Source: Limnohabitans sp. Rim28
GTDB lineage: Bacteria > Pseudomonadota > Gammaproteobacteria > Burkholderiales > Burkholderiaceae_C
Assembly: GCF_000293865.2 (NCBI RefSeq)
Contig: NZ_ALKN02000013.1
Location: forward strand, 1 to 64,000
Direction: 5' to 3'
DNA length: 64,000 nucleotides
Below the pieces are notes generated by a model. The model searched no databases. It saw nothing but the letters and a program-made list of their open reading frames with translations, and was not told the origin of the DNA. The number at the start of each line of letters is the position of its first letter. Within the stretch, counting starts at the first letter, position 1. The position numbers were made by a program, and so were the translations under genes. Positions 1 through 64,000 of the stretch are shown here, piece after piece.

Positions 1-127
1 GCATTTCTGCTTTTTTAGCGGCTGGTTTCTTGGCTGCAGCTACTTTTTTAGCGGCAGGTTTCGCGGCCGTGGCGGCCTTTTTTGCGGGAGCAGCTTTTTT
101 TGCCGCTACTTTTTTTGCAGTTGCCAT
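1..127 (-). CDS. Histone H1-like DNA-binding protein, 3' end outside window
   Basis: The minus strand opens with ATG at 127 behind a good ribosome site (AAGGAG, 7 bases before the ATG) and reads MATAKKVAAKKAAPAKK followed by more Lys/Ala/Pro repeats to the window edge, so only the first 42 residues are visible. Composition is almost only Lys, Ala, Pro and Thr, as in bacterial H1-like (HctB/AlgP-type) tails that bind DNA non-specifically. The gene lies downstream of nrdB on the same strand, separated by 192 bases. The repeats make length variation between strains likely. Family assignment is from composition alone. Confidence 0.8.
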   Translation of the reverse strand, partial: MATAKKVAAKKAAPAKKAATAAKPAAKKVAAAKKPAAKKAEM

Positions 128-241
128 GATTTTCTCCTTGATCAAGTTGAGAACTCAACGGAAAGGGAACGCTTGGTGCTTGTTGGATTGCACAAAGCGA
201 TCCATGGCGCTGAGCAAGTGCTCAACACCATGAACACAGAA

Positions 242-285
242 AAGCCACATCCCCCATGACCCGAAGGCAATGAGGCGTGTGGCTT
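242..285. other. Long-loop inverted repeat between nrdB and the histone-like gene
   Basis: AAGCCACA at 242-249 is matched by TGTGGCTT at 278-285 with a 28-base loop. No T-run follows on the minus strand, so it is not a convincing intrinsic terminator for nrdB; nothing else is visible between 128 and 319. Confidence 0.3.
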
Positions 286-319
286 GAAGAAGGGGGACAT
301 TGAGGGGGTGTTCAGAAGA

Positions 320-1462
320 TCAGTCCCAGGACAAAGCGCCGCCGGTTTGGTACTCAATGACTCGGGTCTCGAAGAAATTTCGCTCTTTCTTCAAGTCGAT
401 CATTTCGCTCATCCAGGGGAAGGGGTTCTCTTCATTGGGGAAGAGCGCCTCCAAGCCGATCTGGGTAGCACGGCGATTGGCGATGTAACGCAAGTAGCCT
501 TTGAACATGGAAGCGTTCATGCCCAACACACCGCGTGGCATGGTGTCTTCGGCATAACGGTATTCCAGTTCGACAGCGTGCAAGAACAATTCTTTGATTT
601 CAGCCTTGAACTCGGCGGTCCAGAGCTGTGGATTTTCGTGCTTGATGGTATTGATCATGTCAATGCCAAAGTTGCAGTGCATGGATTCATCACGCAGGAT
701 GTACTGGTACTGCTCTGCAGCGCCCGTCATCTTGTTTTGGCGACCCAAGGCCAAGATTTGCGTGAAACCCACGTAAAAGAACAGGCCTTCCATCAGGCAA
801 GCGAACACAATCAAAGACTTGAGCAGCGTCTGATCGGTTTCTTGGGTGCCGGTTTTGAAGTTGGGGTCCATGATCACGTTGATGAACGGGATCAGGAACT
901 CGTCCTTGTCGCGGATGGATTTGACTTCGTTGTAAGCGTTGAAAATTTCGCTCTCGTCCAGACCCAATGACTCCGTGATGTATTGGTAAGCGTGGGTATG
1001 GATGGCTTCTTCAAAAGCTTGGCGCAGCAAAAACTGACGGCACTCGGGCGCTGTGATGTGACGGTATGTGCCTAAGGTGATGTTGTTGGCAGCCAAAGAG
1101 TCGGCAGTCACAAAGAAACCGAGGTTGCGCTTGACCATGCGGCGTTCGTCTTCTGTCAGACCATTGGGGTCTTTCCACAAGGCGATGTCACGGTTCATGT
1201 TCACTTCTTGCGGCATCCAGTGGTTGGCGCAAGTGGCCAGGTATTTTTCCCAGGCCCATTTGTATTTGAAAGGCACCAACTGGTTGACGTCGGTCTGGCC
1301 GTTGATGATGCGCTTGTCTGCTGCATTCATGCGGCGAGGCGCAGCTGTTGTGGAACCAGAAGTTGAGGACGCCGATGCCATGGCGGCAGATGCGTCTGCG
1401 CCAGAAAGAATAGGCATTGCGGGTTGCAAAGCAGGTTTGACTTGATCGTCCCAAGAGAGCAT
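320..1462 (-). CDS. nrdB: Class Ia ribonucleotide reductase, small (radical) subunit
   Basis: 380 residues, the usual size of the R2 subunit that carries the di-iron/tyrosyl radical cofactor and passes the radical to NrdA for reduction of ribonucleotides to deoxyribonucleotides. Visible motifs include the first ligand helix ([13 protein letters not shown], about residue 150, with Glu and His ligands) and the second ([13 protein letters not shown], about 265, with Glu and His). ATG at 1462 is supported by its position just after the intergenic gap. It follows nrdA on the same strand by 140 bases and probably shares its NrdR-controlled promoter. Oddly, the N-terminus (MLSWDD) and the C-terminus (GALSWD) carry the same short peptide. 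Confidence 0.95.
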
Positions 1463-1602
1463 AAAAATTCCAGTTCTTAAATTATGAAAGCTTGCAAACG
1501 AATTGCAAAGCAGTGAATCGTTTTATGACGAACAACGCACCAGAAGTGTTGTGCAATTGCATCGCAATGGGCTTGTCATAACCCAGTGCAATGCATTTCA
1601 AA

Positions 1603-4512
<2,910 letters not shown>

Positions 4513-4598
4513 GGTTTTTTTCTAATTTATGGTCTGTTTTAAGGCGTTAACAAGGGCTTGAACCGGGTTGCTGTTGCAAATGTGAAAAAATGTTTCAG

Positions 4599-4614
4599 AC
4601 ACTATATCTGGTGT
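4599..4614 (-). promoter_or_regulatory. NrdR box 1
   Basis: ACACTATATCTGGTGT fits the known NrdR box consensus (acaCwAtATaTwGtgt) closely and overlaps the -10 hexamer of the nrdA promoter. NrdR is the ATP/dATP-sensing repressor of ribonucleotide reductase genes. Confidence 0.85.
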
Positions 4615-4629
4615 CCATGACCCTTGCAA
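4601..4629 (-). promoter_or_regulatory. Sigma-70 promoter of nrdA-nrdB
   Basis: On the minus strand TTGCAA (4624-4629) is followed by a 17-base spacer and TATAGT (4601-4606). The start would fall near 4594, giving a leader of roughly 80 bases before the nrdA ATG. The -10 lies inside NrdR box 1 and the -35 lies between the boxes, as expected for repression by NrdR. Confidence 0.8.
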
Positions 4630-4630
4630 G

Positions 4631-4646
4631 CCACTACAGGTAGTGT
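4631..4646 (-). promoter_or_regulatory. NrdR box 2
   Basis: On the minus strand ACACTACCTGTAGTGG is a second near-palindromic NrdR-type box. It starts exactly 32 bases from box 1, i.e. three helical turns, which is the spacing typical of paired NrdR boxes. Confidence 0.75.
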
Positions 4647-4877
4647 ACCGATGCTTTTTGAGTGCCCGCGGTCGATGGCCGAAAATCGGGTATCGGAAAG
4701 ATCTTTTCAGGAGCTGAAAAAAGTGGCTCCAAACGCTTTGAAAACAGTGTTTTTGGGCGCGAAGCCAATGGCCATGTGGCCTTGGACAGACTTTGCCCTT
4801 CTATCGCTTTTAAAAGAAGGGTTTTGATTTTTGAAGTCAACCATTCAAGGTGACAGTGCCGCGCGAGAAATGTAAAA
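4647..4877. other. Intergenic region without a recognised gene
   Basis: Between the nrdA control region and the end of ampD there are about 230 bases with short open frames in both directions but no ribosome site, no family resemblance and no conserved motif I recognise. I see nothing that deserves a gene call. Confidence 0.5.
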
Positions 4878-4902
4878 AGTTAAAAAAATATTTTTTCCAA
4901 CT
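4871..4902 (-). terminator. Possible weak terminator after ampD
   Basis: Just past the ampD stop, the minus strand has AGTT and AACT flanking an A6-TA-T7 core, followed by ACTTTTTACA. The hairpin is nearly all A/T, so it would be weak, but the position and the trailing T-run fit transcription termination. Confidence 0.35.
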
Positions 4903-4916
4903 GTGGCTTTCAATTC

Positions 4917-5498
4917 CTAGGGAAAGTACGAATCCGGGAAGTTCACCAGCTTTTGAAAGCGTTCCCAAGCAAAACCGGGCCCGGGGTCTTGCTTGCGTTC
5001 GGGCGCCACATGTTCATGCCCTGCCACATGGGCTATGGGGTAGGGGCCATGCAAGTCTTGGCAAAGACGTGCCAGTTGCACGTATTGCGCTTCTGTGAAG
5101 ATGTCGCCTTCTAGGCCCTCCAGTTCAATGCCAATGGAGTCGTCGTTGCATTGGGGCCGTCCACGGTACGCGGACTGTCCGGCATGCCAAGCCCGGTCGT
5201 TGGCGCTGACAAACTGGATCAAGGTGCCATCTCGTCGAATGAAGAAATGAGCGGACACTTGCAAGCCCCTGATTTGCGAGAAATAAGGGTGAGCGTCCCA
5301 GTCCAGTTGGTTGGTGAAGAGGTCTTGTACCTCTGGGCCACCGTATTGACCGGGCGGCAGACTGATCGAGTGGATCACCACCAAGTCAATGCATGCCCCT
5401 GTGGGTCTGGCGCCAAAGTTGGGGGAATCCAGCCGATTTGCCGGCCCATACCAGCCGTCCTGCCAGAGCGCGGTGGGTTCAACGGGCGGAAAAGACAT
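4917..5498 (-). CDS. ampD: 1,6-anhydro-N-acetylmuramyl-L-alanine amidase AmpD
   Basis: 193 residues from the ATG at 5498; the frame can be opened 5 codons earlier only with TTG, so the ATG is preferred. AmpD is the cytosolic zinc amidase of peptidoglycan recycling that removes the stem peptide from anhydro-muropeptides and so keeps AmpR-type beta-lactamase induction low. Zinc ligands are visible: His in VVIHSIS, His in AGHEHVAP and Asp in KQDPGPGF; IGIELEG carries the conserved Glu. Size and motif order match AmpD. It follows the small PP0621-like gene on the same strand by 77 bases. Confidence 0.93.
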   Translation of the reverse strand: MSFPPVEPTALWQDGWYGPANRLDSPNFGARPTGACIDLVVIHSISLPPGQYGGPEVQDLFTNQLDWDAHPYFSQIRGLQVSAHFFIRRDGTLIQFVSANDRAWHAGQSAYRGRPQCNDDSIGIELEGLEGDIFTEAQYVQLARLCQDLHGPYPIAHVAGHEHVAPERKQDPGPGFAWERFQKLVNFPDSYFP

Positions 5499-5575
5499 GG
5501 CGTCTACGTTCAACGATGCTCAAGGCCTCTGGCACAAAGTTCTGCAGCATGGACGAAGGATCAGGCCAAGAAAGT

Positions 5576-5812
5576 TCAAGCAGGGTTGCGGTCCAGGGCT
5601 GCAGCGCGGTGCTCGGTGCTGCAGTAGAAGCCCTTTGCGCCGGTGACAGCTTCTTCTTGCGGCAAATGAAGCCCGCAATGGGCGCAGCCCACCATGTTGG
5701 AGGGGGTTACGGGTGGCGTTGACTTTTCGGCGGGCGGTTTCACGGCTCTTCGGCTGCGTTTGAAGGCCCAAATTGCAGCCAATATGACCACCAGCCAAAT
5801 CAGGTATTTCAT
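5576..5812 (-). CDS. Small membrane-anchored PP0621-family protein
   Basis: 78 residues beginning MKYLIWLVVILAAIWAF, a single N-terminal membrane helix followed by a basic stretch (KRSRR), a Pro/Lys/Thr linker and a small cysteine cluster (CAHCGLHLP near 47-55, then FYCSTEHR near 67) that looks like a zinc-binding treble-clef/MYND-type knuckle. Function unknown; similar small proteins of this type usually sit beside ampD and the cytochrome assembly gene. The ATG at 5812 overlaps the stop of the upstream gene as ATGA, so the two are translationally coupled. The longer frame reaching 5926 lies wholly inside the upstream gene and is rejected. Confidence 0.75.
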   Translation of the reverse strand: MKYLIWLVVILAAIWAFKRSRRAVKPPAEKSTPPVTPSNMVGCAHCGLHLPQEEAVTGAKGFYCSTEHRAAALDRNPA

Positions 5813-6612
5813 GCAGCGCGTCCAATCAAGACTTCCAAGACAAAGCGCGAACCTGCGTAAGAAAGCAACAACAAACCTGCGCCGATGTAGAGCACCCGCA
5901 CAGCGCGGCGACCACGCCATCCCCACTGGCTACGACCCACCAACAAGGTGGCGAAAGTCAGCCATGACAACAAAGCGAACACCCGTTTGTGATCCCAACG
6001 CCATTCGGTATGACCTTGGCCATACAAAGCCTCACCAAACAAGGCACCGGCGACCAAGGTTGCCGTCAGCAGCAAAAAGCCTGCAGTGACAAAACGGAAG
6101 GTGAGTCGCTCCAGCGTCAACAAAGGCAAACCGCTGGACCCTTCGTGCGCTTGCCGAATGTCTTGCTCGGTGCGGGTCATCATCCAGGCGTGCACCACAG
6201 CGGCTGCAAACATGCCGTAGGCCGACAAACCCAGAGCAAAGTGCAAAGGCAGCCAAGCCGAGGCTTGGCTGGTCAACAGGGTGCCCGGAAAAAACCAAGC
6301 CAGCGCCACGGTGACAGACCCCAAACAACCCACGGCCCAACGGGCTTTGAATTTGGGGAAAAACTGGGTCTCGATCATGTAAGCCGTGACCACCAACCAA
6401 GCGGTGACCGACAACGCTGGCGCAAAACCGAAGCGCACAGGGCCCATCAAGAGGGCCAGCAAACTGACGGCATGCAACGCCCAAGCCAGCCAAAGGAGGC
6501 GGCGGGCGTGCACATCGCTCAGGCGACTGGGCACCAGAGCGGGCAAAGCATAGGTCAATGCTGCCAATGCCGAGAAGGGCAGCGTCCAGAAAGGCGCACT
6601 CGCTAAAATCAT
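5809..6612 (-). CDS. Cytochrome c assembly (CcsA/YpjD-type) membrane protein
   Basis: 267 residues with about eight hydrophobic segments. The segment near residue 205-220 (HTEWRWDHKRVFALLSW) corresponds to the tryptophan-rich WWD-type haem-handling motif of the CcmC/CcsA family in reduced form. YpjD-like proteins are commonly encoded next to ffh, as here, where the two are divergent. The precise role is uncertain; haem or cytochrome handling is the family inference. There is no ribosome site before the ATG, but TAAACT (6620-6625 read on the minus strand) ends only 7 bases upstream, so the message may be leaderless. Confidence 0.85.
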   Translation of the reverse strand: MILASAPFWTLPFSALAALTYALPALVPSRLSDVHARRLLWLAWALHAVSLLALLMGPVRFGFAPALSVTAWLVVTAYMIETQFFPKFKARWAVGCLGSVTVALAWFFPGTLLTSQASAWLPLHFALGLSAYGMFAAAVVHAWMMTRTEQDIRQAHEGSSGLPLLTLERLTFRFVTAGFLLLTATLVAGALFGEALYGQGHTEWRWDHKRVFALLSWLTFATLLVGRSQWGWRGRRAVRVLYIGAGLLLLSYAGSRFVLEVLIGRAA

Positions 6613-6689
6613 GAAGCCGAGTTTAGCCTTTCGGGCGCAGCCATTGGGGCTTCGCCATCACGCTCAACCGGTTTTTTCTGGATTCCCCC

Positions 6690-8075
6690 ATGGCCTCCGC
6701 CCTGACCGACAAACTTTCACGCCTCGTCAAGACCCTCAGCGGACAGGCCCGCATCACCGAATCCAACGTGGCGGACATGCTGCGCGAGGTGCGCATGGCC
6801 CTGCTGGAGGCTGACGTGGCCTTGCCGGTGGTGCGCGATTTCATCGCCCGTGTGAAAGAAAAAGCCCTGGGCCAAGAAGTCATGGGCTCACTCAAGCCCG
6901 GTCAGGCCTTGGTGGGTGTGGTCAACCGCGAGTTGGCCGCCACCATGGGCGAGGGCGTGTCAGACATCAACTTGGCCGCGCAACCGCCCGCTGTGATCCT
7001 GATGGCTGGTTTGCAAGGTGCCGGTAAAACCACCACCACCGCCAAGCTGGCCAAGCACCTGATTGAAAAGCGCAAAAAGAAAGTGCTGACGGTTTCGGGC
7101 GACGTTTACCGCCCTGCGGCCATTGAGCAGCTCAAAACCGTCACAGCGCAAGCGGGAGCCGAGTGGTTCCCCAGCTCGCCCGATCAAAAACCGATCGACA
7201 TCGCCCGCGCCGCCATTGACTATGCCCGCAAGCACTTTTTTGACGTGCTGCTGGTTGACACGGCGGGACGCTTGGCGATTGACGAAGCCCTGATGGCCGA
7301 GATCAAGGCGTTGCACGCTGAATTGAAACCTGTTGAAACCCTGTTCGTGGTGGACGCCATGCAGGGCCAGGATGCGGCCAATACCGCCCGCGCTTTCAGC
7401 GAGGCCTTGCCGCTCACGGGCATTGTGCTGACCAAACTGGATGGCGATTCACGCGGCGGTGCCGCCCTGTCGGTGCGCCAGATCACGGGCGTGCCGATCA
7501 AGTTTGCCGGCACCAGCGAAAAGATCGACGGCCTGGAAGTGTTCGATGCCGAGCGCCATGCGGGCCGGGTGCTGGGCATGGGCGACATCGTGGCCTTGGT
7601 CGAGCAGGTCACGGCCGGTGTGGACATGGAGGCCGCGCAAAAACTGGCGTCCAAGGTCAAAAGTGGTGGCAGTTTTGATTTGAATGACTTCTTGGCCCAG
7701 ATCCAGCAGATGAAGCAAATGGGTGGGCTGTCGAGTTTGATGGACAAGTTGCCCAGCCAGCTGACAGCCAAGGCCGGCGCCATGGACATGGACAAAGTTG
7801 AGAAAGACATTGGCCGCAAGCAAGGCATCATCCACAGCATGACGCCCAAAGAGCGCAGCAAGCCCGAGCTGATCAAGGCCACACGCAAGCGCCGGATTGC
7901 AGCGGGTGCTGGCGTTCAGGTGCAGGACGTCAACCGCATGCTCAAGGAGTTTGAGCAGATGCAGGACATGATGAAAAAAATGTCTGGCGGCGGCATGATG
8001 AAGATGATGAAACGCATGGGTGCCATGAAAGGCATGATGGGCGGCGGCGGGGGCTTCCCTGGCATGCCGCGTTGA
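6690..8075 (+). CDS. ffh: Signal recognition particle protein Ffh (SRP54)
   Basis: 461 residues. Ffh binds 4.5S RNA and signal sequences of nascent membrane proteins and docks with FtsY at the membrane. Order of domains: N domain (1-~90), GTPase G domain with P-loop GLQGAGKTTT (~105), DTAGR (~190) and TKLDG (~248), then the methionine-rich M domain. The M domain shows the Met clusters expected for signal-peptide binding, ending in a Met/Gly-rich tail with repeated GGGMM and MKGMMGGGG. Divergent from the cytochrome assembly gene; followed 19 bases later by a gamma-glutamylcyclotransferase-like gene. Confidence 0.97.
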   Translation: MASALTDKLSRLVKTLSGQARITESNVADMLREVRMALLEADVALPVVRDFIARVKEKALGQEVMGSLKPGQALVGVVNRELAATMGEGVSDINLAAQPPAVILMAGLQGAGKTTTTAKLAKHLIEKRKKKVLTVSGDVYRPAAIEQLKTVTAQAGAEWFPSSPDQKPIDIARAAIDYARKHFFDVLLVDTAGRLAIDEALMAEIKALHAELKPVETLFVVDAMQGQDAANTARAFSEALPLTGIVLTKLDGDSRGGAALSVRQITGVPIKFAGTSEKIDGLEVFDAERHAGRVLGMGDIVALVEQVTAGVDMEAAQKLASKVKSGGSFDLNDFLAQIQQMKQMGGLSSLMDKLPSQLTAKAGAMDMDKVEKDIGRKQGIIHSMTPKERSKPELIKATRKRRIAAGAGVQVQDVNRMLKEFEQMQDMMKKMSGGGMMKMMKRMGAMKGMMGGGGGFPGMPR

Positions 8076-8094
8076 TCACACAGGCCATCCGCAG

Positions 8095-8487
8095 ATGACT
8101 TACCTCTTCATTTACGGCACCCTGATGCCTGGTTTGCGCTTGGAAGCTGAAATGCACGGTGCCCGATTCGTGGGGCCAGCCCAAGTGCCTGGCCGTTTGT
8201 TCGACCTTGGGCGTTACCCCGGCTTGCTGCCAGGAGACGGCCACGTCACGGGCGAGGTCTATGAAGTCGATGACGCACACCTGGCCCGTCTGGATGGGGT
8301 GGAAGGCGTGGTGCCCGGTGACCGCGCCGAATCACACTATTGGCGAGAGGTGGTGCCGGTGGCCAGCGGCCCGCTGCAAGGCCAGCCCGTGCAGACCTAT
8401 GTGTACAACCGCCCAGTCGATGGCTGCACACCCATCCCACATGGCGACTACCGCCGCTACATCCGCGAAGTCGGCCGCGAATCCTGA
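8095..8487 (+). CDS. Gamma-glutamylcyclotransferase-like (AIG2/YtfP) family protein
   Basis: 130 residues with the family signature FIYGTLMPG at residues 4-12 and the catalytic-type Glu in the region VTGEVYEVD (~47-55). Members convert gamma-glutamyl amines or peptides to 5-oxoproline, or act on related amide substrates; the exact substrate cannot be told. The gene follows ffh closely on the same strand. Its TGA stop is immediately followed by the stop of miaB on the other strand (joint hexamer TGATCA), so the two genes converge without a single base between them. Confidence 0.85.
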   Translation: MTYLFIYGTLMPGLRLEAEMHGARFVGPAQVPGRLFDLGRYPGLLPGDGHVTGEVYEVDDAHLARLDGVEGVVPGDRAESHYWREVVPVASGPLQGQPVQTYVYNRPVDGCTPIPHGDYRRYIREVGRES

Positions 8488-9825
8488 TCAGTCCTTGATC
8501 ACCAACTCGCCGCGCAGCGAGTGCGACAGGCCCTGCGTGATGCGCACATCGGCCATCTGACCAATCAGACGGTCCATGTTCGGGCCGCCGGGGAAGTTGA
8601 CCACCCGGTTGCACTCGGTGCGCCCAGCCAGCTCGGTCGCATCTTTGCGTGAAGGGCGTTCTACCAAAATGCGCTGCACCGTGCCCACGCGACTGTCGCC
8701 AATGCGCTGCACGTTCTCTTCGATGGTTGCTTGCAGGTGGTGCAGGCGGCGCAGTTTCTCGGCGTGTGGCGTGTCGTCGTGCAGGTTGGCCGCCGGTGTA
8801 CCGGGGCGGGGGCTGAAGATGAAGCTGAAGCTGGTGTCAAAACCCACATCGGTGATCAGCTTCATCATCTTGTGGAAGTCGTCCTCGGTCTCGCCGGGGA
8901 AGCCCACGATGAAATCGCTGCTGAGCGACATGTCGGGGCGGATCGCCCGCAGCTTGCGGATCGTGCTCTTGTATTCCATCGCCGTGTAGCCGCGTTTCAT
9001 GGCCATCAAAATCCGGTCCGAGCCATGCTGCACCGGCAAGTGCAAGTGGCTCACCAGTTTGGGGATCTTCTCGTACGCGTCGATCAGGCGCTGGGTGAAT
9101 TCATTGGGGTGGCTGGTCACGTAGCGGATGCGCTCGATGCCCGGCATGTCGGCCACGTATTCCAGCAACAAGGCAAAGTCGGCAATGTCTGAGGTGCCAC
9201 CCATCTTGCCCCGGTAGGCGTTCACGTTCTGGCCCAGCAAGGTGATTTCTTTCACGCCCTGCGCGGCCAGACCGGCCACCTCGACCAGCACATCGTCAAA
9301 TGGGCGTGACACCTCTTCGCCCCGGGTGTAGGGCACCACGCAGTAGCTGCAGTATTTGCTGCAGCCTTCCATGATCGACACAAAGGCGGTCGCGCCGTCC
9401 ACCTTGGCGGGGGGCAGGTGGTCGAATTTTTCAATCTCGGGAAAGCTGATGTCCACCTGCGGGCGCTGCTTGCGCTCGCGCTCGTTCAGCAAATCGGGCA
9501 GGCGGTGCAGGGTTTGCGGGCCAAACACCACGTCCACATAAGGTGCGCGCTTGATGATCTCGGCGCCTTCCTGGCTGGCCACGCAGCCGCCCACACCAAT
9601 CAGCACGCCCTTGGCCTTGAGGTGCTGCACCCGGCCCAAGTCGCTGAACACTTTTTCTTGCGCCTTCTCGCGCACCGAGCAGGTGTTGAACAAGATCAGA
9701 TCGGCCTGGTCCACGTCCTGGGTGGGCTCATAACCCTGGGCCGCGCCCAGCACATCGGCCATCTTGTCCGAGTCGTACTCGTTCATCTGGCAGCCAAAGG
9801 TTTTGATGAAGACCTTCTTGCTCAT
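8488..9825 (-). CDS. miaB: tRNA-2-methylthio-N6-dimethylallyladenosine synthase MiaB
   Basis: 445 residues. MiaB is a radical-SAM methylthiotransferase that modifies i6A37 in tRNAs reading UNN codons. N-terminal UPF0004 domain with cluster cysteines ([29 protein letters not shown]), radical-SAM CxxxCxxC in [12 protein letters not shown] (~155) and a C-terminal TRAM domain. Start ATG at 9825 has a strong GGAGG site. A terminator (9945-9969) separates it from the DUF2889 gene upstream on the same strand, so it probably has its own promoter in the 120 bases between. Confidence 0.96.
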
Positions 9826-9944
9826 GCGGCCTCCAAGGCGTTCACGGAGGGGATGAAGTCAAGGCCAAGCAAAGCACGCCAAAGTAAAGCACGCCCGAAA
9901 AGGGCCAAAGTGCAGCGGTTCATGGTGTAGATCCAGAGGCTGTG

Positions 9945-9969
9945 AAAAAGAAAAGCGCAGATGCGCTTT
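9945..9969 (-). terminator. Intrinsic terminator after the DUF2889 gene
   Basis: On the minus strand AAAGCGC, loop ATCT, GCGCTTT followed by TCTTTTTC forms a compact 7-bp hairpin with a T-rich tail, about 35 bases past the stop of the DUF2889 gene. Confidence 0.7.
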
Positions 9970-10002
9970 GGAAGGCGTGGATTATCGCAGGCGAGCCCCC
10001 GC

Positions 10003-10626
10003 TCAGTTTTCCTGGTCTACGACCGCCTTCGGCTTGAAAAACATCGGATAAGCCCGCTGCACCGTCGGGCTGTCATAAGCCCAGCTGTGGCATTGGCCCA
10101 GGAAATAGGGCGCTTGGGTCATTTCGGGGTGGGGCTGGCCGGCCAGTTCGCGGCGCTGCCATTGGCCCGAGGGCAGGGTTTGGTAAGCGGCCGTGGCCAT
10201 GTTGAACAGCATCTCGCGCAAGTGGGTGCAGCCCTCGGTGCCGCCTACGTGTTGGTGGATGACCTTGCGCCAGCCCGGACCCATGGTGCAGCCGATGAGC
10301 TTGTGCATGCCGTGTGGCGCGCCGACGCATTCGGGGTGGGGGATGTCGTCCATGGAGGTGGCGATGTCCTGGATGACCATCTGGTTGTCGAGTGTGACGC
10401 GGATTTTGAGGTTATGGATCGGCTTATCGCCGGGGAAAAGCCGTTCGTTGGGTACCTGGAAGCCGAAGGTCTTGACGTCGGTCAGTTGGGCTTCGATGTC
10501 CCACAGGCCGTCTTCGCGGTCAAAGCCTTGGTAAACCACGGTTCGCGTATGTGACAGTTTTCGGGGGGAGGGAGGGGGAAGTGCCAATGGAATTCTCGCG
10601 GGTCTGGTGTTCAATCCACCGATCAT
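10003..10626 (-). CDS. DUF2889 domain protein
   Basis: Up to 207 residues from the ATG at 10626. The conserved block runs from TVVYQGFDREDGLWDIEA through PECVGAPHGMHKLIGCTMGPGWRK to a C-terminal QCHSWAYDSP, a pattern I associate with DUF2889 proteins of beta-proteobacterial catabolic clusters; function unknown. A TTG at 10587 would give MALPPPSPRKLSHTR, which resembles how such proteins normally begin, so the start is uncertain. Divergent from an acyl-CoA synthetase gene, with only 21 bases between the ATG codons. The much longer open frame reaching 11043 lies under that gene and is rejected. Confidence 0.75.
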   Translation of the reverse strand: MIGGLNTRPARIPLALPPPSPRKLSHTRTVVYQGFDREDGLWDIEAQLTDVKTFGFQVPNERLFPGDKPIHNLKIRVTLDNQMVIQDIATSMDDIPHPECVGAPHGMHKLIGCTMGPGWRKVIHQHVGGTEGCTHLREMLFNMATAAYQTLPSGQWQRRELAGQPHPEMTQAPYFLGQCHSWAYDSPTVQRAYPMFFKPKAVVDQEN

Positions 10627-10647
10627 ATCGATGCAGGAGTCCGCAGC

Positions 10648-12207
10648 ATGTCCACCACCATCCACCCCACTGTTCGCCGTCAGACCATTGCCGATGCCCT
10701 GCGCCGCACCGCGATCCGCTTGCCCGCCAAAACCGGCATCGTGTGCGGTGCCACCACCTGGACCTATGCCGAGTTTGATGCGCTGGTCACGCGCTTGGGT
10801 GCAGGCTTGGCCAGCATCGGTGTGGCCGAGGGCGACAAGGTGGCGGTACTGGCCCGCAACTCGCACGGTTTTGCGGCGTTGCGTTTTGCACTGGCCCGCC
10901 GGGGTGCGGTCATGGTGCCGATCAACTTCATGCTCAAGGCCGACGAGGTGGCCTACATCCTGCGCCACGCAGGTGCCAAAACCTTGGCCACCGACAGCGG
11001 CTTGGCCGAGCTGGCGCAGGCTGCTGCCAAGCTGGACACCCAAGTGCAGCAGTTCATCTGGCTACCGTCCGAAGACCCGAGCCAGCCCGTGGCGGGCATG
11101 CACAGCTTTGACACCCTGGCCGCCTGCCAGGATGGGCTCCCCGATGTGCGGCTGGGCAGCTGCGATGTGGCGCAGATCGTCTACACCAGCGGCACCGAGT
11201 CCTCGCCCAAAGGCGCACAGCTCACGCATGACGCCGTCATGTGGCAGTACGTCAGCTGCGTGATCGACGCTGAAATCGCTGAGCAGGATGTGGCCCTGCA
11301 CGCGCTGCCGCTGTACCACTGCGCCCAACTCGATGTGTTCTTTGGTCCGGCCATTTACATGGGGAGCACCAACGTCATCACGGCCAAGCCCACACCCGAC
11401 AACCTGCTGCCGATGATTGAAAAATTCGGCATCACCAGCTTTTTTGCGCCGCCTACCGTGTGGATCGCCTTGCTGCGCTCACCCCTCATGGATGCCGACA
11501 AACTCTCCAAACTGGCCAAGGGCTACTACGGCGCGTCCATCATGCCGGTTGAGGTGCTGAAAGAGTTGGCGTCTCGCCTGCCCAAGGTGCGCTTATGGAA
11601 CCTGTATGGTCAGACCGAAATCGCGCCGCTGGCCACCTTGCTCGGCCCGGAGGACCAACTGCGCAAACTGGGTTCATGCGGTAAAGCGGTGCGCAACGTC
11701 GAAACCCGGGTGGTGAACGAGGCCATGCAGGACGTGGCCGTGGGCGAAGTGGGTGAGATCGTGCACCGCTCGCCGCATTTGATGCTGGGTTACTTTCATG
11801 ACGATGAGCGGACCCAAGCTTCGTTTGAAGGCGACTGGTTCCACAGCGGCGATCTGGGGCTGATCGACGACGAGGGCTACATCACCGTGGTGGACCGCAA
11901 GAAGGACATGATCAAGTCCGGCGGTGAAAACGTGGCCAGCCGCGAGGTCGAAGAAATGATCTACCGCCTGCCACAGGTCAGCGAAGTGGCGGTGATCGGC
12001 TTGCCCGACCCCAAGTGGGTCGAAGCTGTGACGGCCGTGATCGTGGTCAAGGCCGGGCAAACGTTGGACGAGGCGGCGGTGATCGCGCACTGCGCAGAGC
12101 ACATGGCTGGCTTCAAGTGCCCCAAGCGCGTGGTGTTCACCGACACGCTGCCCAAGAACCCGAGCGGCAAACTGCTCAAGCGGGATTTGCGGGTGCGCTA
12201 CGCCTGA
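10648..12207 (+). CDS. Acyl-CoA synthetase (AMP-forming, FadD/Acs family)
   Basis: 519 residues of the ANL adenylate-forming family: activates a carboxylic acid to its CoA thioester via an acyl-AMP. The phosphate-binding loop is YTSGTESSPKGAQLTH (~178), with Glu-Ser in place of the usual Thr-Gly; NLYGQTEIAPL (~330) is motif A5, GDWFHSGDLG (~400) contains the ribose-binding Asp, DRKKDMIKSGGENV (~425) the hinge, and PKNPSGKLLKRDL (~505) the catalytic C-terminal Lys. CAGGAG 8 bases before the ATG supports the start. It leads the cluster of Bug receptor, hydratase and lyase genes; activation of a short or branched acid made by that pathway is plausible but unproven. Confidence 0.9.
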   Translation: MSTTIHPTVRRQTIADALRRTAIRLPAKTGIVCGATTWTYAEFDALVTRLGAGLASIGVAEGDKVAVLARNSHGFAALRFALARRGAVMVPINFMLKADEVAYILRHAGAKTLATDSGLAELAQAAAKLDTQVQQFIWLPSEDPSQPVAGMHSFDTLAACQDGLPDVRLGSCDVAQIVYTSGTESSPKGAQLTHDAVMWQYVSCVIDAEIAEQDVALHALPLYHCAQLDVFFGPAIYMGSTNVITAKPTPDNLLPMIEKFGITSFFAPPTVWIALLRSPLMDADKLSKLAKGYYGASIMPVEVLKELASRLPKVRLWNLYGQTEIAPLATLLGPEDQLRKLGSCGKAVRNVETRVVNEAMQDVAVGEVGEIVHRSPHLMLGYFHDDERTQASFEGDWFHSGDLGLIDDEGYITVVDRKKDMIKSGGENVASREVEEMIYRLPQVSEVAVIGLPDPKWVEAVTAVIVVKAGQTLDEAAVIAHCAEHMAGFKCPKRVVFTDTLPKNPSGKLLKRDLRVRYA

Positions 12208-12213
12208 GATCCC

Positions 12214-12231
12214 GCTCCGGAGCCCCGGAGC
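12214..12231 (+). repeat. GC-rich hairpin between ligase and receptor genes
   Basis: GCTCCGG, loop AGCC, CCGGAGC: a perfect 7-bp stem 7 bases after the ligase stop. It lacks a T-tail, so it is more likely an mRNA-stability or processing element than an intrinsic terminator. Confidence 0.4.
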
Positions 12232-12322
12232 ACCCAAGCCAGCTCGAAGCACCCACCGTCGCGCGGCAGCTCACGAGCCCCAAAAGTGGTAATTTCGCAC
12301 AGTCAATCGAGGAAAAATTCAA

Positions 12323-13291
12323 ATGACACCCATCTCGAAAATTTCACGCAGAGTGCTGGCCATGAGCCTGGTTGGCGTCTGTGCAGGTTGGGCCCAAGCC
12401 CAGTCCCAGGCGCCCATCCGAATTTTCGTGGGCGCGCCCGCTGGGGGCACCACCGACACCATGGCCCGCACGCTGGCACAGGTACTGGGCCCACAGTTGG
12501 GGCGCACCGTGGTGGTGGAAAACCGACCTGGCGCGGGTGGCAATTTGGCGGCTGACGCCGTGGCCAAGGCGGCGCCCGATGGCAACACCTTGTTGATGAG
12601 TTTCACCAGCCACGCCATCAATGCTTCGCTCTACCCCAGTTTGCCTTTCGATCCGGTCAAGGACTTCACGCCCCTGACCATGGTGTCCACCTCGCCTTCG
12701 ATGTTGGTGGCCCACCCCAAAGTGCCGGCCAACAACGTCAAGGAACTGATCGCGCTGGCCAAGTCCAAGCCCGGCCAACTGAACTTTGCGATCGGTGCAT
12801 TGGGCTCATCGCTGCACATGGCCGGCGATGCCTTCAAGATGCAGTCCGGCGTGTTCATTGTCAACATCCCTTATCGCGGCACCGCCCCTGCGGTGCAGGA
12901 CGTGTTGGCCGGGCAGGTGGACCTGATGTTTGCGGCGGTGGGCAACGTGCAGTCGCACATCAAGGCCGGAAAGCTCAGGCCGCTGGGCGTGACCAGTGCC
13001 AAGCGTCTGCCGGCTTACCCCGATGTGCCCTCGATTGGCGAAGTTCTGCCGGGTTATGAGTCCAGCGCTTGGTTTGGTTTGTTCGGTCCAGGGCGCATGA
13101 GCCCAGAGTTGACCAAACGCCTGGCCGATGCCGCACGGGCGGCGGTGCTCTCGCCCGAGGTCAAGCGCCGCATCGAAAATGAAGGGGCCACGCCCGTGGG
13201 CAACAGCCCCGAAGAGTTCGCCCGCTTCGTGGACAGCGAAATTGTGCGTTGGCGAGCGGTGGTGAAATATGCCGGAGCCAAGCCCGAATGA
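12323..13291 (+). CDS. Bug-type periplasmic solute-binding receptor (1 of 6)
   Basis: 322 residues with a cleaved signal peptide (about 1-27, ending AGWAQAQ) and the TctC/Bug fold. Family landmarks are VENRPGAGG (~71), the A-P-D-G ligand loop that follows it (AAPDGNTLL) and NIPYRGTAPA (~185). Such receptors deliver carboxylates to the TctA/TctB tripartite carrier. GAGGAAAA before the ATG is a good ribosome site. Its last codons overlap the start of the aconitase-like gene as ATGA, so receptor and enzymes are co-translated, suggesting that it captures the substrate of that pathway. Confidence 0.92.
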   Translation: MTPISKISRRVLAMSLVGVCAGWAQAQSQAPIRIFVGAPAGGTTDTMARTLAQVLGPQLGRTVVVENRPGAGGNLAADAVAKAAPDGNTLLMSFTSHAINASLYPSLPFDPVKDFTPLTMVSTSPSMLVAHPKVPANNVKELIALAKSKPGQLNFAIGALGSSLHMAGDAFKMQSGVFIVNIPYRGTAPAVQDVLAGQVDLMFAAVGNVQSHIKAGKLRPLGVTSAKRLPAYPDVPSIGEVLPGYESSAWFGLFGPGRMSPELTKRLADAARAAVLSPEVKRRIENEGATPVGNSPEEFARFVDSEIVRWRAVVKYAGAKPE

Positions 13292-14598
13292 GCTCGGTCA
13301 TGCCGCAGCCGCACCCGCTGTCGAATCACCGGCCACAGACCCTGGCGCAAAAACTCATCGCCCGCGCCGCCAGGCGCAGCCATGTGGCCGTCGGGGAGGT
13401 GGTCACCTGCGACGTGGACCTGGCCATGTTCCACGACTCGTCTGGCCCGCGGCGTCTGAAGCCCATGCTCGACGAATTGGGTGCGCAGATTTGGGACACC
13501 AACAAAGTGGTGCTGGTGCTGGACCACTATGTGCCCGCAAAGGATGCGGATGCGCAGCAGATCGTGCAGATCGCACGCGATACAGCCAGACAGTGGAAGC
13601 TGCCGCATGTCATCGACAGCGAGGGCATTTGCCATGTGGTGCTGCCCGAGCGGGGCCATTTGAAGCCGGGCATGTTCTGTGTGGGCGGTGACTCGCATTC
13701 CCCCACAGGTGGGGCATTTGCTTGTTACATGTTTGGCATCGGCGCCACCGAAATGCTGGGTGTGTGTGTCACGGGCCAAATCTGGGTGCAGGTTCCGCGT
13801 ACCTTGCGCATGCATTGGGCGGGTCGCCTGCAAGCCGGGGTGTCGGCCAAGGACATGATGCTGCACATGGTGGGGCGCTTTGGCATGAACGGTGCACAGT
13901 ACCAGGCGGTGGAATTTTCCGGCTCGGCCGTTCAGGCCCTGTGCATGGCCGAGCGCATGACTTTGTCCAACATGAGCGCCGAAATGGGGGCGCAAGCCGG
14001 TCTGATTGCGGCCGACGAGACCACCTTGAATCACCTGCGCGGCATCGGCGTTGCGCCTGAGCAATTGGCCGGCGCCGAGCAGTGGTTCACCGACGAAGAC
14101 GCCGACTACGAACAATGGGACTTTGACGCCAGCCAGCTCCATCCCCAGGTGGCAGCGCCGCACAGTCCGGCCAACACGCGGGATGTCGGCGAGTTTGCCG
14201 ACGTGGCACCCAACATTGCCTACATCGGCGCCTGCACCGGTGCCAAGCTCGAGGATCTGCGGGCCGCCGCCTCGGTGCTCAAGGGCCACCGGGTGGCAGC
14301 GGGTGTGCAGCTCTTGGTCGCACCTGCCAGTGCCCGGGAACAAGCGCAGGCCACACAAGAAGGTGTCATGCAGATCCTGCTGGATGCCGGGGCCACCGTG
14401 CTGCCCAACAGCTGTGGTGCTTGCGCGGGCTACGGTGCGACTTTCCCGGAAGGGGCGACGGTGATCTCCACCACCGCCCGCAATTTCAAGGGCCGCATGG
14501 GCCCGGCCAGTGTGAACGTTTACCTGTCCTCACCGTACACGGTCGCGGCTTCGGCTTTGCGCGGGCGGATCAGCGATGCCCGTGAGGTGTTGGCATGA
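13288..14598 (+). CDS. Aconitase/LeuC-family hydratase, large subunit
   Basis: 436 residues from the ATG at 13288, chosen over an in-frame codon 39 bases earlier because it makes an ATGA overlap with the receptor gene. Substrate and cluster motifs are those of the large subunits of isopropylmalate, homoaconitate and dimethylmaleate hydratases: GGDSHSPTGGA (~133), the cluster cysteine in YIGACTGAKLEDL (~316) and the CxxC of LPNSCGACAG (~372) that complete a 4Fe-4S cluster. These enzymes isomerise or hydrate substituted malates/maleates. No leuB or leuA lies nearby, and an isocitrate-lyase-type lyase follows, so leucine biosynthesis is unlikely. Confidence 0.88.
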   Translation: MSSVMPQPHPLSNHRPQTLAQKLIARAARRSHVAVGEVVTCDVDLAMFHDSSGPRRLKPMLDELGAQIWDTNKVVLVLDHYVPAKDADAQQIVQIARDTARQWKLPHVIDSEGICHVVLPERGHLKPGMFCVGGDSHSPTGGAFACYMFGIGATEMLGVCVTGQIWVQVPRTLRMHWAGRLQAGVSAKDMMLHMVGRFGMNGAQYQAVEFSGSAVQALCMAERMTLSNMSAEMGAQAGLIAADETTLNHLRGIGVAPEQLAGAEQWFTDEDADYEQWDFDASQLHPQVAAPHSPANTRDVGEFADVAPNIAYIGACTGAKLEDLRAAASVLKGHRVAAGVQLLVAPASAREQAQATQEGVMQILLDAGATVLPNSCGACAGYGATFPEGATVISTTARNFKGRMGPASVNVYLSSPYTVAASALRGRISDAREVLA

Positions 14599-15098
14599 CG
14601 GCGTGCAACAGGCATGACGCCCGAGTGTGGCGTTTGGGTGCCAATGTGGACACCGATGCCCTGGCACCCGGCGCCTACATGAAGCATGGCCTTGAAGTGA
14701 TTGGCAAGCATTGCCTGGAGGCGGTGAGACATGACTTTGCCAGCGGCGTCCATCCAGGTGATGTGATCGTGGCCGGGGCCAATTTCGGCATCGGTTCTTC
14801 TCGTGAGCAGGCCGCGGGTGTGCTGAAACACCTTGGCCTGGCGGCAGTCATTGCGCCGTCTTTCAGCGGTTTGTTTTTTCGCAATGCCTTCAACCTGGGC
14901 CTGCTGCTGCTGAGCTGCCCCGAGGCAGAAACCATCGAGGAAGCCGAGCGGGTGAGTCTGCGCCTGGACGGCGACACGCCCATGGTGCAGCGTGCCAACG
15001 GCCTGACGCTGGCCTGTGCGCCCATTCCCGGATTTTTGATGGACCTGGTCGATGCAGGCGGCTTGCTGCCACGCCTCAAACAAAGAAAGTCACCATGA
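14595..15098 (+). CDS. Aconitase/LeuD-family hydratase, small subunit
   Basis: 167 residues, the swivel domain partner of the preceding gene. It begins (residue 12 on) WRLGANVDTDALAPG, with the DTD-containing element of LeuD-type subunits, and has the substrate-recognition loop GANFGIGSSREQA at ~62-74, which in this superfamily selects the substrate side chain. It overlaps the large-subunit gene by ATGA and the downstream lyase gene by ATGA as well. At 167 residues it matches archaeal-type/dimethylmaleate-hydratase small subunits better than the ~200-residue bacterial LeuD; that comparison is from memory of the families. Confidence 0.88.
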   Translation: MTACNRHDARVWRLGANVDTDALAPGAYMKHGLEVIGKHCLEAVRHDFASGVHPGDVIVAGANFGIGSSREQAAGVLKHLGLAAVIAPSFSGLFFRNAFNLGLLLLSCPEAETIEEAERVSLRLDGDTPMVQRANGLTLACAPIPGFLMDLVDAGGLLPRLKQRKSP

Positions 15099-15982
15099 GC
15101 CAACGCCACACTTTGCCCCAGCGCCTGCAACAAGAACCAGCCTTGCTGGCACCCGGTGTGTACGACGCGCTCACCGCGCTGGTGGCGCAGCAGGCGGGTT
15201 TTGAGGCGCTCTATTTGTCGGGCGCATCGATAGCCTACACACGGCTGGGGCGCTCCGACATTGGCCTGACCACCGCCACCGAAGTGGCGCAGACGCTGGC
15301 GCACATCACCGACCGGGTGAGTATCCCGGTCATTGTGGACGCCGACACCGGCTTTGGCAATGCGCTCAACACGCAGCGCACGGTGCGCGACTTCGAGCGA
15401 GCCGGGGCTGCGATGATCCAGATCGAGGACCAGACTTTCCCCAAACGCTGCGGCCACCTGGACGGCAAAGGCGTGGTGCCGGTGGCTGAAATGCAGGGCA
15501 AGCTGCGCGCTGCACTCGATGCACGGCACGACCCCAACACCCTGATCCTGGCGCGCACCGATGCGGTGGCTGTGGAAGGCCTGGACGCTGCGCTGGAGCG
15601 GGCCGAACGCTACCTGGAATGCGGCGTGGATGCCTTGTTCATCGAAGCCTTGCGCTCGGATGAACAGATGAACCGCGCCTGCGCGCAGTTGGCCCAGCGC
15701 GTACCGCTCTTGGCCAACATGGTCGAAGGCGGCAAAACGCCGGTGCAAAGTGCGGCCGAGTTGGGCGGGCGCGGTTTCAAAATCGTGATCTTTCCCGGTG
15801 GTACAGCGCGGGCCGTGCTGCACACGCTGCAAGGCTATTACGCCAGCTTGCATGCGCACCAGACCACGCGCCCCTGGCAAGAAAAAATGCTGGACTTTGA
15901 TGGCCTGAATGCGGTCATTGAAACGCCGCAACTGCTGGCGCTGGGGCAAAGTTTCGAGCAGGATCCCCCCAGCTCGAAGTGA
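15095..15982 (+). CDS. Isocitrate lyase/PEP-mutase family C-C lyase
   Basis: 295 residues, the size of methylisocitrate lyase and 2,3-dimethylmalate lyase. Metal and substrate motifs: YLSGASIAYTRLG (~48), VDADTGFGN (~87) with the Mg-binding Asp, QIEDQTFPKRCGHLDGK (~110) with the catalytic Cys loop, and ARTDA (~151). Members cleave substituted malates/isocitrates into pyruvate or glyoxylate plus an acid, or decarboxylate oxaloacetate. Coupling to a two-subunit hydratase makes cleavage of a substituted malate to pyruvate plus propionate or acetate the favoured guess. Last gene of the receptor-hydratase-lyase unit; followed by a convergent gene. Confidence 0.85.
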   Translation: MSQRHTLPQRLQQEPALLAPGVYDALTALVAQQAGFEALYLSGASIAYTRLGRSDIGLTTATEVAQTLAHITDRVSIPVIVDADTGFGNALNTQRTVRDFERAGAAMIQIEDQTFPKRCGHLDGKGVVPVAEMQGKLRAALDARHDPNTLILARTDAVAVEGLDAALERAERYLECGVDALFIEALRSDEQMNRACAQLAQRVPLLANMVEGGKTPVQSAAELGGRGFKIVIFPGGTARAVLHTLQGYYASLHAHQTTRPWQEKMLDFDGLNAVIETPQLLALGQSFEQDPPSSK

Positions 15983-16000
15983 CCGGCGCTCAGGCGGGCA

Positions 16001-16708
16001 TCAAAGGGTTGGCGGACACCAACCCATTTCAAGCCAATGCGCGTAGCCCGGTTTGAAGGGCCATGCGGTGTACTGCACGGGTGTGCCCTGTGGCAGGACC
16101 TGCTCGGTCAGGTGATCAAGCCAAGGGCTCACAGCCCCCGTGCTGCGCAGCCAATCTTGGCCTGGGCTGGATTCCATCGCCCATCCTGCAAGGGCTGCCT
16201 TGGGCTTTGGCCATGGGTGGTCAGGCCGACGGGGGCCTGACATGCGGTCGTGCACACTGCCCCAGGCCACGCCCTTCATCTGATGCTGTATTTGGCCCAA
16301 TTGGCGCGCGGTTTCTTGCAGGGGCAAGCCCGTGAAGCGCAATTGCCCCAGCACATTGTCAAACCAGAAAAAAGCACCCGGCATGCTGCGCACCAGTTCG
16401 GGCAAAAGGGCCAATCCGTCGCCCGTGTGCAGGTGCACGCCCGTGCCTTGGCGTTTCAGGTGTCGGCCATGGCGCGCATAAAAAAGCGGCTTGGCCCAAG
16501 GGTCAATGTCCCAAGCATGGACCTCTTCAAATTGCGCCAACCAAGCGGTGGGCAACATCCAGCCCGCACTGGCGCCGATCAACACCAGTTGTTGGCGGGG
16601 CATCCCTTGGGCCATCAACCAATCGTTGATCTGCACACAGGCAGGTGCCCAGCGCGCCTGAGACCGCCACGCACGCACATGCCAATGCCAACCGCCCGTC
16701 AAATTCAT
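16001..16708 (-). CDS. Putative SAM-dependent methyltransferase-like protein
   Basis: 235 residues, no family I can name with certainty. LVLIGASAGWMLP (~41-53) resembles the glycine-rich SAM-binding loop and VHAWDIDPWAKP (~63-74) the acidic residue at the end of strand 2; HLHTGDGLALLP (~92) resembles motif II. The remainder is Trp/Pro-rich. This suggests a class I methyltransferase fold, active or degenerate. It starts 9 bases after the stop of the GST gene on the same strand, so the two are probably co-transcribed, and it converges on the lyase gene. Confidence 0.6.
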   Translation of the reverse strand: MNLTGGWHWHVRAWRSQARWAPACVQINDWLMAQGMPRQQLVLIGASAGWMLPTAWLAQFEEVHAWDIDPWAKPLFYARHGRHLKRQGTGVHLHTGDGLALLPELVRSMPGAFFWFDNVLGQLRFTGLPLQETARQLGQIQHQMKGVAWGSVHDRMSGPRRPDHPWPKPKAALAGWAMESSPGQDWLRSTGAVSPWLDHLTEQVLPQGTPVQYTAWPFKPGYAHWLEMGWCPPTL

Positions 16709-16717
16709 GCGGTCAAT

Positions 16718-17416
16718 TCATGGTTTTTGCAAACGTTCGTTTTGCGGAAACATGAACTTCTTGGCTTCCGCGTCCATTTCGGTCTTGAAGGTGTATTGCG
16801 CTTTGAACGCCTCGGCACGCTGAGCGGCAGGGCGCGCATTGACCGCATCGAGCAGGCGCTTGATGTGGGGGTATTGGGTCCAGGTGGCATCCCCCGTGCC
16901 CAGCACATACGGCAGCAGGCGTGCCCAGCCCCATAGGGCCATGTCCACGATGCTGTAGTGCTCGCCCAGCATGTAGGTGTGCTGACTCAGGTGTTTTTCC
17001 AGCACGGTCCAGTGGCGGTGTGCTTCAAAGTCGTAGCGGTTCAAGGCGTAGTCTTTGGGCTCTGGCGCCGCGTGGCGAAAGTGCACAGATTGGCCGGAAA
17101 ACGGACCAATGCCGCTGGCGATGAACATCAACCAAGACAGGGCAGCGCCACGTTCTTTGGCTTGGTCCACGCTGGGTACAAACTTTTGTTCGCGGTCGGC
17201 CAGGTACAACAAGATGGCATTGCTGTCGAACACGGTGGTGTCGCCATCGGTGATGGCGGGCACCTTGGCATTGGGGTTGACTGCCAAAAAGGCGGGCTCA
17301 AATTGCTGGCCTTTGCGCGTGTCGACCGGCACCGCTTCAAAAGGCAGCCCCAGCTCTTCGAGCAACAAGGCGATCTTCATGGGGTTAGGGGCAGCATTGA
17401 AGAAAAATTTCAACAT
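16718..17416 (-). CDS. Glutathione S-transferase family protein
   Basis: 232 residues. The N-terminal thioredoxin-like half (MLKFFFNAAPNPMKIALLLEE) has Asn-8/Pro-11 in the position of the catalytic turn, and NPNAKVPAI (~48) and FDSNAILLYLAD (~63) contain the cis-Pro and the glutathione gamma-glutamyl-binding Asp-Ser equivalent (DSNA). The C-terminal helical domain follows. It resembles YfcG/YghU-type Nu-class GSTs, which use glutathione for disulfide or peroxide reduction. It shares a strand with, and precedes, the methyltransferase-like gene; substrate unknown. Confidence 0.88.
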   Translation of the reverse strand: MLKFFFNAAPNPMKIALLLEELGLPFEAVPVDTRKGQQFEPAFLAVNPNAKVPAITDGDTTVFDSNAILLYLADREQKFVPSVDQAKERGAALSWLMFIASGIGPFSGQSVHFRHAAPEPKDYALNRYDFEAHRHWTVLEKHLSQHTYMLGEHYSIVDMALWGWARLLPYVLGTGDATWTQYPHIKRLLDAVNARPAAQRAEAFKAQYTFKTEMDAEAKKFMFPQNERLQKP

Positions 17417-17532
17417 GGTTCATCCGATCTGGCAGTGAAAAAAAGAGTGGGTGTCAGTGTCGCTGAAACCGCTCATCAAGGGGGTGCTGATGCAGTCATT
17501 TGGGCGACTGTCCCCAGCGAGGCTTGTTGTTA

Positions 17533-18147
17533 ATGTCCCTCTTTTTGCCTACTCCAATGACCGAGAGATTTTCCCAAATCACTTACGAGGACCTGCCGTC
17601 CGATGTACGCCCCTTGGCCGATGACATCCTCAAAGTGTCCAGTGCCGCTTTGGGTGGGCCTTACAACGCGCTGTTGCGCAGTCCTGATATGGCGCGCCGG
17701 GCCTTTGATTTTCTGGACTATCTGCGCTTTCGCACGTCGGTCAACAAGCGTTTGAACGAATTCGCCATCCTGATCCAGGCGCGCATTTCCAATGCGCAAT
17801 TTGAGTGGTGGGCGCATGAGCGCATCGCACGCAAGGCGGGTTTGTCGGATGCGGTGATGCGCGACTTGCAGCAATGCCAACGCCCCACCACCATGCAAGC
17901 CGACGAACGTTTGGTGTACGACTATTGCACCCAGTTGTCGCTCAACCACCGCGTGTCAGATGCTTTGTGGCAAGAAGCCGTCACCGCCATGGGCGAGCAA
18001 GCTGTGGTGGACCTCACGGTCTTGTCGGGCACCTACGTCATGGTGTCCATGTTGCTGAACGCCACACAAGTGGGTATTCCGGATGGGGGCGAGGCGCCTT
18101 TGCAGGTGATGGACCCCCTGGACATTCGTCAACGCTTGTTGGCATGA
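17533..18147 (+). CDS. Carboxymuconolactone decarboxylase-like protein
   Basis: 204 residues from ATG 17533; an ATG at 17557 (MTERFSQITYED) and one at 17500 are alternatives, the first of these having no better ribosome site. The central helix NAQFEWWAHERIARKAGLSD (~86-105) carries the Glu and His pattern of the CMD family, but the CxxC of AhpD peroxidase-type members is absent, so a lactone decarboxylase or related enzyme is more likely. It is followed after 44 bases by a Bug receptor and then an MFS permease, suggesting a small uptake/degradation operon for an aromatic-type acid. Confidence 0.8.
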   Translation: MSLFLPTPMTERFSQITYEDLPSDVRPLADDILKVSSAALGGPYNALLRSPDMARRAFDFLDYLRFRTSVNKRLNEFAILIQARISNAQFEWWAHERIARKAGLSDAVMRDLQQCQRPTTMQADERLVYDYCTQLSLNHRVSDALWQEAVTAMGEQAVVDLTVLSGTYVMVSMLLNATQVGIPDGGEAPLQVMDPLDIRQRLLA

Positions 18148-18191
18148 TTTTTTGAACCATTGCCCCATTCCTCATTCCCAAGGAGACCGCC

Positions 18192-19169
18192 ATGAGATTC
18201 CGTTTTGTTCGCAGCGCATTGGCCCTGATGTTGGCCGCCACGGCCTGGCATGCATCGGCACAAGACTTTCCCAACCGTGCCATCACCATGGTCATGCCTT
18301 ATGCCGCAGGCGGGCCGGGTGACACCATCACCCGCGTGTTTGCCGGTGCCATGCAAAAGCACTTGGGCCAGCAGATCGTGGTGGACAACACCGCTGGTGC
18401 CTCTGGCTCCATTGGCACAGCCAAAGTGGCGCGGGCCAGACCTGATGGCTACACCTTGTTGATGATCCACGTTAGCCATGCCACCAATGTGGCCATGTAC
18501 AAAGGCTTGCCCTACCACCCGGTGGACGATTTTGAGCCGATTGGGCGCGCCACCAGTGGCCCCATGGTCATCGTCACCCGCAATGATTTTCCGGCACGCA
18601 ATTTGAACGAATTTGTGGCCTATGTGAAAGCCAACGGACCCAAAGTCAGCTTGGCGCACGCCGGTGTGGGCTCGGCCTCGCATTTGTGCGGTCTCATGAT
18701 GATGAACGCTTTGAACGTCAAGCTCAATGAAATTCCCTACAAAGGCACAGGGCCGGCTTTGACCGACCTGATGGGCGGCCAAGTGGACATTTTGTGCGAC
18801 CAAACTTCGGGCACAGTACCCTCGGTCAAGGGCGGCAAAATCAAGGCTTATGCTTCTGCGGGCAAAGCGCGCCTGCCCCAGCTGCCGGAAGTGCCTGCCA
18901 TCACCGATGCCGGCGTGGAAGGCTTTGACATCAACATTTCATTTGGTCTGTACGCCCCCAAAGGCACCCCCAAGCCGGTCCTCGACCAATTGACCTCGGC
19001 CCTGCAAAAGTCGGTGACCGATCCTGAAGTGCGCCAGCGCTTAGAGGCCATGGGCATTTCGGCCGTGTCGGTTGACCAAGCGCGTCCTGAAGCTTTGCGC
19101 AACCACCTCAAAAACGAAATTGACACCTTGGGGGGTCTTTTGATCAAGGCTGGCGTCAAAGCCAATTGA
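18192..19169 (+). CDS. Bug-type periplasmic solute-binding receptor (2 of 6)
   Basis: 325 residues; signal peptide about 1-24 (cleavage after HASA). Landmarks: VVDNTAGASGS (~66), the ARPDGYTLL ligand loop, and EIPYKGTGPALTDLMGGQVD (~183). AAGGAG lies 8 bases before the ATG. It sits between the CMD-like gene and an MFS transporter on the same strand. Ligand unknown; a carboxylate is expected from the family. No TctA/TctB membrane genes are in the window, so it must share a carrier encoded elsewhere. Confidence 0.92.
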   Translation: MRFRFVRSALALMLAATAWHASAQDFPNRAITMVMPYAAGGPGDTITRVFAGAMQKHLGQQIVVDNTAGASGSIGTAKVARARPDGYTLLMIHVSHATNVAMYKGLPYHPVDDFEPIGRATSGPMVIVTRNDFPARNLNEFVAYVKANGPKVSLAHAGVGSASHLCGLMMMNALNVKLNEIPYKGTGPALTDLMGGQVDILCDQTSGTVPSVKGGKIKAYASAGKARLPQLPEVPAITDAGVEGFDINISFGLYAPKGTPKPVLDQLTSALQKSVTDPEVRQRLEAMGISAVSVDQARPEALRNHLKNEIDTLGGLLIKAGVKAN

Positions 19170-19224
19170 TACACCCGCTGCGCAAGGGCCAAGGGGTCTG
19201 CGTCTCGCCTGTTTGGGAGATTTC

Positions 19225-20406
19225 ATGATGCAAAGCTGGTGGCCCTTGTTGCTGACCCTGGTCATCCAGGCCATGGTGGCCATGGCCTTGCTGACTTTGC
19301 CGGTGATTGCACCGGTGGTGGCGCTAGACCTGCAAGTGTCTCCTGCGCTCGTAGGCTTGTATGTGTCGGTCACTTACGCCGGGGCCATGGTGGCCACCTT
19401 GATGGGCGGTGCCACAGTGGCGCGCATGGGCGCCATTCGGGTGAGCCAATGGGGACTTGTCCTTTGCGCTGTGGGTTTGGTCTTGTGCGCTGTGCCTTGG
19501 TTGCCGGCCATGGTTTTAGGCGCCGTGTTCATCGGCCTGGGTTATGGCCCCATTACCCCGGCCAGCTCGCACCTGTTGGCCCGCACCACGCCCAAGGCTC
19601 AAATGTCTTTGGTCTTTTCCATCAAACAAACTGGCGTCCCTTTGGGCAGCATGTTGGCAGGCGCGATCGTGCCCCCTTTGGCCTTGCTCATCGATTGGCA
19701 GCTGAGCATGTGGGTGGTGGCCGCACTGTGTTTGGCCTGTGCCGGGGTGTCGCAAAGCTTGCGGGCCGAGCTGGACAGCGACCGTCAAGCCGATCTGCGC
19801 ATTCGGTGGGGCAGTTTGATCGAGCCCATCCGCATGGTCTTGGCGCACCGAGCCTTGCTCACCATGGCCTCTTGCTCGTTCATGTTTTCCATGGTGCAGT
19901 TGTCGCTTACCACCTATTTGGTCACTTTTTTGCACGACGATTTGTCGTATGGCTTGGTAGCGGCCGGCTTGGCTTTGTCCGTGACCCAGCTGGGTGGCAT
20001 TGGTGGTCGTGTGGCCTGGGGTTATGTGGCCGACCGCTGGCTGGGGGCGCGGCGCATGTTGTTGCTCTTGGCCAGCATGATGGCTTTGTGCGCCTTGGGT
20101 TCGGCCTTTTTGGTCACCGACACCCCCCATGCCGTGGTGATCGCCTTGTTGGTTGGCTTCGGCGCTTCGGCCATTGGCTGGAATGGCGTGTATTTGGCCG
20201 AAGTGGCCCGCCGTGCGCCCCCAGGCATGGCCAGCATGGCCACCGGTGGCACCTTGGCTTTCACGTTTTTAGGCGTGGTGTTGGGGCCGCCCATGTTTGG
20301 GGCTTTGTCGGGTTTGTTTGGCACCTACCGCGCAGGTTTTGTGGGCCTCATGGTGATGGCCAGCGTCAGCGGCACGGTGCTTTACTGGAGTCAGCGGCCC
20401 CGTTGA
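19225..20406 (+). CDS. Major facilitator superfamily transporter
   Basis: 393 residues with about 12 hydrophobic segments, the usual MFS size. After helix 2 the loop GGATVARMGAIRVSQWG resembles the MFS motif A region, and the second half repeats it around GRVAWGYVADRWLGARR (~275). The frame can be extended 12 bases to a TTG, but GGGAGA sits just before the double ATG at 19225/19228, so translation starts at one of these. Last gene of the CMD-Bug-MFS group; export or uptake of an organic anion is possible, substrate unknown. Confidence 0.88.
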   Translation: MMQSWWPLLLTLVIQAMVAMALLTLPVIAPVVALDLQVSPALVGLYVSVTYAGAMVATLMGGATVARMGAIRVSQWGLVLCAVGLVLCAVPWLPAMVLGAVFIGLGYGPITPASSHLLARTTPKAQMSLVFSIKQTGVPLGSMLAGAIVPPLALLIDWQLSMWVVAALCLACAGVSQSLRAELDSDRQADLRIRWGSLIEPIRMVLAHRALLTMASCSFMFSMVQLSLTTYLVTFLHDDLSYGLVAAGLALSVTQLGGIGGRVAWGYVADRWLGARRMLLLLASMMALCALGSAFLVTDTPHAVVIALLVGFGASAIGWNGVYLAEVARRAPPGMASMATGGTLAFTFLGVVLGPPMFGALSGLFGTYRAGFVGLMVMASVSGTVLYWSQRPR

Positions 20407-20437
20407 GCTGTGTTTTGCCAGTTCACTTTTCAGTCGG

Positions 20438-21433
20438 TCAGCCCGCCAACAAGATCTGGTCGATCCACGATTGAATGGCAGGACCGTCCATGCCGTGGGC
20501 CAAGCCCAACAACATGACAATGCGCACCTTGTGCGGCGGCAAAGGACCGGCCGTCAAGATGCCATGCTGCGCATCGGCATACACACTGGCCCGCGTCACG
20601 CTGCCCGTGATGAAGCGGGCGCATCGTGCCACCAAAACACCTTGGGCCGGTAGCGATTGAATGAACGCGCGGTAGGCCGTGGGCGTGTTGGCGTTGCCCA
20701 AACCCGCATGCACAATGCCCTGCGCCCCAGCGGCCACAAAAGCGCGCAGGGCGGTCTCGTCCACGCCCGCATACGCCACCGCAATGTCCACACGAGGCCA
20801 TGTCGATGGTGTTTTCCACGCCACAGTGGGCGCACGGCCGGCGGCGCGAAACCATTGCACCGACTGGTCGGCCACTTCGCCCACCGCGCCGGCCAGTGGG
20901 CTGTCAAAAGCTTCCACACTGCTCACATGGCGTTTGGCCACCCACAGGCCCGAGTGGATGCGGCCGTTCATCACCACCAGCGTGCCGCGTCCCTGCGCAC
21001 CGGGGCAGGCGGCCACGCTGCAGGCGTCCAGCAGATTGGCCGGGCCATCGGCCGAATAAGCGGTGGCCGGGCGCATGGCCCCCACCACCACGATGGGTTT
21101 GTGCGTGTCCACGCTCAGGTGCAAAAAGGTGGCGGTTTCTTCGAGGGTGTCCGTGCCGTGTGTGACCACGATGCCGGCAACCTGCGGGTTGTGGACAGCT
21201 TGCATCACGGCGGCATGCAGATCGAGCCAGTGCTCCGGCCTGACGTCGTAACTGGCCAGCTGCAGGGGCTGTGAGACTTCGATGTCGTAGCGCTGGCGCA
21301 GTTCGGGCACGGTGTCAACGACAGCGGCCAGGCTCAGGCTGGCGGGTTTGTAGTCGGTGCTGACCGATGCAGCGCTGGCGGCGCCTGCGATGGTGCCGCC
21401 CGTACCGATCAGTGCCAATTGAAGTTTTGTCAT
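20438..21433 (-). CDS. L-asparaginase (type II-like)
   Basis: 331 residues. Hydrolyses L-asparagine (and often glutamine) to aspartate and ammonia. Both active-site triads are visible: Thr of IGTGGTIAG (residues 9-17) and VVTHGTDTLEETA (~88-100, catalytic Thr-Asp with the Lys further on in RPATAYSADGPANL). No obvious signal peptide, so probably cytoplasmic. It is encoded 3 bases after the stop of the hydratase-like gene on the same strand, hence one transcript; why these two enzymes are paired is unclear. Confidence 0.9.
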   Translation of the reverse strand: MTKLQLALIGTGGTIAGAASAASVSTDYKPASLSLAAVVDTVPELRQRYDIEVSQPLQLASYDVRPEHWLDLHAAVMQAVHNPQVAGIVVTHGTDTLEETATFLHLSVDTHKPIVVVGAMRPATAYSADGPANLLDACSVAACPGAQGRGTLVVMNGRIHSGLWVAKRHVSSVEAFDSPLAGAVGEVADQSVQWFRAAGRAPTVAWKTPSTWPRVDIAVAYAGVDETALRAFVAAGAQGIVHAGLGNANTPTAYRAFIQSLPAQGVLVARCARFITGSVTRASVYADAQHGILTAGPLPPHKVRIVMLLGLAHGMDGPAIQSWIDQILLAG

Positions 21434-21436
21434 GGT

Positions 21437-22258
21437 TCACATCTCCGAAAAAATCATGTGCACACTGCCCAGATCGCCGAAATCTGCGCTGGCGCTGTCG
21501 CCCGGTTGCAGTTCCAAGGGCACCATGCAGGTGCCCGTGGTCACCACATGGCCCTTTTGCAGCGTGATGCCCAAGGCAGACAGTTGGTTGGCCAGCCAGG
21601 TCAGGGCGATGCGCGGGTCGCCCAGCACGTTGCCGCCTGTCCCGTCACGGTTGAACTTCAGTTGCTTGCCGTGTTGGACCTGGGCCTGCACCGGGTAAGT
21701 GCTCAAGTCCAGTTCGCGCCACACACCGGGCGCGGCCGGGCCCAGCACAAAGTGGCGGGCACAGGCGTTGTCGGCCAGCAGCTGAGCCTCTCCCGCGGCC
21801 GTGAAAGGGTCCATCCGAGAGTCGGGCACCTCCAGCGCCGGGTGCAAGCTGGCCACGGCGGCCATGACTTGCTGTTGGGTATAGGGGTCAGCTTGCGGCG
21901 GCAGGTCTCGTGCCATCACAAAGGCAAACTCCGGCTCGGCCACGCGCATGCGGTTACCCGCAGAAGGGACGATGGCGCCACTTTCAAACACCTGGCCCGA
22001 CAACAATCGCCCAGCCATGGGGCCGCTCACGTTGATGTGCGCTTGGCCGTTGGTGCTGGTGGCGGCAATTTTCCAGCCGACCACTTGGCGACCCGACACT
22101 GCGGGCAGTTGGGCTTGTGCGGCATAGCCTTGCGCGGCCGAGACAGGGCGACAGGATTCGGGCAAACCGCGCAGCACTTGGCCTGATTGCCATTGGGCCC
22201 AGATCAGGCGGGCAGACTCAGTCGCGTTGGCGCTGGGCAAAGAGTTGTGATCGTTCAT
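21437..22258 (-). CDS. 2-keto-4-pentenoate hydratase/oxalocrotonate decarboxylase family protein
   Basis: 273 residues of the fumarylacetoacetase-like fold as in MhpD/DmpE/DmpH. GWKIAAT (~63) and PEFAFVMARDLPP (~108-120), with a metal-binding Glu, are conserved family segments; DGTGGNVLGDPRIALTWLANQL (~205) is the C-terminal signature of MhpD-type hydratases. These enzymes hydrate 2-hydroxypentadienoate or decarboxylate 2-oxo-hex-3-enedioate in meta-cleavage pathways, but no dioxygenase is nearby. First gene of a two-gene transcript with the asparaginase. Exact reaction unknown. Confidence 0.82.
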   Translation of the reverse strand: MNDHNSLPSANATESARLIWAQWQSGQVLRGLPESCRPVSAAQGYAAQAQLPAVSGRQVVGWKIAATSTNGQAHINVSGPMAGRLLSGQVFESGAIVPSAGNRMRVAEPEFAFVMARDLPPQADPYTQQQVMAAVASLHPALEVPDSRMDPFTAAGEAQLLADNACARHFVLGPAAPGVWRELDLSTYPVQAQVQHGKQLKFNRDGTGGNVLGDPRIALTWLANQLSALGITLQKGHVVTTGTCMVPLELQPGDSASADFGDLGSVHMIFSEM

Positions 22259-22304
22259 GGCGTCATTGTCAGCGCATCTGCCGCGTTCGGCTCAGGATTG
22301 TGTG

Positions 22305-22310
22305 TATAAT
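22305..22310 (+). promoter_or_regulatory. -10 element of the tRNA gene
   Basis: A perfect TATAAT lies 33 bases before the mature tRNA 5' end. The -35 region around 22282-22287 is poor (CGCGTT), so only the -10 is well supported. Confidence 0.55.
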
Positions 22311-22342
22311 TTCGGGCTTGATGGCCACGGCCAACAATGTCG

Positions 22343-22419
22343 GGTGATATAGCTCAGTTGGTTAGAGCGCAGCATTCATAATGCTGATGTCGGTGGTTCA
22401 AATCCACCTATCACCACCA
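22343..22419 (+). tRNA. tRNA-Met (CAU), elongator type
   Basis: 77 bases fold into a full cloverleaf: acceptor GGTGATA/TATCACC with A discriminator and encoded CCA, D stem GCTC/GAGC, anticodon stem CAGCA/TGCTG with loop TTCATAA (anticodon CAT at 22377-22379), T stem GGTGG/CCACC with loop TTCAAAT. The first base pair is G-C and the anticodon stem lacks three G-C pairs, so it is not the initiator. A lysidine-modified tRNA-Ile(CAU) cannot be fully excluded by eye, but elongator Met fits better. Confidence 0.93.
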
Positions 22420-22425
22420 AATGTC

Positions 22426-22457
22426 AAAGCCCGCACTTTCACGAGTGCGGGCTTTTT
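22426..22457 (+). terminator. Strong intrinsic terminator after the tRNA
   Basis: AAAGCCCGCACT, loop TTCACG, AGTGCGGGCTTT followed by TT: a perfect 12-bp stem beginning 7 bases after the tRNA CCA. Confidence 0.95.
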
Positions 22458-22516
22458 GGTTTGTCGCACAAGCCCCTCGCCCTGCCAAACCTTCCCCTCT
22501 GCGTTAAGGTCAATGC

Positions 22517-25147
22517 ATGAACAAGCAATCTTGGACGCATGGTTTGAAGTTAGGCGCACGTCAGCTGTGGCGAGACCTGCGGGCGGGCGAGTTGCGCCTG
22601 CTGATGCTGTCGGTGGCTTTGGCCGTGTCGGCTTTGACGGCTGTGGGGTTTTTGGCCGACCGCATGCAGTCGGGTCTGTGGCGCGATGCCCGGCAGCTTT
22701 TGGGTGGCGATGCGGTGGTGGTGAGTGACCAGCGCACGCCTGAAGCCTTTGTGCGCCAAGCCCAAGCAGTGGGCTTGCAAACCAACACCAATGTGAGCTT
22801 CCCCACCATGGCGCGGGCCATGAATACCCTGGACGCCAGCAGCCCCGCTGCATCTTCTGCTGCAACGGCCACGAATTCCTCGACTGCCTCGACTGCCTCG
22901 ACTGCCTCGACTGCCTCGACTGCCTCGACTGCCTCGAATGCCTCGCCACCTGCCACTCGTTTGGTAGCCCTCAAAGCGGTGGAGGCCGGCTACCCCTTGC
23001 GTGGGCGCTTGGAAATCGCAGGTCAACCTGCCGCCACCATCCCCCGAGCGGGCGAGGTCTGGGTCGATGCGGCTTTGTTAGAGGCGCTGGATGTGCAGCT
23101 TGGGCAGATGTTGGGCCTGGGCGAGCGCAAGCTGCGCATTGCCGCCACCATCACCCGCGAGCCCGACCGCGGAGCGGGGTTCATGGCTTTTGCGCCCCGG
23201 GTCATGATGAACCAAGCCGATCTGGCCTCGACCGGTTTGGTGCAACCGGCCAGCCGAGTGAGCTGGCGCATGGCGGTGGCGGGCAGTGATGCGGCCGTAG
23301 GCCAGTTTTTGCCTTGGGCGCGCGCAGAGGTCGACAAGCCCGAGGTGCGTGGCGTCAAAGTCGAATCGCTTGAAAGCGGTCGCCCTGAAATGCGCCAAAC
23401 CTTGGACCGTGCCTCGCAGTTTTTGAATTTGGTGGCGCTGTTGGCGGCCTTGTTGTGTGCTGTGGCCGTGGCTTTGGCAGCGCGCAGTTTTGCCGAGCGC
23501 CAACTCGATGCCTGCGCTTTGCTGAGGGTTTTGGGCCAAAGCCAGCGCACACTCACTTTGAGTTATGGCCTGGAGTTTTTGGGCGCGGGCTTGGTGGCCA
23601 GCGTCTTGGGGGTGCTGGCCGGTTATGGCGTGCACCTCGGATTTGTGGTTTTGCTGGCCGGCTTGGTGGAGGCCAACTTGCCCAGCGCCAGTTGGCAGCC
23701 CGCCCTGATGGGTTTGGCCATGGGTCTGACATTGCTCGTGGCCTTTGGTTTGCCACCGGTGTTGCAGTTGGCCAAGGTGCCGCCGCTGCGCGTGATCCGG
23801 CGCGATTTGGGCCATGTGCAGGTGCGCTCAGGTTTGGTGTTGGCCATGGGTTTGTTGGGCTTTGCTTTGACCTTGCTCATGGTCAGCCGCAATTTGACTT
23901 TGGGCTTGATCACGGTGGGCGGCTTTGCGCTGGCGTTGGTGGTGTTTGCCGCGCTGGCCGCCGGCGCTTTGTGGGTGCTTCGCCGCTCGGTGCCCGACGA
24001 ATCCGCCCCTCGTTGGCTGCGCCTGGCCACGCGCCAAGTGGCGGCGCGGCCCGTGTTTGCGGTGGTGCAAGTCAGCGCCTTGTCGGTCGGTTTGCTGGCG
24101 CTGGCTTTGTTGGTCTTGCTGCGCACCGACCTGATTGCCAGTTGGCGCCAAGCCACGCCGGTGAACGCGCCCGACCGGTTTGTCATCAATGTGCAGCCCG
24201 AGCAGGCCGAGCCATTTTTGGCGCACTTGAAAAATGCCGGCGTCCAGAATCCCGACTGGTTCCCCATGATCCGTGGCCGTTTGGTGGCCATCAACGGCCG
24301 CGTTTTGGGGCCGGATGATTTGGAAGCCGATCGTGGCAAGCGGTTTCTGGACCGCGAGATCAACCTCTCGCACAGCGCAGAGTTGCCCGCGCACAACCCT
24401 TTGGTGGCCGGCCGCTGGCAAGCCGAAGAAACACATGGTGTGAGCGTGGAAGAGGGCATCGCCAAAGCGCTGGGGGTCAAGCTCGGCGATCTTTTGGGTT
24501 TTGACATCGCCGGGCAAGCGCACGAGGCCCGCGTGACCTCCTTGCGCAAAGTGGACTGGGGCTCCATGCGGGCCAATTTCTTCATGCTGTTCCCCGTCTC
24601 CAGCATGCCGGATTTGCCCATGACTTACATGGCCGCTTTCCAGTCTCCCCAAGGCGTGCCCCATTTTGAAAACGCCATGGTCAACGAGTTCCCCAACATC
24701 ACCAGTGTGGACATGCGCAGCACGTTGGCGCAGGTTCAGCGGGTGATGGACCAGGTCATCCGCGCGGTGGAGTTTTTGTTTGCCTTCACTTTGGCTGCAG
24801 GCCTCATGGTGCTCTTGGCCGCCGTGGGTGCCAGCCGCCAAGCGCGTGAGCGCGAGTACGCCATCATGCGGGCGCTGGGCGCTGGACGCAGCTTGTTGGC
24901 CCAGGTGCAGCGCACCGAGCTTTTGGGCATTGGCTGGTTGGCGGGCTTCATGGCCAGTGCCATGGCGTTGGTCGTGGGCTGGGCCTTGGCGCGTTACGCG
25001 TTTGAGTTCCCTTGGCAGGCGCCTTTGTGGGTTCCGCTGCTGGGCGGCCTGGTGGGTGCCTTGCTGGCTTGGGGTGCGGGTAGCCTGAGCCTGGCTGGGG
25101 TCTTGCGTCAGCCCGTGGTTCAGACATTGCGCCAATCGGCGCAGTGA
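22517..25147 (+). CDS. FtsX-type ABC transporter permease (YbbP-like)
   Basis: 876 residues with two FtsX blocks: an N-terminal helix, a large periplasmic domain, four-helix groups near 290-400 and 400-550, a second periplasmic domain and a final helix group near 740-870. The architecture matches YbbP-like permeases of the lipoprotein/lipid-handling ABC type, which work with a separate ATPase (YbbA); none is adjacent here. In the first periplasmic domain, residues ~121-143 are a Ser-Thr-Ala repeat encoded by a 9-bp tandem repeat (22878-22945). Start ATG 22517 follows a terminator, so the gene has its own promoter. Confidence 0.88.
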   Translation: MNKQSWTHGLKLGARQLWRDLRAGELRLLMLSVALAVSALTAVGFLADRMQSGLWRDARQLLGGDAVVVSDQRTPEAFVRQAQAVGLQTNTNVSFPTMARAMNTLDASSPAASSAATATNSSTASTASTASTASTASTASNASPPATRLVALKAVEAGYPLRGRLEIAGQPAATIPRAGEVWVDAALLEALDVQLGQMLGLGERKLRIAATITREPDRGAGFMAFAPRVMMNQADLASTGLVQPASRVSWRMAVAGSDAAVGQFLPWARAEVDKPEVRGVKVESLESGRPEMRQTLDRASQFLNLVALLAALLCAVAVALAARSFAERQLDACALLRVLGQSQRTLTLSYGLEFLGAGLVASVLGVLAGYGVHLGFVVLLAGLVEANLPSASWQPALMGLAMGLTLLVAFGLPPVLQLAKVPPLRVIRRDLGHVQVRSGLVLAMGLLGFALTLLMVSRNLTLGLITVGGFALALVVFAALAAGALWVLRRSVPDESAPRWLRLATRQVAARPVFAVVQVSALSVGLLALALLVLLRTDLIASWRQATPVNAPDRFVINVQPEQAEPFLAHLKNAGVQNPDWFPMIRGRLVAINGRVLGPDDLEADRGKRFLDREINLSHSAELPAHNPLVAGRWQAEETHGVSVEEGIAKALGVKLGDLLGFDIAGQAHEARVTSLRKVDWGSMRANFFMLFPVSSMPDLPMTYMAAFQSPQGVPHFENAMVNEFPNITSVDMRSTLAQVQRVMDQVIRAVEFLFAFTLAAGLMVLLAAVGASRQAREREYAIMRALGAGRSLLAQVQRTELLGIGWLAGFMASAMALVVGWALARYAFEFPWQAPLWVPLLGGLVGALLAWGAGSLSLAGVLRQPVVQTLRQSAQ
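22878..22945 (+). repeat. 9-bp in-frame minisatellite in the permease gene
   Basis: Six exact head-to-tail copies of CCTCGACTG (22878-22931), a seventh with one change (CCTCGAATG) and a partial eighth. The unit is a multiple of three, so copy changes alter the Ser-Thr-Ala linker length without breaking the frame. Confidence 0.97.
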
Positions 25148-25192
25148 TACCGTTGGTTCTAGGCCCTTTTCAACACTGCACAATCGCGCCTC

Positions 25193-25597
25193 ATGACCCT
25201 TGAAGAAAAACCCCCGTTTGACACCCCATTTGCCTGGATCGGTGGCGAAGGGGTTGTGCGCGCTTTGGCCGACCGCTTTTATGACCTGATGGACATGGAG
25301 CCCGGCTTCAAAGCGCTGCGCGACGCCCATGGCAGCAGTTTGGATGGCGCCCGCGACAAACTGTTTTGGTTTTTGTGTGGCTGGCTGGGTGGCCCAGAGC
25401 ATTACACCGAGCGTTTTGGTCACCCGCGTTTGCGGATGCGCCACATGCCGTTTTCGATCGGGGTGTTAGAACGTGACCAGTGGCTCGCCTGCATGGACCA
25501 AGCCATGACGGAGCTGAACGTGGATGCTGTGCTGCGTGAGCGCTTGAACGCCAGCTTTTTCAAAACCGCCGACTGGATGCGCAACCGTGGCGCTTGA
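25193..25597 (+). CDS. Group II truncated haemoglobin
   Basis: 134 residues, the usual length of TrHbO-type globins, which bind oxygen or nitric oxide and are linked to oxidative and nitrosative stress. Landmarks: FYDLMDMEPGFKALRDAH (B/C region with Tyr-Asp), KLFWFLCGWLGGP (E helix and Gly motif with the distal Trp) and LRMRHMPFSIG with the proximal His of the F helix. It lies 45 bases after the permease gene and 61 before the Smr gene, all on one strand. No partner oxidoreductase is visible. Confidence 0.93.
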   Translation: MTLEEKPPFDTPFAWIGGEGVVRALADRFYDLMDMEPGFKALRDAHGSSLDGARDKLFWFLCGWLGGPEHYTERFGHPRLRMRHMPFSIGVLERDQWLACMDQAMTELNVDAVLRERLNASFFKTADWMRNRGA

Positions 25598-25658
25598 TGC
25601 GCCCGGGGCGTGAGCGCACTTGAGCCCAGACCCTGAATGCCCAGCCCGGAGCCCTTTT

Positions 25659-26297
25659 GTGAAAATCAATGCGCTGCAAGACCTGAAAAAAGTTCGGCAA
25701 AAACTGGCCGAGGCAAAAGCGCAGGCGCAAGCTTTGGCCGCAGCACAGGCGTTGGCGGCCAAACAGCGCGAGGCAGAAAGCAATTTGTTTGTGCGGGCCG
25801 TGGGTGCGGTGCAACGTTTGCCCGACCATGACCAAGTCAGCCTGCTAGGACCCAGCCCAGCGCCCATTGCGCACCAACGCCAACTGGACAACGAAGCGGT
25901 GCTGCGCGACTGCCTGAGCGACGAGTTCGACGCCAGCACCTTGCTCGACACCGATGACGCCCTGAGCTTTCGCCGCCCGGGCATTGGCCGTGATGTGATC
26001 CACAAGTTGCGCAAGGGCGATTGGTCGATTCAGCGCGAGATCGACCTGCATGGTTTGCGCAGCGATGAAGCGCGCATGGCCCTGGCCGAGTTCATACGCC
26101 AAGCACACCGGCAAGGTTTGCGCTGTTTGCGTGTGGTGCATGGCAAGGGCTTGGGCTCACCCGGCAAAACCCCGGTGCTCAAGTCCAAGGTGCACAGCTG
26201 GTTGGTACAAAAAAACCAAGTCATGGCCTTCGTTCAGGCCAAGCCCGCCGAAGGTGGGGCGGGTGCGTTGGTGGTGCTGCTCAAGTCAGGTGCTTGA
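25659..26297 (+). CDS. Smr/MutS2-domain protein (possible endonuclease)
   Basis: 212 residues from GTG 25659, which has GGAG 7 bases upstream; the frame extends to a TTG at 25620 without a site, so the GTG is preferred. Residues ~5-50 are an Ala/Lys/Gln-rich helix. The C-terminal Smr domain begins at REIDLHGLRSDEARM (~127), has the LRVVHGKGLGSPGKTPVLKS loop (~160) and ends GAGALVVLLK. Smr domains nick or bind branched DNA or cleave mRNA in ribosome rescue (SmrB-like). It converges on the M61 peptidase gene with 17 bases between. Confidence 0.88.
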   Translation: MKINALQDLKKVRQKLAEAKAQAQALAAAQALAAKQREAESNLFVRAVGAVQRLPDHDQVSLLGPSPAPIAHQRQLDNEAVLRDCLSDEFDASTLLDTDDALSFRRPGIGRDVIHKLRKGDWSIQREIDLHGLRSDEARMALAEFIRQAHRQGLRCLRVVHGKGLGSPGKTPVLKSKVHSWLVQKNQVMAFVQAKPAEGGAGALVVLLKSGA

Positions 26298-26314
26298 AGC
26301 GCCCTCGGCCGATC

Positions 26315-28087
26315 TCATGGGCCGGGCCACTGGCCTGACGCGCGGGAGGTGGGTGCCTTCAAGCACCATTGGCTCAAGAGGGCCGGGATCGTGAGGCGCA
26401 AGCGCAGCAGGCGTTTGTCGCGTGCAACCCAGGCCGTCAAAACGCGCTCCTGGCCCATCAAGGCCGGTAGCTCGTCCAGTTTGCTCAGGCGCCAACTGCC
26501 GCCCTGGCCTTTGGTTCCCACGTCAAGACCCAACCATTCGTCGCCAGCGGCCATACCGGCCGTTTCGGCCGCGCTGCCGCGCAACACTGCTTTGACCTGC
26601 ACACTGCCTGCACCTTCAGCCACCCGCAGGCCCAGCCGCTGCGCCATGGGCGATGCCTCGTCGTCCATTTGGATGTCATGCGCTTCAAGCAACTCGCGCA
26701 GCGGCAGTTCTTGTGTGCCATGCACCCAGGCCCGAATTTCTGCTTGCCAGCTGCGGTCAGTGCGGGCGTGCAATTCGTCGAGCAAATCTTGCTCACGCAT
26801 GGGGCCTGCCTTGCAACGTTGCCACAGGCCGCGCATCACGGTGTCGAGCGTGATGCTGTCGTTTTTGAATTCACGGCGCAGCTTCAAATCGAGACACAAC
26901 GCCACCAGCGAGCCCTTGGTGTAATAGCTCACCGTGGCGTTGGGCGTGTTTTCGTCTTGGCGGTAGTACTTCACCCACGCATCAAAGCTGGCCTGCGCCA
27001 CGCTTTGCACATGGCGACCTGGCGTTTGCTGCACCTGTGCAATGGTTTTGCCCAGCAACTGGAGGTAGGTGGTGTCGTCAATCAGACCTGCGCGGCGCAG
27101 CAGGATGTCGTCGTAATAACTGGTGAAGCCCTCAAAGAACCACAGCAGTTGCGTGAAGTTTTCTTGGCTGTAGTCATAGCGTGCAAAAGCATCGGGGCGC
27201 AGTTGCTTGACGTTCCAAGTGTGGAAGTACTCGTGGCTGATCAAACCCAGCAAGGTGGTGTAACCCTCGCTGTTTTTGGGGCCGTTGGGGCGCGGCAAGT
27301 CACTGCGCTTGCAGATCAGGGCAGTGCTGTTGCGGTGCTCCAGTCCGCCATAGCCGTCGTGCACGGCGTTCAGCATGAACAGGTAGTTTTTATGCGGTGT
27401 CTTTTTCCCCGCGGCCTTGCCCGGACCGTGCCAAAAACGAATCGCCGCTTCGCAGATTTTTTGGGTGTTTGCCAGCAAGCGCTCACCGTCGAAAGAGGGC
27501 AGGGCGCCAGCCACCACAAAGCGGTGCGGCACGCCGCAGGCCACAAAGCTGCCGCTCCAAAATGCGCCCAGCTCAACCGGACAGTCCACCAGCTCGTCGT
27601 AGTTTTGGGCCTGGTAAAGGCCAAAGCCTTTTTTATCCGTTTTGACCGGTGCCAAGCCCGTGGCGGCTTGCCAATCGGGTTGGCTTTTGACGGCGATCAG
27701 TTGCAACTGGTGCGGTGCATCTTCTTGGCCATGCACGCGCAGGCACACACTGGTGCCATTGAAAAATCCGCGCTGGCTGTCCAGCCAAGCGGTGCGCACC
27801 GAGTTGTCAAAGGCATACACCTCGTAACTCAGTACCAATGGCTGGCCTGGCTTGCATGCGATGTCCCAGGTGCATTTGTCACGCTGGTGGATGGCGGCGG
27901 TGCGACGGCCTTGTTGGGCGGTGAGGTTTTGCAGATTTTTAGAAAACTCACGCACCAAATAACTGCCCGGAATCCACACCGGCAGCGACACGGTTTGGAT
28001 GGCCTGTGGCTTGGCGATCGTCAAGGTGATGCGGAACAGATGCGCATTCAGATTGGCGGCTTCAACGCTGTAGAGGAGGTCTGTCAT
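26315..28087 (-). CDS. M61-family glycyl aminopeptidase-like protease with PDZ domain
   Basis: 590 residues from the ATG at 28087, chosen because it overlaps the stop of the DUF3429 gene as ATGA; a longer frame to 28354 lies inside that gene. N-terminal beta-domain, then the zinc metallopeptidase domain with LISHEYFHTWNVKQLRP (HExxH, ~277) and the downstream Glu in LWFFEGFTSYYDD (~305), and a C-terminal PDZ-like region (~490-560). No signal peptide is seen. M61 enzymes release N-terminal residues or act in peptide turnover. Third gene of a dsbC-DUF3429-M61 unit with start/stop overlaps throughout. Confidence 0.9.
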   Translation of the reverse strand: MTDLLYSVEAANLNAHLFRITLTIAKPQAIQTVSLPVWIPGSYLVREFSKNLQNLTAQQGRRTAAIHQRDKCTWDIACKPGQPLVLSYEVYAFDNSVRTAWLDSQRGFFNGTSVCLRVHGQEDAPHQLQLIAVKSQPDWQAATGLAPVKTDKKGFGLYQAQNYDELVDCPVELGAFWSGSFVACGVPHRFVVAGALPSFDGERLLANTQKICEAAIRFWHGPGKAAGKKTPHKNYLFMLNAVHDGYGGLEHRNSTALICKRSDLPRPNGPKNSEGYTTLLGLISHEYFHTWNVKQLRPDAFARYDYSQENFTQLLWFFEGFTSYYDDILLRRAGLIDDTTYLQLLGKTIAQVQQTPGRHVQSVAQASFDAWVKYYRQDENTPNATVSYYTKGSLVALCLDLKLRREFKNDSITLDTVMRGLWQRCKAGPMREQDLLDELHARTDRSWQAEIRAWVHGTQELPLRELLEAHDIQMDDEASPMAQRLGLRVAEGAGSVQVKAVLRGSAAETAGMAAGDEWLGLDVGTKGQGGSWRLSKLDELPALMGQERVLTAWVARDKRLLRLRLTIPALLSQWCLKAPTSRASGQWPGP

Positions 28088-28539
28088 GTCGCACCTGCCG
28101 CCAAAAAGCAACTCAGGCTGGCCACTGTGGTCAGCTGCAAGCGCATGGGCAGCCAAGGCGCCAAACCAGCCGCAGGCCAAGTGCGGCGGTCCATCACGTA
28201 GCAGCCGATCAGCACAAAACCCAGCAAGGGCAAGCCGGCAAAAGCGGGCATCATCACGCCGACCCAAGCCAAGAGTGAGGGCGCCACGCCCCAGGTGAAG
28301 TGAACACGGGGTGCGTTGCGCACGATCAGCGCATTGCGAAAGCCCACACCCCAATGGATGCCGCCCAAAAACGACACGATGACGGCGCCATAACCTTGCA
28401 TGGCCAATGCCACATACGGGTGCAAGTCAGACCCCACCAGCCACAGGCACAAAGCCAAAAAGACAAACGGGATCAGGCCTGCGTAGCCCATTTTTCGGAT
28501 CAAGCGCCAAGTGGCATCTTCGGTGTGTGGCGAATTCAT
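28084..28539 (-). CDS. DUF3429 membrane protein
   Basis: 151 residues with about four to five hydrophobic segments (FVFLALCLWLVG, YGAVIVSFLGGIHWGVGF, LLAWVGVMMPAFAGLPLLGFVLIG, TVASLSCFLAA). The motif SFLGGIHWG (~57) is typical of DUF3429 inner-membrane proteins of unknown function. ATGA overlaps with both neighbours (dsbC upstream, M61 downstream) show a tightly coupled three-gene operon on the minus strand. Confidence 0.85.
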   Translation of the reverse strand: MNSPHTEDATWRLIRKMGYAGLIPFVFLALCLWLVGSDLHPYVALAMQGYGAVIVSFLGGIHWGVGFRNALIVRNAPRVHFTWGVAPSLLAWVGVMMPAFAGLPLLGFVLIGCYVMDRRTWPAAGLAPWLPMRLQLTTVASLSCFLAAGAT

Positions 28540-29261
28540 TTGAGATCACTCAGAATTTTTTCGACTTGGGCCATGGGCACCGCACCTGGCACCCGGGTGC
28601 CATCGGCAAACAACAACAAGGGCGTGCCCGTGATGCGGTTCTTTTGGCCAAAGGCCACGATGGTGTCAATGGCCGATGTGTCGCAATTGGCTGTGGGTGG
28701 TGTGGTGCCGCCGATCATCCAGTTGTTCCACACCTTGGCCTTGTCTTTGGCACACCACACGTTGTTGGATTTGGTGCGCGAGTCTTCGCCCAAGATGGGG
28801 TACAGAAAATGGTAAATGGTCACGTTGTCCAGCTTTTGCAGGTCTTTTTCAAAGCGCTTGCAAAAGCCGCAGTTGGGGTCGGCAAACACGGCCAGTTTGC
28901 GCTTGCCGTTGCCGCGCACCTGCGTGAATGCCGATTTGAGCGGCAGTTGGTCAAAACCGATGGCCGAGAGTTTGTCCACACGCTCTTCGGTCAGGTTGCG
29001 TCTTTGCCGCACGTCGATCAAGGCGCCTTGGATCAGGAAGTTGCCATCCGCGTCGCTGTACATGACCTCATTGCCCATGCGAATTTCAAACAAGCCGTTC
29101 ATCGGCGTTTTGCTGACTTCGTCAATTTTGGGCAAATTGGGCAGGCGCTCGCTCAGATTTTTGCGAATCGTGGCTTCTTGGGCCATGACGTTGGCCACGC
29201 TGCCCCAAGACAGCGCAGCGGCGACCAGCATCAGGGCCAACTTGGGAGGGGCAAACGTCAT
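28536..29261 (-). CDS. dsbC: Thiol:disulfide interchange protein DsbC
   Basis: 241 residues from ATG 29261; a TTG five codons earlier is less likely. Signal peptide about 1-26 (ends VANVMAQ). Periplasmic disulfide isomerase: N-terminal dimerisation domain, then a thioredoxin domain with FADPNCGFCKRFEKDL (CGFC instead of the common CGYC, ~121) and the cis-Pro region RITGTPLLLF (~208). It corrects wrong disulfides and is kept reduced by DsbD, which is not in the window. First gene of the DUF3429-M61 operon. Confidence 0.93.
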   Translation of the reverse strand: MTFAPPKLALMLVAAALSWGSVANVMAQEATIRKNLSERLPNLPKIDEVSKTPMNGLFEIRMGNEVMYSDADGNFLIQGALIDVRQRRNLTEERVDKLSAIGFDQLPLKSAFTQVRGNGKRKLAVFADPNCGFCKRFEKDLQKLDNVTIYHFLYPILGEDSRTKSNNVWCAKDKAKVWNNWMIGGTTPPTANCDTSAIDTIVAFGQKNRITGTPLLLFADGTRVPGAVPMAQVEKILSDLK

Positions 29262-29306
29262 CGAACAGGCTTTCAAAAAAGGAAGGGTCTGGTTGCCACG
29301 GGCACT

Positions 29307-30488
29307 TCAGCGTTCAGCGCGATCGGCACTTTGGCCCATCGCGCGTTGGGTCATCCAGTGCTTGAGGGGACCGCTGCGGTCAAAGCCGCGCATGCCCCAA
29401 TTGCGAAGGTTCTGCCAAACCGTGCCGGGCTGGGCAAACAGGCGCTGCAGACCATCGGTCACCAGGCCCATGGCCTGCACATCGGCCTGACGGGCGCGCT
29501 CGTAACGGCGCAGCCATTTCAGGTCATGCAGGGGGCGCCAAAACTCTTTGGCTCGGATCACCTGCACCAATTCGGCCACATCGGCCAAGCCGACATTCAA
29601 GCCTTGCCCGGCCAAGGGGTGCAAGCTGTGGGCGGCGTCGCCGGCCAAGGCAAATGATTGCTTGACCACCCCCGGCATGGGGCCGATCCAGCGCTCGGCG
29701 CGTGCCAGTTGCAGCGGCCAAACGGCACGTTCGGCCGACAGTTGCATGCCACCTAAGCTGTTTTGGCATGCAGATGCCAACGACAACGCAAAATTTTCGG
29801 CCGACATGGCCATCAGTTCTTGGGCCCGCAGCGGGTGCACCGACCACACCAGTCCCACTTCGCGCCCGCCTTCGCCGCCCATGGGCAACAGCGCCAACAC
29901 TTCGGCCTGTGCTGGGGTCAGGCCTGGCGCTGCGCTCCAGCCAAACCACTGGCGGGCGATGCCTTCGTGTGCACGCTCGCACAGCAAGCGGGTGGCCACG
30001 GCGTGTTGTGGGTAGTGGGTGATGTCAAAGCCCACACCCAGTTCGGCGCGGGTCTGGCTGGCGCGTCCTTCGCAGACTACGGTGAGCGGCGCGGCCACCG
30101 GGGCCTGCACCACTTGAATCTGGGGTTGAAACTGAACGGCTTGAGCCAGCAGCGCTTCGAGCACTGGCACGTCGACCATCCAGTTGAGTGAGTCCACGCC
30201 TTGTTCTGAGGCGCCAAAGCTGAGTTGACCGCCACGGTCACCCCAAACCTGCATTTGGTGAACAGGCGTTACAGCGGGCGGCTCGGGCCAGCAGCGCAGG
30301 TCTTGCAGCAAGGCCTTGGCGGCGCCATTGAGGGAGTAAGCCCGCACGTCGGCAGCAGGGACAAGCCCGGGAGTGGCAGGGTGCGCATCCACCAAGGCCA
30401 CGTTGAGCCGTTCGCGGGCCAGCAACAAGGCCAAAGTGCGGCCAACGATGCCGGCGCCACGGATGCAAATGTCAGGGGGAGAAGCCAT
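29307..30488 (-). CDS. UbiH/COQ6-family FAD-dependent hydroxylase
   Basis: 393 residues. Rossmann FAD motif RGAGIVGRTLALLLARE (~10) and the second FAD motif FALAGDAAHSLHPLAGQGLNVGLAD (~280), which with HPLAGQGLN is diagnostic of ubiquinone-biosynthesis hydroxylases (UbiH/UbiF/UbiI/UbiM). Expected role: one of the ring hydroxylations of ubiquinone. Position in the ring cannot be decided from the sequence. It lies 45 bases before dsbC on the same strand, and faces ychF divergently. Confidence 0.87.
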   Translation of the reverse strand: MASPPDICIRGAGIVGRTLALLLARERLNVALVDAHPATPGLVPAADVRAYSLNGAAKALLQDLRCWPEPPAVTPVHQMQVWGDRGGQLSFGASEQGVDSLNWMVDVPVLEALLAQAVQFQPQIQVVQAPVAAPLTVVCEGRASQTRAELGVGFDITHYPQHAVATRLLCERAHEGIARQWFGWSAAPGLTPAQAEVLALLPMGGEGGREVGLVWSVHPLRAQELMAMSAENFALSLASACQNSLGGMQLSAERAVWPLQLARAERWIGPMPGVVKQSFALAGDAAHSLHPLAGQGLNVGLADVAELVQVIRAKEFWRPLHDLKWLRRYERARQADVQAMGLVTDGLQRLFAQPGTVWQNLRNWGMRGFDRSGPLKHWMTQRAMGQSADRAER

Positions 30489-30645
30489 GCGTGCATTGTA
30501 AGGATGCGGCCCAACGCGCTGGGCGGCCAGGGACTTTGGCTGCGGTGATTGACCGGTGCAGGGGTCAGGTGCCCGGCCCTTGGGGTGGAGTCGTTAAAAT
30601 TGCGGGTTCATTTCGACTCTTTCTCCGAATCACCGAAAGCCTTCC

Positions 30646-31737
30646 ATGAGCCTCAAATGCGGCATCGTGGGTCTGCCCAATGTGGGCAAATCCACCCTTT
30701 TCAACGCCCTGACCAAAGCTGGCATTGCCGCTGAAAATTACCCCTTTTGCACCATCGAGCCCAACACCGGTGTCGTCGAGGTGCCCGACCCACGCTTGCA
30801 GCAATTGGCCCAGATCGTCGAGCCCGAGCGCATCGTGCCCGCCATCGTGGAGTTTGTGGACATTGCCGGTCTGGTGGCCGGGGCCAGCACGGGCGAAGGC
30901 CTGGGCAACAAGTTTTTGGCGCACATCCGGGAGACCGACGCCATCGTCAACGTGGTGCGTTGCTTTGAAGACGACAACGTGATTCACGTGGCCAACAAGG
31001 TTGACCCGATTGCTGATATTGAGGTCATCCAGACCGAGTTGTGCTTGGCCGACTTGGCCGCTGTCGAAAAAGCCATTCACCGTGTGAGCAAAATTGCGCG
31101 CTCTGGCGACAAGGAAGCGGTCAAGCAAATGGCGATTTTGGAAAAGTGCCAGGCCGCCTTGAACGACACCCAGCCGGTGCGCACCATCGACTTCAGCAAA
31201 GAAGAGCGTGTCGAACTCAAGCAGTTCTTTTTCATCACGGCCAAGCCCGCCATGTTTGTGGCCAACGTGTCGGAAGACGGCTTTGAGAACAACCCTTTCC
31301 TGGACCGTTTGAAGGCGTTTGCCGCCAAGCAAAACGCGCCCGTGGTGGCCATTTGCGCCAAGATCGAAGCCGAATTGTCCGAGATGGACGACGCCGATCG
31401 CCTGGAGTTCTTGAAGGAAATCGGTCAAGACGAGCCGGGCCTGAACCGCTTGATCCGATCGGCTTACGGCTTGCTGGGTCTGCAAACCTATTTCACCGCG
31501 GGTGTGAAAGAAGTGCGCGCCTGGACCATTCGCGTGGGCGACACCGGCCCACAAGCCGCAGGCGTGATCCACACCGACTTCGAAAAAGGCTACATCCGCG
31601 CCCAGACCATCGCTTTTGACGACTACATCACATTCAAAGGTGAGCAAGGCGCCAAAGACGCGGGCAAGATGCGCGCCGAAGGCAAGGACTACGTTGTGAA
31701 AGACGGCGACGTGATGAACTTCTTGTTCAGTTCCTGA
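30646..31737 (+). CDS. ychF: Redox-regulated ATPase/GTPase YchF
   Basis: 363 residues. Obg-family P-loop [14 protein letters not shown] (~8), where YchF prefers ATP; switch [14 protein letters not shown], and a C-terminal TGS domain with [14 protein letters not shown] (~304) and [13 protein letters not shown] at the end. YchF associates with the ribosome and negatively regulates oxidative stress responses. ATG 30646; an upstream TAAAAT (30595-30600) could be its -10. A strong bidirectional terminator follows. Confidence 0.96.
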
Positions 31738-31752
31738 GCTGCATCCCTTGCC

Positions 31753-31786
31753 ATGAAAAAACCGCTCTGAGGAGCGGTTTTTTCAT
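31753..31786. terminator. Bidirectional intrinsic terminator (ychF / GntR gene)
   Basis: ATGAAAAAACCGCTC, loop TGAG, GAGCGGTTTTTTCAT: a perfect 15-bp palindrome with T6 on either strand, placed between the convergent ychF and GntR genes. Confidence 0.95.
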
Positions 31787-31811
31787 GGGCAAGTCAAAGT
31801 CATTGACGTCA

Positions 31812-32489
31812 TCAACCCGCCAGCGGTGTGGTTCCGCCCATGTTGCTCAGCAAGCGCTCGCGCCCCTTGAGCACATGCTTTTCAGCGGTGGATTTGGCCT
31901 TGGCCTTGGAGCCTTTAACGATGGCTTCGTACAAGGTGCGGTGCTCGGCGTTGGACTGGCGCATATTGCCCGGTGCGTTGAAGTACTCGCGCCTGAACAG
32001 GTGCATCTCCTTGATGATGTCGTCGTATGCGGCCTGGGCTCGCTGGTTGTTGGCCAAGAGCAGCACCATCGCATGGAACTGCAGGTTCAGCTCGTAATAG
32101 AGGTTGGCGTTTTCGGTCTCGCAGGCCACATCCATGGCTCGCAGCAGTTGTTCAAACTGCGCTTTGTGGCTTTCGGCCACGTGGTCGGTGGCGCGCTCTG
32201 CGGCAAAGCCAAACACCAAAGCCCGCAGGTCGTACAGCTCCAGCATTTCGCGCACCGACATCTGGCGCACAAACACGCCGCGGTTGAGCACGGCCGTCAC
32301 CAAACCCAAACCGGTGAGCATGCGGATGGCTTCGCGCACAGGGCCTCGGCTGGTGCCCATGCGCAGCGCCAAAGCCGCCTCGTTCAGGCGCTCACCGGGT
32401 TTGAGCTCACCGCTGTAAATGAGTTGTTTGAGCTGGTCGGCCACAAAAACGGGCAAACCCTGCTCGGGCTTTTCGGGGGCTGCGTTCAT
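31812..32489 (-). CDS. GntR-family transcriptional regulator (FadR subfamily, FCD domain)
   Basis: 225 residues from ATG 32489; the frame can be opened two codons earlier only with TTG. N-terminal winged helix (LKPGERLNEAALALRMGTSRGPVREAIRML split over ~30-60) and a C-terminal FCD ligand domain with metal-type residues Asp in YDLRAL, His in LQFHAM and His in NAEHRTL. Such regulators bind carboxylate or CoA-type effectors. It diverges from the CoA-transferase gene, and a perfect 9-bp inverted repeat (32596-32625) lies in between, so it most likely controls itself and the downstream catabolic cluster. Confidence 0.92.
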   Translation of the reverse strand: MNAAPEKPEQGLPVFVADQLKQLIYSGELKPGERLNEAALALRMGTSRGPVREAIRMLTGLGLVTAVLNRGVFVRQMSVREMLELYDLRALVFGFAAERATDHVAESHKAQFEQLLRAMDVACETENANLYYELNLQFHAMVLLLANNQRAQAAYDDIIKEMHLFRREYFNAPGNMRQSNAEHRTLYEAIVKGSKAKAKSTAEKHVLKGRERLLSNMGGTTPLAG

Positions 32490-32595
32490 GGGCAAAGCTT
32501 GGGCTGTTCAGGGACGAGGATGGCTGAAAAAAACAGCAAACACGTGCTTCATCCTACCCGAAGATGGTCAAAATCAAGTCATAGACGTCGCGAAT

Positions 32596-32625
32596 GTGTC
32601 AACAATTCGGCCAAAGTGTTGACAC
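32596..32625. promoter_or_regulatory. Inverted repeat, probable GntR operator
   Basis: GTGTCAACA (32596-32604) and TGTTGACAC (32617-32625) are perfect inverted copies, 21 bases centre to centre, i.e. two helical turns. Each half contains TTGACA reading outward, so each could be a -35 element of one of the two divergent genes; no good -10 was found for either. Confidence 0.7.
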
Positions 32626-32707
32626 TTATAGGTCTGGCGTTCACACTTTGTGACCATCAGCAAGTGTCTGCACTTGGCCCCTTTGAGTCTTTCGTTTGGA
32701 ACATCCC

Positions 32708-33898
32708 ATGCCGCATCAACCCGCTTCCGCTGCGCTGTCGCGCTTTCGAGTGATCGATTTGACCCAAGTGCGCGCCGGCCCTACGGCTTGCCGACAGTTG
32801 GCCGATTGGGGTGCCGACGTGGTGCAGGTGCAAATGCCCGAGCACATGCGCGGCGATGACACGCTGGGCGGGCAAGAGGGCTCGGACTACCAGTACACCC
32901 ACCGCAACAAACGCTCCATCACCCTCAATTTGAAAGAGCCCGAAGGCATTGCGCTGCTCAAGCAATTGATCGCCAAGGCCGATGTGGTGGTGGAAAACTT
33001 CCGCCCCGATGTGAAGTTCCGCCTGGGCATCGATTACGAATCCCTGAGAAAAGACAACCCTGGCCTGGTGTACGCCAGCATCTCGGGTTTTGGCCAGACC
33101 GGGCCCTTGGCCGGACGGCCGGGTTTTGACCAGATCGCGCAGGGCATGGGCGGGTTGATGTCGGTCACTGGCATGGCCGAGCAAGGGCCCATGCGTGTGG
33201 GCATCCCGATTGCCGATTTGTGCGCCGGCATTTTTGCGGCGCAAGGCATTTTGGTGGCCTTGCTCGAGCGCGAAAAATCCGGCCAAGGCCAATGGCTGCA
33301 CACCTCCCTCTTGGAGTCGATGGTGTACATGATGGATTTTCAAACTTCTCGCTGGCTGATCGACGAAGAGGTGGCCACACAAGCGGGCAATTTTCACCCC
33401 ACGAGTATTCCCACTGGGGTGTACAAGGCGCGCGATGGTTACATGAACATCGCGGTCTTTGGCTCCAAGATTTGGGAGCGGTTTTGCGACATCCTGGAAT
33501 CGCCGCAGTGGGTCACCGACCCGCGTTACCACGACAAGCCCAGCCGCTCGGTCAACCGCGATGCGCTGAACGCCGAGATCAACGAGCGCCTGTCGCACCG
33601 TGACCGGGCCTATTGGATTGAGCGCCTGAACGACGGCGGTGTGGCCTGTGGCCTGATCAACAGCATGGACGAGGTGTTCAACGAACCGCAAATCCAACAC
33701 CTGAAGATGGTGAAAGACGTGGTGTCGGTCCACCAAGGTCCGCAGCGCCTGGTGGGTCAACCGGTTCAGCTGGAGCGCACGCCCAGCTCCATCGCCCGCG
33801 CCGCGCCGCGTCGGGGCGAGCACAGCGTAGAAATTCTGGGCGAGTTGGGACTGGATGACCAGACCTTGGCCGCATTGAAGTCCAAAGGAGTGTTTTGA
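32708..33898 (+). CDS. CaiB/BaiF family (class III) CoA-transferase
   Basis: 396 residues from ATG 32708 (GGAA six bases upstream; TTG at 32696 rejected). Transfers CoA between acyl-CoA and a free acid. Family landmarks: VIDLTQVRAGPTACRQLADWGADV (split across ~13-36), ENFRPDVKFRLGIDYESL, SGFGQTGPLAGRPGFD, and the catalytic-type Asp in GIPIADLCAGIFAA (~168). It opens a cluster with a crotonase-fold protein, an oxidoreductase, two Bug receptors and a class II aldolase, facing a GntR regulator. Confidence 0.92.
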   Translation: MPHQPASAALSRFRVIDLTQVRAGPTACRQLADWGADVVQVQMPEHMRGDDTLGGQEGSDYQYTHRNKRSITLNLKEPEGIALLKQLIAKADVVVENFRPDVKFRLGIDYESLRKDNPGLVYASISGFGQTGPLAGRPGFDQIAQGMGGLMSVTGMAEQGPMRVGIPIADLCAGIFAAQGILVALLEREKSGQGQWLHTSLLESMVYMMDFQTSRWLIDEEVATQAGNFHPTSIPTGVYKARDGYMNIAVFGSKIWERFCDILESPQWVTDPRYHDKPSRSVNRDALNAEINERLSHRDRAYWIERLNDGGVACGLINSMDEVFNEPQIQHLKMVKDVVSVHQGPQRLVGQPVQLERTPSSIARAAPRRGEHSVEILGELGLDDQTLAALKSKGVF

Positions 33899-34708
33899 AT
33901 GTCTGAAGTGGTCTACACCTCACCCACCGAGCGGGTCAATACCTGGTTGGACGGCAGCACGCTGTTCATCCAGTTCAACAATGTGGCGCGGCACAACGCG
34001 CTGTCGGTGGACATGTGGGAGGCGGTGCCCTTGCTCTTGAACCAAGCTGAACACGATGCCCGTGTGCGCTTGGTGGTGTTCACCGGTGCGGGTGAAAAAG
34101 CCTTTGTCTCTGGCGCAGACATCTCGCAGTTCGAAGACATGCGTGCGGCCCGCGAGGCCGTGACACGTTACGAGCACATGGCTGAGACCGCGCTCATGGG
34201 CATCTTCAACTTCCCCAAGCCCACATTGGCGTGCATCCGCGGGTTTTGCATCGGCGGCGGCATCAATGTGGCCATCAGTTGCGACATGCGCATCGCCGCC
34301 AGCGATGCCGTGTTCTCGGTCCCAGCCGCCCGCTTGGGCCTGGGTTACCGCTATTCGGCCATGAAAAATCTGGTGGACTTGATCGGCCCCGGTGCGGCCA
34401 AAGACCTGTTTTTCACGGCCCGCAAAATCAATGCGCAAGAAGCCCAAAGTCTGGGTTTGGTCACGCGGGTTTGTGCCCCCGAGGCCTTACCCGAGTTGCT
34501 GGCCGAATACACCTCGGCTTTGGCGGCCAATGCGCCGCTGACCATTCAGGCGGCCAAAGCCATCACCCGCGAGATCCTCAAGCCCTCGCCCGAGCTGGAT
34601 CTGGACTTGTGTACGCAACTCATTCGCGGCTGCTTTGACAGCGCCGACTATGCCGAAGGCCGCAAGGCCTTCATGGAAAAACGCAAACCTGTCTTCAAAG
34701 GCGAATGA
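33899..34708 (+). CDS. Enoyl-CoA hydratase/isomerase-family protein lacking both catalytic glutamates
   Basis: 269 residues of the crotonase fold with the oxyanion-hole segments (SGADISQFED ~71, RGFCIGGGINVAI ~114). Where rat crotonase has Glu144 and Glu164, this protein has Asn123 (GGGIN) and Ala143 (SVPAARLGLG). A normal hydratase needs those glutamates, so the reaction is probably different (isomerase, hydrolase, decarboxylase or C-C bond type). It starts directly at the base after the CoA-transferase stop, so both are in one operon. Confidence 0.88.
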   Translation: MSEVVYTSPTERVNTWLDGSTLFIQFNNVARHNALSVDMWEAVPLLLNQAEHDARVRLVVFTGAGEKAFVSGADISQFEDMRAAREAVTRYEHMAETALMGIFNFPKPTLACIRGFCIGGGINVAISCDMRIAASDAVFSVPAARLGLGYRYSAMKNLVDLIGPGAAKDLFFTARKINAQEAQSLGLVTRVCAPEALPELLAEYTSALAANAPLTIQAAKAITREILKPSPELDLDLCTQLIRGCFDSADYAEGRKAFMEKRKPVFKGE

Positions 34709-34716
34709 GGTCTCAC

Positions 34717-35700
34717 ATGAAATCGTATTGGATGAACATCAGCGAAGGCCAAGGCCGCATGGAACTGCGTGAGGTGGACAGGCCTGTGCCCGGTTCGGGA
34801 CAGGTGTTGGTCAAGCTGCACGCGGCTGCTCTGAACCGGGGCGAATTGATCATCGGCCATGGCCTGCATGGCAAAGGCGGCAGCAAGCCCGCAGGCATGG
34901 AAGGCGCAGGGCAGATTGTTCAGCTGGGCAGCGAGACCGGTGCCTGGCAAATGGGCGATCGCGTGATGGGCCGCTGCCCGGGCGCTTTTTCTGAATACGC
35001 CCTGATGGATGTGCGCGAAATCATGCGCGTGCCGGACAACTTGACGCTGGAACAAGCCGCATCGATTCCATTGACGTTTTTGGTGACCTATGACCTCTTG
35101 GTTTTGCAAGGCCACTTGAAAGCCGATCAATGGCTGTTGATCAACGGCGTGTCTTCGGGTGTGGGCGTGGCCAGTTTGCAAATGGCCAAGGTCTTGGGTG
35201 CCAAAGTCATCGGCACATCGGGCTCACAGGCCAAGCTGGACCAATTGAAGCCGCTGGGGCTGGACGTGGGACTGTGCACCCGTGCGGCTGATTTTCACCA
35301 AGCCGTGCTGCAAGCCACTGACCAAAAAGGGGCCAACCTGGTGGTCAATACCGTGGGCGGCAGCGTCTTTGCCGAAAGCATGCGCTGCATGGCTTTTCAG
35401 GGACGTTTGGGTTTTGTGGGCTATGTGGACAACACGCTCAATGCCACCATTGACTTGGAAGCCCTGCACGCCAAGCGCTTGTGTCTGTATGGTGTGTCCA
35501 ACAAAAACCGCACGCCGGCCCAACGCGCCGATGGCATCGCACAATTCGCGGCGCAAATCCTGCCGGCTTTTGCCGATGGCCGGATTCAGCCTTTGCTCGA
35601 TCGGGTGTTTGAGTTTGACCAATTGGATCAAGCCAAAGCCCATATGGAAAACAACCAACACACCGGCAAGATCGTGCTGCGCATGGCCAGCGCTGCTTGA
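34717..35700 (+). CDS. Zinc-type/quinone oxidoreductase (MDR superfamily)
   Basis: 327 residues. GroES-like N-domain (RELHEV-type start; ALNRGELIIGHGLHGKGG, GMEGAGQIVQLG), then a Rossmann NADPH domain with GVSSGVGVASLQMAKVLGAKVIGTS (split over ~142-167), with the S-x-V-G-x-x pattern of quinone oxidoreductases. No structural-zinc Cys cluster is seen, so it is of the zinc-free QOR-like branch. The ATG at 34717 has GAGG 8 bases upstream; the ATG at 34705 that overlaps the previous stop is an alternative. Possible enoyl-CoA or quinone reductase role in the cluster. Confidence 0.87.
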   Translation: MKSYWMNISEGQGRMELREVDRPVPGSGQVLVKLHAAALNRGELIIGHGLHGKGGSKPAGMEGAGQIVQLGSETGAWQMGDRVMGRCPGAFSEYALMDVREIMRVPDNLTLEQAASIPLTFLVTYDLLVLQGHLKADQWLLINGVSSGVGVASLQMAKVLGAKVIGTSGSQAKLDQLKPLGLDVGLCTRAADFHQAVLQATDQKGANLVVNTVGGSVFAESMRCMAFQGRLGFVGYVDNTLNATIDLEALHAKRLCLYGVSNKNRTPAQRADGIAQFAAQILPAFADGRIQPLLDRVFEFDQLDQAKAHMENNQHTGKIVLRMASAA

Positions 35701-35748
35701 GCCTCTTCCCCAAAGCCAGACACTTTTTTACACGAAGGAGACAACACC

Positions 35749-36720
35749 ATGAACAAAAGAAACCTGATTTCAGCTTTGGTCCTTTCTTGCTTCGCCATGG
35801 GTGTGCAAGCCCAAGGCGCTGCCTATCCCAACAAGCCCATTCGTCTGGTGGTCGGTTTTGCACCCGGTGGTGCGGCCGACTATGTGGCGCGCGCCATCAG
35901 CGATGCGATGGGCAAAGCGATTGGGCAGAGCATCATTGTTGAAAACCGCGCCGGCGCGGGCTCCAGCATTGCGGCTGAAAACGTGGCCAAGGCTGCGCCC
36001 GATGGCTACAGCATTTTGTTGGCCAGCCCCAGCAGCATCTCGGTCAACCCTGCGCTCAACCCCAAGCTGAACTACACCCCCAAAGACTTGGTGCCCATCA
36101 CCAAAGTCACCACCTCGCCTTTGGTGATTGCCGTCAACCCCAACATCGGCGTCAACTCGGTGCAAGACCTGATTGCGCGCGCCAAGCAGGCACCCGGCAA
36201 GATCAATTACGCCACCTCGGGCAACGGCTCTGCCCCCCATTTGGGCGCGGCTTTGTTCACCCAGTTGACGGGTGTGGACATGGTGCACATTCCGTTTCGC
36301 GGCGGTGCGCCTGCGATCCAGTCGGTGATCGCGGGCGACACCCAAGTGACCTTTGGCACCCCACCTTCTGTTTTGCCCATGATCCAAGCGGGCCGCTTGA
36401 AAGGCTTGGCCGTCAGCACGCGCAACAGCTCGGCCTTGGTCCCTGGTTTGCCCGGCATGCAAGAGGCCAAACTGCCTGAGTACGCCATCGAGTTTTGGTA
36501 CGGTTTGTTCGTGCCCGTGGGCACACCGCCAGCGGTCATGAAACGCATCTTTGATGCCGCGCAATCGGCCATGGCCCAGCCCTCTGTGAAAACGGCATTG
36601 GCCCGCGAAGGGACGGATGTGTCCGTTTCCACCACGCCCGATCAATTCGCGGCGTTTTTGACCGAAGATGCCAAGTTCTGGGTCAATCTGGTCAAGAGTG
36701 CTGACGTGAAACTCGACTGA
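35749..36720 (+). CDS. Bug-type periplasmic solute-binding receptor (3 of 6)
   Basis: 323 residues, signal peptide about 1-22 (ends GVQAQ). Landmarks: IVENRAGAGSS (~63), AAPDGYSIL and HIPFRGGAPAIQSV (~182). AAGGAG before the ATG. Second half of the CoA-transferase operon; a class II aldolase follows after 16 bases. One of three receptors within 5 kb. Confidence 0.92.
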   Translation: MNKRNLISALVLSCFAMGVQAQGAAYPNKPIRLVVGFAPGGAADYVARAISDAMGKAIGQSIIVENRAGAGSSIAAENVAKAAPDGYSILLASPSSISVNPALNPKLNYTPKDLVPITKVTTSPLVIAVNPNIGVNSVQDLIARAKQAPGKINYATSGNGSAPHLGAALFTQLTGVDMVHIPFRGGAPAIQSVIAGDTQVTFGTPPSVLPMIQAGRLKGLAVSTRNSSALVPGLPGMQEAKLPEYAIEFWYGLFVPVGTPPAVMKRIFDAAQSAMAQPSVKTALAREGTDVSVSTTPDQFAAFLTEDAKFWVNLVKSADVKLD

Positions 36721-36736
36721 GTCCCAAGGAGCTGTC

Positions 36737-37525
36737 ATGGTTGAAAATGGTTTTTTGATAATCGAATCGATGCAGTCCCGCTGCTCGCCCGCAGAGTGGC
36801 AAGCACGGGTGGATTTGGCGGCTTGCTACCGCTTGGTGGCCCTCTACGGCATGTCCGACATGATGGCCAACCACATCTCGGCTCGGGTGCCGGGCGAGGA
36901 CGGTGCTTTTCTCATCAACGCCTACGGCATGATGTACGAAGAGATCACAGCGTCCAGCCTCATCAAGATCGACCATGACGGCAACATTCTTTCCAAGCCC
37001 GATTTTGGCGACCTGAATTACGGCATCAATAAGGCCGGTTATGTGATCCACAGCGCGGTACACGAAGCGCGCCCCGAAGTGGACTGCGTCATCCACACCC
37101 ACAGCTGGGCGTCCATGGCGGTTTCTGCGCTTGAGTGCGGTTTGTTGCCCGTCACCCAGACCGCGATGCGCTTTCTCAAGATCGGTTACCACGACTACCA
37201 AGGTGTGGTGCTGGATTTGGCCGAGCAAGCCTCGCTGGTGCAAGACCTGGGGCAGGGCGAAGCCCTGATCTTGCGCAACCACGGTGTCTTGACGGTGGGG
37301 CGCAGTGTGGGCGAAGCCTTCAATTGGATGCACCGCCTGGAATTGTCGTGCCACGCCCAACTCGCGGCCATGGCCTGCAACACCCCGTTCGTCAAAGTGG
37401 CGCCCGATGTGCTGGAAGAAACCTGGAACAACTACCAGCCCAGCACCCGCAGGCCTTACGGCTTGATGGAGTGGCCAGCCTTGCTGCGCAAACTCGATCG
37501 CACAGACCCCAGCTACAAAACCTGA
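36737..37525 (+). CDS. Class II aldolase/adducin family protein
   Basis: 262 residues. Zinc-binding motif VDCVIHTHSWASMAV (~115, HxH) and the third His in LRNHGVLTVGRSVGEAF (~180). The residue NHIS (~52) and GFLI/INAYGMMYEEITASSL region match aldolase II proteins of the fuculose-phosphate aldolase superfamily, which cleave or decarboxylate hydroxy-acids/aldol compounds. AAGGAG at the start supports ATG 36737. It lies between two Bug receptors, 35 bases before the second. Confidence 0.88.
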   Translation: MVENGFLIIESMQSRCSPAEWQARVDLAACYRLVALYGMSDMMANHISARVPGEDGAFLINAYGMMYEEITASSLIKIDHDGNILSKPDFGDLNYGINKAGYVIHSAVHEARPEVDCVIHTHSWASMAVSALECGLLPVTQTAMRFLKIGYHDYQGVVLDLAEQASLVQDLGQGEALILRNHGVLTVGRSVGEAFNWMHRLELSCHAQLAAMACNTPFVKVAPDVLEETWNNYQPSTRRPYGLMEWPALLRKLDRTDPSYKT

Positions 37526-37560
37526 ACCCATTGCTTTTTGAGCATCACCGAAAGACCCGC

Positions 37561-38535
37561 ATGAAATCACCTTCTCTTTGGCTGGCTGCCAGCCTTTCTG
37601 CTTTCACCCTGGCCATGCCTTCTTGGGCGCAAGCTCAGGCCTATCCGCAAAAACCGGTCAAAGTGGTGGTGGCCTTCACGGCCGGGGGCACCACCGACAT
37701 CTTGGCGCGCACCGTCACGCAGCAGCTGTCCGAAAAACTCAAACAGCCCTTTGTGATCGACAACAAACCCGGCGCGGGGGGCAACTTGGGCACCGAGTTG
37801 GTGGTCCGCTCTGCACCGGACGGTTACACCTTGATCGTCAACTCGGTGGGTCCGATTGCGGTCAACCCCACCTTGTACGGCAAGCTGCCCTACAACCCCT
37901 TGACCGATCTGATGCCCATTGTTCAGATCGCCGATGTCCCCAATGTGTTGGTCATCCACCCCTCGGTGCCCGCCAACACCATGGAAGAGCTGGTCGCTTA
38001 CGCCAAGGCCAACCCTGGCAAGCTCAACTACGGTTCAACCGGCATTGGTACCTCGTCTCATTTGTCCAGCTTCATGCTGTCCAAGCGGGTGGGTTTTGAG
38101 GCGACCCACATTCCCTACAAAGGGGCCGATGCTCTGAAAGACCTGTTGGCTGGTCGTATCCAATTCATGTTCGCCACCATTCCGTCGGTCATGACGCACA
38201 TCACGGCGGGCAAGCTCAAACCGATTGCGGTCAGCTCACTCAAGCGTTCGCGTTCCATGCCCGAAGTGCCCACGGTGGTTGAAAAAGGCTTCCCCCAATT
38301 TGAAGCCGGATCTTGGTTTGGCTTTTTTGCGCCCAAAGGCACGCCCGAGGCGGTGATCAGCCTGGTCAACAAGGCCGTCAACGAGATCTTGCAAGTGCCC
38401 GCCATTGAGCAGCAAATGATCGCGCAGGGCGCTGACCCCGCAGGCGGAACGCCCGCCCAGTTTGGCCAGTTCGTTCAACGCGAACACGACAAGTGGCGCG
38501 TCATCGTGCGTGACTCGGGCGCCAAAGCCGAGTGA
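37561..38535 (+). CDS. Bug-type periplasmic solute-binding receptor (4 of 6)
   Basis: 324 residues from ATG 37561; the longer frame running back to 37135 lies under the aldolase gene and is rejected. Signal peptide about 1-24 (SWAQAQA). Landmarks: VIDNKPGAGGNLG (~64), SAPDGYTLI, and HIPYKGADALKDLLAGRI (~180). Ligand unknown. The downstream dehydrogenase gene starts 25 bases after its stop. Confidence 0.92.
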   Translation: MKSPSLWLAASLSAFTLAMPSWAQAQAYPQKPVKVVVAFTAGGTTDILARTVTQQLSEKLKQPFVIDNKPGAGGNLGTELVVRSAPDGYTLIVNSVGPIAVNPTLYGKLPYNPLTDLMPIVQIADVPNVLVIHPSVPANTMEELVAYAKANPGKLNYGSTGIGTSSHLSSFMLSKRVGFEATHIPYKGADALKDLLAGRIQFMFATIPSVMTHITAGKLKPIAVSSLKRSRSMPEVPTVVEKGFPQFEAGSWFGFFAPKGTPEAVISLVNKAVNEILQVPAIEQQMIAQGADPAGGTPAQFGQFVQREHDKWRVIVRDSGAKAE

Positions 38536-38560
38536 CCCAAGGTACAGCCCAGTCCAAGCC

Positions 38561-39586
38561 ATGAGCACCTGCTTGCGCATCCTCATGTCCCAGCAGGCCA
38601 TTGACCGTTTGGGCACATCGGTCTCGGCCTCAATGGGCCAAAGGCCCTATGAGCTGATCTCTTTGGAAGACGCCCTTGCTGCGCAGCGCACCGATGCGGA
38701 TGTGGCTTTCATCTCGCGCGAGGTCACGGGGGCGTCGACCAAGCACGAAATCCACCCGGCTTTGCAACAGGTCTATACCTTGCTGCGCCAGTCGCCTGCT
38801 TTGCGTTGGGTGCACATCCATTCGGCGGGTGCAGACCGCCAGATTTACCTGGACCTGATGGCCAAGGGCGTCCAAGTTTGCACCTCATCCGGGGCCAATG
38901 CGCAAGTGGTGGCCACCGTGGCTTTGGCAGGCATTTTGGCCTTGGCCAGGCGCTTTCCGCTGTTGTGGGCCGAGCAGCAACAGCGGCAATGGATTCCCAT
39001 GATGGGCGAGCGCATGCCACGCGACCTGCCGGGTCAAACGGCCACAGTCGTAGGCTGGGGGCCCATTGGTCAAAAGCTGGGCAGCTTGCTGCAAGCTTTG
39101 GGCATGCATGTTGTGGCGGTGCGCCAGCAAGTGCAGCCTCAGCCCTTGGCCCAATCAATGACCCAGCCAGACCACGCTGGCGTTGAAATGGTCACGTTCG
39201 AGGACTGGCATCAGGTGCTGCCCAAAACCGATTGGTTGGTCTTGGCCTGCCCCCTGACGCCCAAAACCCGCCAATTGGTCAACGCCCAAGCCTTGGCCTT
39301 GATGCCCCCTGGCGCACACTTGGTCAACGTGGCGCGTGGCGAGGTGGTGGACGAACCGGCTTTGGTGGCGGCCTTGCAAAGCGGGCAATTGGGCGGTGCC
39401 TTTTTGGATGTGTTTGCGCACGAACCCCTGCCGAAAGATTCCCCTTTGTGGGCCATGCCCCAAGTCATGGTCACGCCGCATGCGGCTGGCCACTCGGATG
39501 GCAATGAGACTCGGGTGGCACAGATGTTTTTGGACAATTTGAGCCGCTGGGGCCAAGGCCAAACTCTGCGCAACGCGGTGGGCTGA
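38561..39586 (+). CDS. D-isomer-specific 2-hydroxyacid dehydrogenase
   Basis: 341 residues from ATG 38561, the first after the receptor gene; the longer frame to 38462 overlaps the receptor. NAD(P)-binding motif VVGWGPIGQKLGSL (~166). Catalytic triad Arg in NVARGEVVDEPAL (~265), Glu in FLDVFAHEPLP (~292) and His in TPHAAG (~309). Reduces 2-oxo acids or oxidises D-2-hydroxyacids; glyoxylate/hydroxypyruvate-type substrates are common. It lies between two Bug receptor genes, so it may act on the imported acid. Confidence 0.9.
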   Translation: MSTCLRILMSQQAIDRLGTSVSASMGQRPYELISLEDALAAQRTDADVAFISREVTGASTKHEIHPALQQVYTLLRQSPALRWVHIHSAGADRQIYLDLMAKGVQVCTSSGANAQVVATVALAGILALARRFPLLWAEQQQRQWIPMMGERMPRDLPGQTATVVGWGPIGQKLGSLLQALGMHVVAVRQQVQPQPLAQSMTQPDHAGVEMVTFEDWHQVLPKTDWLVLACPLTPKTRQLVNAQALALMPPGAHLVNVARGEVVDEPALVAALQSGQLGGAFLDVFAHEPLPKDSPLWAMPQVMVTPHAAGHSDGNETRVAQMFLDNLSRWGQGQTLRNAVG

Positions 39587-39713
39587 ACCGCAGAAGGCCG
39601 CCTGTTTTGGGGGGCAAGGTTTTCCCGGGTGGTGTGGCACTTGATTTCTTCACATAATCGATTTGTTGGATGATTCAGCCTTTTTACCAATTCATAAACC
39701 CGGAGATTTTTGT

Positions 39714-40712
39714 ATGACCCACCGTCACGACCCACGCCGCCGACAGCTTGGCCTTGCCGCCGTGTCGGGTCTTGCCCTTGGCGCCTTTGGCACCGCACAG
39801 GCGCAAACCCCTGCCTGGCCCACGGCCAAACCCATTCGCATGATCGTGAACTTCCCGGCCGGCGGATCGCCCGATTTGGTGGCCCGTGCGGTGTCCAACA
39901 CCGTGTCCCAAGCTTTGGGTCAACAAATTGTGGTGGACAACCGTGGCGGTGCCGGCGGCATCATTGGTTCCGATTTGGCTGCCAAGAGTGCGCCCGATGG
40001 TTACACCTTTTTGTGCAGCTCGGGCAGCGGCGCGGCCATCGTGCCTTATGTCACGCCCAAGATGCCCTTTGACCACGACAAGGACCTGATTCCGGTCGCT
40101 TCCGGTGCGCGTTTGCAGTTGTTCTTGGTGGTCCGCAGCGACGCCCCTTACAAGACTTATGCCGAATTCATCGCTTACGCCAAGCGCAACCCCGGCAAGA
40201 TGAGCTACGGCTCACCCGGCAACGGCACCAGCCCGCACATTGCGGGTGAAATGCTCAAGTCGCAAGCGGGCATCTTCACCCTGCACATCCCTTACCGCGG
40301 TTCTGCAGCCGCTTTGCAAGACTTGTTGGGTGGCAACGTGGATTATTTGATGGACCCGGGCATTGCTTTCTCGCATGTGCGCTCAGGTCGTCTGCGTTTG
40401 TTGGCGGTCACATCGCCCCAGCGCTTGTCCATGTTCCCCGATGCGCCCACGCTCAATGAGCTGGGGCTCAAGAACTTTGATGCGGGCACATCGCACGGTT
40501 TCTGGGCGCCTGCGGGCACGCCAGCGGCCATCGTTGAGCGCATGAACCGTGAAATCAACCGTGCCCTCATGGTGCCCAGTGCGGTTGAAGCCATCAAAGG
40601 CATTGGTGCCGAACCCACGCCGATGTCAGCTGCCGAGTTTGGCGCGCTCACCAAGGCCGATGCGCGCCGTTTTGCGCAGATCATCAAAGAGCGCAAGATC
40701 GTCCAAGACTGA
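39714..40712 (+). CDS. Bug-type periplasmic solute-binding receptor (5 of 6)
   Basis: 332 residues from ATG 39714, preceded by CGGAG 8 bases away; the frame can be extended 51 bases but without a site. The export signal begins MTHRHDPRRRQLGLAA, a twin-arginine-like RRRQLGL, unlike the plain Sec signals of most of its paralogues, and ends AQAQTP. Landmarks: VVDNRGGAGGI, SAPDGYTFL, HIPYRGSAAALQDLL. It is separated from the dehydrogenase by 127 bases, so may have its own promoter, and converges on yqaA. Confidence 0.9.
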   Translation: MTHRHDPRRRQLGLAAVSGLALGAFGTAQAQTPAWPTAKPIRMIVNFPAGGSPDLVARAVSNTVSQALGQQIVVDNRGGAGGIIGSDLAAKSAPDGYTFLCSSGSGAAIVPYVTPKMPFDHDKDLIPVASGARLQLFLVVRSDAPYKTYAEFIAYAKRNPGKMSYGSPGNGTSPHIAGEMLKSQAGIFTLHIPYRGSAAALQDLLGGNVDYLMDPGIAFSHVRSGRLRLLAVTSPQRLSMFPDAPTLNELGLKNFDAGTSHGFWAPAGTPAAIVERMNREINRALMVPSAVEAIKGIGAEPTPMSAAEFGALTKADARRFAQIIKERKIVQD

Positions 40713-40745
40713 GGCAGACCCAGGGCTGGGGGTGCTGGGCCAAGC

Positions 40746-41222
40746 TTATAACTGGCCGGGAAACACCCACAGCAGCAAGGCTGTCATCACCAGGTAACGG
40801 AAAAATTTGCCAATGGCCATGTACAGCGTGCATGGCCAAAACGGCAGTTTCAGCCAACCGGCCACAGCGCACAAGGGGTCGCCTACGCCAGGCAGCCAGC
40901 TCAGCAAGCAGGCTTTGGGCCCCAGTTTTTCCAACCAAACCAATGCCCGGGTGTGACTGCTCGAGTCGCGCCAGCGGCTGACGGCATGCCGTGTTCCCCA
41001 GCCCATCCACCAACTCAGCATGCCACCCAAGGTGTTGCCTGCCGTGGCCACCACAATGGCGGGCCAAAACAGGTCGAGGTTGAGTTTGACCAAGCCAAAA
41101 ACCGCCGGCTCAGAGCCCATGGGCAGCAAGGTGGCCGACACAAAAGCCACCACAAACACGGTGCTCAGACCGTGCTGGGGCAGGGCCAGCCATTGCAGGA
41201 TGTCGTTGAGCCACATTTCCAT
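40746..41222 (-). CDS. YqaA-family (SNARE-associated/DedA-related) inner membrane protein
   Basis: 158 residues with four to five hydrophobic segments. VSATLLPMGSEPAV (~30) and TAGNTLGGMLSWWMGWG (~60) match small YqaA proteins, and LLSWLPGVGDPLCAVAGWLKLPFW (~108) is the conserved C-terminal segment of the DedA/VTT family with the Pro-Gly-Val-Gly-Asp turn. DedA-type proteins are thought to flip lipid carriers. Start ATG at 41222 with an in-frame second ATG two codons on. Alone on the minus strand, divergent from dusB. Confidence 0.85.
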   Translation of the reverse strand: MEMWLNDILQWLALPQHGLSTVFVVAFVSATLLPMGSEPAVFGLVKLNLDLFWPAIVVATAGNTLGGMLSWWMGWGTRHAVSRWRDSSSHTRALVWLEKLGPKACLLSWLPGVGDPLCAVAGWLKLPFWPCTLYMAIGKFFRYLVMTALLLWVFPGQL

Positions 41223-41334
41223 TCACTGAGTGTAGCGGCGGCCCAGACAATGGGCATTTCCCGGCGTGAATGTGGTGTTTGAACGGGCTGAAGGCGATCT
41301 TTGACAGACCCTTTTCTTAGCACATCTGGCCGTC

Positions 41335-41362
41335 AGTTGCTGAAATATTAAGCAACTACAAT
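41335..41362 (+). promoter_or_regulatory. Promoter region and Fis-like site before dusB-fis
   Basis: TACAAT (41357-41362) can serve as a -10; no good -35 is visible. It overlaps an inverted repeat AGTTGCT (41335-41341)/AGCAACT (41351-41357). GCTGAAATATTAAGC (41339-41353) fits the degenerate Fis-binding pattern (G...C 15 bases apart with A/T-rich centre), consistent with autoregulation of fis. Confidence 0.4.
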
Positions 41363-41408
41363 CGTGCCTTCTTTTTGAGCAAAGCCTACTTCACAGCGTC
41401 TTCCAGTC

Positions 41409-42455
41409 ATGCAGATTGGCCCTTACCTATTGCCGAACAACGTGTTCGTTGCCCCCATGGCGGGGGTGACGGACCGGCCGTTTCGCCAGCTGTGCAGGCA
41501 GTTTGGCGCGGGCTATGCCGTGAGCGAGATGGTGACCTCTCGGCCTGATTTGTGGGCCTCGCTCAAAACTTCTCGCCGCGCCAACCACGATGGCGAACCC
41601 GGCCCCATTGCCGTGCAAATTGCAGGCACCGAGGCGCAAATGATGGCCGACGCGGCCCGTTACAACATCGACCGGGGCGCGCAGATCATCGACATCAACA
41701 TGGGCTGCCCAGCCAAAAAGGTTTGCAACAAATGGGCGGGTTCAGCCCTGATGCAAGACGAGCCGCTGGCGCTGGAGATCATTTCTGCCGTGGTCGAGGC
41801 GGCCTTGCCGCACGGCGTTCCTGTGACGCTGAAGATGCGCACTGGATGGTGCGATGCCGAAAAAAATGCCTTGAATCTGGCGCGCGCCGCCGAAAGCGCC
41901 GGGGTGCAGATGGTCACCGTGCACGGCCGTACACGCGAACAAGGCTACAAAGGCTTGGCCGAATACGAGACTGTCGCCGCCGTCAAAGCCGCCTTGCGCA
42001 TCCCGGTGGTGGCCAATGGCGATGTGGATTCGCCCGAAAAAGCACGCGATGTGCTGAAGTTCACCGGGGCTGACGCCGTGATGGTGGGCCGCGCCGCGCA
42101 AGGCAGCCCTTGGATCTTTCGCGAGATCAGCCACTTTTTGGCCACGGGTGAGCACTTGGCCTCGCCGCTGGTGGCAGAAGTGCGCCGCGCCCTGTTAGAA
42201 CACCTGCAAGACCACTATGGCCTGTATGGCGAATACACCGGCGTGCGCTCGGCGCGCAAACACATTGGTTGGTATGTGCGCACGCTGCCCGGTGGCGACG
42301 CTTTTCGCGAGCACATGAACACCCTGGAAACCGCAGCCCAACAACTGGCCGCTGTGGCCGCTTATCTGGACGGCCTGGCCGAGCAGATGGAGCGATTGCC
42401 TGTGCGCCAGCCCCAGCGTCCTGAGGCCTGCACCGATTTAGAGACCACGCCATGA
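41409..42455 (+). CDS. dusB: tRNA-dihydrouridine synthase DusB
   Basis: 348 residues, FMN enzyme that reduces specific uridines in tRNA. N-terminal FMN-binding barrel with NVFVAPMAGVTDRPFR (~10); catalytic Cys in NMGCPAKKVCNKWAGSALM (residues ~97-115); HGRTREQGYKG (~172) and the GDVDSPEKA region (~200). Overlaps fis by ATGA, as in the dusB-fis operons of many proteobacteria. This is the first gene of a dusB-fis-purH-rhlE run on the plus strand. Confidence 0.95.
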   Translation: MQIGPYLLPNNVFVAPMAGVTDRPFRQLCRQFGAGYAVSEMVTSRPDLWASLKTSRRANHDGEPGPIAVQIAGTEAQMMADAARYNIDRGAQIIDINMGCPAKKVCNKWAGSALMQDEPLALEIISAVVEAALPHGVPVTLKMRTGWCDAEKNALNLARAAESAGVQMVTVHGRTREQGYKGLAEYETVAAVKAALRIPVVANGDVDSPEKARDVLKFTGADAVMVGRAAQGSPWIFREISHFLATGEHLASPLVAEVRRALLEHLQDHYGLYGEYTGVRSARKHIGWYVRTLPGGDAFREHMNTLETAAQQLAAVAAYLDGLAEQMERLPVRQPQRPEACTDLETTP

Positions 42456-42691
42456 GCGAACCCCAATCCATTGAACACTGCATCCGGGCCAACCTGGAAA
42501 CCTATTTTCGCGACCTGGACGGTACCGAGCCCACGGGCCTGTACGACATGCTGGTCAAGCTGGTTGAAAAGCCGCTGCTGGATGTGGTGATGAGCCAGTC
42601 GGGTCAGAACCAGTCGCGCGCGGCCGAATGGCTGGGTCTGAACCGCAACACCTTGCGCAAGAAATTGCTCGAACACGATTTGTTGAAATAA
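42452..42691 (+). CDS. fis: DNA-binding protein Fis
   Basis: 79 residues, shorter than E. coli Fis (98) mainly at the N-terminus, as seen in beta-proteobacterial homologues. The C-terminal helix-turn-helix [18 protein letters not shown] is intact. Fis bends DNA and regulates rRNA/tRNA and growth-related promoters. ATGA overlap with dusB. The purH start is 20 bases after its stop. Confidence 0.93.
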
Positions 42692-42711
42692 AAGTTGAAG
42701 AAAGTTTCCCC

Positions 42712-44313
42712 ATGCGCGCCCTGATCTCCGTCTCTGACAAAACCGGCATCGTCGAACTGGCCAAGGCATTGCACGCCTTGGGTGTGGGCCTGATCTCCAC
42801 GGGTGGCACCGCCAAGCTGCTGGCCGATCAAGGCCTGCCCGTGACCGAAGTGGCCGAAGTCACCGGTTTCCCCGAAATGCTGGATGGCCGCGTTAAAACG
42901 CTGCACCCCAAAGTGCATGGCGGCCTGTTGGCGCGACGCGATACGCCCGAGCACATGGCCGCTTTGAAGGCGCATGGCATCGACACGATTGAGTTGCTCA
43001 TCGTCAACCTCTATCCCTTTGAATCCACCGTGGCCAAGCCCGGCTGCACATTGGCCGACGCGATTGAAAACATCGACATCGGTGGCCCCGCCATGGTGCG
43101 CTCCGCCGCCAAGAACTGGAAAGACGTGGGCATCGTGACCGACGCCAGCCAATACCCTGCCGTGATGGCCGAGTTGAAGGCCACACATGCTCAAGGTCAA
43201 TGCAAACTCAGCGACAAGCTGCGTTTTGCTTTGTCCGTGGCCGCCTTCAACCGCATCAGCCAATACGACGGCGCGATCAGCAACTACCTCTCCAGCGTGA
43301 ATTTCGAAGCCGAGAAGTTGAGCGAAACCTACGTGCCCGAGCGCGCCCAGTTCAGCGGCCAGTTCAACGAGCAATACGTGAAGGTGCAAGACCTGCGCTA
43401 CGGCGAAAACAGCCACCAGCAAGCCGCTTGGTACCGCGACCTCGCACCCGCTTCCGGTTCTTTGGCCACGGGCGTGCAGCTGCAAGGCAAAGAGCTGAGC
43501 TACAACAACATCGCCGATGCCGACGCGGCGTGGGAATGCGTCAAGAGTTTTGAGACCTCTGCGTGTGTCATCGTCAAACACGCCAACCCCTGCGGCGTGG
43601 CCGTGGGCGCCAGCGCACTCGAGGCCTACAGCAAAGCCTTCCAAACCGACCCCACCAGCGCTTTTGGCGGCATCATCGCCTTCAACCGCCCCGTGGACAA
43701 AGCGGCGGCCGAAGCGGTGAGCAAACAGTTTGTGGAAGTGCTCATGGCCCCCGACTTCAGCGCCGAAGCGCTCGAAGTGTTCAAGAGCAAAGTGAATGTG
43801 CGCTTGATGAAAATCGCCTTGCCCGCCAGCTACGGTAACGTGCGCAACGCTTTGGAAACCAAGCGCGTGGGCTCAGGCCTGCTGCTGCAAAGCGCCGACA
43901 ACCACGAGTTGGCGTTGGCCGACATGAAGATTGTCACCGTCAAACAACCCACGCCGGCCGAGCTGCATGACCTGTTGTTCGCCTGGAAAGTGGCCAAGTT
44001 CGTCAAGTCCAATGCCATCGTGTTCTGTAAAGACGGCATGACCCTGGGTGTGGGTGCCGGCCAAATGAGCCGCCTCGATTCAGCCCGCATCGCCAGCATC
44101 AAGGCCGAAGCCGCCCAGCTCAGCCTGCAAAACACCGTGGTCGCCAGCGACGCTTTCTTCCCCTTCCGCGATGGTCTCGACGTGGTCGTGGAGGCCGGGG
44201 CCACCTGCGTGGCCCAGCCCGGCGGCTCCATGCGCGATCAGGAAGTGATTGACGCGGCCAACGAACATGGCGTGGCGATGGTGTTCACCGGCGTGCGGCA
44301 CTTTCGCCATTGA
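42712..44313 (+). CDS. purH: Bifunctional AICAR transformylase/IMP cyclohydrolase PurH
   Basis: 533 residues from ATG 42712; the open frame extends back to 42628 but the family starts at [12 protein letters not shown]. Last two steps of IMP synthesis. IMP cyclohydrolase (MGS-like) domain 1-~150 with STGGTAKLL and [19 protein letters not shown] (split at ~60-78); transformylase domain with [13 protein letters not shown] (~288) and a C-terminal FTGVRHFRH. The ribosome site is weak (TTGAAGAAAG). It follows fis by 20 bases. Confidence 0.97.
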
Positions 44314-44336
44314 TTCGCGTCATTCATAGGATTGTT

Positions 44337-45587
44337 TTGAACTTTGACCCACTCGGCCTGACCCCTTCGCTCTTGCGCGCTGTGGGCGACATGGGCTTGT
44401 ACGCCCCCACCCCCATTCAAGCCGAGGCCATTCCAGCGGTCCTGAAATCTGCCGATGTGTGGGCCACAGCACCGACCGGTTCTGGCAAAACACTGGCCTT
44501 TGCGCTGCCGCTCTTGCAGCATTTGCTGGCCGCGCCGCGGCAGACCAACTTTCGCCGCCCCGTGCGCGTCTTGGTGCTGGTGCCCACGCGCGAGCTGGCG
44601 GTGCAAGTGGGCGATGTGCTGGCCCATCTGGCCTCCAAGCTGCCGCAGTCGCTCAAAGTGAACACCGTGTTTGGCGGCGTGTCGGTCAACCCGCAAATGA
44701 TGGCGCTGCGCGGCGGTGCCGACATCGTGGTGGCCACACCGGGCCGCCTGCTCGATTTGATCGACCAAAACGCTGTGCGCCTGGCCGATGTGCAGCACCT
44801 GGTGCTGGACGAAGCCGACCGCCTGCTGGACTTGGGTTTTGCCGACGAGTTGCAACGCGTGCTGGCACTGCTGCCTGCCAAGCGGCAGACCCTGTTGTTC
44901 TCGGCGACCTTTGCGCCTGAGGTGGAAGCGCTGGCGGCCAAGTTGCTGCGGGATCCGGCGCGCATCACCGTGGAAGCCTTTGAAGGCCACCAACCCGACA
45001 TCACCCAAAGGGCGATTGCCGTCGATGAGAAAAGCCGCACAGCCTTGCTGCGCCACCTGATCACCGAAAACGGCTGGCAGCAGGTGCTGGTGTTTGTGGC
45101 CACGCGCTACGCTTGTGAGCATGTGGCGAACAAGCTCTACAAAGCCGGTGTTTTTGCCACACCTTTTCATGGCGAGATGAGCCAAGGCGCACGCCAAGAA
45201 GTGCTGAGCGAGTTCAAAGCCGGCCGCTGGGACGTGGTGGTGACGACCGACCTGGCCTCACGCGGCATCGACATTGCCATGCTGCCCGTGGTGGTCAACT
45301 ATGACCTGCCGCGCTCGGCCACCGATTACACCCACCGCATCGGCCGCACGGGCAGGGCGGGAGCGCACGGCGATGCGGTGAGCTTTGTGACTGCCGCCGC
45401 GCTCGCGCACTGGCAGCTTATCCAGAAACGCGAAAGCCTGGAACTCGCTTTGGAGCAAATTCCAGGCTTTGAGCAAACCGAAACCCCACCACCGGCATCG
45501 CCCGGCAATGGGGGCATCAAGGGTTCACGGCCCAGCAAGAAAGACAAGTTGCGGGCGGCTGCGGCGGCAGCTGATTTGGCAAAGTAA
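44337..45587 (+). CDS. rhlE: DEAD-box ATP-dependent RNA helicase, RhlE type
   Basis: 416 residues from a TTG at 44337 (MNFDPLGLTPSLLRAV, the usual RhlE beginning) with TAGGA five bases ahead; a TTG at 44310 overlapping purH is the alternative, and no ATG is suitable. Motifs: TAPTGSGKTLAF (I), PTRELAVQ (Ia), VLDEADRLLDLGF (II), LLFSATF (III), TTDLASRGIDIAMLP (V) and HRIGRTGRAG (VI). The C-terminal tail is basic and Ala-rich. Probably unwinds rRNA or mRNA. It overlaps or abuts purH, so it can be co-transcribed. Confidence 0.93.
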   Translation: MNFDPLGLTPSLLRAVGDMGLYAPTPIQAEAIPAVLKSADVWATAPTGSGKTLAFALPLLQHLLAAPRQTNFRRPVRVLVLVPTRELAVQVGDVLAHLASKLPQSLKVNTVFGGVSVNPQMMALRGGADIVVATPGRLLDLIDQNAVRLADVQHLVLDEADRLLDLGFADELQRVLALLPAKRQTLLFSATFAPEVEALAAKLLRDPARITVEAFEGHQPDITQRAIAVDEKSRTALLRHLITENGWQQVLVFVATRYACEHVANKLYKAGVFATPFHGEMSQGARQEVLSEFKAGRWDVVVTTDLASRGIDIAMLPVVVNYDLPRSATDYTHRIGRTGRAGAHGDAVSFVTAAALAHWQLIQKRESLELALEQIPGFEQTETPPPASPGNGGIKGSRPSKKDKLRAAAAAADLAK

Positions 45588-45634
45588 GCGCAACTTCAGC
45601 CACCAGATCGGGCAAAAGCCCGCTCGGATCAGGA

Positions 45635-45970
45635 TCAGCCTTGGTGGAGATCGTCGAGGTGGTCTTCGCCACCATCTTGGTTTTGCGCCTTGAGCACCCG
45701 CATGCCGTGCTTGCTCAAAATTTCGACATACACCGAGGTGGCCCCGGTTTTGGCGGCTGCGTCCACGGCTTCGATGACACCGCTGACGCGCACCACCTGG
45801 GCGGTTTCGGCGCTCAAGCCCACTTTGCAGTCAAAGTCCCAAAAGTCCACGCCCTTGGGCACGTCACGGTTGCGCTCGCGTTTGAAGTATTTGCGGATGT
45901 CGTGCTTGACGGCCTCCAGCACGCGGTCAGGGTGCTTGCCTTCGGCTTGCAGGGGGAAGTTCTTTTTCAT
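45635..45970 (-). CDS. Small DUF6172-like protein
   Basis: 111 residues, beginning MKKNFPLQAEGKHPDRVLEAVKHDI and continuing with KYFKRERNRDVPKGVDFWDFDCKVGL; the family I recall with this pattern is DUF6172, of unknown function. No signal peptide or membrane segment. Charged, probably cytoplasmic. It converges on rhlE with 47 bases between, where GGGC/GCCC (45608-45621) forms a small hairpin without T-tail. Upstream is a ~60-base stretch of high GC. Confidence 0.7.
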   Translation of the reverse strand: MKKNFPLQAEGKHPDRVLEAVKHDIRKYFKRERNRDVPKGVDFWDFDCKVGLSAETAQVVRVSGVIEAVDAAAKTGATSVYVEILSKHGMRVLKAQNQDGGEDHLDDLHQG

Positions 45971-46174
45971 GGGGGCTCTCGTTGGCGGGGCAATCGCCCG
46001 GACCGGACGTGAATGCAGGGGCGAATTATCGCTGTTTTGCGGGGCCAGCTCTGCGCGGGCGCATGGTCACTTTCAACCGCGATTTTGAGCGCTTCGGGCT
46101 GGCGCGTTGTTGGCTGTTGCGTTGAGGCGCGCCATGCTCTGAGGCCATGGTGTGATCGGGGATGTTGGGCTTCT

Positions 46175-46188
46175 GGTAGCATGCTAAC
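46175..46188. promoter_or_regulatory. Probable MarR operator before the FAD hydroxylase
   Basis: GGTAGCATGCTAAC differs at one base from the perfect palindrome GTTAGCATGCTAAC. A close copy lies at 48442 between the marR and Bug genes. It ends 22 bases before the hydroxylase ATG. Confidence 0.65.
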
Positions 46189-46210
46189 GATACACACCAG
46201 GAGTCAAAGC

Positions 46211-47398
46211 ATGGACATTGCAATGGTCGGCGCGGGAATCGGTGGCTTGACGGCCGCGGCTTGTTTGTTGCGCGATGGGCACCGTGTCCGCATCTACGAA
46301 CAGGCCCGCCATGTGGGTGAAATCGGCGCTGCGGTGCAAATGAGTGCCAATGCCGTCAAAGTGCTTTACCACTTGGGCCTGAAAGACCGGCTTGAAGCCC
46401 AAGCGGTCAAACCCTCTGCGTTTGAGTTCCGCCGCTTTGACTCCGGCGAGTTGCTGCACGAAATCAAGCTGGGCGAGGACCACGCCCAGCGCCATGGTCA
46501 CCCTTATTACCAAATCCATCGGGTGGATCTGCACGCTGCCTTGCTGGAAGTGGTCGAGCAACTCGACCCGCAAGCTTTGCAGCTGGGCTACCGGGCGATC
46601 GAGGTGCAAGAAGACGAGCACAGCGCGTCCATCGTCTTCGAGGACGGTCGCCAGGTCCGGGCCAATTTGGTGGTGGGCTCGGACGGCATCAAGTCGGTGG
46701 TGCGCAAGCATGTGGTCGATGCCGACCCCCCCGTGTTCACTGGGCAGGTGGCTTGGCGCTTGGCCATCCCCATCGAACGCATTGCGCCCGAACTGCGCCC
46801 ACCCATGGTCTCGTCGATCTGGTGTGGCCCCAACAACCACGCCGTGATGTATTACATGCGTGCCGGCCAGGTGCTCAACTTTGTGGGCTGCGTGGAGCGG
46901 CCTTGGGAAGAAGAGTCATGGACTTCGCGTCAGCCTTGGGAAGAGTTGGACCAGGACTACGCCGGCTGGCACCCGATCGTGCGTGCGGCAATTGACAACG
47001 TGGACCGCGACCAGTGTTTTCGCTGGGCGCTCAACAACCGCAAGCCTGTGATGAACTGGTGCACAGACCGCGTGGCTTTGCTGGGCGATGCGGTGCACCC
47101 CACCTTGCCTTATATGGCGCAGGGTGCTGCCATGGCGATCGAAGACGCGGCGGTGCTGAGCCGGGCCTTGGCGCTCGACATGCCCATGGCGCAGGCTTTG
47201 CAGGTGTTTCAAAACCACCGTGCGCCCCGCGCTGCACGCGTGGTGCGAGAGTCCACGGAGATGGGCGACCTGTACCACATTGCGGATGCGCAGCAAATGA
47301 AGCAAGCCTTCAAAGACCGCAACATTGCCGCGTCGCGCAACAACTGGTTGTACCCCTACGACCCCATGAATGTGGACCTGATGAGCCAAGCCGGCTGA
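46211..47398 (+). CDS. FAD-dependent aromatic-ring monooxygenase (salicylate/6-hydroxynicotinate hydroxylase-like)
   Basis: 395 residues from ATG 46211 (CAGGAG 8-9 bases ahead). Group A flavin hydroxylase: GAGIGGLTAAACLLRDGH (~7), the DG motif VGSDGIKSVVRKHV (~155) and the GD motif ALLGDAVHPTLPYMAQGAAM (~295). The end (NNWLYPYDPMNVDL) recalls the C-terminus of NicC-type 6-hydroxynicotinate monooxygenases, so a hydroxylated aromatic acid is a plausible substrate; salicylate or gentisate-type hydroxylation is equally possible. Convergent with a Bug receptor and controlled, I infer, by the MarR regulator encoded 1.1 kb downstream. Confidence 0.85.
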   Translation: MDIAMVGAGIGGLTAAACLLRDGHRVRIYEQARHVGEIGAAVQMSANAVKVLYHLGLKDRLEAQAVKPSAFEFRRFDSGELLHEIKLGEDHAQRHGHPYYQIHRVDLHAALLEVVEQLDPQALQLGYRAIEVQEDEHSASIVFEDGRQVRANLVVGSDGIKSVVRKHVVDADPPVFTGQVAWRLAIPIERIAPELRPPMVSSIWCGPNNHAVMYYMRAGQVLNFVGCVERPWEEESWTSRQPWEELDQDYAGWHPIVRAAIDNVDRDQCFRWALNNRKPVMNWCTDRVALLGDAVHPTLPYMAQGAAMAIEDAAVLSRALALDMPMAQALQVFQNHRAPRAARVVRESTEMGDLYHIADAQQMKQAFKDRNIAASRNNWLYPYDPMNVDLMSQAG

Positions 47399-47402
47399 AG
47401 CG

Positions 47403-47423
47403 GCTGGGCCGATGCAGCCCAGC
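47403..47423. terminator. Hairpin between convergent genes
   Basis: GCTGGGC, 7-base loop, GCCCAGC: perfect 7-bp stem located between the stop codons of the hydroxylase and the Bug gene. There is no T-tail on either strand, so termination is likely only partial. Confidence 0.35.
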
Positions 47424-47440
47424 TTAAGCTGCCAGCCGAA

Positions 47441-48424
47441 TCAGTCGGCCTTGATGCCTTGGTCTTTGATCAAGCGGGCCCAACGTTCGGCATCGCGTTC
47501 GACCAGTTGCGCAAAGGCTTGGGGTGTGCTGCCGCTCGGGTCCATGCCCTGAGAGACAAAAGCCTTTTTCACATCGTCACTGCTGAGCAGCAGGTTGATT
47601 TCGCGGTTGTAGAGGTTGACGATGTCGGCCGGTGTGCCTTTGGGGGCAAACATGCCAAACCACATGTCCACGTTGACGTTGCCCGCTTTGGCTTCTGCCA
47701 AGGTGGGCAGGTCGGGCAGCAAGGCATGGCGTTTGTCGCTGCCGATGCCCAAAGCCGTCAGACGACCCGAGCGGATGTGCGGCAAAGCCACATGGATGGG
47801 CAAGAACATGGCGTCGACTTGGCCGCCGAGCAAGTCGGTCACGGCCGGGCCGGTGCCGCGGTAAGGAATGTGGGTCAAGAAAACCTGGGCCGTGCTTTTG
47901 AACAATTCCATCGACAGGTGGTGGGGTGTGCCCACACCGGGCGATGCGTAATTGAGCCGACCCGGCTGTTTGCGCAGTGCGGCGACAAACTCTCCAGCGG
48001 TTTTGTAGCCCGACTGCGCGGGGGTCACCAGCAAAAGTTGTCCCCAGCTGGTTTGCGACACGGCGGCCAGGTCTTTGACAGGATCGAAAGTCAAACCCGG
48101 ATAGAGGGCACGGTTCATCACCAGCGTGTTGACACTCACCAAGAGGGTGGAGCCATCTGGGGCAGAACGCACCACCGCTTCGGTGCCGATGTTGCCGGAA
48201 GCCCCTACGCGGTTTTCGACCACGACAGGGCGGTTCAGGCGCTGCGACAGTTTGGGGCCGAGGGTGCGGGCGATCAGGTCGATGCCTGTGCCGGGCGTGA
48301 AGGGCACGATCAGTTTGAGCGGGCCTGGGTTGGCCGCGCTTTGGGCCCAAGCCACAGGGGATAGGGCCCCCATGCAAAGTCCTGCGCCCAACAGGGCAGA
48401 GACGTGTCGGCGTGACGGGTTCAT
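47441..48424 (-). CDS. Bug-type periplasmic solute-binding receptor (6 of 6)
   Basis: 327 residues from ATG 48424, which has GGAG 8 bases upstream; a first ATG at 48439 has no site. Signal peptide about 1-28 (ends VAWAQSA) with a twin-arginine-like SRRHVSALL start. Landmarks: VVENRVGASGNIG (~68), SAPDGSTLLV, HIPYRGTGPAVTDLLGGQV (~185). Divergent from marR with the palindromic motif at 48442 lying just upstream, so it is probably the receptor for the hydroxylase substrate. Confidence 0.92.
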   Translation of the reverse strand: MNPSRRHVSALLGAGLCMGALSPVAWAQSAANPGPLKLIVPFTPGTGIDLIARTLGPKLSQRLNRPVVVENRVGASGNIGTEAVVRSAPDGSTLLVSVNTLVMNRALYPGLTFDPVKDLAAVSQTSWGQLLLVTPAQSGYKTAGEFVAALRKQPGRLNYASPGVGTPHHLSMELFKSTAQVFLTHIPYRGTGPAVTDLLGGQVDAMFLPIHVALPHIRSGRLTALGIGSDKRHALLPDLPTLAEAKAGNVNVDMWFGMFAPKGTPADIVNLYNREINLLLSSDDVKKAFVSQGMDPSGSTPQAFAQLVERDAERWARLIKDQGIKAD

Positions 48425-48441
48425 TGGCAGGATCTCCATGC

Positions 48442-48455
48442 GTTAGTATGCCAAC
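48442..48455. promoter_or_regulatory. Probable MarR operator between Bug and marR genes
   Basis: GTTAGTATGCCAAC, an imperfect palindrome (GTTAGCATGCTAAC with two changes). It shares 13 of 16 bases, in the same orientation and including the flanking GAT, with the element at 46175-46188. Confidence 0.65.
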
Positions 48456-48504
48456 GATTATTGACGAATCGACCCCAGCACCTCATCCATAGAATCCCTG
48501 ACCC

Positions 48505-48984
48505 ATGGCCACACACGATCTTTACCAGCGCCCGGGATTTTTGCTGCGCAGAGCCCATCAGATCTCGGCCTCGATTTTTGAGAGGGCTTGCACCGATTTG
48601 GCTTTGACGCCGGCGCAATACGGCGTGCTTCGCGTGATGCAAGACCACCCGGGCATTGACCAATCGAGTTTGGCGCGGGCCTTGGCTTTTGACAAAGTCA
48701 CCGTGCTCAGGGTGATCAAGGGCTTGGAAGACCGGGGTTTTTGCCAACGTGCTGTGTCACCCGACAACCGCAGGCAAATGGCCGTGCGCCTGACACCCGA
48801 GGGGGCGGAGTTGCTTCGCCAAGCGCAAAAGCCAGTGCGGCAAGCTTATGAAACCCTGCTGAGCCCGTTTGATGACGCCCAGCGCGAGCAGTTCTTGGGC
48901 CTCTTGTTGTTGCTCAACACCCAACTCAACACCGAAGCGCGAGCCAGCTTTGTGCCGATGGCCTCAGGGTCCGATCCGGCCTAG
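48505..48984 (+). CDS. MarR-family transcriptional regulator
   Basis: 159 residues. Winged-helix core: LTPAQYGVLRVMQDHPG (~32-48), SSLARALAFDKVTVLRVIKGLEDRGF (~54-80, recognition helix) and the wing VSPDNRRQMAVRLTPEG (~86-102). MarR proteins act as dimers on palindromic sites and are usually released by aromatic ligands. No ribosome site worth noting is seen before the ATG. It is divergent from the Bug gene 47441-48424, and two copies of a palindromic motif link it to that gene and the FAD hydroxylase. Confidence 0.92.
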   Translation: MATHDLYQRPGFLLRRAHQISASIFERACTDLALTPAQYGVLRVMQDHPGIDQSSLARALAFDKVTVLRVIKGLEDRGFCQRAVSPDNRRQMAVRLTPEGAELLRQAQKPVRQAYETLLSPFDDAQREQFLGLLLLLNTQLNTEARASFVPMASGSDPA

Positions 48985-49018
48985 TCTCGGCCTTGTGCTT
49001 AGGAATGGCTGGCCAGCC

Positions 49019-49480
49019 TCAGTCGGTGCGAAACCTGTACTTGAGCTGAAAGCTCACCGCACCATACAGGCGGTCTTTGAAAGGTGGAACCAGCGCCACG
49101 TTCAGGCCCCAGTGGCCGCTTTCCAGGGTGGCGGTCGGAATGACCGCCGGAAACCAGCCGCCGTTGTAGGCATTGGGGTAACCATTGAAGACCCCGGCCA
49201 CAGCGCCCAGTTTGACGCCGGCATATGTCCAAGGCTGGACATAAACACCCACATAGTTCGAATCGGCGTTGTTGCTGTTGCGAAAGCGCCCGGCGGTGGC
49301 TGACCAAGTGGGGTCGAAGCGGTACTCCAAACCCACACCGGGGTTGGCGTTGCGCAAGCCTTTTTCAGTGTCAAAGTGCGCCGAGTAAAAGCCAGCATTC
49401 ACCCAGAGGCGGCTGACATCGAACTCGGCGTGTGCGGTCAGCGCCATGCTGGCGCAAAACAAGCAGGCCAGGCGCTTCAT
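49019..49480 (-). CDS. Putative outer-membrane/exported beta-barrel protein
   Basis: 153 residues with a signal peptide (MKRLACLFCASMALTAHA, cleavage about 18). The mature part alternates aromatic and polar residues in strands (VNAGFYSAHFD, GVGLEYRFD, SATAGRFRNSNN, VGVYVQPWTYAGVKLGAVAG, GAVSFQLKYRF) and ends with an aromatic-containing strand (QLKYRFRTD), as expected for a small outer-membrane barrel of PagP-like size. I recognise no named family. It follows hemL on the same strand by only 18 bases, but a functional link is not obvious. Confidence 0.6.
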   Translation of the reverse strand: MKRLACLFCASMALTAHAEFDVSRLWVNAGFYSAHFDTEKGLRNANPGVGLEYRFDPTWSATAGRFRNSNNADSNYVGVYVQPWTYAGVKLGAVAGVFNGYPNAYNGGWFPAVIPTATLESGHWGLNVALVPPFKDRLYGAVSFQLKYRFRTD

Positions 49481-49498
49481 GACGTGGCTAGGTTGGAC

Positions 49499-50794
49499 TC
49501 AGAGCGACTTGAACACGTCAGCCGCGACTTGCACCGTCTCGGCAATGTCGGCTTCGGTGTGGGCTGCGCTCACAAAACCCGCTTCGTACAAAGCGGGCGC
49601 GATGTACACGCCGCGGTCCAGCAAGCCGTGGAACAGTTTGTTGAACTTGGGGCTGTCGCTGGTCATCACTTTGGCATAGTTTTGCGGCAGCTCGGGCAGC
49701 AAGAAAAAGCCAAACATGCCGCCTTGGCAATCGCCCGCAAAAGGCACGCCCGCCGCAGCGGCAGCGCCCGTCAGGCCATCGACCAAACTTTGCGTTCGGG
49801 CACCCAAGGCCTCAAAAAAGCCGGGCTTGGCGATTTCGCGCAGCGTGGTCAGGCCACAGGCTGTGGCCACCGGGTTACCGCTGAGGGTGCCAGCTTGGTA
49901 AACCGGGCCGGTAGGGGCCAGTTGGCGCATGATCTCGCGCGGGCCGCCAAAGGCGGCCAAGGGCATGCCGCCACCAATCACTTTGCCGAGCACCGTCATG
50001 TCGGGCTTGAAGCCAGGGATGGCTTTGGCGTAAACGCTTTGCGCGCTGCCCAAGGCCACGCGGAAACCCGACATCACTTCGTCAAACACCAACAAAGCGC
50101 CGTATTCGGTGCACAACTCGCGGCAGCGCTTCATGAAGGGCACGCTGGCGCGCACAAAGTTCATGTTGCCCGCGATGGGCTCGATCATCACGCAGGCCAA
50201 TTCCTTGCCGTGCAGTGCAAAAGTCTCTTCCAGGGCGGCAATGTTGTTGTACTCCAGCACCAGCGTGTCGCGCACGACTTCAGGTGGCACGCCAGCGCTG
50301 GTGGGGTTGCCAAAAGTGGCCAAGCCGGAGCCGGCCTTGACCAGCAGCGCATCGCAGTGGCCGTGGTAGCAACCTTCAAACTTGATGAACTTGCTGCGGC
50401 CCGTGGCGCCACGGGCCAAGCGCAGGGCGCTCATGCCCGCTTCGGTGCCTGAGCTGACCAGGCGCACCATTTCCATAGAGGGCACGTGTTTCAGGATTTC
50501 TTCGGCCAGCTCGATTTCGCGCTCGGTGGGGGCGCCAAACGAAAAACCATCGAGCGCCGCTTTTTGCACCGCTTCGAGCACGGCGGGGTGGCCGTGGCCC
50601 AGGATCATGGGGCCCCAGGAGCCAATGTAATCAATGTATTTTTGGCCGTTGGCGTCCCAGAAATAAGCGCCTTGGGCGCGTTGCACAAATCGCGGTGTGC
50701 CGCCCACGGCGCGAAAGGCGCGCACGGGTGAGTTGACGCCACCAGGGATCACATGGGCCGCGCGGTCAAAGAGGGTTTGGTTCAGGTCGGTCAT
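49499..50794 (-). CDS. hemL: Glutamate-1-semialdehyde 2,1-aminomutase
   Basis: 431 residues. PLP enzyme that makes 5-aminolevulinate for haem in the C5 pathway. Class III aminotransferase landmarks: [11 protein letters not shown] (~17), [13 protein letters not shown] (~57), [16 protein letters not shown] (~121), [12 protein letters not shown] (~244) and the PLP-lysine in [13 protein letters not shown] (~270). Start ATG 50794. Encoded 8 bases after the thiD-like gene on the same strand. Confidence 0.97.
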
Positions 50795-50802
50795 AGGAGG
50801 TC

Positions 50803-51747
50803 TCAGTGTTTGGTTTCGTTGAAAGGCACTTCAAAGTAATCGGCACCGGGGTGAACTTCCAGGCCTTCCTCGTCGTCTGTTTCTTCGCCCTCGGGCAGGG
50901 CCCAAAAAAGGCGGTCCGGAATGACCTGCCCCATGCCGGGCCGAAAACCTTCGTCGAGGCAACGGTCTAAATAGTGCAAGGCTTCGCTGGTCGCTTCGGG
51001 CAAGTCCATACCGGTGGCCAGCAAGGCGGAAAGGGCTGCGGTGAGTGTGTCGCCCGCGCCCGCAAACACCGCCTCGATGCGTTCGAACTTTTCATGGCCC
51101 AGCACGGTTTCGGGCGAGGCCAGCACATTGTCGATGTGCTGGTCGGGCAAGGGCAGGCCAGTGACCAAGGTGTAGGGGACACCCAATTCAGCCGCCGCTT
51201 TGGCGATGTCGCGGGGTCCGGGGTTGCGCTCGCCGCTCCAGTCGGGCAAAAGCCAGCGGCGCAGCGTGCTGTGGTGGCCCACCAAGACACTGGTTTGGGG
51301 CAGCAGCAGCTCGCGAAAAGCGTCCAGGTAGGCGTCGATCTTGTCCTCTTCCCACCAAGACAGGTTGGGCATGTAGGCGACCAAAGGCACGCCGTCGTAG
51401 TCGTCGGACAGCTCGGCGATCACCGCCAGGGCTTCCGGGGTGCCCACAAAACCGACTTTGATGACCTGTACCGGCACGTCTTCGGCCATGGCGCGGGCTT
51501 GGTCGTGCACGGCTTCATCGTCCAGCGCAAAGAAATCGGTGATGCTGGTGGTGTCGCGCACATAAGTGCCGGTGCAAATCGGCATGCAGTGGGCACCGAC
51601 CGAGGCCATGGCGACGGCGTCGCAACTCAAGCCGCCAGCGCCGCTCGGGTCATTCGCATTGAAAGAAAGCACACAGGCCAAAGAGGCCGATTCTTCTTCG
51701 GCCTGGACCTGCTCAATATCGAGAATTTCAGGGCTGGGGTCGGTCAT
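50803..51747 (-). CDS. thiD: Hydroxymethylpyrimidine/phosphomethylpyrimidine kinase-like protein
   Basis: 314 residues from ATG 51747; the longer frame to 51861 covers the promoter region of the divergent rubredoxin gene and is rejected. Ribokinase-fold kinase of thiamine synthesis: [27 protein letters not shown] (~28-54, substrate-binding start) and [21 protein letters not shown] (~230, the GAGD catalytic Asp). An acidic N-terminus (EQVQAEEE) and a C-terminal acidic extension ([11 protein letters not shown]) make it longer than E. coli ThiD (266). It precedes hemL by 8 bases. Confidence 0.85.
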
Positions 51748-51850
51748 GCAAAAGTCGAATCTCAGGGGCTTCGGGCCAGCTTCTGGGGGGGTGATGGGCG
51801 GGCCGATACAATCAAAACATTCTATTCGACTCTCTGATTGCGACACGGTG

Positions 51851-52021
51851 ATGGAACACAAAACTTGGATGTGCTTGATTTGCGGCTGGATTTACGACGA
51901 GGCCGAGGGTGACCCCGAGCACGGCATTGCACCAGGCACCAAATGGGAAGATGTGCCCATGAACTGGACGTGCCCCGAGTGCGCGGCCCGCAAAGAAGAC
52001 TTTGAAATGGTCGCGATCTGA
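51851..52021 (+). CDS. Rubredoxin
   Basis: 56 residues, standard length. Two iron-binding CxxC knuckles, WMCLICGWIYDEAEG (Cys 8 and 11) and NWTCPECAARKEDF (Cys 41 and 44), hold a single FeS4 iron. Small one-electron carrier. Too short for a 60-residue cut-off and easily missed. Divergent from the thiD-like gene; its stop abuts the stop of phrB (joint TGATCA). Confidence 0.95.
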   Translation: MEHKTWMCLICGWIYDEAEGDPEHGIAPGTKWEDVPMNWTCPECAARKEDFEMVAI

Positions 52022-53497
52022 TCAGTCTGCGCTTTTCTTGACCACCGCATAGCGGGCCAGTGTTTTTTCGCGGGCTTGCGCGTGGTCCACGATGGGAGCG
52101 GGGTAGGTTTTGCCGATCTCCACCCCAGCTGCTTGTAACTCCAGGGGCTTGGCCAACCAGGGCGCGTGCAGGGACTTGGTGGGCAAATCGGCCAATTCCG
52201 GCACATAGCGGCGGATGAATTTCCCGTCCGGATCAAACTTTTCGCTTTGGCTGATCGGGTTAAAAATCCGAAAATAAGGTTGTGCGTCACACCCGCTGGA
52301 GCTGGCCCACTGCCAACCGCCGTTATTGGCGGACAAATCGAAGTCGTTCAGGTGGGTGGCGAAGTATTTCTCGCCCCAGCGCCAGTCGATGCCCAAATCC
52401 TTGACCAAAAAGCTGGCCACCACCATGCGCAGGCGGTTGTGCATGTAGCCGGTTTGGTTGATTTGGCGCATGGCCGCGTCCACCAGCGGATAGCCGGTGC
52501 GCGCTTCGCACCAGGCGTCAAACAACTTGTGGGCGTGCGTGCCGTGTTCCCAGCGGATGGCATCGTAATCGGGCTTGAAACTTTTGCCTTGGCCCACATG
52601 GGCAAAGTTGTGCAGCACTTGCACATAAAAGTCGCGCCAAATCAATTCTGACAACCACACACTCGCCCCCTCGCTGCCCGCCAACATGCGCGGATGCGCT
52701 TCGCGGGCCAGTTGGCGAATGGACACCGTGCCAAAGCGCAGATGCACGCTCAGGTAACTGGGGCCTTTGACGGCTGGGAAGTTGCGGGTGTCTTCGTACT
52801 GGTCGATGCGCGTCAAGAAGTCTTGCAGCAAAGCCTGTGCGCCCGTCTCGCCGGTGGGGATTTTCAGGGTCTGCAGGTTGGTGGTTTCAAAACCAATGTC
52901 GGTCAAGCTGGGCACCGGGTGTGCCAAATCGTCGGGGCGGGGGGCCAAGCGCTGACCCATGGGTGCCACTTCATAGGCCTGCAGGTCTTCCGACGTGATT
53001 TTTTTCAGCCAAGCGTTTTTGTAGGGCGTGAACACGCTGAAGGGCTTGTTCATTTGGGTCAGCACCTCGTTGCGCTCCATCACCACATGGTCCTTGTAGG
53101 TGTGCAGCACCATGCCGTGGTCGGCCAGGTGTCCGCGCACCTGAATGTCCCGCTCAAGCGCGTGGGGTTCGTCGTCGTGGTTGGCAAACACGGCTTGGGC
53201 TTGCAGATGGTGCGCCAGTTTGACGATTTTGTCTTTGGCCACGCCGTGGCGCACGATCAGACCTGCTTGAGGATGACCCGCCATCTCGCGCAAACGGGCA
53301 TCGACTTCGACCAGCGATTCGCGAATGAACTCGACCCGGCGGTCAGCGCGGGGCAGGGCGTCCAAAATTTCGGTGTCAAAGACGAACACCACATGCACCC
53401 GTTGGCAATGCTTCAGGGCTTGGAACAGGGCAGCGTTGTCGGTCACGCGTAAGTCGCGGCGCAGCCAGACCAGACCACAAGAAAAAGGGGTTTCCAT
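52022..53497 (-). CDS. phrB: Deoxyribodipyrimidine photo-lyase
   Basis: 491 residues. N-terminal antenna domain (LVWLRRDLRVTDNAALFQA, ~9) and C-terminal FAD domain with WGEKYFATHLNDFDLSANNGGWQWASSSGCDAQPYFRIFNP (in segments from ~375 to ~418), which is diagnostic of class I CPD photolyases. Repairs UV pyrimidine dimers with blue light. GKSFKPDYDAIRW and QTGYMHNRLRM are further FAD-domain landmarks. Ends directly against rubredoxin; divergent from yqgE. Confidence 0.95.
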   Translation of the reverse strand: METPFSCGLVWLRRDLRVTDNAALFQALKHCQRVHVVFVFDTEILDALPRADRRVEFIRESLVEVDARLREMAGHPQAGLIVRHGVAKDKIVKLAHHLQAQAVFANHDDEPHALERDIQVRGHLADHGMVLHTYKDHVVMERNEVLTQMNKPFSVFTPYKNAWLKKITSEDLQAYEVAPMGQRLAPRPDDLAHPVPSLTDIGFETTNLQTLKIPTGETGAQALLQDFLTRIDQYEDTRNFPAVKGPSYLSVHLRFGTVSIRQLAREAHPRMLAGSEGASVWLSELIWRDFYVQVLHNFAHVGQGKSFKPDYDAIRWEHGTHAHKLFDAWCEARTGYPLVDAAMRQINQTGYMHNRLRMVVASFLVKDLGIDWRWGEKYFATHLNDFDLSANNGGWQWASSSGCDAQPYFRIFNPISQSEKFDPDGKFIRRYVPELADLPTKSLHAPWLAKPLELQAAGVEIGKTYPAPIVDHAQAREKTLARYAVVKKSAD

Positions 53498-53571
53498 CAG
53501 GGTTTGCCGGGTTGGATGAAGGAATGCACCTTGGACCCCAGTTGCGAGGGCGGGACCGCTAAAATCGGTGC

Positions 53572-54174
53572 ATGACCGCTGATTCTGCCTCTATTGACCT
53601 CAAGCATCATTTCCTGATCGCCATGCCCGGGTTGGAGGACGAGACATTTGCCCGCAGCGTCATCTACATGTGCGAGCACAGCGAGCGCGGGGCCATGGGC
53701 CTGATCATCAACAAATCTGCTGACATCAGCATGCGCCACTTGTTTGACAAGGTGGATTTGCCTTTGCGCCGCGAAGATTTGGTGCAAAACCCGGTGCTGC
53801 ATGGCGGCCCGGTGCAAACGGACAGAGGTTTTGTTCTGCACGATCCCGTCCAAATGGCGCCTGCCGACCAAGAACGCGGGCCGATTTTTGCCTCAACCCT
53901 GAGTGTGCCGGGTGGGCTTGAGATGACGACGTCCCGCGATGTCCTGGAGGCCTTGTCCTCTGGCGCTGGGCCCCGCCGAGTTTTGGTCACATTGGGTTAC
54001 GCGTCTTGGGGTGAGGGTCAATTGGAGTCCGAGTTGGGCGAAAACACATGGCTCACGGTACCCGCTTCGGTCGATGTGATTTTTGACGTTCCCCTGGCCG
54101 AGCGCTATGACCGCGCCCTGGATTTGCTCGGACTCAAGAGCTGGATGCTTTCGCCTGAAGCGGGGCACGCATGA
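53572..54174 (+). CDS. YqgE/AlgH family protein (UPF0301)
   Basis: 200 residues. Begins MTADSASIDLKHHFLIAMPG with the family segment LKHHFLIAMPGLEDETFARSVIYMCEHSERGAMGLIIN (in parts to ~46), and GYASWGEGQLESEL (~141). Function unresolved; often in a pyr/ruvX operon, as here. TAAAAT (53560-53565) ends 6 bases before the ATG and there is no ribosome site, suggesting a leaderless message. It overlaps ruvX by ATGA. Confidence 0.95.
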   Translation: MTADSASIDLKHHFLIAMPGLEDETFARSVIYMCEHSERGAMGLIINKSADISMRHLFDKVDLPLRREDLVQNPVLHGGPVQTDRGFVLHDPVQMAPADQERGPIFASTLSVPGGLEMTTSRDVLEALSSGAGPRRVLVTLGYASWGEGQLESELGENTWLTVPASVDVIFDVPLAERYDRALDLLGLKSWMLSPEAGHA

Positions 54175-54587
54175 GCAGCGTTCCCGAAAACAGTGTCCCT
54201 GCCCATCACCAGAGTTTTCTTGCCTTCGACTATGGCCTCAAGCGCACCGGCGTGGCCGTGGGCAACCGGCTGATGAAATCGGCCACACCGCAAGGCACGA
54301 TTGCCGCCGAAGGCGATGCCCGCTTTGAGCACATTGCCAAGCGCATCCAAGAATGGCAGCCCGACGCGCTGGTGATTGGCGTGCCCACCCACCCCGATGG
54401 CGGCGAGCACGACAACACCTTGCGCGCCCGCAAGTTTGGCCGCCAATTGCGAGGTCGGTTTGGTTTAGCGGTCTACGAGGTGGACGAGCGTTACACCACC
54501 ACCGAGGCCCATTCTTATGGCGCCAAAGACGCCGATGCCGCTGCAGCAGCGATCATTCTGGACCAATTTTTAAGGAACATCCCATGA
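54171..54587 (+). CDS. ruvX: Putative pre-16S rRNA nuclease / Holliday junction resolvase-like YqgF
   Basis: 138 residues. RNase H-like fold: FLAFDYGLKRTGVAVGN (~16-32, first catalytic Asp), VIGVPTHPDGGEHDNT (~64) and DERYTTTEAHSYGAKDADAAAA (~103-123, catalytic Glu/Asp region). Matures the 5' end of 16S rRNA. ATGA overlaps with yqgE upstream and pyrR downstream place it inside the operon. Confidence 0.95.
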   Translation: MSSVPENSVPAHHQSFLAFDYGLKRTGVAVGNRLMKSATPQGTIAAEGDARFEHIAKRIQEWQPDALVIGVPTHPDGGEHDNTLRARKFGRQLRGRFGLAVYEVDERYTTTEAHSYGAKDADAAAAAIILDQFLRNIP

Positions 54588-55084
54588 GCGCACTCGCCCT
54601 GAATGCCGAGGCCCTTTATTTGGAGCTGTTGCGCGGTGTGCGCAGCCTGTGCACCGCCCATACCCGTTTGGTGGGCATCACTTCGGGCGGTGCTTGGCTG
54701 GCCGAGCGCTTGCAGCGGGATTTGGCCTTGCCCGGTGAATCGGGTCAGGTGTCGTCGGTCATGCACCGCGATGACTTTGCCCAGCGCGGCTTGTCGGCCG
54801 GGGGGCAAACCCATTTGCCTTTTGAGGTGGATGGCGCAGACATTCTGGTGCTCGACGATGTGCTGTACACCGGCCGCACGATTCGCGCTGTGCTGAATGA
54901 ACTGTTTGACTATGGCCGCCCCGCCCGCGTGCAGCTGGCGGTCTTGGTGGACCGCGGTGGGCGTCAGCTGCCCGTGCAGGCCGACTTTGCCGCTGCGCGT
55001 GTGGCCTTGCCCGAGACCCAATCGCTGGCGCTGGCCCGCGACACGGCTGGCGCTTTCAGTTTTGAAGTCAAAAACAAGGCCTGA
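54584..55084 (+). CDS. pyrR: PyrR bifunctional regulator/uracil phosphoribosyltransferase
   Basis: 166 residues from ATG 54584 (AAGGAA before it; ATGA overlap). PRPP-binding site [21 protein letters not shown] (in parts ~86-106) is the typical PyrR/UPRT loop, preceded by [15 protein letters not shown]. In Gram-positives PyrR attenuates pyr mRNA; in proteobacteria it may act as a weak UPRT or regulator, and no attenuator hairpin was spotted here. Precedes pyrB by 16 bases. Confidence 0.94.
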
Positions 55085-55100
55085 ACCCGACGAGGACACC

Positions 55101-56066
55101 ATGCTTTACAAACGCAACAACCCCCAACTGAACAAGAACGGTGAGCTGATTCACTTGCTCTCCACCGAAGGTTTGTCCAAAGACACCCTGACCCACATCC
55201 TCGATACGGCGCAGGGCTTTGTCAGTGTGAGTGACCGCGAAGTGAAGAAGGTCCCGCTTTTGCGGGGCAAAAGCGTGTTCAACCTGTTTTTTGAAAACAG
55301 CACCCGCACCCGCACCACCTTCGACATTGCGGCCACACGTCTGTCTGCCGACGTGTACACACTCGACATCGCGCGGTCTTCGGCCAGCAAAGGCGAGTCG
55401 CTGCTCGACACCATTGCCAACCTGAGCGCCATGGCGGCCGACATTTTCGTGGTCCGTCACAGCGAGTCGGGCGCGCCTTACTTGATCGCCCAGCATGTCG
55501 CGCCCCATGTGCATGTGGTCAACGCGGGCGACGGACGTCATGCCCACCCGACCCAAGCGTTGCTGGACATGTACACCATCCGGCACTACAAAAAAGATTT
55601 TTCAAACCTCACGGTGGCCATCGTGGGCGATGTGTTGCACTCGCGTGTGGCGCGCTCAGACATTCACGCGCTCACCACGCTGGGCTGCGCTGAGGTGCGC
55701 GTGGTCGGCCCTAAAACCCTGGTGCCCGCCGACATGGCGCAAATGGGGGTGCGTGTCTTCAATAACCTGGAAGAAGGCATCCAGGGCTGTGACGTGGTCA
55801 TCATGCTGCGCCTGCAAAACGAACGCATGAGCGGTGCCTTGTTGCCCTCCAGCCAAGAATATTTTGAAAGCTTTGGCCTGACCCCCGAAAAGCTGCAACT
55901 GGCCAAGCCCGACGCCATCGTCATGCACCCGGGGCCGATCAACCGGGGCGTGGAGATCGACTCTGCGGTGGTCGATGGCCAGCAAAGCGTGATCTTGCCG
56001 CAGGTGACTTTCGGCATCGCGGTGCGCATGGCGGTGATGAGCATTGTCGCGGGCAACGTGGCTTAA
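55101..56066 (+). CDS. pyrB: Aspartate carbamoyltransferase catalytic chain
   Basis: 321 residues from ATG 55101; a longer frame back to 54897 lies under pyrR and is rejected. Carbamoyl-phosphate site [21 protein letters not shown] (in parts ~57-77), [29 protein letters not shown] (~138) and [12 protein letters not shown] (~275). No regulatory pyrI is present; instead a degenerate dihydroorotase gene follows after 25 bases, the arrangement in which PyrB forms a dodecamer with the inactive partner. Confidence 0.97.
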
Positions 56067-56091
56067 ACCCTAGCCGATCAGGAAACAGACG

Positions 56092-57387
56092 ATGAAACTC
56101 CTCATTCAAAACGGCCGCGTCATGGACCCTGCCAGTGGCTTTGACCAAATCGGCGACGTGGCGATCGCCGCCGGGCGCATCGTGGCCATGGGCCAGGCGC
56201 CTGCTGACTTCTCTCCCAATCGGGTGATCAACGCCAAGGGGTGCATCGTAGCGCCCGGCTTGGTGGATTTGGCCGCACGCCTGCGCGAGCCCGGCCAAGA
56301 ACATGCGGGCATGCTCGAGAGCGAATTGGCCGCAGCCGTGGCCGGTGGCGTGACCAGTTTGGTCTGCCCGCCCGACACCCAGCCCGTGCTCGACGAACCC
56401 GGTCTGGTGGAGATGCTGCGTTACCGCGCCGAAAAATTGCACCAAGCCCGCGTTCTGCCGCTGGGCGCACTCACGGTGGGCCTCCAAGGCGATGTGCTGA
56501 CCGAAATGGGCCAACTCACGGCGGCCGGTTGCGTGGGTTTCAGTCAGGCCGAGGTGCCGATCCCCAGCACACAGGTGCTCCAACGCGCCTTGCAATATGC
56601 CAGTACCTTTGGATTCACGGTCTGGCTGCGCCCGCAGGAGCTGCATCTGGGCAAGGGCGTGGCCGCCAGCGGTCCATTGGCCACGCGCATGGGCCTGTCG
56701 GGCGTGTCGGTGGCGGCCGAAACCATCGCCCTGCACACCATCTTCGAGCTGGTCCGGTCGACGACAGCGCGTGTGCATCTGTGCCGCATCAGCAGCGCCC
56801 AAGGCGTTGAACTGTTGCGTCAGGCCAAGGCCGAGGGCCTGCCTGTGACGGCCGACGTGAGCATCAATTCGCTGCACCTGACCGATGCCGACATGGGCTA
56901 CTTTGACAGCCGCGCGCGCCTCACGCCCGTGCTGCGTCAGCAACGTGACCGCGACGCCCTGCGTGCCGGTTTGGCCGACGGCACGCTCGATGTGCTCGTG
57001 TCAGACCACACCCCGGTGGATGCCGACGCCAAGGCCTTGCCCTTTGCCGAAGCCGAACCTGGCGCGACCGGTTTGGAATTGTTGTGGAGCCTGGCTTTGA
57101 AGTGGGGCCAAGATGCCCAACTGCCCGTGACCGATGTGCTGTCGCGCATCACGGCCGACCCGGCCCGCGTGCTGGGCACGACTTTGGGCAGCTTGCAAGA
57201 TTCGGTCGGCCATTTGGCGGTGGGCGGCGTGGCCGATGTGTGCGTGTTGACCACCGAAGGCCATTGGTTGGTGGGCGATGCGGCCTTGCGCAGCCAAGGC
57301 AAGAGCACGCCGTTTTCAGGCTATGAATTGCCCGGTCGTGTGTTGGCCACGGTGGTGGGCGGACAAGTGGCCTTCGAAGCCGCTTGA
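56092..57387 (+). CDS. pyrX: Dihydroorotase-like, probably inactive (PyrC'/PyrX) partner of PyrB
   Basis: 431 residues of the class I dihydroorotase family, but the metal-binding HxH of VDLHVHLREPG is replaced (VDLAARLREPG, residues 61-63), and the other ligand histidines are changed (LRPQELHLG, VHLCRISS). Only the late Asp site SDHTPVD (~303) remains. Such pseudo-dihydroorotases have a structural role in holding PyrB in an active complex in pseudomonads. ATG 56092 with AGGAAACAGACG ahead. Overlaps the acyltransferase gene as TGATG. Confidence 0.88.
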   Translation: MKLLIQNGRVMDPASGFDQIGDVAIAAGRIVAMGQAPADFSPNRVINAKGCIVAPGLVDLAARLREPGQEHAGMLESELAAAVAGGVTSLVCPPDTQPVLDEPGLVEMLRYRAEKLHQARVLPLGALTVGLQGDVLTEMGQLTAAGCVGFSQAEVPIPSTQVLQRALQYASTFGFTVWLRPQELHLGKGVAASGPLATRMGLSGVSVAAETIALHTIFELVRSTTARVHLCRISSAQGVELLRQAKAEGLPVTADVSINSLHLTDADMGYFDSRARLTPVLRQQRDRDALRAGLADGTLDVLVSDHTPVDADAKALPFAEAEPGATGLELLWSLALKWGQDAQLPVTDVLSRITADPARVLGTTLGSLQDSVGHLAVGGVADVCVLTTEGHWLVGDAALRSQGKSTPFSGYELPGRVLATVVGGQVAFEAA

Positions 57388-58148
57388 TGGCAGGGCGCAG
57401 CACCAGCATGGTTTCTTTGGGCGCCGTTTGGAAATTTTTGCGCGGTCTGTGGCATGTGCTGATGGGCATGTGGACGATTTACGTGCGCTTTCCCCAGTTC
57501 AGCCCCGAGCAACGTGAGATGCGCGTGCAAGCGTGGGCACTGCAGTTTTTGGCCTTGTGGGGCGTGCACTTGCGGGTGCTCGGCCAACCTGTGGCCAACG
57601 GCCCCACGCTGATGGTGGCCAACCACATTTCTTGGTTGGACATTTTGGTCATTCACGCGGCCAGGCACTGTCGTTTTGTGTCCAAATCCGACATCCGTGA
57701 CTGGCCCTTGGTGGGCATGTTGGCCACGGGTGCTGGCACGCTGTACATCGAGCGCACCAGCCGCAAAGATGCGCTGCGCATGGTCCAGGACATGGCCGAT
57801 GCCATGAGGAATGGCGATGTGGTGGCGGTCTTTCCGGAGGGCACCACCAGCGATGGACGCGCGTTGTTGCCTTTTCATGCCAACTTGATTCAGGCGGCCA
57901 TACAGGCCGATGCCCCAGTGCAACCCATGTCGATCAAGTTCACCGATGCCCAAACCGGTGAATTGAGTTTTGCGCCTTGTTACATCGGCGACGACACCTT
58001 GATTGGGTCCATGTGGCGAACCCTGAAATCCAGCCGCATCGAAGCGGTGGTTCATTTTGGAGAACCCCAAACCGCCAACGGCCGGGATCGACGCGCTTGG
58101 GCGCAGGATCTGCGCCAAGACATCATGCTGTTGCGGGATACGCCCTAG
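57387..58148 (+). CDS. 1-acyl-glycerol-3-phosphate/lysophospholipid acyltransferase family
   Basis: 253 residues from ATG 57387 (TTG three bases earlier is the alternative). PlsC motifs: VANHISWLDILVIH (NHxxxxD, ~75), FVSKSDIRDWPLVG, and VFPEGTTSDGRALLPFHANL (~150, the glycerophosphate-binding FPEGT), then APVQPMSIKF. Inner-membrane N-terminus. Transfers acyl chains to lysophosphatidate or another lysolipid (possibly ornithine-lipid type). Last gene of the yqgE-ruvX-pyrR-pyrB-pyrX run, with TGATG overlap to pyrX. Confidence 0.9.
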   Translation: MAGRSTSMVSLGAVWKFLRGLWHVLMGMWTIYVRFPQFSPEQREMRVQAWALQFLALWGVHLRVLGQPVANGPTLMVANHISWLDILVIHAARHCRFVSKSDIRDWPLVGMLATGAGTLYIERTSRKDALRMVQDMADAMRNGDVVAVFPEGTTSDGRALLPFHANLIQAAIQADAPVQPMSIKFTDAQTGELSFAPCYIGDDTLIGSMWRTLKSSRIEAVVHFGEPQTANGRDRRAWAQDLRQDIMLLRDTP

Positions 58149-58183
58149 GGCCTTGGCCGACCAACCACCGTTTTGGCGCTTGT

Positions 58184-59344
58184 TCAGACCAACTTGACCG
58201 GTTGGTATTTGGGGTCGGTGTGCTCGCAAGCCTCGGCCTTGGCACAAGGCATCTGGCACAGACCCCGGTCGGTGACTGGGCAGGTGCGGTTGAAAGTCAC
58301 CACATGGTCCACTTCGGCGCGAATGCCGATCCACTCGCCCAGCTTGTGGTCGTGGTGGCTGGGGACGTGGGCCATCAACAGGTCACCGCTGGCCAAGCGC
58401 AGGGTGTACAGAAATTCAGAACCACGGAAGGCTTTGCGGATGATTTCTGCCTTCACCGGCGCGTCGTCGTCGTGCACGATGTCATCGGCGCGCAAAAGCA
58501 CGTCGCATTGGCCATCCTCAAACACGCAGGGCAGGGGGCATTCGGCCACATCCTTGAGTTCACCCACAGGGGTGCTCACCCAAATGTGCCCGTCCACCTC
58601 ACGCAGGGTGGCGGGGGTGAACACGCCGTGTCCAATGAAGTCGGCCACAAAACGGGTGGCGGGGCGGTGGTAGAGGCTGTAGGCATCGTCCCACTGGTGC
58701 AGTTGCCCTTCGCTCATGACACCGATCACATCGCCAATGGCAAAGGCTTCAAGTTGGTCGTGCGTGACCAACAAGGCGGTGGCTTGGGCGGCCTTGAGGA
58801 TGTTGCGCACCTCTTGCGCCAAGCGTTCACGCAGGTCGATGTCCAGGTTGGAAAAAGGCTCGTCCAACAGCAGCAGGTCGGGCCGAGGGGCCAAAGCACG
58901 GGCCAAGGCCACGCGTTGCTGTTGGCCGCCTGACAACTCGTGCGCAAAACGTTTGTCAGCGCCGTTCAGACCCACCAAATCCAGCACCTCGGCCACGCGG
59001 TGTTGGCGCTCGGTTTTGCTCAGGTGCGCCAAGCCAAAGCCCACATTGCGGCCCACGTCCATGTGGGGGAACAAGGCGTAATCCTGGAAAACCATGCCGA
59101 TGCGGCGGCTTTCTGCGGGTTCGGTGTGTTGCGCGTCGCTGACCACGCGGTCAGACAGCAGCACTTGACCGCCAGAAACTGGCTCCAGTCCGGCCACGGC
59201 CCTGAGCAAACTGGTCTTGCCACAGCCTGATGGGCCAATCAAAACACCAATGTCACCGACCTTGAGGCTCAGGTTGACACCTTGCACCGCAGGCGAGGTG
59301 CTGCCGGGGTAACGGATGTCCAGTTGGCGCAGTTCGAGAAACAT
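58184..59344 (-). CDS. fbpC: Iron(III)-type ABC transporter ATPase (FbpC-like) with cysteine-rich tail
   Basis: 386 residues. Walker A GPSGCGKTSLL (~38), Q-loop MVFQDYALFPH, signature LSGGQQQRVALARAL (~137) and Walker B DLLLLDEPFSNLDIDL (~157). After a TOBE-like C-terminal region (VLLRADDIVHDDDAPVKAE, ~286), the protein ends in a tail with four cysteines (Cys355, Cys363, Cys367, Cys373; spacing C-x7-C-x3-C-x5-C) that I do not know from FbpC. Divergent from the permease gene by 47 bases; no ribosome site, TACAAT ends 7 bases upstream of the ATG, so the message may be leaderless. Iron as substrate is inferred. Confidence 0.88.
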   Translation of the reverse strand: MFLELRQLDIRYPGSTSPAVQGVNLSLKVGDIGVLIGPSGCGKTSLLRAVAGLEPVSGGQVLLSDRVVSDAQHTEPAESRRIGMVFQDYALFPHMDVGRNVGFGLAHLSKTERQHRVAEVLDLVGLNGADKRFAHELSGGQQQRVALARALAPRPDLLLLDEPFSNLDIDLRERLAQEVRNILKAAQATALLVTHDQLEAFAIGDVIGVMSEGQLHQWDDAYSLYHRPATRFVADFIGHGVFTPATLREVDGHIWVSTPVGELKDVAECPLPCVFEDGQCDVLLRADDIVHDDDAPVKAEIIRKAFRGSEFLYTLRLASGDLLMAHVPSHHDHKLGEWIGIRAEVDHVVTFNRTCPVTDRGLCQMPCAKAEACEHTDPKYQPVKLV

Positions 59345-59350
59345 GCGCTT

Positions 59351-59384
59351 GATTGTAGGCAGGTTGATCTGCGCTCCTACAATC
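59351..59384. promoter_or_regulatory. Symmetric divergent promoter with 9-bp inverted repeat
   Basis: GATTGTAGG (59351-59359) and CCTACAATC (59376-59384) are perfect inverted copies with 16 bases between. Each arm contains TACAAT on the strand it would serve (59378-59383 for the permease, 59352-59357 read on minus for the ATPase), 7-8 bases from each start codon. No good -35 is visible. Confidence 0.65.
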
Positions 59385-59391
59385 CACGCCT

Positions 59392-61023
59392 ATGCTGACC
59401 ACTTTGGCCCGCCGTTTATCGGGCCTTCCTTCCTTGCTCTTTGCCCTGCTGGCGCTGGCCTTGGCCTTGCCGGTCTTGGCTGTGCTGGGCTCGTGGCTGC
59501 AGTGGAGCGGCCAAAGTGCCGACATCTTGCTGGAGATGGCCCGCACGGTGCTGCCCGATTACGCGCTGACCACGCTGGGTCTGTGCCTGATGGTGGCGGT
59601 GGGCGTGACGGTGCTGGGCTTGGCCACGGCGGCGCTGGTCACACTGTTTGATTTTCCAGGGCGCGGCGTCTTTGAATGGCTGCTGCTTTTGCCGCTCGCC
59701 ATGCCGGCCTATGTGGTGGCTTATGCTTATACCGACTTTTTGCAGTTCAGCGGGCCGCTGCAGGTGGCCCTGCGTGAGGCGCTGGGTTTGCAGGGCCGCT
59801 TGTGGCCTGACGTGCGCAGCGTCTGGGGTGCGGCGCTGGTGTTCACGCTGTCGCTGTACCCGTATGTGTATTTGCTGGCCCGCACGGCTTTGGTGGAGCG
59901 TGCTTCAGGCTTGATGGAAGCGGCCCGGTTGCTGGGTGCGCCTTTGTCTCGTCGCATCCGAGAAATTGCCTTGCCTTTGGCCCGCCCGGCTGTGGCTGCG
60001 GGCGTGGCACTGGCCCTCATGGAAACCTTGGCCGACTTTGGCGTGTCCAGTTACTTCGGCATCCAGACCTTCACTGCCGGCATCTACAAAGCCTGGCTGT
60101 CCATGGACAACCGCATTGCAGCCGCCCAGTTGGCCACCGTGCTGCTGGCCGTGGTGGTGGTTTTGTTGCAATTGGAGCAACGCGCCCAAAAGCGGATGCG
60201 CTTCAACCAAGGGCGCGGTGCACGCCAGGGCTCGGCCGAAGCCCAGCCTGTGCAGCTGCACGGCATGCGCCGCGTGCTGGCGTGGACAGTCTGCAGCTTG
60301 CCTGTGTTGCTGGGCTTTGTGTTGCCCGTGCTCATCATGCTCAGGGCCTTTGTGGGGGAAACCACTGAAATGCCGTGGGAGCGCTTTGGCCAATGGGCCT
60401 GGACCAGCTTGCGCCTGGGCGCCATCACGGCGGTGCTGGCCGTGGGCGTGGCGCTGGCGCTGGCATTCAGTGTGCGCACCCGCGCTGATCGCATCAGCCA
60501 AGGCGCGATCCAGCTGGTGGGTTTGGGTTACGCCATACCGGGTGCGGTCGTTGTGGTCGGTTTGCTGTTGCCACTGGGTTGGCTCCAGCAAGTTTGGCCC
60601 GCCTCGTCTGCAGGCGCTTGGATCACGGCCACTTCTTTGGGTTTGGTGTGGGCTTATTTGGTGCGTTTTTGCGCGGTGGCCTTGCAATCTGTGCAAAGCG
60701 GCTATGCGCGCATTCCGGCCAGCCTGGACGATTCGGCCCGCATGCTGGGCGTGACCGGTTGGGGCCTGATGCGCCGGGTGCACATGCCCTTGCTGCGGCG
60801 CACCACCGTTGCTGCGGCCTTGCTGGTGTTTGTGGATGTGATGAAGGAGTTGCCCGCCACCATGGTGTTGCGCCCCTTCAACAGTGACACCCTGGCCGTG
60901 GTGGCTTACCAGTTGGCGCGCGATGAGCGCTTGGGCGAAGCGGCTTTGCCCTCGTTGGCGCTGGTGCTGGTGGGCTTGATTCCGGTGATTTTGCTCAGCC
61001 GGACTTTGCGGCAGCCCTCATAA
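59392..61023 (+). CDS. fbpB: Iron(III)-type ABC transporter permease (FbpB-like)
   Basis: 543 residues with two six-helix BPD_transp_1 halves. Each has an EAA-type loop contacting the ATPase: EAARLLGAPLSRRIREIALPLARPAV (~182, in segments) and DSARMLGVTGWGLMRRVHMPLL (~448, in segments), and the arrangement of a fused two-domain permease is typical of FbpB/SfuB-type iron transporters. No periplasmic receptor gene is in the window. Divergent from the ATPase gene, with which it must act. Confidence 0.88.
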   Translation: MLTTLARRLSGLPSLLFALLALALALPVLAVLGSWLQWSGQSADILLEMARTVLPDYALTTLGLCLMVAVGVTVLGLATAALVTLFDFPGRGVFEWLLLLPLAMPAYVVAYAYTDFLQFSGPLQVALREALGLQGRLWPDVRSVWGAALVFTLSLYPYVYLLARTALVERASGLMEAARLLGAPLSRRIREIALPLARPAVAAGVALALMETLADFGVSSYFGIQTFTAGIYKAWLSMDNRIAAAQLATVLLAVVVVLLQLEQRAQKRMRFNQGRGARQGSAEAQPVQLHGMRRVLAWTVCSLPVLLGFVLPVLIMLRAFVGETTEMPWERFGQWAWTSLRLGAITAVLAVGVALALAFSVRTRADRISQGAIQLVGLGYAIPGAVVVVGLLLPLGWLQQVWPASSAGAWITATSLGLVWAYLVRFCAVALQSVQSGYARIPASLDDSARMLGVTGWGLMRRVHMPLLRRTTVAAALLVFVDVMKELPATMVLRPFNSDTLAVVAYQLARDERLGEAALPSLALVLVGLIPVILLSRTLRQPS

Positions 61024-61095
61024 AGCTTGGGTGGCTTTAGCTGAATCTGTGCATAAGCAAAGAACAAATCAATGGTTTGAAGTCTTCTCGAAAAT

Positions 61096-61139
61096 GGCCA
61101 CAATGTGCTTTTGCCGCATGCAGCGGCTACAGCGTGGCC
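61096..61139 (+). repeat. Compound hairpin before the ArsR gene
   Basis: Outer arms GGCCAC (61096-61101) and GTGGCC (61134-61139) enclose GCCGC-ATGCA-GCGGC (61113-61127). It lies between the permease stop and the ArsR start; no T-tail. Could be a leader structure or weak terminator. Confidence 0.35.
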
Positions 61140-61225
61140 TGCGATGGCTGCCCCAAAAAAAGAAACATCGCCTGGATATTGGACAATTGTGCGAAATCCA
61201 TGCCCATCCAATTGGAAGCCAACCC

Positions 61226-61555
61226 ATGCCCGCCAAAGCCCCAGTTGACGACAGCGTCTTGACCGACTCTGAAGAAGTCTTTGAAAAAGCCGCAGAGGTG
61301 TTTCGCGTGATGTCTGCGCCCATGCGTCTGCGCATCATCAGTGCGCTGTGCAATGCCGAGAAAAACGTCGGTGAGTTGCTGGCCGAAATCGACACCACGC
61401 AGCCCAATATGTCACAGCACCTGAACACGCTTTACCAAGCTGGGGTGGTCGGTAAGCGCCGCGATGGCGTACAAATTTATTACCGGATCATCAATGAGAG
61501 GGTAGTGATGCTCTGTCGGACGGTGTGCGTCCAGATCGCCAGCGAGTCCGATTGA
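61226..61555 (+). CDS. ArsR-family regulator, SqrR/BigR-like
   Basis: 109 residues from ATG 61226 (TTGGAAG ahead; the longer frame reaching 61031 lacks a site and starts in a hairpin region). Winged helix with RLRIISALCNAEKNVGELLAEI (in parts ~35-56) and TTQPNMSQHLNTLYQAGVV (recognition helix). Cysteines at about 41, 96 and 100 (ALCNAE, MLCRTVC) sit where the persulfide-sensing pair of SqrR/BigR-type repressors is found. With the sulfide-oxidation genes downstream this suggests sulfide- or persulfide-responsive control. Confidence 0.85.
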   Translation: MPAKAPVDDSVLTDSEEVFEKAAEVFRVMSAPMRLRIISALCNAEKNVGELLAEIDTTQPNMSQHLNTLYQAGVVGKRRDGVQIYYRIINERVVMLCRTVCVQIASESD

Positions 61556-61640
61556 AAGGCAAGCGTCAGTTTCAAGTCGGGTTTTCACGGGCATGGAATC
61601 GGCTTTGACGCGACTAATATCCATACTTAAGGAGAAACGA

Positions 61641-62051
61641 ATGAAAAGAAATCTGTTGTTGCTGATCGGCCTGTTGGTCACAACCCTTTCCTGGGCCGAC
61701 ATCAAGGTGGTTTACCACCTGAGTGAGGGCATTCCTCAGGCATCTCGGGCGATCGGCAACATCCGCAACCACTTGGCAGCCGACCCCAAGGTCAAGATCG
61801 TGGTGGTCGCCCATGGACTGGGCATCGACTTTTTGCTGGATGGCGCTGTCAACCAAATGGACCAAGCCTTTGCCGGGGGCGTGAGCGATTTGGCCAACAA
61901 AGGGGTGGAGTTTCGCGTTTGCAACAACACCTTGGTGGCCCGCAAAATTTCAACCGACAAGTTGTTGATGGAAGCCAAAGTGGTGCCAGCAGGCGTGGCC
62001 GAAGTGGCCACATTGCAAGCCAAGCAAGGCTATGTTTATTTGCGTCCCTGA
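61641..62051 (+). CDS. Exported DsrE/DsrF-like protein
   Basis: 136 residues from ATG 61641 with AAGGAG ahead (the longer frame to 61593 has none). Signal peptide about 1-19 (LLVTTLSWA). The mature protein resembles DsrE/F-like sulfur-carrier folds: IKVVYHLSEGIPQASRAIGNI, KIVVVAHGLGIDFLL, and the conserved Cys in VEFRVCNNTLVAR (~94). Such periplasmic paralogues occur in sox/fcc clusters and probably handle bound persulfide. Ribosome site and position just before the cytochrome and FccB genes indicate one operon. Confidence 0.85.
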   Translation: MKRNLLLLIGLLVTTLSWADIKVVYHLSEGIPQASRAIGNIRNHLAADPKVKIVVVAHGLGIDFLLDGAVNQMDQAFAGGVSDLANKGVEFRVCNNTLVARKISTDKLLMEAKVVPAGVAEVATLQAKQGYVYLRP

Positions 62052-62100
62052 ATGGGCTGGGTGAAACCAGCAAAGCATTGATTTTTATCGAGGAAAACCC

Positions 62101-62409
62101 ATGAAGATGAAACACCTTTTGGCAGCGGCCAGCCTGGTCGCCGTGTCAGGTCTGGCGCAAGCCCAGATTGATCCCCTGCAGGCGCGTAGCTTGGCCGCTT
62201 CTTGCGCGGCCTGCCACGGCACCGATGGCCGAGCTCAGCCGGGCATGATTTCCCTGGCAGGGTCCAATAAGAATGACATGGTCAAAAAAATGCAAGATTA
62301 CAAAGCCGGTCGCGTACCCGCTGCCACGATCATGCACCAGCTCGCCAAGGGCTACACAGATGAGCAAATCGAAGCCATTGCGGTTTATTTTGCAGCCCAA
62401 AAACGATAA
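62101..62409 (+). CDS. Monohaem cytochrome c (c553/FccA-type)
   Basis: 102 residues, signal peptide about 1-22 (SGLAQAQ), then one haem site CAACH (residues 35-39) and a likely axial Met at about 49 or 76 (QPGMISLAG or IMHQLA). Small cytochrome of the c553 type; given that FccB is encoded 11 bases later, it is probably the electron-accepting subunit of the flavocytochrome c sulfide dehydrogenase. Confidence 0.9.
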   Translation: MKMKHLLAAASLVAVSGLAQAQIDPLQARSLAASCAACHGTDGRAQPGMISLAGSNKNDMVKKMQDYKAGRVPAATIMHQLAKGYTDEQIEAIAVYFAAQKR

Positions 62410-62420
62410 GGAAAACTGTC

Positions 62421-63695
62421 ATGCAACGTCGTCATTTTTTACAAACCGGCTCCGCTTTGGGTGCCATGGGCATGGTTTCGGGTTGCGCCACCATCGGTGG
62501 CGGCAGTGGGCCTAAAGTGGTGGTCATCGGTGGCGGTTATGCCGGCGCCACGGCAGCCAAATACTTGCGCATGTGGTCGGACCACAAAATCCAGGTCACC
62601 CTGGTTGAGCCCAATAATGCCTTCATCTCTTGCCCCATCTCCAACTTGGTGCTCGGCGGCAGCAAGACGATGGCCGACATCACCACCCCCTATGACAACC
62701 TGACCAAGCGCCACGGCGTCAAGATCATCCAGGACCGCGTCAACACCATTGACGCCGACAAGCGCATCGTTAAATTGGCGGGCGGCACTGAGCTGAGCTA
62801 TGACCGCCTGATCGTTTCGCCCGGTGTGGACTTCATGTGGGAGACCTTGCCCGGCATGAACCGTGCTGGCGCCAAAGAGCAAGTGATGCACGCCTGGAAG
62901 GCGGGCGAGCAAACCCTGACCCTGCGCAAGCAACTTGAAGCCATGCCCGATGGCGGCGTGTTTGCCATGTCCATTCCCTTGGCGCCTTACCGCTGCCCTC
63001 CCGGCCCTTACGAGCGCGCCTGCCAGGTGGCCGACTATTTCACCAGAGCCAAACCCAAGAGCAAGGTCTTGATTTTGGACGCCAACGACGACGTCACCTC
63101 TAAGCCTGCTTTGTTCAAGAAGGCTTGGACCGACCGCTACAAAGGCATCATCGAGTACCGCAGCAAGCACAACGTGACCGATGTGGATGTGGCCAACAAG
63201 ACCTTGAAGTTCGAGTTCAACGAAGACGTCAAGGCCAGTGTGCTGAACGTGATTCCTTCCATGCGTGCGGGTGACATCGCTGTGAACGCAGGCTTGGCCA
63301 CCGCCAACAAACGCTGGTGCGAAGTGGACTTCTTGACGTTTGAGTCGAAAGCCGCCAAGAACGTGCATGTGTTGGGCGATTCGATCCAAGTCGCTCCTTT
63401 GATGCCCAAGTCTGGCCACATGGCCAACCAACATGGCAAGACCTGCGCGGCAGCGGTCATTGCTTTGTTGATGGACAAACAGGTCAACAACATGCCTGTC
63501 TACAACAACACCTGCTACAGCTTTGTCAGCAGCAAAGACGTGGTTCATGTGGCCAGCGTGCACCGCTACGATGCCGAGAGAAAGACCATGCTGACCGTGC
63601 CCGGCTCGGGCGGCGTTTCGAGCGCTGCCAATGAGCTGGAAGGCATCTACGCCTTGTCTTGGGCGCAAAACATCTGGGCCGATATACTGGCTTGA
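62421..63695 (+). CDS. fccB: Flavocytochrome c sulfide dehydrogenase, flavoprotein subunit
   Basis: 424 residues. Twin-arginine signal with lipobox-like end (MQRRHFLQTGSALGAMG then MVSGCA), FAD Rossmann motif VVIGGGYAGATAAKYL (~34), and the redox cysteine FISCPISNLVLGG (~71), with PYRCPPGPYERACQ (~190) and NTCYSF (~360) as partner cysteine regions. Oxidises sulfide to sulfur/polysulfide in the periplasm and passes electrons to the cytochrome subunit encoded upstream. Followed by a terminator. Confidence 0.92.
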   Translation: MQRRHFLQTGSALGAMGMVSGCATIGGGSGPKVVVIGGGYAGATAAKYLRMWSDHKIQVTLVEPNNAFISCPISNLVLGGSKTMADITTPYDNLTKRHGVKIIQDRVNTIDADKRIVKLAGGTELSYDRLIVSPGVDFMWETLPGMNRAGAKEQVMHAWKAGEQTLTLRKQLEAMPDGGVFAMSIPLAPYRCPPGPYERACQVADYFTRAKPKSKVLILDANDDVTSKPALFKKAWTDRYKGIIEYRSKHNVTDVDVANKTLKFEFNEDVKASVLNVIPSMRAGDIAVNAGLATANKRWCEVDFLTFESKAAKNVHVLGDSIQVAPLMPKSGHMANQHGKTCAAAVIALLMDKQVNNMPVYNNTCYSFVSSKDVVHVASVHRYDAERKTMLTVPGSGGVSSAANELEGIYALSWAQNIWADILA

Positions 63696-63731
63696 TGCAC
63701 CATTTGCGTGGCCACGTGCCACGCCATTGAT

Positions 63732-63767
63732 AAAACGCCGCAGTCTTGGACTGGCGGCGTTTTTTTT
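63732..63767 (+). terminator. Intrinsic terminator after fccB
   Basis: AAAACGCCGCAGTC, loop TTG, GACTGGCGGCGTTTT with one bulged base, then more T's (T8 in all); it lies between convergent fccB and the yeeE-like gene and could serve both, though the T-run is on the plus strand. Confidence 0.85.
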
Positions 63768-63775
63768 GGGGTGAA

Positions 63776-64000
63776 TTACATGGCCCAGCCCATGCTGCGG
63801 TGGATGCGCCAAGAGATGCCCGCGCCCAACCAAATGGCGATCAGCGTGAGCCAAGCGGTGACCGAGAAAATGGAACCCCCGGTCAAGCCAGCGCCCACGG
63901 TGCAGCCGCCCGCCAAGACGGCTCCAAAACCCATGAGGACAGCGCCTGTCAAGTAATGACCGAGTTTGTTCTCGGTTTTGAAGCCTTCAAATTTGAATTC
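63776..64000 (-). CDS. YeeE/YedE-family sulfur-compound transporter, C-terminal part
   Basis: Only the last 74 codons are in the window; the 5' part lies beyond 64000. The reading frame shows GHYLTGAVLMGFGAVLAGGCTVGAGLTGGS, in segments, and the membrane segment FSVTAWLTLIAIWLGAGI, ending MGWAM. GGCTVGAGLTGGS with its Cys is the signature of YeeE-type thiosulfate/sulfur transporters. Encoded opposite the fcc operon, so it likely belongs to the same sulfur metabolism. Confidence 0.87.
   Translation of the reverse strand, partial: EFKFEGFKTENKLGHYLTGAVLMGFGAVLAGGCTVGAGLTGGSIFSVTAWLTLIAIWLGAGISWRIHRSMGWAM

Follow-up and report, generated by a model that had tools for sequence, protein, structure and literature searches.

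The closest described counterparts of the locus reported here are the TA-led genes of Zheng et al. (2011), which carry a TANNNT hexamer about 12 bp upstream of the start codon that was read as a -10 element. In the part of that article accessible to us, such genes are reported from 9 of 71 beta-Proteobacteria genomes, at an average of 6.8% (PMC3160421). Experimental maps exist for two members of the wider group. The promoters mapped in Burkholderia cenocepacia have the -10 consensus TAnAAT, and 114 transcripts of this organism, including 24 tRNAs, start at or within 10 nt of an annotated start (PMC4603805). In Cupriavidus metallidurans, leaderless starts account for 4.67% of primary transcription start sites (PMC7563307). 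A different kind of compact divergent element is found in the bidirectional promoters of E. coli described by Warman et al., whose divergent starts lie mostly 18 bp apart, with separations of 10 and 23 bp also common (PMC12825309). Our literature search, which took in few subscription journals, returned nothing pairing 'leaderless' with Comamonadaceae or Limnohabitans, and nothing pairing 'Fur box' with Comamonadaceae.

We analyzed a stretch of 64,000 nt from Limnohabitans sp. Rim28 (hereafter the window), in which two genes of a probable ferric-iron importer diverge from a 47-nt gap that holds an outward-facing TACAAT hexamer close to each start codon. The locus is a clear case of an already known gene-start type. 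It shares its box with the TA-led genes; what differs from the published description, as far as accessible, is that two such starts diverge here across only 47 bp and that the arrangement can be traced through about 150 related loci (PMC3160421). The leaderless mRNAs of B. cenocepacia and C. metallidurans were measured, whereas those of this locus are predicted, and the accessible portions of the two reports make no mention of an iron importer among them (PMC4603805, PMC7563307). With the E. coli bidirectional promoters the locus has in common a short symmetric region, outward transcription and probable competition between polymerases, but the starts predicted here are about 45-48 bp apart, rather than 18, 10 or 23 bp, and the two boxes are separable (PMC12825309).

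Results

The gap (59345-59391) separates a gene for an fbpC-like ATPase subunit of 386 aa (58184..59344, minus strand), with ABC_tran and TOBE_2 domains, from one for an fbpB-like fused permease of 543 aa (59392..61023, plus strand), in which Pfam recognizes two BPD_transp_1 stretches. Both ATGs (59344 and 59392) are the earliest possible starts of their reading frames, and in 155 of 156 loci the alignment of the relative to fbpC starts at the first residue. ATPase and permease contain the Pfam domains expected of an FbpABC-type importer. The best solved relatives of the ATPase include the iron ABC transporter ATPase 9j4r and FbpC (3fvq), as well as sugar and polyamine ABC ATPases, and no NCBIfam model reached its cut-off for the importer genes among the matches listed (for the ATPase, the best 25 of 186). 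The two proteins are probably parts of a ferric-iron ABC importer. Unlike in FbpABC-type importers, fbpB and fbpC diverge instead of forming one operon and the fbpA homologue sits on another contig. This homologue (C1:348792, L275; genome of 3.41 Mb in 67 contigs) is 85% identical to the binding protein of a congener, which in turn is close to solved FbpA-type iron-binding proteins. A PF13343 search of the genome returned two other binding proteins on contig C4 and missed the FbpA relative on C1. The nearest named relatives at the fbpBC locus belong to Limnohabitans, uncultured Comamonadaceae or Burkholderiales. Downstream of fbpB, the region 61031-63695 (plus strand) encodes an ArsR/SmtB-family regulator, a frame with no family match, a small protein resembling cytochromes, and a flavoprotein with a sub-threshold hit to a sulfide quinone reductase model; judging by these frames, it is possibly a sulfide-oxidation cluster.

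An initial sequence-only reading of the window had described a perfect 9-bp inverted repeat with a TACAAT -10 element in each arm, 7-8 bases from each ATG, and this description proved accurate. The left arm, GATTGTAGG (59351..59359), pairs over 9 of 9 bp with the right arm, CCTACAATC (59376..59384), and the arms are 16 nt apart. The left one holds the predicted -10 hexamer of fbpC (59352..59357, minus strand), 7 nt from its ATG; the right one holds that of fbpB (59378..59383, plus strand), 8 nt from its ATG. A weak -35-like TAGGCA (59356..59361, plus strand) lies 16 nt upstream of the fbpB hexamer and overlaps that of fbpC; it is a consensus match only (9 of 12; 0.1 expected from shuffles). 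The same reading had proposed a search for the repeat near other iron genes. A genome-wide search for ATTGTAG-N3-33-CTACAAT returned this place alone in 3.41 Mb (reversed control, 0).

The claim that neither gene has a ribosome site was borne out insofar as no clear Shine-Dalgarno (SD) sequence precedes either. We calculated the pairing energy of the 22 nt upstream of each start with an anti-SD tail. The value was +1.9 for fbpB and +0.3 for fbpC; of 378 called genes, 0.3% pair more weakly than the former and 13% more weakly than the latter. Called starts have a median of -3.0 and gene interiors one of -2.9 (90% point -0.2, 95% point +0.4), and since the medians are nearly equal, the measure is a blunt one that discriminates poorly. 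Still, SD pairing at the two starts is weaker than at about nine in ten starts or interiors.

A sample of 464 kb (about 14% of the genome), called with a home-made gene caller and excluding the two genes of this locus, was used to place these starts in context. Upstream of ATG genes, TANNNT peaks at a spacer of 6, with 13 cases in 285 genes against 1.38 per position (p 2.8e-9), compared to 9 in 2947 at internal ATGs. Summed over spacers 5-9 there were 19 cases against about 7 expected, an excess of about 4% of the sampled ATG genes, which is similar to the published 4.67% and 6.8% in the parts of those reports accessible to us (PMC7563307, PMC3160421). The spacers of 7 and 8 at this locus are one and two above the genome-wide mode. 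TACAAT-N5-9-ATG occurs at 24 sites in the genome, two of them at this locus (reversed control, 3), and TACAAT-N12-16-ATG at 7 (reversed control, 4). An ORF of at least 60 aa is opened by 19 of the 24 former sites (17 of 22 without this locus), against a background of 38% for ATGs, and several of them we take, by eye, to resemble the starts of SerS, LeuS, DnaE and PurB. At one further site within the window (30488, minus strand), TACAAT lies 6 nt ahead of the ATG of a 393-aa ORF, with a TCCT in front of it, which resembles the setting of the arms in the second Limnohabitans clade considered below.

The suggestion that leaderless starts may be common here accordingly holds only in so far as such starts form a minority class, at about 4% of the ATG genes sampled. 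The two genes offered for comparison differed in quality. A yqgE/AlgH-like gene (PF02622) does show the spacing, with TAAAAT 6 nt from the ATG at 53572. The gene near 6620 has TAAACT 7 nt from its ATG at 6612 (minus strand), but the coding score favors a start 18 codons further in, which makes it the weaker example. No leaderless peak was seen in five other genomes of the family (80 kb each, 229 ATG genes in all), where spacers 5-9 gave 8 cases against about 6; the sample is too small to decide the matter, yet the result speaks against generality, so that any case for a wider occurrence has to be made from this locus and published work.

Related loci were compared in two rounds. The first began with 112 loci, from which we dropped one without a permease (L002), a copy of the window locus (L083) and 4 duplicates, leaving 106. 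The enlarged comparison comprised 179 loci, 69 of them additional loci of the genus, and was reduced to 156 by removing 19 duplicates and four loci with an unreadable fbpC match (L156, L172, L200, L209). A genus-wide search gave a match in 89 of 90 genomes and contributed 29 new loci and 40 fetched 5' regions; the matches left out were mostly fragments or paralogues, as well as G176 (with a stop), G183, G175 and G204. We distinguish the window's clade (45 distinct loci, with permeases 81% or more identical), a second Limnohabitans clade (17 loci, hand-picked from the sequences) and the remaining 94 loci, which still include some lower-identity genomes labelled Limnohabitans or assigned to the same genus. 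The loci share descent, hence the counts below are not counts of independent events.

The divergent fbpC/fbpB pair is widely retained in the family, and its most constant feature is found on the fbpC side. TAnAAT lies 6-9 nt from the fbpC ATG in 99 of the 106 loci of the first comparison (two others have it at 15 and 23 nt, five lack it within 25 nt) and in 148 of the 156 loci of the enlarged one. Within the window's clade the box is at 6-7 nt in 44 of 45 loci; the 45th (L158), in which two overlapping hexamers led to a scored spacer of 2 while ATTGTA is also present at 7, was tallied outside the 6-9 range. All 148 fbpC starts with a box are ATG, compared to 290 of 378 called genes. The search pattern fixes the other five bases of the hexamer; its third base is C in 78, G in 18 and A in 5 of 101 cases, the same degenerate position as in the TAnAAT of B. 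cenocepacia, to judge from the accessible part of that study (PMC4603805). With this box spacing and an AUG lacking a clear SD sequence, fbpC has the features of a TA-led gene, and the comparative evidence makes its predicted leaderless start well supported.

For fbpB, leaderless spacing is characteristic of the window's clade. There, 37 of 45 loci, among them 19 of 27 with an expanded gap, have TACAAT 7-10 nt ahead of the ATG of fbpB, whereas TAnAAT at 4-11 nt was found in 0 of 17 loci of the second Limnohabitans clade and 6 of the 94 others. In the window the box is 8 nt from the AUG and no clear SD sequence is evident, again the features of a TA-led gene, and these counts provide good support for a predicted leaderless start of fbpB within the clade. 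In five further loci (L009, L011, L186, L192, L198) TACAAT lies 5 nt ahead of an ATG that opens an 8-codon frame, the TGA of which overlaps the fbpB ATG (TGATG); an AUG thus follows the fbpB-side box within 5-10 nt in 42 of the 45 loci. Two of these minicistrons (L009 and L011) encode an identical peptide with three codons differing synonymously, and the other three (L186, L192, L198) have in common only Met-Thr and their length. Their placement suggests that the minicistron is probably leaderless and coupled to the permease, and the arrangement may have been inherited from a common ancestor of the five loci. The three loci that complete the clade (L033, L187, L189) have 28 nt between box and fbpB, with neither a leaderless fbpB nor an 8-codon minicistron, and in L187 a 4-codon frame begins 14 nt past the box. 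Taken together, the boxes of fbpC (148 of 156) and fbpB (37 of 45, plus five minicistrons) lend support, as a prediction, to the mirrored leaderless starts first proposed for this gap.

The distance between the two hexamers, by comparison, ranges from 6 to 294 nt among the relatives. Of the 45 loci in the window's clade, 18 (the window's own included) have a distance of 20 nt and the other 27 one of 32 to 294 nt. The second Limnohabitans clade shows 43-45 nt, and 49 of the 94 loci in neither clade show 6 nt. In the expanded loci, the conserved columns are limited to CAACCTGCC-TACAAT-C at the fbpC end and, roughly, GGCTnC-TACAAT-A at the fbpB end. No conserved -35 element emerged from them, upstream positions mostly scoring below 0.7 bit in column conservation. 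To judge from these comparisons, each arm is tied to its own gene. By eye, the gaps of L165, L179, L183 and L185 contain stretches that resemble dispersed repeats and recur between species, among them CCCGGGTCTTCGCCCGGGGTGAC, common to the expanded gaps of L179 and L183; a repeat scan of two expanded gaps gave nothing useful.

Fur-like sites were scored against a 19-position Fur consensus, and a half-site was sought in the 45 nt inward from the fbpC -10. Outside the two Limnohabitans clades, 69 of 87 loci contain a ATTCTCATT-like half-site, which usually continues on from the fbpB-side hexamer; the Fur-like box overlaps that hexamer region. The best Fur match in these loci is 10-13 of 19 in 76 of 87, compared to 7-9 in 117 of 149 random stretches of the same loci. 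The half-site was found in none of the 45 loci of the window's clade and none of the 17 of the second Limnohabitans clade. Best matches in the former are 6-9 of 19 (7-8 in 38 of 45), which is the random level, and in the latter 8-9, once 11. The fbpBC promoters of the window consequently lack the box expected of Fur-regulated genes. All five relatives searched, one of them from the same genus, have palindromic forms of this half-site. Of seven such sites inspected by eye, three lie ahead of frames resembling TonB-dependent receptors, a fourth ahead of a frame like FeoB and a fifth ahead of an FbpA-type binding protein, with nothing clear at the remaining two. No palindromic form was found in the genome studied here. 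A strict Fur pattern likewise gave no hit in this genome, a misleading result, as the region upstream of its fbpA holds a Fur-like box, GATAATGATTCGCATTTGG, matching 13-14 of 19 positions of the Fur consensus. Since fbpBC lacks a Fur box and fbpA has one, it is likely that fbpBC was once under Fur control and has since lost it, whereas fbpA has retained it.

Directly upstream of the fbpC -10 lies a conserved 9-bp block, CAACCTGCC (59358..59366, minus strand), with 1.1-1.8 bits per position in the 27 expanded-gap loci, compared to 0-0.7 in the 29 positions further upstream. The 16-mer made up of this block and the -10 has no other genome site at 0-2 mismatches, which argues that the block is not a general part of promoters, while a single site is no proof of an operator. 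Allowing 3 mismatches adds 27 sites (reversed control, 11). Five of these, which keep much of the box, were read in context: one (L241, C8:164579) is the leaderless-type start of a 486-aa ORF, by eye similar to TldD, and none of the five genes resembled an iron-uptake gene by eye.

Discussion

We propose that the inverted repeat very probably consists of two outward-facing -10 elements of the sigma-70 type that give rise to leaderless or near-leaderless messages on both sides. RNA polymerase would melt each TAnAAT box and start RNA synthesis about 6-8 nt downstream, which would place the first nucleotide at the A of each ATG or no more than one or two bases from it. With starts at the ATGs, both genes would give leaderless or nearly leaderless messages, and ribosomes would engage the 5' AUG without an SD site, presumably by initiation of the 70S type. 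The arms would be alike because both are the same promoter box, and not because they form a palindrome for one protein. In the 47-bp version the two polymerases are probably mutually exclusive, given predicted starts only about 45-48 bp apart.

The two-promoter arrangement could be accompanied by a dedicated regulatory site. The CAACCTGCC block may be a candidate operator or an extended promoter element, and we tentatively consider, as an addition to the two promoters, that in the window's clade it is the putative operator of a regulator that took the place of the Fur box. Its columns are conserved in the 27 expanded-gap loci and those of the upstream flank are not; it occupies the spot of the Fur-like box of 69 of 87 outside loci, a box seen in 0 of 45 and 0 of 17 loci inside the two clades; and together with its -10 it has no close second copy in the genome. 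Against this, a lone site reveals no regulon, no candidate protein has emerged, and the block could reflect an extended -10 or a spacer preference of the fbpC promoter. In a bolder version, which we consider unlikely, the iron switch of this locus has been rewired, with the Fur box gone at fbpBC in both Limnohabitans clades and, in the window's clade, fbpB made leaderless and a new regulator reading CAACCTGCC. The common form outside the Limnohabitans clades would then be a Fur box spanning the gap between the two -10s, of which the fbpC one is leaderless; the box would have been lost at fbpBC but retained by the distant fbpA homologue of this genome, and CAACCTGCC would carry the replacement control.

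A more conventional explanation is that both genes have ordinary leaders, with promoters inside the opposite gene, and that the boxes near the ATGs are not promoters at all. A gap of 47 nt can push promoters into neighboring genes, and on the fbpB side 88 of the 94 remaining loci lack TAnAAT at 4-11 nt from the ATG. However, ordinary leaders would be at odds with the lack of a clear SD sequence at either gene and with the invariable ATG of fbpC starts that have a box. In addition, the boxes follow their genes in gaps of up to 322 nt (L183), and the arrangement of box and ATG is enriched genome-wide. We therefore regard upstream promoters as very improbable.

The repeat had also been suggested as a possible regulator site, and a palindromic operator at which one dimeric regulator controls both genes, with the likeness to -10 elements being secondary, has some observations in its favor. 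The 9-bp repeat is perfect and found in one place in the genome, some relatives have longer repeats of up to 13 bp, and the likeness of the arms within a locus slightly exceeds that of within-group shuffles (7, 55 and 10 of 500 reach the observed value). This excess is small, though (for the window's clade, 8.31 bp compared to 8.08 bp), and kinship could suffice to explain it. Moreover, the third base of the hexamer differs between the arms in 28 of 94 pairs. Such an operator should keep a constant spacing between its half-sites, and arms that lie anywhere between 6 and 294 nt apart rule out one of fixed spacing. Since this distance varies while each arm tends to hold its distance to its own ATG, the comparison favors two outward -10 elements over an operator of fixed geometry; the repeat as a unit finds no support as a regulator site when its arms drift apart freely, and we give the single-operator explanation very little credence. 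A strict bidirectional promoter, one pseudo-symmetric element with overlapping -10s on both strands, would suit the symmetry, the outward orientation, the hexamers just 6 nt apart in 49 of 94 loci and a 47-bp gap probably too short for two simultaneous polymerases, but is highly improbable, as its elements separate in relatives, the expanded loci lie far beyond published spacings and the predicted start separation of about 45-48 bp compares with mostly 18 bp in the accessible part of the published work (PMC12825309).

Taking the locus as two separable outward promoters, its relatives present an informative series. Across about 150 loci the gap grows, shrinks and loses its Fur-like box, while the distance from the fbpC -10 to the ATG stays fixed. 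At the level of sequence comparison, this fixed spacing is good evidence that leaderless initiation is lastingly selected at particular betaproteobacterial genes. If the rewired iron switch were true, the iron response of these bacteria would depend either solely on the binding protein or on the translation of leaderless messages, and in some members a leaderless 8-codon minicistron would feed fbpB. The set of loci thus offers natural variants for studying the interplay of leaderless starts, divergent promoters and iron control.
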